Source: a virus. From it: DNA of 31,571 nucleotides. Under the pieces are notes generated by a model. The model worked only from the letters and a program-made list of their open reading frames with translations, had not been told where the DNA came from and did no database searches. Every line of letters begins with the position of its first letter. Positions within the stretch are counted from its first letter, which is position 1. Position numbers and translations under genes: made by a program. This document shows, in pieces, positions 1-31,571 of the stretch. Location: positions 1 through 31,571 of IMG/VR virus record IMGVR_UViG_3300012929_000038; one strand, 5' to 3'.

Positions 1-2
1 GC

Positions 3-107
3 GAGGAACCGCTGATCGAGAAGATCAACGTCGTCGTGGAAGGGTGGCACCCCGATGGCGGGGTACGCCTGGGAAATTGCCAGTGCCATTTACACAAAAA
101 TTCGTGA
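3..107 (+). CDS. 3' end of a hypothetical protein cut by the window edge
   Basis: The frame starting at base 3 is open from the window edge to a TGA at 105-107 and gives about 34 residues beginning EEPLIEKINVVVEGW and ending in a Cys/His-containing tail (CQCHLHKNS). No start codon lies inside the window, so this is the C-terminus of a gene that begins upstream. The next gene starts with a GTG overlapping this stop as GTGA, the junction used throughout this region, which supports the frame. I do not recognise the family. Confidence 0.45.
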   Translation, partial: EEPLIEKINVVVEGWHPDGGVRLGNCQCHLHKNS

Positions 108-232
108 GCACTTCGACTCCAAGCGCAAGAGGGATTGAATGGCTGATCGAGAGCTGTGGCAATAGTATGACGGTTAACCCATCCCAGGCGGTAACGGCAA
201 TCGAAGCTGAACTCTTTGGTGATGAAGCATGA
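104..232 (+). CDS. small hypothetical protein (42 aa)
   Basis: This frame reads from a GTG at 104, overlapping the previous stop as GTGA, to a TGA at 230-232. The next gene starts with ATGA on that stop. The frame is also open upstream to the window edge, so the start rests on the coupling pattern and not on a Shine-Dalgarno site, which I do not see. The product is a soluble 42-residue peptide of unknown function. A competing 27-residue ORF (55-138) has a better ribosome site but breaks the overlap chain. Confidence 0.45.
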   Translation: MSTSTPSARGIEWLIESCGNSMTVNPSQAVTAIEAELFGDEA

Positions 233-441
233 CGGACCACCTCTACGCGAAACTTGTAAAGAGTCACGTCTATGACAAACCGCTTAATCCCATATCTGCA
301 TACTCGATCCAAATTGAGGACTTCAACTCCAAAGCCTCAGAAATTACCGAGCTCCTCTATGCATGGAAGAACGACGAAATTATGACGAGCTCCGAGACGG
401 CCCATCGCTTGCGAACGATCCTTTTTGGAGACAACCAATGA
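229..441 (+). CDS. hypothetical protein (70 aa)
   Basis: ATG at 229 overlaps the preceding stop by four bases (ATGA), and the stop at 439-441 overlaps the next ATG the same way. The 70-residue product is soluble and mixed-charge, with a helical acidic middle. It has no cysteine cluster, membrane segment or motif I recognise. Its place in an unbroken overlapping chain makes it a real gene, probably translated by coupling with its neighbours. Function unknown. Confidence 0.7.
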   Translation: MTDHLYAKLVKSHVYDKPLNPISAYSIQIEDFNSKASEITELLYAWKNDEIMTSSETAHRLRTILFGDNQ

Positions 442-737
442 CTCAACGCGAAGAACTTGGATTGAGAGCTGAGGAACGTGAGTGTCTTTATGCACCAGAC
501 CGGCGCATGGAGGCTTACTATTTCGGTTTCGACGAGACGGGTGTACCAGAGATTGACGCGATTTTGTCGGCAGTGGCTCATGCAGGGAAGGGATATCACT
601 CCACTGAAGATTGGGATGACGACCAAGCTGGTTCGCGTTGGAGTGACGGACGTACCTACGTAGATGTAATCCAGGGCGCGGCGTATGAGGCTGCTCGTCG
701 GTTGGTATCCTCCCCTCCTACTGAGGGGCAAGAGTGA
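438..737 (+). CDS. hypothetical protein (99 aa)
   Basis: I chose ATG 438 (MTQREELGLR) over an upstream in-frame ATG at 363 because 438 forms the four-base ATGA overlap with the preceding gene and avoids a 79-base overlap. The product is 99 residues. It has an acidic central stretch (EDWDDDQAGSRW) followed by an Ala-rich helix near the C-terminus (VIQGAAYEAARRLV). There is no membrane segment and no motif tied to a known activity. Its stop overlaps the next gene's GTG as GTGA. Confidence 0.7.
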   Translation: MTQREELGLRAEERECLYAPDRRMEAYYFGFDETGVPEIDAILSAVAHAGKGYHSTEDWDDDQAGSRWSDGRTYVDVIQGAAYEAARRLVSSPPTEGQE

Positions 738-934
738 GCGAAGCAACCGAGAACGACCGTTACCGTCAAGGTGACGTGGCCATAATTGAGGGTCGAGTTG
801 CCGTCTACATCCCTAACCGATGGGAGTGGATGGACGGTAACTGGACGACAATCCCTTTAGAAGTCGGTCATGTGCTCTTCAACGTTTACGAAAAAGCGGC
901 CGAACTGATGATGCCTGAAAGCAAAGAGCTATGA
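734..934 (+). CDS. hypothetical protein (66 aa)
   Basis: Starts at GTG 734 inside a GTGA overlap and stops at TGA 932-934, which overlaps the next ATG. The 66-residue product has alternating hydrophobic stretches (YRQGDVAIIEGRVAVYIP, then a Trp-rich turn WEWMDGNW) that suggest a small beta-barrel or SH3-like fold, followed by a short amphipathic C-terminal helix. That fold is my inference; no family was recognised. Confidence 0.65.
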   Translation: MSEATENDRYRQGDVAIIEGRVAVYIPNRWEWMDGNWTTIPLEVGHVLFNVYEKAAELMMPESKEL

Positions 935-1281
935 CCGTCGAACCCATCAATGGCGATGATGCCAAAAAACGTACGCGGCCAGAAAAACAAGAGTACGCGG
1001 AGATCCGCGAATCACTCATGGAAAACGAGAACCGGGTCTGCATAGTTGCTCACGGTTTAATGTCCGGAGACGCTCACTGCATGACTGTTGCCTTGAGAGG
1101 CACAAAACCAAATGGTGACTTCCACGCGTCCACAAAGACTTACGACAAGAATGACACTCGTCCAGCAGGTGTGGATATTGGAACGTCTGTATGGGCGGGC
1201 TACAAACTCGATGACAAGAACCTGGAAAAGCTGATGGGCGAGAAATGGATAGAGAAATTGAAGGCTAAACGTCCATCGTAA
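931..1281 (+). CDS. hypothetical protein (116 aa)
   Basis: ATG 931 overlaps the previous stop (ATGA). The protein has a charged N-terminus (KKRTRPEKQEYAEIRESL), then a hydrophobic beta-like core with two cysteines (RVCIVAHGLMSGDAHCMTVAL), and a Lys-rich C-terminus. I see no membrane segment or signal peptide. It is the last gene of this overlapped block: about 60 bases follow before the next start. No family recognised. Confidence 0.7.
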   Translation: MTVEPINGDDAKKRTRPEKQEYAEIRESLMENENRVCIVAHGLMSGDAHCMTVALRGTKPNGDFHASTKTYDKNDTRPAGVDIGTSVWAGYKLDDKNLEKLMGEKWIEKLKAKRPS

Positions 1282-1343
1282 ATGTAAGACTTAATGTAAG
1301 CTATCCGTTTTTTAGAGGATCAATCCCAAGTGAAAGAGGTAAA

Positions 1344-2264
1344 ATGTTCTGGTTTGTAACGGCTCTGATTTTCGGAGCTATCGGTATCGCAGCGATCTTC
1401 ACACGTCATATCAAGATTGAAGGTGAATCGTTCCCCATTTGGACCTTTGGCGTGGGATTTCTGTTCATAGCGACGCTCATGTTCTTTGGATCAACCTACC
1501 GTTCGGTGCCTCCGCGTGCTGTGGGTATCGAGGTGAGTCTTGGCAAAGTCAAGGGGACATTGCAATCCGGTCCGCATCTCGTAAAGCCGTGGGTGAAAGT
1601 AATCAGCTTCCCAAGCACGATCGAAACAACGCGTTTGCAGGGCGATGGTAAAGCCGACGTTGACGATGGTCCTTGTGTCACTGTCCGACTAGCGAACCAA
1701 ACGACTGCATGTGTGAATGCAACAGTGCAATGGCATGTCAACGTGAACGACTCAAAAGGCATCGACGCTATCTATGCGAGCTACAGGAGCTTTGCGCATA
1801 TCGAGCCAAACCTTGTCCGTCCCCAGATCCAACACTCGCTTCTTTCGCCGTTCGAAACCTACAACCCCATTGCCGTCTTGGCAGCTAACGGCAACCTCGA
1901 AGTCCCAACCAAGACCCTGGAAGATCAAGGTCGTACGACCCTTGAAGCAGCTCTCGGTAATGGCATCTCGATAACGCAATTCACGATAAATCTCGTGCAA
2001 TATGATGCGGCCACACAGGACAAGATTAATGGCTATGCAAGCGCTGTAGCGGATACGCGTATAGCGACCCAACAAGAGCAGACTGCTAACGCTCGTCGTG
2101 CCGCCAACGATGCCCTGAACGCCTCACAAGCCTCTACAAACCCTGGTGTGATAACCCAAAACTGTTTGGACCTGACAGAACGTCTCACCAAAGATGGCAA
2201 GAGTCTCCCTGCCTCCTGGTCATGTCTCGGCAACGGCGCAACCCCAGTGGTGAATGTCAAATGA
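1344..2264 (+). CDS. SPFH/band-7 (prohibitin/stomatin-like) membrane protein
   Basis: This 306-residue protein is preceded by a good ribosome site (GAGG, seven bases before ATG 1344). It begins with two hydrophobic segments, about residues 2-20 and 31-48, that should anchor it in the membrane. After these comes a region typical of SPFH proteins: the RSVPPRAVGIEVSLGKV strand, the GPHLVKPWVKVISFPSTIET segment, a beta core to about residue 200, and a long Ala/Gln-rich helical stretch (about 215-265, IATQQEQTANARRAANDA) as in prohibitin coiled coils. SPFH proteins form large ring or cage oligomers at the inner membrane. In phages the role is not settled: membrane organisation during infection or resistance to host proteases are possibilities, not shown here. 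The stop overlaps the next gene (ATGA). Confidence 0.85.
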   Translation: MFWFVTALIFGAIGIAAIFTRHIKIEGESFPIWTFGVGFLFIATLMFFGSTYRSVPPRAVGIEVSLGKVKGTLQSGPHLVKPWVKVISFPSTIETTRLQGDGKADVDDGPCVTVRLANQTTACVNATVQWHVNVNDSKGIDAIYASYRSFAHIEPNLVRPQIQHSLLSPFETYNPIAVLAANGNLEVPTKTLEDQGRTTLEAALGNGISITQFTINLVQYDAATQDKINGYASAVADTRIATQQEQTANARRAANDALNASQASTNPGVITQNCLDLTERLTKDGKSLPASWSCLGNGATPVVNVK

Positions 2265-2563
2265 GTGAGATACCCGACACGACCGTGGTAGTCGCACGCA
2301 GATTACGCGTCGAAGGTTTGATTGCCGCCAATCGCATTCTTTCTGATGATGAGTACGCGGTAGTTATCGCGAAGATCGCCATTGCAGCTCACAACGAAGA
2401 GCTAAAGAGACAGGGCAAAATTACTGTTGACGAAGAAAATCTTGAAGCCCTATTAGCGCTGCATATGTCTGTCATCAAGGGCGTGGGACAATGTGATTCG
2501 ACAGCAACCGATGAAGGATGGCGACGCAGCCTTGGCTTGCCTATCGAGGTTATTTATGCCTGA
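2261..2563 (+). CDS. hypothetical helical protein (100 aa)
   Basis: ATG 2261 (MSEIPDTTVV) was chosen over an in-frame ATG at 2222 because it gives the ATGA overlap with the SPFH gene. The 100-residue product is mostly helical, acidic and soluble, with a central stretch AVVIAKIAIAAHNEELKRQG and a tryptophan-containing tail. No membrane segment or known motif is visible. It may act with the SPFH protein because the two are coupled, but that is a guess from position. Confidence 0.65.
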   Translation: MSEIPDTTVVVARRLRVEGLIAANRILSDDEYAVVIAKIAIAAHNEELKRQGKITVDEENLEALLALHMSVIKGVGQCDSTATDEGWRRSLGLPIEVIYA

Positions 2564-2633
2564 GACTTTAAGCGAAATTCTCCCCCTCGTAAAAGCCCAT
2601 GACCAGGGGAAACCTAGTAGTATGGAGGAATAA
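2556..2633 (+). CDS. very small hypothetical protein (25 aa)
   Basis: ATG 2556 overlaps the end of the previous gene by eight bases, and the TAA at 2631-2633 shares its last base with the next ATG (TAATG). The 25-residue peptide starts MPETLSEILPLVKAHDQ. The case for a real gene is only that it fills the gap and links two genes by the usual overlaps. A GGAGG within its last codons (2624-2628) probably serves as the ribosome site of the next gene. Confidence 0.4.
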   Translation: MPETLSEILPLVKAHDQGKPSSMEE

Positions 2634-2788
2634 TGCCGGGGTATTTCACCGACCAGCGAACAAAGTTCACGACCTGCGATGAGTGTGGATGCCTGATAGG
2701 TGACCAGTTGACTCACACCAAATGGCACCAAGCCTTGGAGAGTCGGATCACGAACGTCTCGCATTCCCTCCCATCGGTGCTTGGTTAA
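2633..2788 (+). CDS. small zinc-finger-like protein (51 aa)
   Basis: It starts at ATG 2633 in a TAATG junction, four bases after a GGAGG sequence, and ends at TAA 2786-2788, again in TAATG. Residues 14-20 contain CDECGC, and a His pair (THTKWH) follows about ten residues later. This suggests a small Cys/His zinc site. Such knuckles are common in small phage proteins that bind nucleic acid or host proteins. No specific family recognised. Confidence 0.6.
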   Translation: MPGYFTDQRTKFTTCDECGCLIGDQLTHTKWHQALESRITNVSHSLPSVLG

Positions 2789-2904
2789 TGCCGTACTCAG
2801 GAATGACATATGGACCTATCCGCGCACAACAGCTGGCGACTAATCAAGGCAAGAAGAAACGACTAGCGCGACAACAACGCGCCAACGCTAAGAAGCCGAA
2901 ATAA
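2788..2904 (+). CDS. small, very basic hypothetical protein (38 aa)
   Basis: ATG 2788 sits in a TAATG junction; an in-frame start at 2722 would overlap the previous gene by 67 bases and was rejected. The C-terminal half is strongly basic (KKKRLARQQRANAKKPK), suggesting nucleic-acid or membrane-surface binding, while the N-terminus (MPYSGMTYGPIRAQQLA) is neutral. It ends in TAATG with the next gene. Function unknown. Confidence 0.55.
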   Translation: MPYSGMTYGPIRAQQLATNQGKKKRLARQQRANAKKPK

Positions 2905-3149
2905 TGGATACCGAACAAGCACGCATACACGCTCAAGAGTCTTTAGAACGCCAGACCGGTCACCCAGAGCATTCCGGTTATTGCATTGATTGCATTTCTC
3001 GGCAGTTAGCCAACAACCTCCTCAATGCTCTAGAAGAAATCAAAGACTTGGAAGCAATGAACATGGACCTAGCTGCACAATTAGCGGAAGCCAAACGTAC
3101 TTCTTCCGCTAGGACAAATTTACGCGGAACTGATAGAGAACTCCGATGA
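2904..3149 (+). CDS. hypothetical protein with Cys pair and coiled-coil segment (81 aa)
   Basis: ATG 2904 shares a base with the preceding TAA, and the stop overlaps the next ATG (ATGA). The N-terminal third has several histidines and a CIDC pair at about residue 27, which may bind a metal. Residues 38-68 form a heptad-like helix (LANNLLNALEEIKDLEAM) likely to be a short coiled coil. The C-terminus is basic. No known family. Confidence 0.6.
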   Translation: MDTEQARIHAQESLERQTGHPEHSGYCIDCISRQLANNLLNALEEIKDLEAMNMDLAAQLAEAKRTSSARTNLRGTDRELR

Positions 3150-3511
3150 CGGATATCTTCCCGCTGCTGTTCGCGGCTCACATGTTGGGCGATTGGGTTA
3201 TACAGACTGACGCTCAAGCCTTAGCAAAGATGAACTCGTGGAAGGCGATGGCCAAACACGTCCTGACCTATCACCTGGTCATGGCAGTGTTCGTATTGCC
3301 TTTCTGGCATGACTGGTGGACGCTATTGGGATTTGCACTATCTGCCAGCAGCCATGGATTCATAGACCGCCGATGGCCAGTCAGATGGTTACTCAGGAAC
3401 ACTGGCAGTAAAAATTTTGCAGAGATGCAGCTAGGTGTTTTGTCGGCTGACCAGGCCCTACATGCGTTCTTTCTTGCATTGATGGCTGTGATGTTCCAGG
3501 TAACCCGATGA
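3146..3511 (+). CDS. DUF3307-like integral membrane protein
   Basis: The 121-residue product begins MTDIFPLLFAAHMLGDW, which matches the N-terminal pattern of DUF3307 membrane proteins (a helix ending in an H-x-x-x-D-W motif). At least three hydrophobic segments follow: residues 3-17, 36-55 (VLTYHLVMAVFVLPFW) and about 57-70, with another near the C-terminus (ALHAFFLALMAVMFQV). The family has no established biochemical role. It is coupled at both ends by ATGA overlaps. Confidence 0.75.
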   Translation: MTDIFPLLFAAHMLGDWVIQTDAQALAKMNSWKAMAKHVLTYHLVMAVFVLPFWHDWWTLLGFALSASSHGFIDRRWPVRWLLRNTGSKNFAEMQLGVLSADQALHAFFLALMAVMFQVTR

Positions 3512-3753
3512 GCGATTTATGTCTTGGATGCGGAAGAATAGACCGCCGAGTGACCCACGTATGTTCGGGGCTGATCCAGGGAACTAACACAGCGATCGAT
3601 TTCACATTCACATTCGCCTTCCCATCACTGCTCATGGGTAAACCAAAGGTAAAGATCGCTCCCAGTTGGCTGTGCTACAAACATATAAACGCAGGCCAAG
3701 TAAGCTCAGATTGCTGGCAATGTTTCTTGGCACTACCGACACTTACCGAATAG
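3508..3753 (+). CDS. Cys-rich hypothetical protein (81 aa)
   Basis: ATG 3508 overlaps the previous stop. The protein has an N-terminal CLGCG knuckle, further cysteines at VTHVCSG and SWLCYKH, and a CWQC pair near the C-terminus: four sites able to build one or two zinc centres. The middle is hydrophobic and beta-like. The TAG stop at 3751-3753 is the edge of a large inverted repeat, so this gene appears to end the first transcription block. Function unknown. Confidence 0.65.
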   Translation: MSDLCLGCGRIDRRVTHVCSGLIQGTNTAIDFTFTFAFPSLLMGKPKVKIAPSWLCYKHINAGQVSSDCWQCFLALPTLTE

Positions 3754-3784
3754 TGATACATTGAACACTGAGAGTGGTATCACT
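3752..3784 (+). terminator. nested inverted repeat after the first gene block
   Basis: AGTGATAC at 3752-3759 is exactly complementary to GTATCACT at 3777-3784. Between them CACT (3766-3769) pairs with AGTG (3773-3776), making one stacked hairpin with a six-base bulge. There is no long T run after it (GTTTAACG), so it may be a weak terminator, an RNA stabiliser or an operator for the gene at 3811. It is one of few non-coding spots in this tightly packed region. Confidence 0.45.
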
Positions 3785-3810
3785 GTTTAACGTCACTGAG
3801 GCTTAACAAT

Positions 3811-4470
3811 ATGGGTGCCAGAACAACATCAATTCAGACGAGAGTCCTTGAAGCCGAGGCCCTCGCGCTTAAACTCAATGAGAGCGATCTTACCTATGAT
3901 GAGATCGCCGAACGCCTCGGAGTAAACAGCCGAGTAAGAGCGTTTCAGCTGGTCAATAACCCTTTAAAGCGCACGATCTCCAAGCATGTTGAGGAATACC
4001 AAGCCTTAGACTTCTCTCGTACCGAAGCAATGATCGAAGCTGTTTGGCCTTTCGCCACTAACGACATTGACAAGGCTCTTCAGTACATCGGCAAGGGCAA
4101 AGATAAGCAACCCCTCATGTGCGATCCCAACGATGGGGAAGAACATCGCCACAATGAAAGTGGACAAGTCTGCTGGGTACTCCCTAGTCAGGCCATGATT
4201 TCCGGCCAGCAAAACGTCATCAAGCTCCTGGAACGTCGCGCGAAATACGGAGGATTAGATCACTCCGACAAAATGGCAGAACGCCAGGTTCAATTACAAG
4301 AACAGCAGGTAGAGCTATTCGCTATGGGCGTTAGAGCAGTTCTCGACGCGTTAGACCTAACCCCTGAGCAGAAGGCCAGAGAACCCGAGATCGTCGCCAA
4401 GCAATTGGCTTTAGTTGCAGGTCAAGCTATAGATGTGACCTCATCAGTGAAGGAAGATAATGCAGTATGA
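3811..4470 (+). CDS. HTH protein, possibly terminase-small-subunit-like (219 aa)
   Basis: The start follows a GAGG site. Residues 14-45 (ALKLNESDLTYDEIAERLGVN) form a helix-turn-helix of the kind in sigma-70 region 4 and phage small terminase proteins. A loop with CDPNDGEEHRHNESGQVCW (about 108-126) has Cys and His residues that could bind zinc. The C-terminal third is a long Gln/Glu-rich helix (RQVQLQEQQVELFAMGVR), probably for oligomerisation. The mix of N-terminal HTH and C-terminal helices fits a TerS-like DNA-binding oligomer. However, it lies about 15 kb from the large terminase gene, so a transcription or replication role is equally possible. Confidence 0.55.
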   Translation: MGARTTSIQTRVLEAEALALKLNESDLTYDEIAERLGVNSRVRAFQLVNNPLKRTISKHVEEYQALDFSRTEAMIEAVWPFATNDIDKALQYIGKGKDKQPLMCDPNDGEEHRHNESGQVCWVLPSQAMISGQQNVIKLLERRAKYGGLDHSDKMAERQVQLQEQQVELFAMGVRAVLDALDLTPEQKAREPEIVAKQLALVAGQAIDVTSSVKEDNAV

Positions 4471-4669
4471 CGTCCGTGACGCCCATATAGACCAGCTAGA
4501 AGATCAACAGGTTAGCGCCGAGATTCTTCAGAAGCTTTACAATGAGGCCATGATTCGAATAGCCGAGCTTGAACACTTGCAGTGCCCAAAACTGAATCGT
4601 CACGGTAAGTCTTGCGGTGAACTGCGTGGACATGCCAATGAGTGCGTTTCCTGGCTTCAACGTGCATGA
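4460..4669 (+). CDS. hypothetical protein (69 aa) with C-terminal Cys/His cluster
   Basis: ATG 4460 overlaps the end of the HTH gene by 11 bases, with GGAAG just upstream. The first 35 residues form an acidic helix (RDAHIDQLEDQQVSAEIL). The second half carries CPKLNRHGKSCGELRGHANEC, with three cysteines and two histidines in a zinc-finger-like spacing. This C/H pattern recurs in many small proteins of this phage. No specific function can be assigned. Confidence 0.6.
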   Translation: MQYDVRDAHIDQLEDQQVSAEILQKLYNEAMIRIAELEHLQCPKLNRHGKSCGELRGHANECVSWLQRA

Positions 4670-4757
4670 CAAGCAAATCATGGTTCGGGTCACACCTGAA
4701 CTAAAATCCCTGGTAGATACCGTTAGCTGGATGGTGGAAAGAGCAGGAAGGGGATAG
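4638..4757 (+). CDS. small hypothetical protein (39 aa)
   Basis: ATG 4638 with GTGGA a few bases upstream gives MSAFPGFNVHDKQIMVRV and ends at TAG 4755-4757, sharing a base with the next GTG (TAGTG). It overlaps the previous gene by 32 bases. An internal ATG at 4680 would give a 25-residue form without that overlap. The second half (MVRVTPELKSLVDTVSWMV) looks like the first strand and helix of a ribbon-helix-helix protein, but it is too short to be complete. Confidence 0.45.
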   Translation: MSAFPGFNVHDKQIMVRVTPELKSLVDTVSWMVERAGRG

Positions 4758-4999
4758 TGAGTGACGTAATCCTCTTTATTAATCGCTCCGATTCGAAATG
4801 CGGCGCATGCGGCGGGGATGCTGACCCACGTGAGAAAGCCCACGTCCAGCCCATGGGATATGCACAAAGACCTGGTTGTGGAGCTGTTTGGTCGCATGTT
4901 GGCAGTCAATACAGAGGTGCTGGAATCGAAGAAACGTCTCAAGAGATGAGACCGGATCTCATTTGGACAGACCAAGTTTCTATTGGTCGCAAACCCTGA
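4757..4999 (+). CDS. hypothetical protein with CxxC knuckle (80 aa)
   Basis: GTG 4757 lies in a TAGTG junction. Residues 14-22 contain SKCGACGGD, a classical CxxC metal knuckle, and a third cysteine follows at PGCGAVW. The rest is soluble and without known motifs. It is the last gene before a short non-coding stretch with a promoter-like sequence (5035-5063), so it may end a transcription unit. Confidence 0.5.
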   Translation: MSDVILFINRSDSKCGACGGDADPREKAHVQPMGYAQRPGCGAVWSHVGSQYRGAGIEETSQEMRPDLIWTDQVSIGRKP

Positions 5000-5034
5000 T
5001 TTCAATGCAAAGACACTGGTGAGATAGAGCCAGG

Positions 5035-5063
5035 TTGTCTTACATCTGACTACAATGTATGCT
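5035..5063 (+). promoter_or_regulatory. candidate sigma-70-type promoter
   Basis: TTGTCT (5035-5040), a 17-base spacer and TATGCT (5058-5063) form a reasonable housekeeping promoter in the gap before the ribbon-helix-helix gene. Transcription would begin about base 5070, which favours the ATG at 5076 over the one at 5055 as that gene's start. Confidence 0.4.
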
Positions 5064-5075
5064 AAAGTATGCGGA

Positions 5076-5396
5076 ATGGTAAAAGAGGGTAAAGACGTAA
5101 TTATCAATACCCGTTTCTCGCAGTCAATGGCTGAAGAGTTATCGCTAGTGGCCGAAAAGTGCGATCGTACGGTTAGCGCTTGGATACGCAATGTCGTAAG
5201 TCGAGAGATTCAAAATCGTGACAATCCAGATGATGTGAAACGACTCATATCCATTTCCTTGTCTGCCACTGCGAACGCCAATATCGAGCGAGAGGCAAAG
5301 AACCGCAAGACACCCCTTTCTGTTCCTTCATTCATCGCTCAAGCTCTCGAAAACAAGTTTGGCGGAGAACCTACAGACAAGAAGCAGACGAAGTGA
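5076..5396 (+). CDS. ribbon-helix-helix-like DNA-binding protein
   Basis: With ATG 5076 the product has 106 residues. The N-terminal part reads KDVIINTRFSQSMAEELS followed by a helix and DRTVSAWIRNVVSREI. This is a beta strand, helix, turn and second helix, as in Arc/CopG/MetJ repressors. A second similar pass (RLISISLSATANANIERE, then TPLSVPSFIAQALENKF) suggests a duplicated RHH unit in one chain. Such proteins bind DNA as dimers and often repress their own promoter. The promoter at 5035-5063 is the natural target, but that is inference. ATG 5055 would add seven residues but lies before the likely transcription start. Confidence 0.6.
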   Translation: MVKEGKDVIINTRFSQSMAEELSLVAEKCDRTVSAWIRNVVSREIQNRDNPDDVKRLISISLSATANANIEREAKNRKTPLSVPSFIAQALENKFGGEPTDKKQTK

Positions 5397-5794
5397 TGAC
5401 TTCGGACCGCGCTTCTTTTTACGTTGGCCAACCCGTCAAGGTTTTTTATCCTCGCTATTTGCATAATCCAAAAACGACGCTGGATGGCGTAATCACAAAG
5501 ATTGGACGGGTGTATGTGACCATCCAAATCGACGATCGTGATTGGGAGACAGCTCAATATGGGATCGGCTCACAAATCGAAAAAGTTAATGTCGGTAGTG
5601 CTCGCGAGTTCCGCACGATTGATGGTCACACCGAGCTAGAGCGACGTGAAGCAGCCACAGACATTCTCAAGACTTTGCACTCAAAATACATCAGGGATGA
5701 ATTCAAGCCAGAAGTACCAACCGAATTGCTTGAAGAGCTCGCTGACGTGGTTAAGAAAAGTCAGGAGTACCGGAGGAGTGGAAAAGAGCTATGA
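5393..5794 (+). CDS. hypothetical protein with SH3-like N-terminal half (133 aa)
   Basis: GTG 5393 overlaps the previous stop as GTGA; an ATG directly follows at 5396 and either could be used. Residues 8-60 are beta-rich (VGQPVKVFYPRYLHNP, VITKIGRVYVTIQI) and resemble small SH3/KOW-like barrels. The second half is helical and charged (LERREAATDILKTLHSKY). There is no cysteine motif or membrane segment. The stop overlaps the next ATG. The fold is suggested by hydrophobic alternation only. Confidence 0.6.
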   Translation: MMTSDRASFYVGQPVKVFYPRYLHNPKTTLDGVITKIGRVYVTIQIDDRDWETAQYGIGSQIEKVNVGSAREFRTIDGHTELERREAATDILKTLHSKYIRDEFKPEVPTELLEELADVVKKSQEYRRSGKEL

Positions 5795-6036
5795 CACCAC
5801 ACGAAGCAGTGGCGAAAGCACTTGAACAAGCTGACCATACAGATGGCGGCGGCAAACCTGAGTACGGTGTATTGGCAATCGCGGCAATTAAGTCATTGCG
5901 AAAACTTGCACGAGTTAACGGAACAGAGATCAGTCACTCAGCTCGCGAATTTCAGCGGAAAATCACAATTGAATCGTTTTATCAAGATCTTGATATTTTG
6001 CTCGACGAGGTTCTTGGTCCTAAGGAGTCAGAGTGA
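5791..6036 (+). CDS. hypothetical protein (81 aa)
   Basis: This gene is linked by ATGA at the start and GTGA at the end. The product is mostly helical (MTPHEAVAKALEQADHTDG, VLAIAAIKSLRKLARVNG) with an acidic C-terminus (DLDILLDEVLGPKESE). No motif is recognised. Confidence 0.6.
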   Translation: MTPHEAVAKALEQADHTDGGGKPEYGVLAIAAIKSLRKLARVNGTEISHSAREFQRKITIESFYQDLDILLDEVLGPKESE

Positions 6037-6365
6037 CTGACTACATCGCTCCCATTGTCCTTCCTGAGCCATGTGAACACAGTGACAAATGGATCAAGAC
6101 ATCCACTCGTGTTGTTTACAAAAATGGCAAATATATACGAAAAGACGTGATGCGTTGCTCTATGTGCACTGGATTGTTCTACATGGATTCTGCTGTTCAA
6201 ACCCCGCCATTTGTATGCGAGAGACACAACTCGATCATTGTTTACAAACATCGATTACGTGATCTATTTCAACAAACGTTCTGGCTGCGTTGCGTTAGGT
6301 GCATGACAGAACAAGGTCCGTACCCCACCAAATCTATTGCACTATTGCGAAAGGCGTCAGAGTGA
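6033..6365 (+). CDS. Cys/His-rich hypothetical protein (110 aa)
   Basis: GTG 6033 overlaps the previous stop. The protein contains PCEHSDKW near the start, a CSMC knuckle at about residue 47, C-E-R-H near residue 68 and a CVRC knuckle near residue 89. These would support two zinc sites in a treble-clef or zinc-ribbon arrangement. The spacing suggests a duplicated beta hairpin with paired knuckles. It may bind nucleic acid; I cannot name a family. Confidence 0.6.
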   Translation: MTDYIAPIVLPEPCEHSDKWIKTSTRVVYKNGKYIRKDVMRCSMCTGLFYMDSAVQTPPFVCERHNSIIVYKHRLRDLFQQTFWLRCVRCMTEQGPYPTKSIALLRKASE

Positions 6366-6832
6366 GCGGAGACTACGAAGCAGATGTGAAGATGCCTATT
6401 GAGATCCAGCAGTTCGAAGAACTAGAAGACCGCGGTCGGCTTGCATCTTGGTATGCCGAGGGTCATCACGACCCTGACGATTTCGCTAGCGCTCTTGTTG
6501 AATTCATTCTCGAATATGGCGACGACGTAATTCCACGTATCGAGTTTGACGAAATCCGCCAGTGTTACATGGGTAAATCGGATCAATACGACGGATCTTG
6601 GGAAGCGCGTTTCAGTAACGACCCTCGCTCTAATTACGCACCCGTCACGGTGTTTAATGACGAGAAGCGTCGCGGTGGACGCGCCTGCCCGATTCGTGGT
6701 TGTAAAGCGATTCCACGCGGCAGTCATCCGCTATCCGTTGGCTTGGTTAAAGAACTAGGAAGCAAAGAAGGGGTACGTGGTCATCCCTCATCGTCACGCG
6801 GAAGTACACAAGTGAAAGGGAGTTTTAAGTGA
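6362..6832 (+). CDS. hypothetical protein (156 aa)
   Basis: I chose GTG 6362 (GTGA overlap) over the in-frame ATG at 6299, which would overlap the previous gene by 67 bases. The N-terminal two thirds are acidic and helical (QQFEELEDRGRLASWYAEG, FASALVEFILEYGDDVIP). The last 50 residues are basic and contain CPIRGC and a Ser/Gly-rich tail, so the protein has two clearly different halves. The basic tail may bind nucleic acid. Family unknown. Confidence 0.6.
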   Translation: MSGDYEADVKMPIEIQQFEELEDRGRLASWYAEGHHDPDDFASALVEFILEYGDDVIPRIEFDEIRQCYMGKSDQYDGSWEARFSNDPRSNYAPVTVFNDEKRRGGRACPIRGCKAIPRGSHPLSVGLVKELGSKEGVRGHPSSSRGSTQVKGSFK

Positions 6833-7059
6833 TCCAAGTAAACGAACGGTTCCTGAAGTGGATCAAAGACAACCAAGACCCCGACGCGACTGAGTTCGTT
6901 TCAGCAGAGACGTATGGGTCGGACTGGGACGGCGACACTGAGGGCGGTTTCTACAGCACCTTTGAGGTCACGCTTAAGTGGCTGAGTGGGCAAGAGCGTA
7001 AGTCGCACTTTGTGACCGGCGAGGATATGGAGTCACTGTGGAAAGCCGTAGTGTTCTGA
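6829..7059 (+). CDS. hypothetical protein (76 aa)
   Basis: GTG 6829 lies in a GTGA overlap. The 76-residue product is acidic, with FLKWIKDNQDPDATEFVS, a beta-like middle (GGFYSTFEVTLKWLSG) and a short C-terminal helix. It ends this overlapped block; about 93 non-coding bases follow. Function unknown. Confidence 0.6.
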   Translation: MIQVNERFLKWIKDNQDPDATEFVSAETYGSDWDGDTEGGFYSTFEVTLKWLSGQERKSHFVTGEDMESLWKAVVF

Positions 7060-7118
7060 GTCTTTCGTCCTCTGCTATCTAGCGGCCTGACGTAGGCGAT
7101 AGAAAGCCTTCTGCGTAC

Positions 7119-7143
7119 CTGCTTACCCCTATATAAATGGAGG
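7119..7143 (+). promoter_or_regulatory. TATATA box and ribosome site before the 45-aa membrane peptide
   Basis: A TATATA sequence (7130-7135) directly precedes GGAGG (7139-7143), the ribosome site of the gene at 7153. The bases just upstream (CTGCTTACCCC) resemble those before a TATATA ahead of the capsid gene (27677-27692), so both may belong to one promoter class. There is no good -35 box, and the leader would be almost absent. Confidence 0.25.
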
Positions 7144-7152
7144 CTTTAGAGA

Positions 7153-7290
7153 ATGGATAGACGTGTGAAGAAGACAATCGCGGGACTTGTATTCATCATT
7201 GTTTTCCTCCCTTTGTTTTGGTATTGGTTATCGAAGTACGTCGTGAGGGTGATGGAAGACGTGAGTGACCCGTTTCTACAACTGACATGA
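7153..7290 (+). CDS. single-pass membrane peptide (45 aa)
   Basis: ATG 7153 follows GGAGG with nine bases between. The peptide has a basic start (MDRRVKKTIAG), one strongly hydrophobic segment (LVFIIVFLPLFWYWL, residues 12-26) and a short polar tail. The positive-inside rule predicts the N-terminus in the cytoplasm. Small membrane peptides of this type act in phages as holin-like, superinfection-exclusion or host-takeover proteins, but nothing here identifies which. Confidence 0.6.
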   Translation: MDRRVKKTIAGLVFIIVFLPLFWYWLSKYVVRVMEDVSDPFLQLT

Positions 7291-7301
7291 AGCAATGAAA
7301 C

Positions 7302-7380
7302 GGAACGCTGAGTCGCTTGCGGCGATTGCGTAACCGACGTAGTCGGCTTCTAGGAAGGTCGGTGAGTTACTTACGGTTCC
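7302..7380 (+). ncRNA. structured non-coding stretch, possible RNA element
   Basis: GGAAC (7302-7306) pairs with GTTCC (7376-7380), closing a 79-base domain. Inside are TCGC/GCGA around the Gly-rich loop at 7313-7325, a perfect CCGAC-GTA-GTCGG hairpin (7333-7345), and an alternative pairing of GTAACCGAC with a later GTCGG and GTTAC. Two mutually exclusive folds would suit a regulatory leader or a small RNA. It does not fold as a tRNA. It is non-coding on both strands as far as I can see, and lies just upstream of the RepL-like gene. Confidence 0.25.
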
Positions 7381-7431
7381 CTAGATAGAAGAGATACAGC
7401 GACGCAAAACTCCTGGTGAGAGATGCGCCAC

Positions 7432-7490
7432 TGTATCATCACGATAAGCTAATGTATCGTCTTGATAACGGAAATTATTAAGGTGATAAT
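7432..7490 (+). promoter_or_regulatory. 21-bp direct repeat overlapping a strong promoter, upstream of the RepL-like gene
   Basis: Two tandem 21-base units (7432-7452 and 7453-7473) share TGTATC, TC, GATAA and AA, with 15 of 21 positions identical. The second unit contains TTGATA (7462-7467), followed after 17 bases by GATAAT (7485-7490), a near-consensus promoter. Tandem repeats in front of a Rep gene can be iterons or operator sites. AAGGTG (7480-7485) is also the likely ribosome site of the TTG start at 7494, so this promoter's own transcript would be nearly leaderless. Confidence 0.45.
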
Positions 7491-7493
7491 AAC

Positions 7494-7937
7494 TTGGTTC
7501 GTGCGTTTGACCATGATACAGGTGAACGGCTCCTGCTGATAGACGGTCGCGGGAAACGTAAAGCGCGAAAGAAGAGAGACCGTGAAGGTAGATTTGGACT
7601 GATGTACAAAATGGAATGTGCAGAGGATGTACTCACGAATCAGGCATTGAGCCACTTTGAGGCGCGTCTTGCCATCTTCCTTTTCGTGCGTACCGATTGG
7701 GAAAACCAAGTACGCATGTCACAATCGGCGATTGCTACCGCCATGCATGTTCCTGATTCTCAAATCAGTCGAACGGTTAAGAAGTTGATTGGTCGGGGGA
7801 TTATTCGTCTCGTAGAGCGTGGTGTGTTCGAAGTGAATCCACGGTTCTTTTTCACTGGCGAAGACGATGAGCGCGAATATGCAATCAAAGATCGTGGACA
7901 TCTATTTACGAAGGAAGACGAAGAACGTAAGCAATGA
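7494..7937 (+). CDS. RepL-like winged-helix replication/regulatory protein
   Basis: The 147-residue protein starts at TTG 7494 after AAGGTG; no ATG or GTG occurs in frame until about residue 36. The N-terminus is very basic (RGKRKARKKRDREGR). Residues 55-115 form a winged helix-turn-helix: FEARLAIFLFVRTDW, then SQSAIATAMHVPDSQISRTVKKLIGRGIIRLVERG and the wing VFEVNPRFFFTGED. The VNPRFFFTG ending is typical of RepL-type plasmid replication proteins (family knowledge) and also resembles MarR-like regulators. The tandem repeat just upstream fits either an origin or self-regulation. It ends the leftward block; the next elements are on the other strand. Confidence 0.6.
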   Translation: MVRAFDHDTGERLLLIDGRGKRKARKKRDREGRFGLMYKMECAEDVLTNQALSHFEARLAIFLFVRTDWENQVRMSQSAIATAMHVPDSQISRTVKKLIGRGIIRLVERGVFEVNPRFFFTGEDDEREYAIKDRGHLFTKEDEERKQ

Positions 7938-7985
7938 GTGACTTGCATTTGCTAGTGAGCGTTTAACAAAGCCTGTGAAGATGGT

Positions 7986-8064
7986 AAGCGCTGGAAGGAT
8001 TCGATACCTTCAACCTCCGATTTACCGGCCGGATACCGTTGCTCTGCTTTTGAGCTACAGCGCT
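7986..8064 (-). tRNA. tRNA-like element 1, Thr-like anticodon arm, degenerate
   Basis: Read on the minus strand from 8064, the acceptor halves AGCGCTG and CAGCGCT pair over seven bases. TA is followed by a D-arm GCTC/GAGC with a seven-base loop, and the T-stem is GAAGG/CCTTC. The T-loop is TATCGAAT, eight bases instead of seven. The middle departs from a cloverleaf: seven bases separate the D-stem from a TCCGG/TCGGA stem whose loop (CCGGTAAA) also has one base too many. It resembles a Thr(GGU) arm. The CCA end is not encoded. It may be a decayed tRNA gene or a tRNA-like RNA with other use. Confidence 0.5.
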
Positions 8065-8068
8065 TGTT

Positions 8069-8154
8069 CACCAACGACCGGATTCGATACCGGCATTTGT
8101 CGTATCTAGCTGTCCTATTTTCCTGGTGATCAAGCAGGCTTAGACGACGTTGGT
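8069..8154 (-). tRNA. tRNA-like element 2, acceptor and T-arm only
   Basis: On the minus strand ACCAACG (from 8154) pairs perfectly with CGTTGGT (to 8070), and the T-stem GCCGG/CCGGT encloses the same eight-base loop TATCGAAT as element 1. Positions after the acceptor read TCGTCT, as in Glu-type tRNAs, and GTCT could pair with a distant GGAC. The D-loop would then be about 26 bases, and I find no normal anticodon arm. The identical unusual T-loop in both elements argues against chance. Identity and function as a tRNA are doubtful. Confidence 0.35.
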
Positions 8155-8156
8155 AC

Positions 8157-8342
8157 TTACATCTTAAACGGTTCGTTGGGACTAGGCGCTATGTATTCGC
8201 CAGCAGGTGGGATATCGGAGTAGTCAACTGACTCGTAATCGGGATGTGGGATGCCAGCGAAAACCATCTCTCCACATTGAGGACAGTGCAACATACCTAT
8301 CGGTGTGTCTTTGAGAACTCGCGGGTCATAGTCACATGGCAT
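8157..8342 (-). CDS. small Cys-knuckle protein on the minus strand (61 aa)
   Basis: This reads on the minus strand from ATG at 8342 (an in-frame TTG at 8348 would add two residues). The product begins MPCDYDPRVLKDTPIG and has the knuckle MLHCPQCGEMVFAG, then a Pro-rich acidic tail. I recall similar small MPCDYDP-type proteins in actinobacteriophages; their function is unknown. The strand matches the two adjacent tRNA-like elements, so these three probably form one leftward unit. The Shine-Dalgarno is weak. Confidence 0.7.
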   Translation of the reverse strand: MPCDYDPRVLKDTPIGMLHCPQCGEMVFAGIPHPDYESVDYSDIPPAGEYIAPSPNEPFKM

Positions 8343-8348
8343 GTTCAA

Positions 8349-8688
8349 GTGTCGCGCTACTCACGCTCTTCTAGAAACTAGGGAAGCCTACGGCGTGTTT
8401 ATTGGATTTTGGATGCACCTACCCACCGAGTCCCCAGAGCTAGACGCGTCGAACTAGCGGCGCGTCTTATCAAGTGACCTGTAACGAGTTCGCATCCATC
8501 GGCGGGCGGCTTCGCTGGGTGTCAATCCAGTACATCGTCTACTTCGTAGAGTCCGGCTACTACTTACCGGTCTTGGTCCCACTGGTTGCGGTGCTCGATT
8601 TGTTGTGCAAGTGGTGAATGATTCGTCTAAGCTGAGGTCCGTTCTTATGTGATGTCTGAACATTAGCCGAACTAGCGCTACGAATATC
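8349..8688. other. non-coding stretch with hairpins
   Basis: About 340 bases hold no convincing gene. I see a perfect AGACGCG/CGCGTCT hairpin (8442-8448 with 8461-8467) that could act as a terminator for either strand, CTAC-GAA-GTAG and CCGG/CCGG hairpins around 8539-8571, and CTAG-AAA-CTAG at 8371-8381. A minus-strand ORF (8454-8660) is Arg/Ser/Thr-rich and lacks a ribosome site, so I do not call it. The stretch must hold the promoter of the leftward unit, but I cannot place it. Confidence 0.4.
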
Positions 8689-8719
8689 AACCTCCGGTCG
8701 TGATTCCCGGAGGTTTTTT
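8689..8719 (+). terminator. strong rho-independent terminator
   Basis: AACCTCCGG (8689-8697) is exactly complementary to CCGGAGGTT (8707-8715), with a nine-base loop and a T run (8714-8719) on the plus strand. It is the clearest intrinsic terminator in the window. It insulates the gene block starting at 8786 from transcription coming from the left. Confidence 0.85.
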
Positions 8720-8757
8720 CGTTTCTGAGTATCGCAAGATAGTGAGAAATAGCAGGG

Positions 8758-8763
8758 TATAAT
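8758..8763 (+). promoter_or_regulatory. perfect -10 box of the second early block
   Basis: TATAAT lies 28 bases before ATG 8786 and after the terminator, with AAAGGGAGAG as ribosome site downstream. The -35 position shows no consensus hexamer, so an activator or a phage-specific sigma requirement is possible. Confidence 0.5.
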
Positions 8764-8785
8764 GAAGCGACGAAAGGGAGAGTGA

Positions 8786-9160
8786 ATGAGCGAAACACGA
8801 ATGATGGAACTTATAAATGAAAACCATCAACTCAGACACCAGCTAGAGGCGACAGAAGCGGACCGCGTTAAGTTTCACCAACGGGTTGTCGAGCTTGAGA
8901 GTACAATCGGTAAGCGTTTTGCACCAGTCCGTTATGCAGTTGTTCGGTTTGCGGATGATTATCCAGAAGAATGGCGACCGCCGGGTCTTGATGGTCGATG
9001 GTTTGATTTCGAAGATATGGATGAGTTCTTCTCGCTCCGAGATACGCCGAACACGGTTGCCCGGACACTTGACGCTTATGAGTCCAGACAAGATGGCCGT
9101 ATTGCTCAGGTTTACCTAATCTCTGTTACTCCTGAACAAGCTATGAAAGCGCCTGCATAG
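8786..9160 (+). CDS. hypothetical protein with N-terminal coiled coil (124 aa)
   Basis: ATG 8786 follows a strong purine-rich ribosome site. Residues 3-42 form a heptad-pattern helix (MELINENHQLRHQLEATEAD, then RVKFHQRVVELEST), a likely dimerising coiled coil. The rest is a compact acidic domain with several aromatic residues (DDYPEEWRPPGLDGRWFDF). It is the first gene after a terminator and promoter, and so heads this transcription unit. No family recognised. Confidence 0.7.
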   Translation: MSETRMMELINENHQLRHQLEATEADRVKFHQRVVELESTIGKRFAPVRYAVVRFADDYPEEWRPPGLDGRWFDFEDMDEFFSLRDTPNTVARTLDAYESRQDGRIAQVYLISVTPEQAMKAPA

Positions 9161-9162
9161 AT

Positions 9163-9363
9163 ATGACACAAGACGAAGCTGTCCAGATGATGCAACTAGG
9201 CAATGCACTGGGAAGCCTGATCAAGCCCGAAGCATTTGTACGATGGTTAAATCTCTCAATCCCAAAGCTGCATAACGCGACACCTTGGCAATACATCCAA
9301 TCCGGTGATTTCGAAGCGGTTATGGCAGTTGCAGAAGGCTACAAACATCCGAGTTACACGTAA
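9163..9363 (+). CDS. small protein resembling an Xre/MbcA/ParS antitoxin C-terminal domain (66 aa)
   Basis: ATG 9163 follows the previous stop by two bases. The second half reads FVRWLNLSIPKLHNATPWQY then IQSGDFEAVMAVAEG. This closely follows the W-L-N...P...P...I.sG..E.V pattern of the toxin-binding domain of Xre/MbcA/ParS antitoxins (DUF2384-like). The N-terminal DNA-binding part of those proteins is absent or reduced to a short helix. A stand-alone toxin-binding domain could neutralise a host RES-type toxin, but that function is inference. The next gene does not look like a RES toxin. Confidence 0.45.
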   Translation: MTQDEAVQMMQLGNALGSLIKPEAFVRWLNLSIPKLHNATPWQYIQSGDFEAVMAVAEGYKHPSYT

Positions 9364-9608
9364 TGGAATTCTGGACGACATTGATTCGAGTCAACGACGT
9401 TCCAACCTCACAAGCATATGATTTCCTCAAAGAGAACTGCACGTTTGTAACGCGTGACTATTGGATTATGGAGGGCGAAGTTGACTGTCTCCGTGATGAA
9501 GGTGTAGAGCTGGACGAAATAGCAGAGGGCGCAGTTGGTTCTCTTGCTGAACTCACGGAACAACAGCTCATACAGGTATGTCTCGACAGTTACGGGGTGA
9601 GGTTGTGA
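9363..9608 (+). CDS. hypothetical acidic protein (81 aa)
   Basis: ATG 9363 sits in a TAATG junction and the stop overlaps the next GTG (GTGA). The protein is acidic and helical, with two cysteines and the segment EGEVDCLRDEGVELDEIAEG. I see no motif. It shows no similarity to RES or other toxins that would pair it with the preceding antitoxin-like gene. Confidence 0.6.
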   Translation: MEFWTTLIRVNDVPTSQAYDFLKENCTFVTRDYWIMEGEVDCLRDEGVELDEIAEGAVGSLAELTEQQLIQVCLDSYGVRL

Positions 9609-10108
9609 AGATTTTCAGTGTGGATTGCGAGACGGACGGTCTCTATGGCGATATTTGGTCAGTTGGCGCTGCGGTGATCGACCCCGAAACCCAGACAATG
9701 CAACTTTGGTATGGCTTGATCGACACGGCGTGCGTGCAAGATCAATGGGTCAGAGAGAACATCGTCTCACTCGTAGATTTCCCTCCCAATTTCGAGACAC
9801 GAGAAGACATGCTTAACGGCTTCTGGGCGTTCTGGATGCAATACAGAGAAGATTCTATTTGTGTAGCTGACTTTGGTACTCCGGTTGAGGCTGGACTATT
9901 CCGTGCGTGCGTAGCGCTTGATCCCGACAACCGCACATGGGAAGGCCCATATCCAATGCACGAACTTGGTACAGCGTTATTGCTTAATGCCATTGACGTA
10001 GATGTAAATCGACGTGAGATGGCAGGACGTGACGACTTGGTGCAACACCACCCGGTTCACGATGCCATTGCAGCTGCGTTGTGTTGGCTGAAGATTGTAA
10101 AGCTATGA
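9605..10108 (+). CDS. DnaQ-like (DEDD) 3'-5' exonuclease
   Basis: I chose GTG 9605 (GTGA overlap) over the in-frame ATG at 9578. The product has 167 residues. Exo I is FSVDCETDGLYG (D7, E9), followed by the usual strand WSVGAAVID. A central aspartate lies in CVADFGTP (D89), and Exo III is HHPVHDAIAAA (H148, D153). This set of acidic residues plus His/Asp is that of RNase H-fold DEDDh exonucleases, which remove nucleotides from 3' ends with two metal ions. No polymerase is fused. It could proofread, process RNA or degrade host nucleic acid; the sequence does not decide. Confidence 0.75.
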   Translation: MKIFSVDCETDGLYGDIWSVGAAVIDPETQTMQLWYGLIDTACVQDQWVRENIVSLVDFPPNFETREDMLNGFWAFWMQYREDSICVADFGTPVEAGLFRACVALDPDNRTWEGPYPMHELGTALLLNAIDVDVNRREMAGRDDLVQHHPVHDAIAAALCWLKIVKL

Positions 10109-10293
10109 CCCGACGCGAAACGATCTTGAACACAGTTGATGACCTTGTTTCCAAATTTATTTATTACGATCGCAAGGAAGACGAAGACTTACCCCTTGAT
10201 TCCATTGAGGAAGCCATAGCCAATGGTGAAATAACGCTGGCTGAGATTGTTGAGCGATTTGCCGATCAATTGCGGCCGTTACGGCATGACTAA
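10105..10293 (+). CDS. hypothetical acidic helical protein (62 aa)
   Basis: ATG 10105 overlaps the exonuclease stop (ATGA); the in-frame ATG at 10081 was rejected as a shadow start. The peptide is helical with an acidic middle (RKEDEDLPLDSIEEAIANG). No motif recognised. Confidence 0.6.
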   Translation: MTRRETILNTVDDLVSKFIYYDRKEDEDLPLDSIEEAIANGEITLAEIVERFADQLRPLRHD

Positions 10294-10477
10294 AGACCGT
10301 ATGCGTGAAGGAACCATAGAAGAGGTCGTCTCCGATTTACACGCCGAATATGACCTGGCGACTATCGAGATTCTGGAGCGTTTCATCTCATTGGAGAGAA
10401 CAAAGAAGTACGACCGCCGCGCCATGACAACCGGTAAGCCAGACAAAGCCATGGTCGGCCTACATCGGAGGAGATGA
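10286..10477 (+). CDS. hypothetical basic protein (63 aa)
   Basis: ATG 10286 overlaps the previous gene by eight bases; an upstream in-frame ATG at 10247 would overlap by 47. The N-terminal half is helical and acidic, and the C-terminal half is basic (RTKKYDRRAMTTGKPDKA, ending LHRRR). It may be a small nucleic-acid-binding protein. The last codons contain CGGAGGAG, the ribosome site of the next gene. Confidence 0.55.
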   Translation: MTKDRMREGTIEEVVSDLHAEYDLATIEILERFISLERTKKYDRRAMTTGKPDKAMVGLHRRR

Positions 10478-10480
10478 TTT

Positions 10481-10813
10481 ATGACTGACGAACAGACATC
10501 TCGCGAAAAGCTTGAATACGACGAAGCTGAGTTTTATGGCGACCTTCATCACCTCGTGCAGCCTATCGTCGGGATAATCCGGTTCAAGGGAGAGTGTCGG
10601 GCTGAGTACGCCGAAGATCGTCTCGTATTGGTATTAGGCCTGGCGGACCTGGCGCTTGGCGAAGGTAAGACGAATCGAGTTATTGATCTCGACCGATTAC
10701 GTGATCTTCGGGCTGATCATGGATGCGGATATTTTCAGAATGAGACAGAGGATGCAAAGCCAATCATCCAAGCTCGTTACACAGAGCGCCTACGGCTTTC
10801 TGACAATACCTAG
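10481..10813 (+). CDS. hypothetical protein (110 aa)
   Basis: ATG 10481 follows GGAGGAG with a suitable spacing. The protein starts acidic (MTDEQTSREKLEYDEAEFYG), has a hydrophobic centre (RLVLVLGLADLALGEG) and ends basic. There is no transmembrane stretch long enough to be sure of and no known motif. A 66-base gap follows with TTGAAA but no good -10 box. Confidence 0.6.
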   Translation: MTDEQTSREKLEYDEAEFYGDLHHLVQPIVGIIRFKGECRAEYAEDRLVLVLGLADLALGEGKTNRVIDLDRLRDLRADHGCGYFQNETEDAKPIIQARYTERLRLSDNT

Positions 10814-10879
10814 TCGGATGACTTGAAATGTAGTGAAGTGATAGTAAGGTAAGGGAAGGGAAGCGAAAGAGGAGAAGAT

Positions 10880-11341
10880 ATGTCGAATAATGACGAGTTG
10901 TACAAGTACGTGAATGCGTGCGCGTCTCAAGTGCGTAAGAGTGACAAGGTGACGACCCGAAAAACGGGCAATGTTCAAGTCACCGAGATTTTCGCGATGC
11001 CATCACGAGATGAGATTGAAGCAGCTGCTGATCTCCAATTTGTGGACCTACATTTCATCGAGATCGCTGTTAACAAACAACTTGCGGACCAGGGTCGAGC
11101 GTTATTTATTGACTGGTGTGACTCATACCCGCGGCCGGATCGTTTAGCCGAAGGTCCCTCATACATTGAACTTGGCGGCGTACTCGGGGACCAGGGATTT
11201 GCTTTGATGGTCATGGCTGTTGGCAAGATACTTGGTCTGTGGTCAATCCTCATCCCGAAAATGTTTGGGATTGAAGGGGCAGAAGCGGACCAGATGGCCG
11301 GTGTTGGCCACGTCATGATTAGCGGTTACAGGGCAGCGTGA
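10880..11341 (+). CDS. hypothetical protein (153 aa)
   Basis: A strong GAGGAG ribosome site precedes ATG 10880. The C-terminal half has two hydrophobic stretches (QGFALMVMAVGKILGLW and SILIPKMFGIEG) that could pack as a buried helical pair or associate with the membrane. The N-terminal half is mixed-charge with IEAAADLQFVDLHFIEIAVN. No family recognised. It opens a new group after a 66-base gap. Confidence 0.65.
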   Translation: MSNNDELYKYVNACASQVRKSDKVTTRKTGNVQVTEIFAMPSRDEIEAAADLQFVDLHFIEIAVNKQLADQGRALFIDWCDSYPRPDRLAEGPSYIELGGVLGDQGFALMVMAVGKILGLWSILIPKMFGIEGAEADQMAGVGHVMISGYRAA

Positions 11342-11342
11342 G

Positions 11343-11549
11343 ATGCACAAACCATTTGAGAGCATCGAAGATGCTCGTAGGGCAGCCGAAGCAATCGGCC
11401 TGACGATTGTTACTTATCAATCATTTTATCACGTAAACGCTCCACCTGATTCTGTTGTCCTCAATCCTGAAGGCGTTGCAGTTGCAGAGATAATTGGTAT
11501 GCCTGAAGGCGGACTTGTTTTTGAATGGGAAGATTTGAGAGGAAAATGA
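11343..11549 (+). CDS. hypothetical protein (68 aa)
   Basis: ATG 11343 follows the previous TGA after one base. The peptide shows an alpha-beta pattern: helix DARRAAEAIGLTIVTYQ, strand, a Pro-rich turn, then strands NPEGVAVAEIIGMPEGG. It is acidic and soluble. Its stop overlaps the next ATG (ATGA). Function unknown. Confidence 0.6.
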   Translation: MHKPFESIEDARRAAEAIGLTIVTYQSFYHVNAPPDSVVLNPEGVAVAEIIGMPEGGLVFEWEDLRGK

Positions 11550-11911
11550 CCAACACTCAAGTACTTGTTTCAGCTCGCGGTGGAGGCAAGACGTATCGCT
11601 CCATTGAATGGCTTATAGAGGGCGAGAAGATCGACGGCTGGCCAGGATGGTCACGCGTTCTTGTCGTGCCTACAGCACAGCGGTGCCGCTCTTTGACCAA
11701 AGAGCATGCAGATGGAGAACTCGGGCGGAAGTTCTACGAGAAGGCCGGTGTCAGTCTAAGCAAGGTTGTGCTGAATGTCGACGAATACAGGACCTTTAGA
11801 GGCATCGACAAACGACAGTTTGAGATAGCGGTCGACGGCACTGAATCGCTCATCGAACAAGCGCTCGGCTGGCGTCCATCATGGGTGACTTACGATGGAG
11901 AGAGCGTTTAG
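11546..11911 (+). CDS. small P-loop NTPase-like protein (121 aa)
   Basis: ATG 11546 overlaps the previous stop. Residues 1-25 read MTNTQVLVSARGGGKTYRS: a beta strand followed by a Walker A-type loop ARGGGKT, as in terminase- and helicase-like NTPases. The protein is short for such a family. A second strand (WSRVLVVPTAQRC) follows, but no clear Walker B with paired acidic residues is visible. It may be a reduced NTP-binding protein. It ends in TAGTG with the next gene. Confidence 0.55.
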   Translation: MTNTQVLVSARGGGKTYRSIEWLIEGEKIDGWPGWSRVLVVPTAQRCRSLTKEHADGELGRKFYEKAGVSLSKVVLNVDEYRTFRGIDKRQFEIAVDGTESLIEQALGWRPSWVTYDGESV

Positions 11912-12273
11912 TGACTGAAGCACCACCAAAGACTCATACAATCTGGAAGTACCCACTTGAGTTGGTTGACGTACAGACGATCTCATTGCCCAAAGGTGCT
12001 GAGTTTCGTCTGCTTGCCGACCAGGGAGGGACACTTACGCTTTGGTACGAAGTCGATCCCGGCGCCGAGAAAGCAGACATACAAATCATCATTGCTGGCA
12101 CCGGCCATGAGATCCCTGTCGGTCTTATGCATCTGGGTTCAATCATGCAGGGTGCGTTTGTATGGCATGTCTATCGCGTACCGACTTTGACAGATGTATT
12201 CATGGCCCTGGGCGGTATTCGGTATTCGATGAAATCGTTCCGCCATTCTTTTTCATCCTCGGACTTATCGTAA
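11911..12273 (+). CDS. DUF7352-like protein
   Basis: GTG 11911 shares its G with the preceding TAG. The start THTIWKYPLELVDVQTISLP followed by KGAEFRLLADQGGTLTLWYE, and later IIIAGTGHEIPV, matches the pattern I recall for DUF7352, a small beta-sandwich family common in actinobacteriophages. The family has no assigned function. The last 20 residues (RYSMKSFRHSFSSSDLS) look unlike the rest and may be a divergent tail. I chose GTG over an in-frame ATG at 11881 because of the junction. Confidence 0.65.
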   Translation: MTEAPPKTHTIWKYPLELVDVQTISLPKGAEFRLLADQGGTLTLWYEVDPGAEKADIQIIIAGTGHEIPVGLMHLGSIMQGAFVWHVYRVPTLTDVFMALGGIRYSMKSFRHSFSSSDLS

Positions 12274-12303
12274 AATCTTCCAGGCAACTTACGAGCTTGT
12301 GTA

Positions 12304-12438
12304 ATGAGCATTGAAGCCATCAAAGCGGAGATCAATGATTGTCCTGGGTGTGCCATGCAGATGTGCTGGACGTCGGAGTGCGTTGATTTTGATGGTTGTT
12401 GTTGTGGGCGAGTTTGCGTAGTTGACGACGACGAGTGA
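12304..12438 (+). CDS. small Cys-rich protein (44 aa)
   Basis: ATG 12304 opens a 44-residue reading frame with nine cysteines, including CPGCAMQMCW, then C, and GCCCGRVC. This is dense enough for a metal cluster or two zinc sites. The acidic C-terminus ends at TGA 12436-12438, overlapping the next GTG (GTGA). The ribosome site is weak. The Cys density makes chance unlikely, but the family is unknown. Confidence 0.5.
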   Translation: MSIEAIKAEINDCPGCAMQMCWTSECVDFDGCCCGRVCVVDDDE

Positions 12439-12500
12439 TTACAGCGCTTACCTGTCTGGCTATCGTCTGCATCCTTCTAGCTCTTGAAGCAATACGTTAG
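12435..12500 (+). CDS. tiny membrane peptide (21 aa)
   Basis: GTG 12435 overlaps the previous stop. The peptide is almost a single hydrophobic helix (ITALTCLAIVCILLALEAIR). It would be only a membrane anchor. Support is the GTGA overlap and the hydrophobic content; the size keeps confidence low. Confidence 0.35.
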   Translation: MITALTCLAIVCILLALEAIR

Positions 12501-12511
12501 AATCACACAAG

Positions 12512-12745
12512 ATGAATAAATGGCGCGACAAAGCCGCATGCAAGGGTATGGAAGCGTCAGTCTTCATGCCGGATCACAGCGGCAAAGGACTAGAGGCGCG
12601 AGCCAAAGACGTCTGTGAAGGCTGTCCTGTCAAATCTGACTGCCTGGAGCACTACATGTGGGTCAATGATCGCGTAATAGCAGGCGGGCTTACCTATCGA
12701 GAACGTCAAGCACTGAAACGACTGCGAGTGAAAGCGATGGTCTAG
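12512..12745 (+). CDS. whiB: WhiB-family transcription regulator
   Basis: The 77-residue protein has the four-cysteine pattern of the WhiB family: C10 in AACKG, then C35 and C38 in VCEGCPV, and C44 in SDCLEHY. These hold a 4Fe-4S cluster in studied members. The family's glycine turn follows as VIAGGLTYRERQAL with the basic C-terminal tail. WhiB proteins bind the principal sigma factor and control transcription. Phage copies can affect host septation or exclude other phages (known for a mycobacteriophage member). The family is confined to actinobacteria and their phages, which fixes the likely host group. The next gene is a ribbon-helix-helix protein. Confidence 0.9.
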   Translation: MNKWRDKAACKGMEASVFMPDHSGKGLEARAKDVCEGCPVKSDCLEHYMWVNDRVIAGGLTYRERQALKRLRVKAMV

Positions 12746-12961
12746 ATGAGACATTCCAAAATGTTGAGTTTCAGAGTCACCCAAGGCGAGGCCGCTGAAA
12801 TCGATTGGGCATCACAGGACATTGGCGAATCAATGTCGAGATTCATCCGTAATGCAGTGATGCAACGGGCTCGTCAAGTGTTGGCTCCGAGCTATCCAAT
12901 GATTGATCTGAGACGAACACCGAATATTTGTGTCAGTCCTAACGGTGTGATCGCCTCATGA
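12746..12961 (+). CDS. ribbon-helix-helix-like protein (71 aa)
   Basis: ATG 12746 directly follows the WhiB stop. Residues 3-45 (KMLSFRVTQGEAAEIDWASQ, then DIGESMSRFIRNAVMQRA) follow the strand-helix-helix layout of Arc/CopG-type DNA-binding proteins. The C-terminal 25 residues form a separate short tail. Together with WhiB it makes a two-gene regulatory cassette. The stop overlaps the next ATG. Confidence 0.6.
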   Translation: MRHSKMLSFRVTQGEAAEIDWASQDIGESMSRFIRNAVMQRARQVLAPSYPMIDLRRTPNICVSPNGVIAS

Positions 12962-13137
12962 TTGCTCACCTGTTTATGTGGATATTTCAGTTTATGGGAG
13001 CGATTCTGATTATGGGTCTACTCATGCTGGCAATCGTTGGCAAGGAACCAAAACAGATCAACAGACGGCTCGACAAAGGTTTCACTTCGATCAAGCCAAC
13101 ACGCATGGAACGCTTACGGGCGTGGGCTCATCGGTAA
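12958..13137 (+). CDS. single-pass membrane protein (59 aa)
   Basis: ATG 12958 overlaps the RHH gene stop. Residues 1-28 are a long hydrophobic, Met-rich segment (HLFMWIFQFMGAILIMGLLM), followed by a strongly basic cytoplasmic-type tail (KEPKQINRRLDKGF, then RMERLRAWAHR). The topology would be N-out/C-in. This could be a host-membrane effector. No family recognised. Confidence 0.6.
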   Translation: MIAHLFMWIFQFMGAILIMGLLMLAIVGKEPKQINRRLDKGFTSIKPTRMERLRAWAHR

Positions 13138-13157
13138 CAGCTTGTAGTGAGATGTAA

Positions 13158-13166
13158 TGCTATGAT
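13158..13166 (+). promoter_or_regulatory. extended -10 promoter candidate
   Basis: TGCTATGAT combines a TGn extension with TATGAT, 27 bases before ATG 13193 and after a gene boundary without overlap. There is no consensus -35, as expected for extended -10 promoters. AAAGGG before ATG 13193 is the ribosome site. Confidence 0.4.
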
Positions 13167-13192
13167 GTGGGCAAACCACTTGAAAGGGAACC

Positions 13193-13369
13193 ATGGAAGA
13201 AAGTGAAGCGGCTGAATTGTTGCGCAAAGCTATTCAAACAATCGAAGACGCTGGTTTTGAATTGGATCTAACTGACGCTAATGAAGGACCTGCTGAAGTT
13301 CGAGTTCGAGGTAAGTATGCAAAATGGGATGATCTCGGCACATCGGCATGGAAAGAAGGCGATAAGTAA
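13193..13369 (+). CDS. hypothetical protein (58 aa)
   Basis: ATG 13193 follows AAAGGGAACC. The peptide is acidic and alpha-beta: helix SEAAELLRKAIQTIEDAG, strand, then VRVRGKYAKWDDLG. It may be a small single-domain protein similar in layout to dsRBD or ferredoxin-like folds, but this is only pattern. The stop shares a base with the next ATG (TAATG). Confidence 0.6.
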   Translation: MEESEAAELLRKAIQTIEDAGFELDLTDANEGPAEVRVRGKYAKWDDLGTSAWKEGDK

Positions 13370-14127
13370 TGGAATTTCCAGAAGAAGCGCGTAAGAAGCT
13401 TGAAGAGTATTTAGCCACTCATGATCTGCCGGCAGGTCTTGGTAGCGAAGAAGCTGCGTGCAGTGTGGCTGCAATCAATTTAGCCTTGACCGGAACGCTT
13501 ACTGACAAGATTCCCAACTGCATGTCGTACGTCATCGGTCGATGGATGATCCGCATTCAAGACGCTATGCCGAGCGACATCCGCAACTCCCAAGAGTGGA
13601 AGTTCTTACTCCCACTGGCAGCAGGAACGGGTCGCCAGTATGAGCAGGAGCGACGCAAGATAGTTGTTGCTTGGCTTTGGGAAACAGTCATTCCGTACTT
13701 CCAGTCGTATGCCGATCGAATCGGTATGGGTGATGAGTGGCGCGAGATGACGGAGAAACGGGACTACGACTCGGCCATAAAAGCTCGTGATGTTGCACGA
13801 GTAATCCGGGACAAAAACTGGACTGCTGATGCTGCTGCTGTTGCTGCTGTTGCTGTTGCTGCTGCTGATGCTGCTGCTGCTGCTGCTGATGCTGATGCTG
13901 ATGCTGCTGATGCTGATGCTGCTGCTGCTGCTGCTGATGCTGCTGATGCTGCTGCTGCTGCTGCTGCTGCTGTTGCTGCTGCTGATGCTGTTGCTGCTGC
14001 TGATGCTGATGCTGCTGCTGCTGCTGCTGATGCTGCTGTTGCTGCTCGCAAGACCTTTTGGTTAGCAATGGACCCATGTGGACTATTGAAGAAGCTCATC
14101 GAAGTCGGTCAAGAAAAACGTGACTGA
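13369..14127 (+). CDS. protein with long Ala/Asp/Val repeat tract (252 aa)
   Basis: ATG 13369 is in a TAATG junction. Residues 1-150 are an ordinary folded, mostly helical domain (EEARKKLEEYLATHDLPAG, WLWETVIPYFQSYADRIG). Residues 153-226 consist only of Ala, Asp and Val, encoded only by GCT, GAT and GTT. The last 26 residues resume normal sequence (KTFWLAMDPCGLLKKLIE). Proteins with this layout, in which Ala-rich repeats connect two conserved parts, recur in phages of actinobacteria; their function is not known to me. The repeat should form an amphipathic or periodic helix and its length can change by slippage. The gene overlaps the next start by eight bases. Confidence 0.75.
   Translation: MEFPEEARKKLEEYLATHDLPAGLGSEEAACSVAAINLALTGTLTDKIPNCMSYVIGRWMIRIQDAMPSDIRNSQEWKFLLPLAAGTGRQYEQERRKIVVAWLWETVIPYFQSYADRIGMGDEWREMTEKRDYDSAIKARDVARVIRDKNWTADAAAVAAVAVAAADAAAAAADADADAADADAAAAAADAADAAAAAAAAVAAADAVAAADADAAAAAADAAVAARKTFWLAMDPCGLLKKLIEVGQEKRD
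13825..14046 (+). repeat. GCT/GAT/GTT trinucleotide tract (222 bp)
   Basis: Seventy-four consecutive codons are drawn only from GCT, GAT and GTT. The tract has no stop in several frames, which creates false poly-Leu ORFs on the plus strand and poly-Gln/His ORFs on the minus strand. The arrangement is imperfect, with GAT at intervals of three to seven codons, so it is not a simple homogeneous microsatellite. It should be prone to replication slippage in steps of three bases that keep the reading frame. Confidence 0.95.
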
Positions 14128-14350
14128 TCAAATCACATGGCTAAGCACTAAAGCTGCCGCAACCAAACTCGGCATTACTCTACGCAGTCTTTACAAGGCT
14201 ATAGATGAGGGAAAGATCCAGGCGTTTCATATGGGCCGCGTTATTCGCTTGCGAAACCCTGATGTTGATGCGTTTATTGAGGCAAGCAAAGTAGAGGCGG
14301 GCACATTGCGACACCTTTACCCCGATACGAAAAAGAGGGTGAAAGAGTGA
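14120..14350 (+). CDS. excisionase/MerR-like helix-turn-helix protein (76 aa)
   Basis: GTG 14120 overlaps the preceding gene. Residues 5-55 (ITWLSTKAAATKLGITLRS, LYKAIDEGKIQAFHMGRV, IRLRNPDVDAFIEAS) match the excisionase-type HTH: a helix, a recognition helix with LYK..DEGKI, and a basic wing ending in a short helix. Such proteins bind DNA as recombination directionality factors or regulators. No integrase gene is present in the window, so a regulatory role is at least as likely. The stop overlaps the next GTG. Confidence 0.75.
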   Translation: MTDQITWLSTKAAATKLGITLRSLYKAIDEGKIQAFHMGRVIRLRNPDVDAFIEASKVEAGTLRHLYPDTKKRVKE

Positions 14351-14562
14351 GCGCGTTCGATGGTTTAGTAGCGCTTGCTCAGAAATACAATGAGATGGAA
14401 GCCATCGTCAAGGAGCTAGCCAAGAGCGATCCGTGGATTCCAGGCGAAAGTTCACTGTGTTGTTATCACTGTAAAGCTCAAAGGCTCTACGGAGGCGACG
14501 AGAAACACACGTCCGGCTGCTTACGGCTTCGCGCAAAAGCATTGGTGAGTGACTATGGATGA
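14347..14562 (+). CDS. zinc-finger-like hypothetical protein (71 aa)
   Basis: GTG 14347 is in a GTGA overlap. A helix (FDGLVALAQKYNEMEAIVKE) precedes ESSLCCYHCKAQ and HTSGCLRL: a CxxC knuckle completed by His and Cys about 15 residues later. This C-C-H-C set should bind one zinc. No family name can be given. Confidence 0.6.
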   Translation: MSAFDGLVALAQKYNEMEAIVKELAKSDPWIPGESSLCCYHCKAQRLYGGDEKHTSGCLRLRAKALVSDYG

Positions 14563-14776
14563 TCATTCAAAATGGCCATTTCCTCCCATGCATGTCATGC
14601 CGACAACACCTGACGAAAACGGAAAGTGGTGTTGTCTACGATGCAACGCACTCCTTAAGGACCAGAACAAAATCAACACAGCGGTAAGACGATGCCCTGA
14701 ACCACGTTGGCAAGTTAGGCCGGGACGCAGTGGAGCTAATCCACAACCAAAACAATCAACACGTATCTATCAGTGA
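14555..14776 (+). CDS. hypothetical protein with CxxC knuckle (73 aa)
   Basis: ATG 14555 overlaps the previous gene by eight bases and has GGTGAG upstream; an in-frame GTG at 14549 is an alternative start. The protein contains WCCLRCNALLKD and a later RRCPEPRW, giving a possible three-Cys metal site. The C-terminal part is basic and Pro/Gln-rich. The stop overlaps the next GTG. Confidence 0.55.
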   Translation: MDDHSKWPFPPMHVMPTTPDENGKWCCLRCNALLKDQNKINTAVRRCPEPRWQVRPGRSGANPQPKQSTRIYQ

Positions 14777-14979
14777 GCAATGGCATCGACCACTACTCCT
14801 TCCAACTCCGTTGCGACATATGCGAGTCAAAACTTGAACACGTCAACGACGCCAAATGGGGAACGAGAGAACGTAAAGCAATAGGGCAGTGCACAGACTG
14901 TGGGCAATCATGGGAGATTTCCGTAGTGATGAGATCCCTGGGGCGCCCCGGACAACAACGAAAGGCGAGAGAGAAATGA
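14773..14979 (+). CDS. zinc-ribbon protein (68 aa)
   Basis: GTG 14773 is in a GTGA overlap. Two knuckles, RCDICESKL and QCTDCGQSW, are about 25 residues apart with beta-like flanks, the layout of a zinc ribbon. The C-terminus is basic (SLGRPGQQRKAREK). Zinc ribbons of this size in phages bind nucleic acid or host polymerase; no specific partner can be read from the sequence. Confidence 0.65.
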   Translation: MSNGIDHYSFQLRCDICESKLEHVNDAKWGTRERKAIGQCTDCGQSWEISVVMRSLGRPGQQRKAREK

Positions 14980-15203
14980 GTGACGTAATCGAATTCCTCG
15001 GTGAGGCAATCTGGATGAACCAATTGGATCTAGATGTCGAGATGGAAAATGCAACTGACATCGCGACAGTGCAAGAGCATCTAGAGCGTTATCGCCGGAT
15101 GGAAAATTACGAAGGATGGATCAATTGGTTCATGTATTTCTGTCCACATACTCTTGAAGTAAATGAGTGGATGAGGATGAATCCGGTGAAGGTCAAGCCA
15201 TGA
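14976..15203 (+). CDS. hypothetical acidic protein (75 aa)
   Basis: ATG 14976 overlaps the previous stop (ATGA); a longer in-frame start at 14889 was rejected as overlapping. The protein is acidic and helical in its first half (EFLGEAIWMNQLDLDVEMEN) and aromatic in its second (YEGWINWFMYFCPHTLEVN). No motif. It is coupled to the next gene by ATGA. Confidence 0.6.
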   Translation: MSDVIEFLGEAIWMNQLDLDVEMENATDIATVQEHLERYRRMENYEGWINWFMYFCPHTLEVNEWMRMNPVKVKP

Positions 15204-15646
15204 ATGATGCAATCAAAGAAGTCTTCTATCAAGAAGCGATGTATCGATGGTTGGCGGCAAAGCTAGATATCGATTGGACCACGATTACCAAAGTTGATTT
15301 TGGACCCGAATGTGGTCGGTGCGGTCTTTCGTGTGAGTGCGAAACGACGGAGCCGATCATCGGTGTTCATGCTGACAAACTGCATTACATCTATCCCGAT
15401 GGGAAATTTACGCTAGGTGAGATGTTGCAAGGCATTGCTGAATTAGCCGTATCTTTGGCATCTCCGTCACCTACGGCGGGACAAAGCATTCATGACGAAT
15501 CTCATGCCGCTCGATTGGAAGCCGAGCAAGCCCGCAAGGAACGGGATCAAATGCGTGAGGAATTGCAGAAGGTAATTCGTACTGCTCGCAAGGCCTTGGC
15601 TCAACATGTGTCAGCGCTTGAATGGTTAGGGCAGGGCGTCGAATGA
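15200..15646 (+). CDS. hypothetical protein with Cys cluster and C-terminal coiled coil (148 aa)
   Basis: ATG 15200 (ATGA) was chosen over 15167. The N-terminal third is helical. Residues about 38-48 contain CGRCGLSCECE, four cysteines suited to zinc. A central hydrophobic stretch follows, and then a long charged helix (HAARLEAEQARKERDQMR, EELQKVIRTARKALA) likely to form a coiled coil. The layout suggests an oligomeric metal-binding protein. Family unknown. Confidence 0.6.
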   Translation: MNDAIKEVFYQEAMYRWLAAKLDIDWTTITKVDFGPECGRCGLSCECETTEPIIGVHADKLHYIYPDGKFTLGEMLQGIAELAVSLASPSPTAGQSIHDESHAARLEAEQARKERDQMREELQKVIRTARKALAQHVSALEWLGQGVE

Positions 15647-16158
15647 CTGATATACGACAAAAGCTGATTGACTTTTTGCAATCGACTTATTGGGGTGCCA
15701 TAGATGGCGGGGCGGATTACGAAGATTACGCCGACGAGATTGTCGGATTGATTGCCGAAGGTGCGGAACAACGATTGGCTGATGGGCCATTCAAGGGCTC
15801 ATGTCAAAATTCTATTTACACGGACCCCGATGGGAATGAATACCCATTAGAGGAAATGACATCGGCTGTATTGGGCCGCTATTTACAAATCTCTGATGTA
15901 GCGAATCAATTCGAGGTTTACTATCGCCGCAATCCTGAATGGGGTTTCTTTCACGTAATTCTTGATGACGGAAACGCTGATGATTATTGGGTTGAACGAT
16001 ATCAATCTGAGGTGGAAGAAAAGCAAGCGACTACTGAAGAACGTCATTTACTTGTTTTGTTGTTGAGGATGTCTGAGCAACAACGACTGTATTTAGCTCG
16101 TTCTATCAGTGAAAAAGTTGACCTTGGGATCAAACCAAACTGGGAATATATTTCGTGA
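15643..16158 (+). CDS. hypothetical protein (171 aa)
   Basis: ATG 15643 (ATGA) was chosen over 15622. The acidic 171-residue protein has an N-terminal helix (DIRQKLIDFLQSTYWGAID), a repeated acidic pattern (YEDYADEIVGLIAEG), an internal beta region (EVYYRRNPEWGFFHVILD) and a C-terminal Leu-rich helix (HLLVLLLRMSEQQRLYLA). The first part reads like several small phage proteins with a D-Y-x-D-Y-A-D core, but I cannot assign a role. The stop overlaps the next GTG. Confidence 0.6.
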   Translation: MTDIRQKLIDFLQSTYWGAIDGGADYEDYADEIVGLIAEGAEQRLADGPFKGSCQNSIYTDPDGNEYPLEEMTSAVLGRYLQISDVANQFEVYYRRNPEWGFFHVILDDGNADDYWVERYQSEVEEKQATTEERHLLVLLLRMSEQQRLYLARSISEKVDLGIKPNWEYIS

Positions 16159-16301
16159 CAACTCTTACTGAACTCAAAACAGACAAGAACCGTCAACCGA
16201 ATGCAATAGCAAATGTTGTGATCCTTGCAATGTTCGCGATTCCCCTTGCCTGGCCGCTTGGTTTTGCATGGCGTCTATTCAGGATGGGAGCAGGCTGGTG
16301 A
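16155..16301 (+). CDS. single-pass membrane protein (48 aa)
   Basis: GTG 16155 is in a GTGA overlap. A polar, basic N-terminus (TELKTDKNRQPNA) is followed by one hydrophobic segment (IANVVILAMFAIPLAWPLG) and a short Arg-containing tail. The next gene again overlaps with GTGA. It is probably a small inner-membrane protein of unknown role. Confidence 0.55.
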   Translation: MTTLTELKTDKNRQPNAIANVVILAMFAIPLAWPLGFAWRLFRMGAGW

Positions 16302-16516
16302 GTGATTACAGGCGACAATCTTTTACGAAGGACGAATTGCAATTCGTCCGAGATGAAATGTTGAAAACGACGGGTAATCCGTTTACAGCTGTTTTTCTTT
16401 TGCGTTGGGTTTTGGCAAAAGATCATAAGGCAAAAGAGGAAATAGCGAACGATTACTTAGCTCTGATATCGAGCGTCTTCAATGCTATGAAGTCAATTTT
16501 TACTGGCGGCGAATGA
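16298..16516 (+). CDS. hypothetical protein (72 aa)
   Basis: GTG 16298 was chosen over 16268 for the GTGA overlap. The protein is helical with a hydrophobic middle (NPFTAVFLLRWVLAKDHKA) and a second segment (LALISSVFNAMKSIFTGG) that may be amphipathic or weakly membrane-bound. No motif. Confidence 0.55.
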   Translation: MSDYRRQSFTKDELQFVRDEMLKTTGNPFTAVFLLRWVLAKDHKAKEEIANDYLALISSVFNAMKSIFTGGE

Positions 16517-16668
16517 TGGAACTTCACATACCTGACGGATTACTCAACGACAAGATGATGGTTCAACAGAAGGAAGTTTTTATCACGCACGAAGACAACC
16601 GATACAAACTCATCGCGTTACGGCGCGCAGACAACATCATGACAATGAGATTTGAAGCGGAGGAGTGA
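16513..16668 (+). CDS. small hypothetical protein (51 aa)
   Basis: ATG 16513 (ATGA overlap; a second ATG follows at once) opens a 51-residue frame ending at TGA 16666-16668. The product is Met-rich with a beta-like core (KEVFITHEDNRYKLIALRR). The last codons contain GGAGGAG, which may serve the next gene, although that gene's GTG at 16665 is very close. Confidence 0.5.
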   Translation: MMELHIPDGLLNDKMMVQQKEVFITHEDNRYKLIALRRADNIMTMRFEAEE

Positions 16669-16829
16669 GCGGAATGAGAGACGACGACCCTGAAGGTTTG
16701 TTCAGCGATGAATGGACTGTCGAATATGTCAGAGGTTTTTACGCTGGACGTACATATGAACGTTCTCAATTGGTGAAAAATCCTCGACCGATAATCGAGG
16801 ATTTGTTAAAGGAAATGAACGCACGATGA
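16665..16829 (+). CDS. small hypothetical protein (54 aa)
   Basis: GTG 16665 overlaps the preceding stop; an ATG at 16674 gives a slightly shorter product. It is acidic at the N-terminus (RDDDPEGLFSDEW), then YVRGFYAGRTYERSQLVK. It ends with TGA 16827-16829, overlapping an ATG at 16826 that belongs to the frameshifted gene below. Confidence 0.5.
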   Translation: MSGMRDDDPEGLFSDEWTVEYVRGFYAGRTYERSQLVKNPRPIIEDLLKEMNAR

Positions 16830-17015
16830 GTAAAGAACTGGAACATCTCGTCTCGCCACTCCATCTTCATTCCCGATGATCTCTGTAAATGCGCTCATGG
16901 AGAGTCGCTGCACTTCAGGCACGAGAACTGCAATGGATGTAAAAGCGACTTCTGCCATGTGACCAACTGTCCGTGCTTGTTCTTCAAGACCACCAGAAAA
17001 AAAGGAGACTTTTAG
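16826..17015 (+). pseudogene. Cys/His-rich small gene with apparent +1 frameshift near its start
   Basis: ATG 16826 in the usual ATGA overlap reads only MSKELEHLVSPLHLHSR before a stop at 16877-16879. A different frame, open from 16830 to TAG 17013-17015, encodes NWNISSRHSIFIPDDLCKCA and then a Cys/His-rich body (CNGCKSDFCHVTNCPC) that looks like a real zinc protein but has no start codon. Dropping one A from the AAA after ATGAGT would join MSK directly to NWNISS. So this is a gene with a one-base insertion, a sequencing error, or a +1 programmed shift. Its stop overlaps the stop of the convergent minus-strand gene by a few bases. Confidence 0.5.
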
Positions 17016-17662
17016 AGCCATTCCACGTAGAGATGTACGCCTCCCAGCAAGGCGACCATAGCGACAGCGGCTGATACTCGTACAGTAAAACCTGTGTAAA
17101 CCCCTCCACTATTTGTCGACGAGAGATAAACAAGAGTTCCGTTTGACAGCAATCCACCAGTAAGCCATGGAAGAGTTTTGAGGGTGGCAGTTGTTGGAAT
17201 AGCGAGCGTAGAGACTGCAGCACCAGATGTTGTAGTCGTAAAGGTTATATCAGCCGTAGCGCCGAGGAGAAGAGTGAGGGTTTGAGCTTTGGCGAGAACG
17301 GTTTTTCCCGTTATGACCGTGGGGCCAGCCGGTCCAGTAGCTCCGACCGAGCCCGTATTCCCTGTTGCACCCGTAGTTCCAGCAGTACCAGCAGTACCCT
17401 GGGCTCCTGTCGTTCCCGTTGACCCTTGAGAGCCAGTTGGTCCAACGAGGCCTTGTATTCCTTGAGCGCCGTTACTACCAGCCGTTCCGGACGCTCCGAT
17501 GAGCGTGACAAGCCATTGTGCTTGTGACCCAGCATATCCGCCGTCTACCGCTAGCTGATATGCACTTTTGCCATCAGACCCATGAGCGTTAGGGTGGGCA
17601 GTCATCCAGGCTGCAACAGCTGCAGCTATCTGTGCTTGTGTGATTCCAGCGTTAAGGGACAT
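17012..17662 (-). CDS. collagen-like structural or tail-associated protein (216 aa)
   Basis: The minus-strand gene starts at ATG 17662 with a weak ribosome site. The N-terminus has an Ala-rich helix ([18 protein letters not shown]) and then [20 protein letters not shown], a phrase typical of phage tail-fibre and appendage proteins. Residues 56-114 are about 19 Gly-X-Y triplets, a collagen-like triple helix. The C-terminal 100 residues are beta-rich ([20 protein letters not shown]) and may be the receptor- or sugar-binding head. Collagen-like regions in phages form trimeric stalks. It is the only large gene on this strand apart from the antisense HNH gene, which suggests separate control or recent gain. 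Confidence 0.75.
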
Positions 17663-17677
17663 AGAGGAATTTTACCC

Positions 17678-17758
17678 ATGAAAACACGTAAAGAGACTAA
17701 AAAGTCTTGCTATATGTGGTGGTATGTGTCATGGCTATTCCTTGGAATGCAACGCTGA
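17678..17758 (+). CDS. possible small membrane peptide (26 aa)
   Basis: AGAGGA (17663-17668) lies nine bases before ATG 17678, the best ribosome site in this gap. The peptide has a very basic start (MKTRKETKKS) and a Trp-rich hydrophobic end (CYMWWYVSWLFLGMQR). It overlaps the next gene's ATG at 17731 by 28 bases. It could be a real membrane-active peptide or only a leader coupling translation of the next gene. Confidence 0.35.
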   Translation: MKTRKETKKSCYMWWYVSWLFLGMQR

Positions 17759-18027
17759 CAACTGGTGCAGACGTGATATTTGATCCAGCACTTTATGTTG
17801 ACACACGTCCAGGACTTACGCTTTATTTTGAGGTCAGTGGAGTGTTTTGGTACAGTAATCAGCCGTTTGTGACATTTCCTGTTGTTGATCCGGCAGGTAC
17901 AGTTGGTCGACCCTCCCGTTTGTCTGCTTCCACATATGAGTGGGGTTTGTCTGAGTATGAGGGGAAAATGTATTTCCGCGCAGACTCAGGTACTCCAACA
18001 CTTGAGGGTGCCATTACCACTTCCTAG
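17731..18027 (+). CDS. hypothetical beta-rich protein (98 aa)
   Basis: ATG 17731 begins MAIPWNATLTTGADVIFDPA; an in-frame TTG at 17707 would add eight residues. The 98-residue product is beta-rich and aromatic (LTLYFEVSGVFWYSNQPFVT), without cysteines, and looks like a small virion or appendage domain. Its position between a collagen-like protein and a glycosidase suggests tail-fibre function, but I do not recognise the family. Confidence 0.6.
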   Translation: MAIPWNATLTTGADVIFDPALYVDTRPGLTLYFEVSGVFWYSNQPFVTFPVVDPAGTVGRPSRLSASTYEWGLSEYEGKMYFRADSGTPTLEGAITTS

Positions 18028-18045
18028 AGTTTTCGATTAAACTGA

Positions 18046-19080
18046 GTGAAGTTCATTAAAAGGATTTCACTCTTGTCGATCACGTTGGCGCAGCAAAAAC
18101 AATTAGCAGTTCTATTGCGCAAAGCGGGGGATATCCTTGATTCTCCTGTTGCGACAATTCCACCGATCAACCCGAATCCCGTGCCCATTAACTTGGTTCC
18201 AACTGGTATCAAAGAGCCGTCTTTAAAGCTTGTCTGGCACGACGAATTTGACGGCACCTGGCCCGACCTAAAAAACTGGCGACAGGGTGAACGTGGCAAG
18301 GCAACGGGTAACCATGCTGCCCCCGGCTATCCAGGCAACACGGAAAAGCAGTTCTATCAAGTCGAATCGGTAACCGAACATGACAGCTTTCTTGACCTAA
18401 AAGCATCGAAGCGCACCGTTCAAGTTGTCAAGGTGGGCGAGTCGGATAACCTCAAGAACACGTTTGCCAAGAAGGCAGGGACGGACAACGACCCCGATCT
18501 CTACTACTGGCCCTACTACGAAGGCACGTTCAAATATCAAAGCGGTTGGGCATCGACTGGGCCTGATGATAATGGTTGGTATTCCAACTGGCAGAAGACG
18601 CCATCTCTGCACGAGTTCCTTTATGGCGTCTTTGAGTTTCGAGTCAAATTGCCGAAGGGTAAAGGTTTTTGGCCAGCGATATGGATGCTTCGCAGCGATA
18701 AGGGGGGTAAGGACGAAATAGACGTTTTTGAGATGGTCGATCCTGCTGCCAGAAAACTTGCGTTTCACTACCATTGCGACGCGGTCCCTGATTTCACGAA
18801 TGACCCAGGTCCAGGCAAAGACATGGGCGTCGATCTCAGCGCTGACTTTCACACGGTGGCAGTTGACTGGACCGCTGATTACATCCGTTGGTATTTCGAC
18901 GGCAAACAAGTCAGTACGACCGAGGGCAAGTTAGACAAAGCCAAGATCTGCAAAAGCCCTATGTACATTATTTTCAACCTTGCTATCGGCGGGGACTGGC
19001 CTGGCGACCCAGACAACACGAGCATTTTCCCTCAGTCGATGCTTATTGATTACGCGCGTGTTTGGAATCGGACTGCGTGA
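18046..19080 (+). CDS. glycoside hydrolase family 16 endo-glucanase/depolymerase
   Basis: The enzyme shows the GH16 fold from about residue 62: LVWHDEFDGTWPDLKNW, a substrate-groove strand (FLYGVFEFRVKLPKG), FWPAIWML, and the catalytic motif DEIDVFEM with E224 as nucleophile, D226 and E229 as acid/base (family assignment). Later come DFHTVAVDWTADYIRWYFDG and the final strand MLIDYARVW. GH16 enzymes cleave beta-1,3/1,4-glucans or galactans; the substrate cannot be read here. There is no convincing signal peptide, so it may be virion-bound or released at lysis. A TTG at 18073, preceded by AAAGGA, is a better-supported start than GTG 18046. The stop overlaps the terminase GTG. Confidence 0.9.
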   Translation: MKFIKRISLLSITLAQQKQLAVLLRKAGDILDSPVATIPPINPNPVPINLVPTGIKEPSLKLVWHDEFDGTWPDLKNWRQGERGKATGNHAAPGYPGNTEKQFYQVESVTEHDSFLDLKASKRTVQVVKVGESDNLKNTFAKKAGTDNDPDLYYWPYYEGTFKYQSGWASTGPDDNGWYSNWQKTPSLHEFLYGVFEFRVKLPKGKGFWPAIWMLRSDKGGKDEIDVFEMVDPAARKLAFHYHCDAVPDFTNDPGPGKDMGVDLSADFHTVAVDWTADYIRWYFDGKQVSTTEGKLDKAKICKSPMYIIFNLAIGGDWPGDPDNTSIFPQSMLIDYARVWNRTA

Positions 19081-22000
19081 GCCTTGTTCAACAAGACGAG
19101 TTTCTGGACAAAGTAATCACGCGGCTTTACCCCGGAGAAGACCCTAATGCGTGGAAACCGCTTCCACACCAGATCCCTCCTGACGGCGTACCTGGAGTTG
19201 ATTGGACTCTGTGGCTTCTGGTTGGGGGTCGCGGTTGCGTAGCCCCTTGGACTCGAATTTATGACCCACTGACTGGAATACATACCGAAATTGCAGACCT
19301 TGCTAGTCGGGGGCGGCCTATTACTGTTTTAGGTCTTGGTTTGAACGGCGCAGTTCCCGTGCAAGCGTCGGCCCCTTTTAGGAAAGGGGTAGCGCCCCTC
19401 TGGATGTATGAATTCGATGATGGCATAGAGATCACGACAACAGATCAGCATCGGTTTCTGACACCATTTGGCTGGACTGACGCTTCTGCCATTTCCGTTG
19501 GTTCCCTTGTTGGATGCGCAAGCGACCGTCTTCGGTCCATTTCGGAACGCGGCCCTTTAATGTCGTCCGTAAATGGTCAGCATTACTTTGGAACACGCGC
19601 AGATTATTCTCGGCATTATTCGATGTGTTCCCATCAATATGGTCGACGACTTCATGAGGCAGAAGATGACGTCCAAGTTTGCGTTCCATCACAAGACGAT
19701 GCTCTCGCACGTATCCAGCCTTTGTTGCGTATGGGTGTCCAGGACTTTTTACGAGCCAGTAACCATCATCATCTTGAGTACGACCGCCTTTCCAGAAATA
19801 GTTCTTTTCCATTCGAGCTTTTGCCGGAAGACGGGGAATATCAAGCGCGATCATCCTTCGACGAATTGCTTCTTCTGAATACCCAAGTTGATCGCCGAGT
19901 TCAAGCGTGCTCATGCCCATCGAGGCAAGTTCGCGCAGAGCATTTTCGTCAATCTTGGCGCTGCGAACAACGGATAGCTTTTTCCGCTGGATGGGGGTCT
20001 TCCTCATGCCTCGAAGCTCAATCCCGGCTGCAACCAATACCCGACCAGCTGTTTGTGAACTCACATCGAAGAGCTGAGCAATCGAGCGAAGAGATTCGCC
20101 GTTCGCATACAGACGCTTTGCTTCGGTTATATCGATCTTGTGACGTTGCATTTATGGATGATACTCGATGGCGGCGAGTGGTTGCCATCCGATCACTTGG
20201 TATGTCTGAGTTTTTTGATATGCATGTTCCAGGCGTAAATAGCTATTTAGCTGAAGGGATATGGAACCACAACACTGGTAAGAGCGACGCCTCGGCTAAC
20301 TATCTAAATCGTCATGTTTTGGGTCCACCGTGCGATACACGCGTTCCTGGCGGACACCGCATAAGCATCATCGCGCCAACACAAGGTGACGCTGTTGATT
20401 CGTGTGTGACTGGTCCATCTGGCTTGAAGGCGCATAATCCAGATATTGAAATGCGAACGAAGGCTGGCGGTACATATATCTATTGGCCTAATGGGACGGA
20501 GGGGAAGCTCTTTGGTGCCTTCAGTCCAGAGGACGTTGAACGATTACGTGCTGGCGGGAATCGCTGCCTTGCCGCTGGCACCATGGTTGCCACTTCTGGC
20601 GGGCCTATCCCCATCGAAGACGTTCAGCCAGGGATGTTGGTTTATACCCGCAACGGCTTGCGCCGAGTCTTGAAGGCGGGTCAAACAGGGGTACGGGAAT
20701 GCATTGAGATCACGAACGGGGATTATTCCGTACGGTGTACCCCTGATCACCTTATATGGGCAGGTAAAGAGTGGAAACAGGCGTCTGTGGTCAGTAGGAT
20801 AACCACATGGGACGGCCAGTCATTTCATGGGATGGGAAACGCTGGTATCAGCGTAAAGATGGGTACTTCGGCAATAGTCGACATGGACTCTTACACCGCG
20901 CAATTTACGCAAGCGCCCATGGACCCATCGCTCCCGGTATCCAAATCCACCACCTTGATCACGACAAAACAAATAACGCTCTCGCGAATCTTGCCCCTCG
21001 GACAGCGGCCACTCACTGGGCAGAGCATCAAGACGAAAGGGGCGCTGACTGGCATAGCAAGGGCGGTAAAGCGGCTGCTGCGAAAAGACTGTATGCCGAA
21101 CGACAATGTGACCTTTGTGGATCGACATACATGGCAGGTGCCTCTAGCAGCAAGTATTGCTCCGCCCGTTGCCGAGATAATGGGGCTCCATCACGAGCGA
21201 AATGCCAACGGCTGTGCATCGTGTGCGACTTACGGTTCGAAACCTCTTGTCGGCGACCGTCCGGCACTTGCAGTTACGCGTGTCGAGCGTGGCACATCGC
21301 AAGTATTAAGCGCGCCCGAGCCAGTTTACGATCTTCTGGTTGAGCATGACCACGAGTTTTTTGCTAATGGCATCCTGGTTGCTAATTGCTGCATCTGGGT
21401 CGAAGAGCTTGCGGCCTGGAGACAGTTGGCCAAGGCATGGCCACATATGAAGTTCGGCTTGCGTGTGGGTCCGCATCCTCATGTGATTGGTTCATCAACG
21501 CCAAAGCCTCGGAAGTTTTTTGTTAATCTCACCATAGATAAACACACGGTGACCACTCACGGCACTACTGACGACAACCCATATCTAGCGGCATCGGTGC
21601 GTGAAGCGCTTTATGACACATACGGAGGAACAAGTCTCGGAGCGCAGGAGCTGGGCGGCAAGATCATCTCAGGCGTCAAGGGTGCAATAACCACCCTTGA
21701 CGCCCTTGACGAGGTGCGAGTGTTTGAGCACCCAGAGTTGAGCCAACGGATTGTGATGATCGATCCGGCCATGACGTTCACTGAAGATTCCGACGAAACC
21801 GGTATTACCGTTCAGGGTAGGGCGGGTGACCATGTTTATTTACTTGCTGATTTATCTGAACGACTGCCAGTCGACGACGACGAAAACAAGGGAACCGATG
21901 GATGGGCGACCAAAGCAATCAAAGCTGCTATCACGTGGGAATGCGGAATGGTTTGGTATGAGGCAAATCAAGGTTCGGACACAAACAAGGTTGTACTCAA

Positions 22001-22343
22001 GTCAGCATTGAAACGATATAACGAATTAAACAATGTGCATCATATGGTTCGCATTGAAGGACTGTCAGCAAGTCTTTCAAAGTACGATCGGGCGCTGGCG
22101 TTGCAACAAGGGATTAGTCAAGGTAAATGGCATCCGGTCGGAGTGTTTGAGAAGCTAGAAGAGCAATTAACGAATTGGACTCCTGAGGCAGAAGCCGACG
22201 ATGAGACGAGCGATAAGAAGAACAAAAAAGACAAATCACCTGACAGACTTGATGCTGCCGTTCACGGCTACAGAAAGCTCATGGGCATTGGCGGCGTCGG
22301 TAAAACTTCAGGCAGACAGATCGCTAATGCCCGACTTGGCTAA
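19077..22343 (+). CDS. terL: terminase large subunit interrupted by two inteins
   Basis: GTG 19077 overlaps the GH16 stop as GTGA. The 1088-residue precursor should splice to about 468 residues. Extein motifs: the Walker A loop GGRG/TGKSDASA, split by intein 1 (residues 54-399); GGNR/CCIWVEELAAW, the Walker B-like segment, entered by intein 2 (residues 497-770); the coupling segment GSSTPKP; and the RNase H-like nuclease residues in MIDPAMTFTEDSDETG, MVWYEANQGSD and PDRLDAAVHG. TerL is the ATP-driven motor and nuclease that packages DNA into the prohead through the portal. Both inteins sit in ATPase-site motifs and must be removed for activity. Confidence 0.95.
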   Translation: MSLVQQDEFLDKVITRLYPGEDPNAWKPLPHQIPPDGVPGVDWTLWLLVGGRGCVAPWTRIYDPLTGIHTEIADLASRGRPITVLGLGLNGAVPVQASAPFRKGVAPLWMYEFDDGIEITTTDQHRFLTPFGWTDASAISVGSLVGCASDRLRSISERGPLMSSVNGQHYFGTRADYSRHYSMCSHQYGRRLHEAEDDVQVCVPSQDDALARIQPLLRMGVQDFLRASNHHHLEYDRLSRNSSFPFELLPEDGEYQARSSFDELLLLNTQVDRRVQACSCPSRQVRAEHFRQSWRCEQRIAFSAGWGSSSCLEAQSRLQPIPDQLFVNSHRRAEQSSEEIRRSHTDALLRLYRSCDVAFMDDTRWRRVVAIRSLGMSEFFDMHVPGVNSYLAEGIWNHNTGKSDASANYLNRHVLGPPCDTRVPGGHRISIIAPTQGDAVDSCVTGPSGLKAHNPDIEMRTKAGGTYIYWPNGTEGKLFGAFSPEDVERLRAGGNRCLAAGTMVATSGGPIPIEDVQPGMLVYTRNGLRRVLKAGQTGVRECIEITNGDYSVRCTPDHLIWAGKEWKQASVVSRITTWDGQSFHGMGNAGISVKMGTSAIVDMDSYTAQFTQAPMDPSLPVSKSTTLITTKQITLSRILPLGQRPLTGQSIKTKGALTGIARAVKRLLRKDCMPNDNVTFVDRHTWQVPLAASIAPPVAEIMGLHHERNANGCASCATYGSKPLVGDRPALAVTRVERGTSQVLSAPEPVYDLLVEHDHEFFANGILVANCCIWVEELAAWRQLAKAWPHMKFGLRVGPHPHVIGSSTPKPRKFFVNLTIDKHTVTTHGTTDDNPYLAASVREALYDTYGGTSLGAQELGGKIISGVKGAITTLDALDEVRVFEHPELSQRIVMIDPAMTFTEDSDETGITVQGRAGDHVYLLADLSERLPVDDDENKGTDGWATKAIKAAITWECGMVWYEANQGSDTNKVVLKSALKRYNELNNVHHMVRIEGLSASLSKYDRALALQQGISQGKWHPVGVFEKLEEQLTNWTPEAEADDETSDKKNKKDKSPDRLDAAVHGYRKLMGIGGVGKTSGRQIANARLG
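19236..20273 (+). mobile_element. intein 1 in the TerL Walker A loop (346 aa)
   Basis: The intein begins with Cys (CVAPWTRIYDPLTG, block A). Block B is TTDQHRF, with the T-x-x-H residues at 19440-19451. It ends with block F/G SEFFDMHVPGVNSYLAEG then IWNHN, followed by +1 Thr. These are the residues of a class 1 intein: Cys1, block B His, terminal His-Asn. The insertion separates GGRG from TGKS in the P-loop. The part between block B and block F, where an endonuclease domain would normally be, reads as an unusual His/Ser/Arg-rich sequence with no LAGLIDADG or HNH motif in this frame, but contains an HNH gene on the other strand. Confidence 0.9.
19432..20151 (-). CDS. HNH homing endonuclease encoded antisense inside intein 1
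   Basis: This 239-residue minus-strand frame has a complete domain order. Two HTH units come first: ITEAKRLYANGESLRSIAQL with FDVSSQTAGRVLVAAGI, then DENALRELASMGMSTLELG with YSEEAIRRRMIALDI. The HNH domain follows: GYVREHRLVMERKLGRHLLP (H151), then EVVDHIDGNTSNNAENNLRV (H171, N175, N184). HNH enzymes cut DNA with one metal ion, and HTH-HNH layouts are typical of phage homing endonucleases. The frame fills the gap between block B and block F, stopping at 19432-19434 just before the block B Thr. The start ATG 20149-20151 has a weak ribosome site; a TATCAT sequence (20163-20158 on this strand) could be a -10 box. Confidence 0.85.
   Translation of the reverse strand: MQRHKIDITEAKRLYANGESLRSIAQLFDVSSQTAGRVLVAAGIELRGMRKTPIQRKKLSVVRSAKIDENALRELASMGMSTLELGDQLGYSEEAIRRRMIALDIPRLPAKARMEKNYFWKGGRTQDDDGYWLVKSPGHPYATKAGYVREHRLVMERKLGRHLLPHEVVDHIDGNTSNNAENNLRVFQSNADHLRTTLKGRVPKWTEDGRLRIQQGNQRKWQKRQSSQMVSETDADLLS
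20565..21386 (+). mobile_element. intein 2 before the TerL Walker B-like segment (274 aa)
   Basis: The intein starts CLAAGTMVATSGGPIPIED (block A). Block B is CTPDHLIW, with T-x-x-H at 20739-20750. It ends VYDLLVEHDHEFFANG then ILVAN, followed by +1 Cys. The penultimate residue is Ala where most inteins have His. It interrupts GGNR/CCIWVEEL. The interior in the terminase frame is Thr/Ser/Ile-rich (SKSTTLITTKQITLSRI) and lacks an endonuclease motif, whereas the +2 frame encodes an HNH protein. It is smaller than intein 1 and not obviously derived from it. Confidence 0.9.
20807..21343 (+). CDS. HNH endonuclease encoded out of frame inside intein 2
   Basis: ATG 20807 has AGGA (20796-20799) seven bases upstream, so it can be translated on its own from the terminase mRNA. 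The 178-residue product has VISWDGKRWYQRKDGYFG and the HNH core LLHRAIYASAHGP (H30), GIQIHHLDHDKTNNALANL (H48, H49, N56, N57, N61). Two four-Cys zinc fingers follow: C101, C104, C118, C122 and C137, C140, C155, C159. It begins 57 bases after intein block B and its TGA (21341-21343) lies within block F, so it occupies the usual endonuclease slot in a frame different from the intein. Such enzymes nick or cut the empty target site to start homing. Confidence 0.88.
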   Translation: MGRPVISWDGKRWYQRKDGYFGNSRHGLLHRAIYASAHGPIAPGIQIHHLDHDKTNNALANLAPRTAATHWAEHQDERGADWHSKGGKAAAAKRLYAERQCDLCGSTYMAGASSSKYCSARCRDNGAPSRAKCQRLCIVCDLRFETSCRRPSGTCSYACRAWHIASIKRARASLRSSG

Positions 22344-22355
22344 TAGACTCAACCT

Positions 22356-22553
22356 ATGAGTGAAGAGGTCAGATATGTTGAGCTGTCCATAGATGACGAT
22401 GACATTCAAATCCCCATTTCCATTAGAGTGGGCTTACTTGATCCGACAGTAGTGGGAACAGTCACAATATGTGACTTGCGAACATCGCCAAGTGCTGCGT
22501 TGGCTGATCTATTTGAGCGGGTCGCATCAGAAATGCGAAAATCCGCAGAGTGA
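22356..22553 (+). CDS. hypothetical acidic protein (65 aa)
   Basis: ATG 22356 follows the terminase by 12 bases. The product is acidic and beta-rich (VRYVELSIDDDDIQIPISIR) with a C-terminal helix (SAALADLFERVASEMRKS). It lies between terminase and portal, where some phages keep small packaging or host-control proteins. I do not recognise it. The stop overlaps the next GTG. Confidence 0.6.
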   Translation: MSEEVRYVELSIDDDDIQIPISIRVGLLDPTVVGTVTICDLRTSPSAALADLFERVASEMRKSAE

Positions 22554-22867
22554 CCCTTACACTTTTCCTTGGCCTATGGTTGGCGAGTTACCGACTCTGG
22601 CTATTGCTGGCAAAAGACGTGATTCTAGATCGTCCACGCAAAGCCTTTTACCGAAGATTCCCGCCTGACAGCCAGGTGGCGGCCCTGATGAAGGTGTCAA
22701 AACCACACAAGCTCGGAGTGTTTATTGCGTGTCCGTTCTGTTCCGGGGCATGGTTATCAGGTTTGGTGGTGTTCGTCACGCTACAATTCATTGCGATGTC
22801 AGTACCTTTTCTTTGGTGGCTAGCGGTTTCGAGTGCTGTAGGGCTTACAGCAAAGCGGTTTGACTAA
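22550..22867 (+). CDS. DUF1360-like membrane protein (105 aa)
   Basis: GTG 22550 overlaps the previous stop. The protein has an N-terminal hydrophobic helix (TLFLGLWLASYRLWLLLAKD), the family motif FIACPFCSGAWLSG with a CxxC pair, and two C-terminal hydrophobic stretches (LVVFVTLQFIAMSVPFLWWL). DUF1360 proteins are widespread in phages and bacteria, and their function is not established. It sits directly before the portal gene (TAATG). Confidence 0.8.
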   Translation: MTLTLFLGLWLASYRLWLLLAKDVILDRPRKAFYRRFPPDSQVAALMKVSKPHKLGVFIACPFCSGAWLSGLVVFVTLQFIAMSVPFLWWLAVSSAVGLTAKRFD

Positions 22868-24783
22868 TGCCAAACGCCATAACTGCGGCTATCTCCTCCT
22901 TCGTCACGGGTACGTCAACAACCCCTCAAAAATCTCCGCCGAGGAAACTACGGATGACGAGGAACCTTGTCGCCAGCGCTCGCGTCGATACAGTCGGCAT
23001 TCGTGAGCAGAACGTAAACGGTTCAACCAACACTGGATCGTTAAGTAGGGCCTGGCAGGCAGAAGTCTGGAATTTCTACGACTCAGTTGGTGAGGTAAAA
23101 TTCAGCTCTGGATTCGTTGGATCATGCCTCTCTCGTTGCACTCTCACTGTCGGTCTGCGCGATTCCAAAGGCAACATCGGACCTTGCTTTGATGAGAACG
23201 GCGATCCTCTCAAGGATGAGAACGGCCAGTTACTCCCAGGCGTCGAGCGGGCAGAAGAAGCTCGTGATCTGATAGCGGCGCTGAAGAATAACGTTGGCGG
23301 GCAGTCTCAACTACTTCGCGTGATGGGTATCAACCTTTCTGTAGCGGGTGAGTTCCATCTTGTCGGCAGCGGAGCGGGTGATCCGTATCAACTAGCTCCT
23401 AACGTCGGGGAAATCCAGCAATGGGAAGTCCTAAGTACCTTCGAGTTTCGCTCAAAAGGCGAAGACTACGAACGACGTACCATGCCAGGTGCGACGGCTC
23501 AAGAAATCCCTGGCGACACGGTGCATGTCGTACGCATTTGGAAGAGTCATCCTCAATGGTCTGAGTTGCCAGACTCCAACATGCAGGCAGTTCGCGACAT
23601 CTTGGAAGAACTGGTTCTCCTCACGCGCGAAGTTAGAGGAGATACACAAAGTCGTCTGTCTAACGGCAAGGTTTTACTTATCCCCGAGGAAATCGAATGG
23701 CCGGACGATGAGGCTGAAGATGGATCGAGCGAGGCAGGAGACGCGTTCACGCGCGATTTGATTCGCACGATGAGCACGGCGATTAGTGACAAAGCGTCGG
23801 CCGCAGCTGTAGTGCCGTTCATCATCCGCGGCCCTGCCGAGATGCTGGATCATATTCGTACAGAGGATTTGAGTCGTACGAACCCAAGCGAATCTTCTGC
23901 CAAACGTACCGAAGCGGTACAGCGTTTTGCCCAAGGCATAGACTTGCCTGTAGAGATAGTAAGTGGGCATTCAGGTAGTACGTTCGCAAACGCAGTGGTC
24001 ATCGACGATGCAACCTACAAGGTACACATCGAACCATTGCTCGAAACCATCGTCGATGGATTGACAGCAGGCTATCTCATCCCTGCAATGGGCGACACTC
24101 CGCTCGTCGTTTTCTATGACAGCACAGAATTAGTTAGCCGTCCGAATCGTTCACAAGATGCCAAGGATGTCCATGATCGGTTCGCGTTAAGCGATGCGTC
24201 ACTGCGTACCTCAACCGGTTTCAGTGAATCCGACAAGCCTGATGAAGAAGAAGTTCAGCGACGTATTGAGATCAAACAAGCGATTATCACTAAGCCAACG
24301 GTTCAGGAAACACCGCAACAAGAGGAAGCTGGAACATCGAACATCGGAGATCCGACGCCTTCGGGTCTGCCTGCTACCCCAGGTGGAGATTTACCACAAG
24401 GTCAGCAAACAGCCACGGATACTCTGGCAGCATCTATGAGCGCTGCTGCATACGTGAGTATCGAGCGCGCGGTAAGACGTGCAGGCGCGAGACTTCGTAG
24501 TAAGAGCGCAAAGACAATGGCAGTAAGGGATCTACTTAGCCAGGTGCCCGATGCCGAAGTGGCAGCCACCCTTGGTCCCGAACAACTTTCGAAGATCACA
24601 GGCAATGAGGATTTGTTGCGCGGTGAATTCGATGTTCTGAAGAATTGGGCATTGAGAGAGACCGGCGATATTGAGTTTGCACAGAAACTTCATGATACCT
24701 GTGTGACCATTACCAACGAACGCCTGTTTCGTCCACGAGAATCATTCCCATTCCACGAACTGCCCCCGATCCCCAATGGCTAA
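22867..24783 (+). CDS. portal protein
   Basis: ATG 22867 shares a base with the preceding TAA. The 638-residue protein has the position and size of an actinophage portal, directly downstream of terminase and before the MuF-like gene. It begins with a flexible Ser/Thr-rich stretch, then a stem-forming domain (LSRAWQAEVWNFYDSVGEVK), a clip/wing region and a helical crown (DALSRTNPSESSAKRTEAVQ type sequences about residues 335-350). The C-terminal 130 residues are Gln/Pro-rich and then helical. Portals form a dodecameric ring at one vertex through which TerL drives DNA. The assignment rests mainly on context and overall pattern, as portal sequences are poorly conserved. Confidence 0.85.
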   Translation: MPNAITAAISSFVTGTSTTPQKSPPRKLRMTRNLVASARVDTVGIREQNVNGSTNTGSLSRAWQAEVWNFYDSVGEVKFSSGFVGSCLSRCTLTVGLRDSKGNIGPCFDENGDPLKDENGQLLPGVERAEEARDLIAALKNNVGGQSQLLRVMGINLSVAGEFHLVGSGAGDPYQLAPNVGEIQQWEVLSTFEFRSKGEDYERRTMPGATAQEIPGDTVHVVRIWKSHPQWSELPDSNMQAVRDILEELVLLTREVRGDTQSRLSNGKVLLIPEEIEWPDDEAEDGSSEAGDAFTRDLIRTMSTAISDKASAAAVVPFIIRGPAEMLDHIRTEDLSRTNPSESSAKRTEAVQRFAQGIDLPVEIVSGHSGSTFANAVVIDDATYKVHIEPLLETIVDGLTAGYLIPAMGDTPLVVFYDSTELVSRPNRSQDAKDVHDRFALSDASLRTSTGFSESDKPDEEEVQRRIEIKQAIITKPTVQETPQQEEAGTSNIGDPTPSGLPATPGGDLPQGQQTATDTLAASMSAAAYVSIERAVRRAGARLRSKSAKTMAVRDLLSQVPDAEVAATLGPEQLSKITGNEDLLRGEFDVLKNWALRETGDIEFAQKLHDTCVTITNERLFRPRESFPFHELPPIPNG

Positions 24784-25597
24784 GACCGATGGTTTGGTCG
24801 ATCCCAGGCTGGGCAAAAGGGTCCTTGCTGAAGCAAAACTTCGCAGGTATGAAGCTCGTGTGGAAATTGCCATCAAGGCAGCATTGAAGATTCAGAAAGC
24901 CAAAGTTCTGGCTGCTCTGCGCAATCAATATCTTACCGCCTCAGCGCCTCCCGATCCGTTTGATTTGAATTCGTTTGACAGCGCAGTGACCGATGAAGTG
25001 TTACCTGTCATCAGCGACGTATTTACAGACATGACGCAGAAGACCATGAACTTTTTAGCGTTGCCTCCTGAGACTCGTTCTCAAATCCTTGGCAAGATTG
25101 ATGTCACTTCTCGCACGGACAATCTTGTGGCGAAGGTGAATGGGATCGGGCCTGTCGTAGCGCAGAAGGTGACTGACGAACTCACACTGGGCGCTGCACG
25201 CGGTGAGTCATACGACGAGTTGTCTAACCGCATTGATGGAGCATTCGATTTTGCTGATGGTATAGCTGCCCGTGTCGCCCGGACGGAGGTTCACGGATCT
25301 TCTGAGGCTACGACTTTCGACAGTGCGAGTGCCATAAATAGCGCTGGTTACGGCATTACCAAGCAATGGGTGGCTACGGAAGATTCGGTCACGAGACCCG
25401 ATCATGCAGACGCAGATGGTCAAGAAGTTGACATCAACGATACTTTTCAGGTCGGCGACGATGAACTCCAATATCCCGGTGATCCTAGCGGAAGCCCCGA
25501 GCAGATTTGTAATTGTCGTTGCAGTACGACGTATTCCATGTCATCTGATAACCAGGATATGCCTGACACCATAGTCGACACTGAGAACGAAGAATGA
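24776..25597 (+). CDS. MuF-like minor head protein
   Basis: ATG 24776 overlaps the portal end by eight bases. The 273-residue protein has an N-terminal helical part (RRYEARVEIAIKAALKIQKA), a central segment GESYDELSNRIDGAFDFADG, then ARVARTEVHGSSEATTFDSA and the C-terminal CNCRC motif with a preceding DHADADGQEVDIND. This is the pattern of the phage Mu protein F / SPP1 gp7 head morphogenesis family. These proteins are packaged in low copy and bind the portal. The C-terminal cysteines may bind metal. Confidence 0.85.
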   Translation: MAKTDGLVDPRLGKRVLAEAKLRRYEARVEIAIKAALKIQKAKVLAALRNQYLTASAPPDPFDLNSFDSAVTDEVLPVISDVFTDMTQKTMNFLALPPETRSQILGKIDVTSRTDNLVAKVNGIGPVVAQKVTDELTLGAARGESYDELSNRIDGAFDFADGIAARVARTEVHGSSEATTFDSASAINSAGYGITKQWVATEDSVTRPDHADADGQEVDINDTFQVGDDELQYPGDPSGSPEQICNCRCSTTYSMSSDNQDMPDTIVDTENEE

Positions 25598-25633
25598 CGT
25601 ACGCTTTCACCAACAAGTTTGAAGTGAGGAACT

Positions 25634-27088
25634 ATGTGCGGTAAAGACACAAGTTGCGGGTGCAGCACGGCAAAGCAGGAAGCCCATGCCGAAGAAGTTG
25701 TTATGGCATCTGTTGCTGTTCTCGATCCGCCCACGATTGGTGACCTCATAGTGGCGGCTGGCGAACTAGACGACATCACCGGATTGCCAACACAATGGCA
25801 CGGTGTGCTTTCTGTCGAGGGTCTTCGCACAACTGACCATCGTGTTATCTCACCGATGGCGCTTACATGGCGTCAGTTGCCACTAGCTATTTGCGCTCAG
25901 TTCAGCGATATCCATGGTCCCGGCGATACTCCACCCTCACCGATTGTTGGTTCCATTACTGGGATCGAACGCGATGAGACAACCGGCTACATCATGGGTG
26001 AAGGAACATTTGACCTTACGAGCGAAGACGGCATTAAGGCTGCTCGTATGTGTCTTAATCAGACACTTCGCTGGAACTCTGTCGACCTAGAAATCCTCTC
26101 AAGTCAATATGTCGAGGTAAGCACAGATGCTGGCATGGGTGGCGATGACATGCTCATGGATATCCTGCTCGGTGACGATATTTACGAAGAACCATCCGAC
26201 TGGTATACCGAGATCACTGAAGCTCGAATCATGAAGACCACCTTGGTTTCAACTCCAGCATTTCCTCAATGTGTCGTTTGCCCGGTTGAGATGGCTCTCG
26301 ACATTCCCGAACCGATGGGAACTGCACCTGTTGTTACCCCTGGTCTGTTGGCGAGTGCCGTAACGATTCCTGATACTCCGCCCGCTTCATGGTTTGTGAA
26401 CCCCGAACTCCAAGAACCGACTCCGATGGAAGTCACAAATGATGGTCGGGTGTTTGGACACTTGGCACTTTGGGATACCTGCCATGTTGGATTTGAGAAT
26501 GTCTGCGTGACCCCTCCGCGGAGTGAAGCGCAATATCGTCACTTCCACACGGGCTCTCTTGCCTGCGACAATGGCGACATTGTTCGAGTGGGTCACATCA
26601 CCTTCAACACGGGCCATGCTTCGATGGATAAAAAGGCGACCGATGCCGCATACCATTATGACCACACAGGCGCCGTAGCAGCCGACATTGTGGTTGGCGA
26701 TGACGAGTTTGGTATCTGGTTCTCCGGTGCCTTGCGATCAAGTCTTGATGTGAAGGACATCCGGGCAGTCCGGGCCGCTGCGTTATCAGGTGATTGGCGA
26801 AAGATTGGTGGGGCGTTAGAACTCATCGGCGCTCTTTCGGTCAATATTCCTGGGTTCAATATCGTTGCAAGTGCTGGTCAGCGACAAGGCGAGCAAATTT
26901 CTCTCATCGCTGCTGCCGTGAAACGTCGCGACCCGATGAAGGAAATGGCAAAAGAGATCGCCATGCTTCGCCGTTGCATCTCGCCGCTTATGAGTCAAAG
27001 CGTTATCCAGCTCAAAGAGCGAGTAAATGGTAAGCCTCAAGACCGATCGGTGGTCTTGGCTTCTCTGCGTGAACGGATCGCCGGATGA
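25634..27088 (+). CDS. capsid maturation protease
   Basis: GAGGA precedes ATG 25634. The N-terminus is Cys-rich (MCGKDTSCGCSTAK). Residues 40-210 show the prohead-protease pattern: GVLSVEGLRTTDHRVISPMA, an inner beta core with GYIMGEGTFDL, a helical pair, and EARIMKTTLVSTPAFPQCVV, the usual ending strand and loop of HK97-like proteases with a catalytic Ser/His. The C-terminal 200 residues include a second beta-rich domain (FGHLALWDTCHVGFENVC) that many actinophages have fused to the protease. It cleaves scaffold or capsid N-termini during maturation. It is placed between MuF and the major capsid gene as expected. Confidence 0.8.
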   Translation: MCGKDTSCGCSTAKQEAHAEEVVMASVAVLDPPTIGDLIVAAGELDDITGLPTQWHGVLSVEGLRTTDHRVISPMALTWRQLPLAICAQFSDIHGPGDTPPSPIVGSITGIERDETTGYIMGEGTFDLTSEDGIKAARMCLNQTLRWNSVDLEILSSQYVEVSTDAGMGGDDMLMDILLGDDIYEEPSDWYTEITEARIMKTTLVSTPAFPQCVVCPVEMALDIPEPMGTAPVVTPGLLASAVTIPDTPPASWFVNPELQEPTPMEVTNDGRVFGHLALWDTCHVGFENVCVTPPRSEAQYRHFHTGSLACDNGDIVRVGHITFNTGHASMDKKATDAAYHYDHTGAVAADIVVGDDEFGIWFSGALRSSLDVKDIRAVRAAALSGDWRKIGGALELIGALSVNIPGFNIVASAGQRQGEQISLIAAAVKRRDPMKEMAKEIAMLRRCISPLMSQSVIQLKERVNGKPQDRSVVLASLRERIAG

Positions 27089-27348
27089 ATCCAAATTGTC
27101 GCGTTGACGGTTGCAGCAATAGCGGTGAGCACTCCTTTGCAATTGCCATTTCTCGTAACGATGTCCAAGACACACCAAGTTCGGCGGATGGCAACATATG
27201 TTCAGAACACGCTAATGGACTGTGGTCATTGTTGGGGGCACCTCCCAAAAGAGCAACACAAATTATGGCTGAAGAATTCTGCAAAGAGCTAAATGACGGC
27301 GCGGATGAAGTCGTAATCCGCATGGACAAACGATTGGCGGGTCTGTGA
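27085..27348 (+). CDS. Cys/His-containing hypothetical protein (87 aa)
   Basis: ATG 27085 overlaps the protease stop (ATGA). The N-terminus has CRVDGCSNSGEHSF and, about 25 residues later, NICSEHANG: a C-C-C-H set that probably holds zinc. The rest is helical and acidic. The function is unknown; its position among head genes may be incidental. The stop overlaps the next ATG. Confidence 0.65.
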   Translation: MNPNCRVDGCSNSGEHSFAIAISRNDVQDTPSSADGNICSEHANGLWSLLGAPPKRATQIMAEEFCKELNDGADEVVIRMDKRLAGL

Positions 27349-27515
27349 TGAGAATTTCTGCAAATGTGCCCTCGCTCATAGCTGTTGTTCTGTTCGCGAT
27401 TGCATGGTTCGGAGCTACTGGTTACGGACATTTTGATTACGTGCCATGGATGCTCGGTGGCCTCTTCAGCTTTTCATTGACAGGGTTCGTATTTTTCGAC
27501 CGAGGAGTGAGATGA
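27348..27515 (+). CDS. two-segment membrane protein (55 aa)
   Basis: ATG 27348 overlaps the previous stop. Two hydrophobic stretches (PSLIAVVLFAIAWFGATG and VPWMLGGLFSFSLTGFVFF) are separated by YGHFDY, predicting a hairpin in the membrane with both ends on the same side. Two-segment small proteins can be class II holins, but the location within the head cluster gives no support for lysis. The stop overlaps the next ATG (ATGA). Confidence 0.6.
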   Translation: MRISANVPSLIAVVLFAIAWFGATGYGHFDYVPWMLGGLFSFSLTGFVFFDRGVR

Positions 27516-27637
27516 GTAAAACATCATTCGGTGGTAAGCCTCAAACCAACACGCCTGCTGATCGCAGGTTGAAAGAGAACAAGGGACTTCCGCCAAAGCC
27601 AGTCCCACCACCACTTTCGAAGCCGAAGACCAAATAA
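27512..27637 (+). CDS. small Pro/Lys-rich protein (41 aa)
   Basis: ATG 27512 overlaps the previous stop; an in-frame ATG at 27446 was rejected as lying inside the previous gene. The product is unstructured, basic and Pro-rich (NKGLPPKPVPPPLSKPKTK). It is the last gene before the capsid leader. Function unknown. Confidence 0.5.
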   Translation: MSKTSFGGKPQTNTPADRRLKENKGLPPKPVPPPLSKPKTK

Positions 27638-27649
27638 ACTCTTTCGTTT

Positions 27650-27755
27650 GTAACATCCGTTCAAAACAAGATGTTACTGTTCACCCTATATAGGTCAACC
27701 TCGTTGGCCGCCTGCATGTTGGACCTCGATCTAACGGAATCTAAAACCATCCGTT
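27650..27755 (+). promoter_or_regulatory. structured leader of the major capsid gene
   Basis: The 145-base gap before the capsid gene has three hairpins. GTAACATC/GATGTTAC (27650-27677) has a 12-base loop. GGTCAAC-CTC-GTTGGCC (27693-27709) has a three-base loop. AACGGA/TCCGTT (27733-27755) is the third. A TATATA (27687-27692) between the first two could be a -10 box, so the first hairpin may end the upstream unit and the others lie in the capsid mRNA leader. GGAGG near 27768 is the ribosome site. Confidence 0.45.
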
Positions 27756-27782
27756 TATCGCGTCCTTGGAGGACAAACCCCC

Positions 27783-29717
27783 ATGCAATTCCCACAAATT
27801 CCCGCTGATATCAGCACTCTTTCTGATGATGAGATCACAGAACTTGAGTCCGAACTCGTAGCTGCGTTCAATGATGCAACCGCCGAGGGCGTAACCATTA
27901 CCGACGAAGACGTTGCAGAACTTGCAATTGTCACCGAATCGGTTGAGAAACTTCGCGCCGAACTTGTAGCACGCGCCGAAGCTGCTGCGAAAGCGCAAGC
28001 TGAAGCAGAGGCTGCCGAGTCCGCACGTCAAGAGACATTGGCTGATCTTGCAAGCCGAGTGAACGCTGCTGTTGATGATGAAGAGATGGAAGGCGAAACC
28101 CCAGAAGAGGGCGAACCCGAGACTCCTGCTGAACCAGAAGTATCAGTGGAAACACCTGTTGCTGAAATCCCCATTGAGGCTCCTGTAGCTGTTGCAGCGG
28201 ATGCAAAGCCGAAAGCGGTCACGGCAGCTACTACGGTTGCCCAACTAAAGCGCAATGCCCCTATCAAAACTCGTCCGCGAGTTGAGGCTCCAGAATCAAC
28301 CGTGACTATTACTGCTGCTGTTGATGTGCCTGGTATGGCTCCTGGTCAGAAGCTCACTGATCTGCGTCAAGTCGCCGTGGCTATGTGCGAGCGTTTCCGT
28401 ACAATCGGTACGGGTAATGGCGATGCGGTTCAGGTCGCTCGCTTCACCAACACCTATCAAGAGAATCGTCAACTGACTCCTGACATGAGCCCGGCTCAGA
28501 TTCAGGCCCGTCTTGATTCCTTTGACAGGACTCCTCAAGGCATTACGGCTGCTGGTGGTCTTTGTGCCCCGGTGAATAACTACTACGAGCAGATGGTTAT
28601 TGCTGATTCGGCTCGTCCGGTCAAGGACTCTCTTGCGGGCTTCCAGGCTTACCGTGGTGGTATTCGTTACAACGCTCCGCCAACTCTTGCAAGCATCACA
28701 GGTGGCGTGGCTCGCATCACCGCTGCGCAGGATCTTGCAGGTTCGCCAACCAAGACTGCTTTCGCGGTTACCTGTCCCGGTATTACTGAAGTGGATATCG
28801 CATCGATCTACACCTCGCTGCTCTTCGGCAACATTGGTGCCCGTGCATACCCCGAATATGTCGAGGCTTGGATCAAGCTTGGTCTTGCGAAGTCGGCTCG
28901 CGTTGCTGAAACAGCATTGCTTGACGGCATCTCTGCCGCATCTACCCAGGTCACAGCTGCTGGCTTGGTTGGCGCAGGACGGGAACTTTTCGCCCGTCTT
29001 GGTCAAGTTGCTGCGGGTTACCGCTCACGTAACCGTACCAAGGACATCCCGCTGCAAGTCCTGTTGCCTGCATGGTCACTTGATCTTGTCCAGACGGACT
29101 TTGCCCGTACCTTCACGGACGAAACTGGTTTGATCAGCATGTCGGATGCGGATATCACTGCATTGTTCGGCACGCGCAACCTTGCTGTCACCTGGTATTT
29201 GGACTCTAAGACTGGTGGCGGTCAGATATTCGGTCCCGCTGCTGGTGGCCAGACTTACACCGATGGTACGACTGCTACCAATACAACTGTGACCTCGGCT
29301 ACGGCTGCATTCACGGCTGCTGATGTTGGCAAGACCATCACTGGTGCAGGCATCCCCGCTGGTGCAACAATCACGGTAATCGGTTCAGCCACCTCGGTGA
29401 CTATTTCCGCTGCCACTACAGCTACAGCTTCGGGTGTCGCAATCACCATCGGCCGCACCACGGCTGCTCAATACCCTTCCACCGTTGACGCTTTCATGTT
29501 CCCTCAAGGTTCATTCCTTCACCTGGACGCCGGAACGCTTGACCTTGGTTTGGTACGTGACTCCACGCTGAACTCCACTAACCAATTCCAGATGTTCTCT
29601 GAAACCTTTGAGAACGTTGCCTTGGTTGGTCCAGAGGCTTTGGAAATCATCTTGAGCCTGTCACCTGATGGTAGCTATGCCGCTGCGAAATCAGTAACAA
29701 GTCCGATCAACACTTGA
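27783..29717 (+). CDS. major capsid protein with fused scaffold-like N-terminus and an inserted beta module
   Basis: The 644-residue protein starts with a long acidic, helical region (about 1-185: TLSDDEITELESELVAAFND, ARAEAAAKAQAEAEAAES, then Glu/Pro-rich linker) that resembles a delta/scaffold domain removed during maturation. An HK97-type capsid body follows from about residue 190 (LTDLRQVAVAMCERFRTIG, GGLCAPVNNYYEQMVIADSA, an E-loop and the P-domain helices). Residues 493-558 are a beta-rich module inserted near the end (TDGTTATNTTVTSATAAF), after which capsid sequence resumes to the C-terminus. The module also occurs in the next two genes and should be exposed on the shell. A strong leader and ribosome site suit high expression. 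Confidence 0.9.
   Translation: MQFPQIPADISTLSDDEITELESELVAAFNDATAEGVTITDEDVAELAIVTESVEKLRAELVARAEAAAKAQAEAEAAESARQETLADLASRVNAAVDDEEMEGETPEEGEPETPAEPEVSVETPVAEIPIEAPVAVAADAKPKAVTAATTVAQLKRNAPIKTRPRVEAPESTVTITAAVDVPGMAPGQKLTDLRQVAVAMCERFRTIGTGNGDAVQVARFTNTYQENRQLTPDMSPAQIQARLDSFDRTPQGITAAGGLCAPVNNYYEQMVIADSARPVKDSLAGFQAYRGGIRYNAPPTLASITGGVARITAAQDLAGSPTKTAFAVTCPGITEVDIASIYTSLLFGNIGARAYPEYVEAWIKLGLAKSARVAETALLDGISAASTQVTAAGLVGAGRELFARLGQVAAGYRSRNRTKDIPLQVLLPAWSLDLVQTDFARTFTDETGLISMSDADITALFGTRNLAVTWYLDSKTGGGQIFGPAAGGQTYTDGTTATNTTVTSATAAFTAADVGKTITGAGIPAGATITVIGSATSVTISAATTATASGVAITIGRTTAAQYPSTVDAFMFPQGSFLHLDAGTLDLGLVRDSTLNSTNQFQMFSETFENVALVGPEALEIILSLSPDGSYAAAKSVTSPINT
29259..29456 (+). repeat. 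beta module copy 1 (in the major capsid protein)
   Basis: Sixty-six residues starting TDGTTATNTTVTSATAAFTA, with the core DVGKTITGAGIP, ATITVIGSATSVTIS and a TATASGVAITIGR end. It is recognisably the same unit as 29990-30193 and 31303-31503 at the protein level, but the DNA differs, so the copies are not recent duplicates. Confidence 0.9.
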
Positions 29718-29735
29718 TCTGACTGACTTGTACAT

Positions 29736-29765
29736 GGTGTGCGCTGGGGAAACACAGCGCACACC
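29736..29765 (+). terminator. perfect 11-bp hairpin after the capsid gene
   Basis: GGTGTGCGCTG (29736-29746) pairs fully with CAGCGCACACC (29755-29765) around an eight-base loop. No T run follows (TTCCAACT). It lies between the capsid stop and the next gene's ribosome site. It could stop transcription partially or protect the 3' end of the capsid mRNA, which would explain higher capsid than downstream output. Confidence 0.65.
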
Positions 29766-29788
29766 TTCCAACTATCGAGGAGATGTAA

Positions 29789-30847
29789 GTGGCCGGTACT
29801 GGTCCTGAACTACCGATTCAAGCGCCACCCCTTACACCCCCGACAAATGGGTTGCTCCTCAACGCCACGGTTATCGATAACGTCGAAGACCTGCGTTGGG
29901 AAAATGGTGTTCGTTATGCAGGTGATTCAACTAGTGATTTGCTTGCGTTCGATCCATGTTCAGTCATATCAACCATTCAAAGTGTTTTCACCGATGGCGT
30001 TACTGTTAACGGTTCGCCAACACTGACTTCTGTAACTGCGAATTTTAATTCACAAGATGCAGGCAAGACGATCGCAGGAACGGGCATCCCCGCGAGTACG
30101 ACCATACTAACAATTCAGTCATCAACATCGGTAACGTTGTCGGCGAACGCTACGGCGAGCGCAACTGGTGTAACGATCACCTTTACAGGCCGCATAGCGG
30201 GAACGACCAGACAGAACTTGGTCACGCTATTACCGTTTGGTCTCCAAGCAGAAGACACCTGTTCTGCAATGGGTTTTCAAACCTCTGATTATGAAGGTCG
30301 TGCTAGGCGAGCATTAGCAGCACATGAATCCAAGGGGGTCGAACGAGAGTTTTCTCTTGGTGCGATCATCTCTGCTAATCGGCATTTGCAAGACAACACC
30401 AACACAGTGAAACTCAACAGCGGAACCGCTGTGAGCGTGCGAGCCAGCCTTGCGGCGCTATGTCAAGCGATTGCCGATTACAACCTCGGCGCAGGTATGA
30501 TTCATGCACGTCCATATCTTGTTGAGCTTTGGTCTTCGTTCAATCTACTGAACAGAATCAACAATAAAATTTACACAGCGACAGGCACACTTGTCGTCGC
30601 TGGTTCTGGCTACACGGGTGCGGCACCAGACGGGACAGTCGTATCCAACGTCGCCGAATGGGCATACGTCACGGACGTGCTTCAGATCATGCGCGGTCCA
30701 GTCGAGGTTTTTGCCCCTCAACTAACTTCTGCCACGGTGCACAAAACAGCGAACTCGATTACAACGATCGCGCAACGGCTGTATTCGGTGCAGGGAAATT
30801 TTCAAACAATTGCTGGTATCAAAGTCGACACAACGTCGCTGGCATAA
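29789..30847 (+). CDS. structural protein carrying the beta module near its N-terminus (352 aa)
   Basis: GTG 29789 follows GAGGAGATG. Residues 1-66 form a Pro-rich start and a short domain (NGLLLNATVIDNVEDLRWEN). Residues 68-135 are the shared beta module (TDGVTVNGSPTLTSVTANF). The remainder is a helical/beta capsid-like body (SDYEGRARRALAAHESKGVE, AGMIHARPYLVELWSSFN, TVVSNVAEWAYVTDVLQIMR) that resembles other actinophage head proteins. It may be an additional capsid or decoration protein. Family name not known to me. Confidence 0.6.
   Translation: MAGTGPELPIQAPPLTPPTNGLLLNATVIDNVEDLRWENGVRYAGDSTSDLLAFDPCSVISTIQSVFTDGVTVNGSPTLTSVTANFNSQDAGKTIAGTGIPASTTILTIQSSTSVTLSANATASATGVTITFTGRIAGTTRQNLVTLLPFGLQAEDTCSAMGFQTSDYEGRARRALAAHESKGVEREFSLGAIISANRHLQDNTNTVKLNSGTAVSVRASLAALCQAIADYNLGAGMIHARPYLVELWSSFNLLNRINNKIYTATGTLVVAGSGYTGAAPDGTVVSNVAEWAYVTDVLQIMRGPVEVFAPQLTSATVHKTANSITTIAQRLYSVQGNFQTIAGIKVDTTSLA
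29990..30193 (+). repeat. beta module copy 2
   Basis: Sixty-eight residues beginning TDGVTVNGSPTLTSVTANF with core DAGKTIAGTGIP, TTILTIQSSTSVTLS and end ATGVTITFTGR. The T-D-G start, D-x-G-x-T-I-x-G-x-G-I-P core and G-V-x-I-T end are shared with copies 1 and 3. Confidence 0.9.
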
Positions 30848-30870
30848 ATGCTTAAATGCAGAAAGAATAG

Positions 30871-31571
30871 GTGAGTCCAATTAGCGGAAACGATAACGCG
30901 ATCTCGCTTCAAGCGTGTGCATTGCGTGCGGCACGTTTGGCGGCTGACGGATCAACTCCAGCAGGTGCGACGAATTCGATCGTAACTAATGGTCTGATCA
31001 AACTTGATGCCAAATTGGTATGGGAGGCTGGAGCAGAGTTCACCGTGGTTAACGGTTGCGGCGCCGTGGCTCATACCTACAAAGACCCTGATCACCTAAA
31101 GCGCATTGATGCGACTCTGACGATCACAAATCCTGATGTGGAATTCTCCGAGCTGAGTGGCGGGCTTTCCCTCATTACTGCGGGTGGCCAGAGCATCGGT
31201 GCTTCAGCCCCGGCAGTAGGCGCGGCTCCTCCTCTCGGCATCTCACTTGAGATTTGGACCAAGGCTTGGATCGGTGGCGGCGCTCCTCCAGGGGTTCTGT
31301 TTACCGATGGTGTTACGACCAGTTCGAACACCACGCTTACCTCGGCTTCTGCTGCATTCACAAGTGCCGATGTTGGTCGTACCATTTCAGGTTCCGGTAT
31401 TCCTGGTGGCACGACAATCTCCACCGTCACTAACGGAACGACAATTGTTCTGAGTGCATCGGCGACGGCGACCGCGACAGGCGTGTCGATCACCTTGGGG
31501 CGTCCCGGTGCTTATTGGCGGTATGTGTTCCCGAAGGCAGTCCTTCAGCCTGGAGACTTCACGCTTGAAAA
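30871..31571 (+). CDS. structural protein with a third beta module, cut by the window end
   Basis: GTG 30871 opens a frame that runs to the window edge without a stop (at least 233 residues). The start is polar (SPISGNDNAISLQACALRAA). A beta-rich body follows (AKLVWEAGAEFTVVNGCGAV, HLKRIDATLTITNPDVEFSE, GISLEIWTKAWIGG), then the shared module (residues 145-211, TDGVTTSSNTTLTSASAAF) and YWRYVFPKAVLQPGDFTLE. The body resembles tail-tube or other virion assembly proteins that follow the head genes in actinophages; I cannot decide between a head-to-tail connector and the major tail protein. Confidence 0.65.
   Translation, partial: MSPISGNDNAISLQACALRAARLAADGSTPAGATNSIVTNGLIKLDAKLVWEAGAEFTVVNGCGAVAHTYKDPDHLKRIDATLTITNPDVEFSELSGGLSLITAGGQSIGASAPAVGAAPPLGISLEIWTKAWIGGGAPPGVLFTDGVTTSSNTTLTSASAAFTSADVGRTISGSGIPGGTTISTVTNGTTIVLSASATATATGVSITLGRPGAYWRYVFPKAVLQPGDFTLE
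31303..31503 (+). repeat. beta module copy 3
   Basis: Sixty-seven residues beginning TDGVTTSSNTTLTSASAAF with core DVGRTISGSGIP, TTISTVTNGTTIVLS and end ATGVSITLGR. Like the other copies it is Thr/Ser/Ala-rich, has no cysteine and is flanked by host-protein sequence on both sides. Confidence 0.9.

Follow-up and report, generated by a model that had tools for sequence, protein, structure and literature searches.

A conserved HNH endonuclease gene lies antisense within a phage terminase intein

Results

A terminase gene with two inteins

The window analysed here, the whole of a 31.6-kb virus record (31,571 nt), encodes on its plus strand a terminase (TerL) precursor of 1093 residues (19062–22343), a continuous open frame that includes two inteins. 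With both inteins taken out, the exteins are identical at 192 of 390 positions (49%) to the intein-free TerL of Streptomyces phage OnionKnight and are collinear with it across both intein sites, so that excising the inteins exactly gives back a conserved host protein. The start of the terminase frame is overlapped by the gene immediately upstream, which encodes a glycosyl hydrolase family 16 protein (18046–19080, plus strand; Pfam E = 6e-23). Elsewhere in the window, a Band 7/SPFH-domain protein, here in a phage, is encoded at 1344–2264 of the plus strand (Pfam E = 1e-12).

Intein 1 (346 residues; 19236–20273, plus strand) is inserted in the Walker A motif (GGRG/Cys1 ... His-Asn/Thr-Gly-Lys-Ser, slashes marking the intein ends). 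It has the intein hallmarks of Cys1, a block B histidine and a C-terminal His-Asn followed by Thr; C1, H72, H345 and N346 are invariant in 25 intein sequences. Pfam matches of the plus frame are Intein_splicing (2e-13) and Terminase_6C. The intein, modelled with AlphaFold2, comprises (i) an N-terminal Hint segment (residues 1–97; 19236–19526), predicted with pLDDT mostly above 90; (ii) a pass-through interior (19527–20162) that is open, mostly disordered by prediction (pLDDT below 50 at residues about 100–267) and relaxed at the protein level in relatives; and (iii) a C-terminal Hint segment with blocks F and G and the His-Asn end (20163–20273), of which residues 310–346 again have pLDDT mostly above 90. 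The Hint fold was recovered by profile search (E to 6e-21), and Foldseek matched the model to the Mtu RecA intein (E = 6.5e-8) and to DnaB inteins.

Intein 2 (274 residues; 20565–21386, plus strand; AGGNR/Cys1 ... Ala-Asn/Cys) lies just before Walker B. It contains a second HNH gene of 178 codons (20807–21343), which is on the same strand and out of frame and has AGGA 7 nt before its ATG. The same arrangement with the same frame offset is present in Rhodobacteraceae phage LS06-2018-MD07. In the terminase region of Vibrio phage 1.245.O, the second intein frame stops; an HNH gene comes next, and after it, in another frame, the intein C-terminal part and the end of the terminase. Judged from its sequence, this locus resembles a fractured gene that holds a split intein.

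An HNH endonuclease gene on the opposite strand of intein 1

Antisense inside intein 1 is a gene of 239 codons (19432–20151, minus strand) for an HTH-HTH-HNH endonuclease. The initial annotation had described this frame as carrying two HTH units and a complete HNH core, and Pfam and PHROGs searches bear this out: the product matches HNH_3 (E = 1e-7) with its HNH core at residues 150–186, HTH families at about residues 8–38 and 78–102, and HNH families of PHROGs down to E = 5e-30. It thus combines, as homing endonucleases do, an HNH catalytic core with a DNA-binding part. The annotation was also right that the terminase frame stays open across the antisense gene and shows no endonuclease motif; a Pfam search of the plus frame in the window found no endonuclease domain, and we rejected a plus-strand endonuclease. 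The antisense gene had further been said to fill exactly the space between intein blocks B and F. The fit at block B is not exact: some 95 nt of the predicted Hint N-domain face the 3′ end of the gene, and its start is separated from the Hint C-segment by about 12 nt. The first codon position of the HNH gene is opposite the first position of the intein codon, the second opposite the third and the third opposite the second.

AlphaFold2 predicted the antisense protein with a mean pLDDT of 87 and a pTM of 0.47. Whole-chain Foldseek matches of this model were weak (best E = 0.07, with a probability of 0.99 for I-HmuI), which probably reflects the uncertain domain arrangement indicated by the pTM. 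A profile search of the PDB found I-HmuI as well; among solved structures, this enzyme is a relative of the antisense HNH protein in both sequence and fold. For each of the two AlphaFold2 models, one row derived from a phage database record was omitted from the input.

The antisense arrangement is conserved among intein relatives

The whole TerL precursor used as a query found no matches among viral contigs; the HNH protein and the intein were therefore searched separately. The HNH protein query yielded 12 viral contigs, the HNH alignment yielded 277 relatives, the best 80 of which were fetched, and 7 bacterial contigs were also obtained. Plasmids gave weak and partial HNH matches only. In 100 of the 102 fetched HNH relatives, including the best 80 of the 277, the HNH gene is antisense in one long open frame of a P-loop intein, in the same register. 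In the intein-sequence search, antisense HNH genes were scored by tblastn with 36 HNH proteins, since a regular-expression intein classifier had missed many loci. Antisense HNH sequence was present in 146 of 159 intein relatives (in one only as a fossil), and its register was identical in every long covering frame. The other 13 had no HNH (12 were classed as mini-inteins of 130–140 residues and one could not be parsed), and no in-frame endonuclease was found among the 159. The opposite pattern, a conserved plus-strand interior facing a regularly broken minus-strand frame, was not seen. In a single contig, L037/L127, the intein frame is broken, which counts against our main reading. Pooling both sets and merging near-copies left 127 distinct antisense HNH sequences. 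The initial observation is confirmed, and the arrangement reaches well beyond the single case first noticed.

Among the host genes looked at are members of several terminase families, two SNF2 helicases and an AAA_24 ATPase, with insertion at the P-loop/Walker A. Cultured carriers are the Pectobacterium phages Taid, Ymer, Sabo and Amona and their relatives, Pseudoalteromonas phage PHS3 and a prophage of Escherichia coli MEI003. In an HNH tree built from few columns and with long branches, nearly all antisense members fall into three clades. The clade of the window's HNH contains L023, L027, L107, the two helicase loci (L025 and L026) and the AAA_24 locus (L029). The antisense arrangement may have arisen only once, although the tree does not show this.

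This distribution bears on the alternative that the HNH protein is real and expressed and yet serves mainly to cut competitor phage genomes or to aid packaging, not intein homing. Most copies are in terminase genes, free-standing HNH genes adjoin terL in some phages, and a packaging role has been mentioned for certain HNH proteins whose genes are neighbours of terminase genes (PMC11855218). By contrast, the helicase and ATPase copies are likewise always at Walker A, and related mini-inteins persist without an HNH gene. We consider this alternative unlikely.

The nuclease frame is constrained and the intein frame is kept open

Substitution rates by codon position were compared in 16 related locus pairs. 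In the exteins and splicing segments, the third position of the TerL frame was the fastest (0.34–0.53). Inside the HNH gene, the second position of the TerL/intein frame, which is the third position of the HNH frame, was the fastest (0.31), whereas the third intein position was slow (0.10). A 30-nt profile placed the switch near the HNH borders. Because the rates flip over the HNH gene, it is the nuclease frame that is constrained at the protein level there, and on this sequence evidence it is under purifying selection across divergent loci. Between the window and its nearest relative, L023, the HNH proteins are 54% identical and the intein-frame interiors 20%, and the HNH differences by codon position are 0.37, 0.34 and 0.68. 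Across the locus comparisons, the intein-frame interior is 16–31% identical where the HNH protein is 35–63% identical. An antisense HNH frame that is kept while the plus-strand interior drifts, the pattern expected if the endonuclease slot is overprinted on the opposite strand, was thus found both in the 16 pairs and between the window and L023; together with the fixed register of the relatives, it supports the overprinting proposed in the initial annotation.

Antisense open frames are common in coding DNA, and the minus-strand frame might on that ground be a chance by-product of a plus-strand interior that alone is functional. The codon-position test refutes this reading, and it is equally at odds with the strength of the HNH homology, the register fixed in all loci, the faster drift of the interior and the predicted folds, which are confident on the minus strand and poor on the plus strand. 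We give it practically no credence.

The copies of PHS3, the Pectobacterium phages and enterobacteria form a long subtype, in which the nuclease C-terminus, a conserved region, runs on opposite intein blocks A–B; the window represents a short subtype. In the long subtype (L007, L042, L103 and others), all three codon positions are slow (about 0.02–0.17) at intein nucleotides 60–240, the pattern that constraint on both proteins would give. This slow stretch could be taken to mean that a functional domain has gone unrecognised in the plus-strand interior and that both strands encode folded proteins throughout. Nucleotides 60–240, however, are the Hint N-domain itself, and the interior proper is fast at the second intein position and predicted to be disordered, which makes such a reading very improbable.

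The intein frame is nevertheless kept open. When the HNH protein of the window is re-encoded with synonymous codons, 7–9 stops appear in the intein frame, compared with none in the actual sequence, and none of 5000 shuffles was free of stops. Over 72 genes, 415 stops would be expected in the intein register from synonymous shuffling within each gene, and 1 was seen; in the other two antisense registers, stops number 537 and 661, where shuffling predicts 537 and 599. The purging of stops from this one register indicates that the intein frame is selected to be read through.

Expression signals on the antisense strand

Shine-Dalgarno sequences of at least 5 nt precede 44% of HNH starts and 5% of internal ATGs (p = 2e-11). 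Of 73 copies, 28 (38%) have a sigma-70-like promoter no more than 85 nt upstream, compared with 5% in shuffles, and 27 of the 28 were confirmed to lie inside the intein; in L007, L009, L010 and PHS3, for example, TTGACA-17-GATAAT stands 31 nt ahead of the ATG. The best promoter scores exceed those of both antisense-TerL control windows and shuffles. The initial suggestion that the nuclease is expressed apart from the intein is therefore favoured by signals in many relatives, but not by the window's own copy: its HNH start has no Shine-Dalgarno sequence and, in a sigma-70 scan of the window, no good match, so the case for its expression rests on the relatives. A −10-like hexamer, TATCAT (20158–20163, minus strand), ends 6 nt before the HNH ATG, and TAGAAT stands at the same spacing in L023 and L107, although these two are homologous to the window and are not independent evidence. 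A leaderless start of the window's HNH gene is possible, the hexamer being suggestive only, and the TANNNT pattern holds only in the window, L023 and L107.

Empty, full and decayed forms of the element

The gene lies inside the element that it would mobilise, and element-free alleles occur in relatives, as expected of a homing endonuclease. The terminase of E. coli ET729 is the empty form of the gene that carries the full element in E. coli MEI003, and that of OnionKnight is likewise intein-free. Decayed forms are also represented: L206 has an HNH gene broken by an internal stop in an intact intein frame, L175 is a 154-residue mini-intein with a 34-residue HNH fossil, and L170, L173 and L183 are mini-inteins without HNH. 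Empty sites, broken and fossil HNH genes and mini-inteins together make up the full set of stages of a putative homing cycle. Between L071 and L103, 40 of 306 HNH third positions differ, compared with 244 of 402 TerL third positions; the element is less diverged than its terminase, which points to transfer, although its low divergence comes partly from the double constraint.

The broken and fossil copies, and the missing Shine-Dalgarno sequence in the window, would fit a nuclease gene that is a decaying passenger, by now functionless in most copies. We regard this as improbable, given the purifying selection on the HNH frame across divergent loci and catalytic residues that are invariant or nearly so across relatives.

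Discussion

Very probably, intein 1 is mobile, and its homing endonuclease is made from an independent gene on the opposite strand instead of forming a domain of the intein. The two frames, their fixed register, the constraint on the HNH frame, the purged stops, the predicted folds, the empty sites and the stages of decay were computed here, and from them we infer splicing, cleavage, homing and transcription. The antisense gene would take the place that in-frame endonuclease domains usually occupy in the Hint fold, between blocks B and F, and the sense-strand interior would be a merely tolerated disordered loop, which we propose is kept free of stops because TerL must be translated and the intein spliced out. 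Where a co-infecting phage or a prophage has a terminase, or another phage ATPase, that lacks the intein, its P-loop DNA would be cut by the HNH protein, and the repair would carry over both the intein and the antisense gene within it. More tentatively, and with a little more doubt than belief, we suggest that these loci are mobile elements of a separate class: the same stretch of DNA would be an intein on one strand and, on the other, an autonomous homing endonuclease gene equipped with a promoter and a ribosome site of its own. The nuclease might then be made early or in the prophage and the intein late with the packaging motor; the antisense transcript might restrain terL; and in the long subtype both strands would truly code for functional domains, one strand for the splicing domain of the intein and the other for the C-terminal domain of the nuclease.

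The arrangement offers a clean and conserved overlap of sense and antisense protein-coding genes, with mini-inteins, empty sites and decayed copies as natural controls, and, since some copies bear promoters, separate expression can be tested directly in cultured phages. It also explains mis-annotation of terminases, which is probably frequent where such an intein is present. In E. coli MEI003, it is the antisense HNH that is annotated at the N-terminal part of the terminase, which is entered as a pseudogene lacking that part; in PHS3, the antisense HNH is likewise retained and TerL is annotated as truncated; and in the Pectobacterium phages, the antisense HNH is unannotated.

Among known systems, inteins with a nested in-frame endonuclease of the LAGLIDADG or HNH type share with intein 1 the Hint fold, Cys1, the block B histidine, the C-terminal His-Asn, insertion at P-loops, the endonuclease slot between blocks B and F, and mini-intein derivatives. 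Endonuclease domains occupy one conserved place in inteins (PMC6801210), and an HNH-type endonuclease in an intein is attributed to Dalgaard et al. 1997, as cited in PMC5050341. Intein 1 was not assigned to this group because its HNH is antisense, a separate gene opposite a sense interior predicted to be disordered. The mycobacteriophage terminase inteins, surveyed at the P-loop in PMC5050341, resemble the present inteins in their TerL host and their Walker A and Walker B sites; a text search of that survey found no mention of antisense nuclease genes. In the insertions called the ShiLan domain and Pacc40 (PMC11855218), an HNH gene is also out of frame with a host gene that stays open, and the ShiLan HNH is a distant relative of the window's (44% over 82 residues). 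Those insertions, however, are on the same strand, in methylase genes of mycobacteriophages and without an intein or splicing domain, so that intein 1 is not of this type; their translation is discussed as unresolved in PMC11855218. In the open PMC set, nothing was found that describes an endonuclease gene lying antisense in an intein. The architecture is apparently undescribed, the searchable literature containing only the same-strand, out-of-frame HNH without an intein.

I-HmuI and other intron-encoded HNH enzymes share the HNH core and are likewise made as separate proteins from genes that a splicing element carries, but open frames in introns do not have to share their codons with a frame that is translated. 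Fractured genes, in which a free-standing endonuclease lies between the halves of a split intein, were reportedly described by Dassa et al. in 2009. They too uncouple the endonuclease from the splicing polypeptide, whereas intein 1 is one continuous frame, for which a split intein was rejected, and its nuclease gene overlaps it antisense. Here splicing and homing, which together make up a classic selfish element, are divided between opposite strands.
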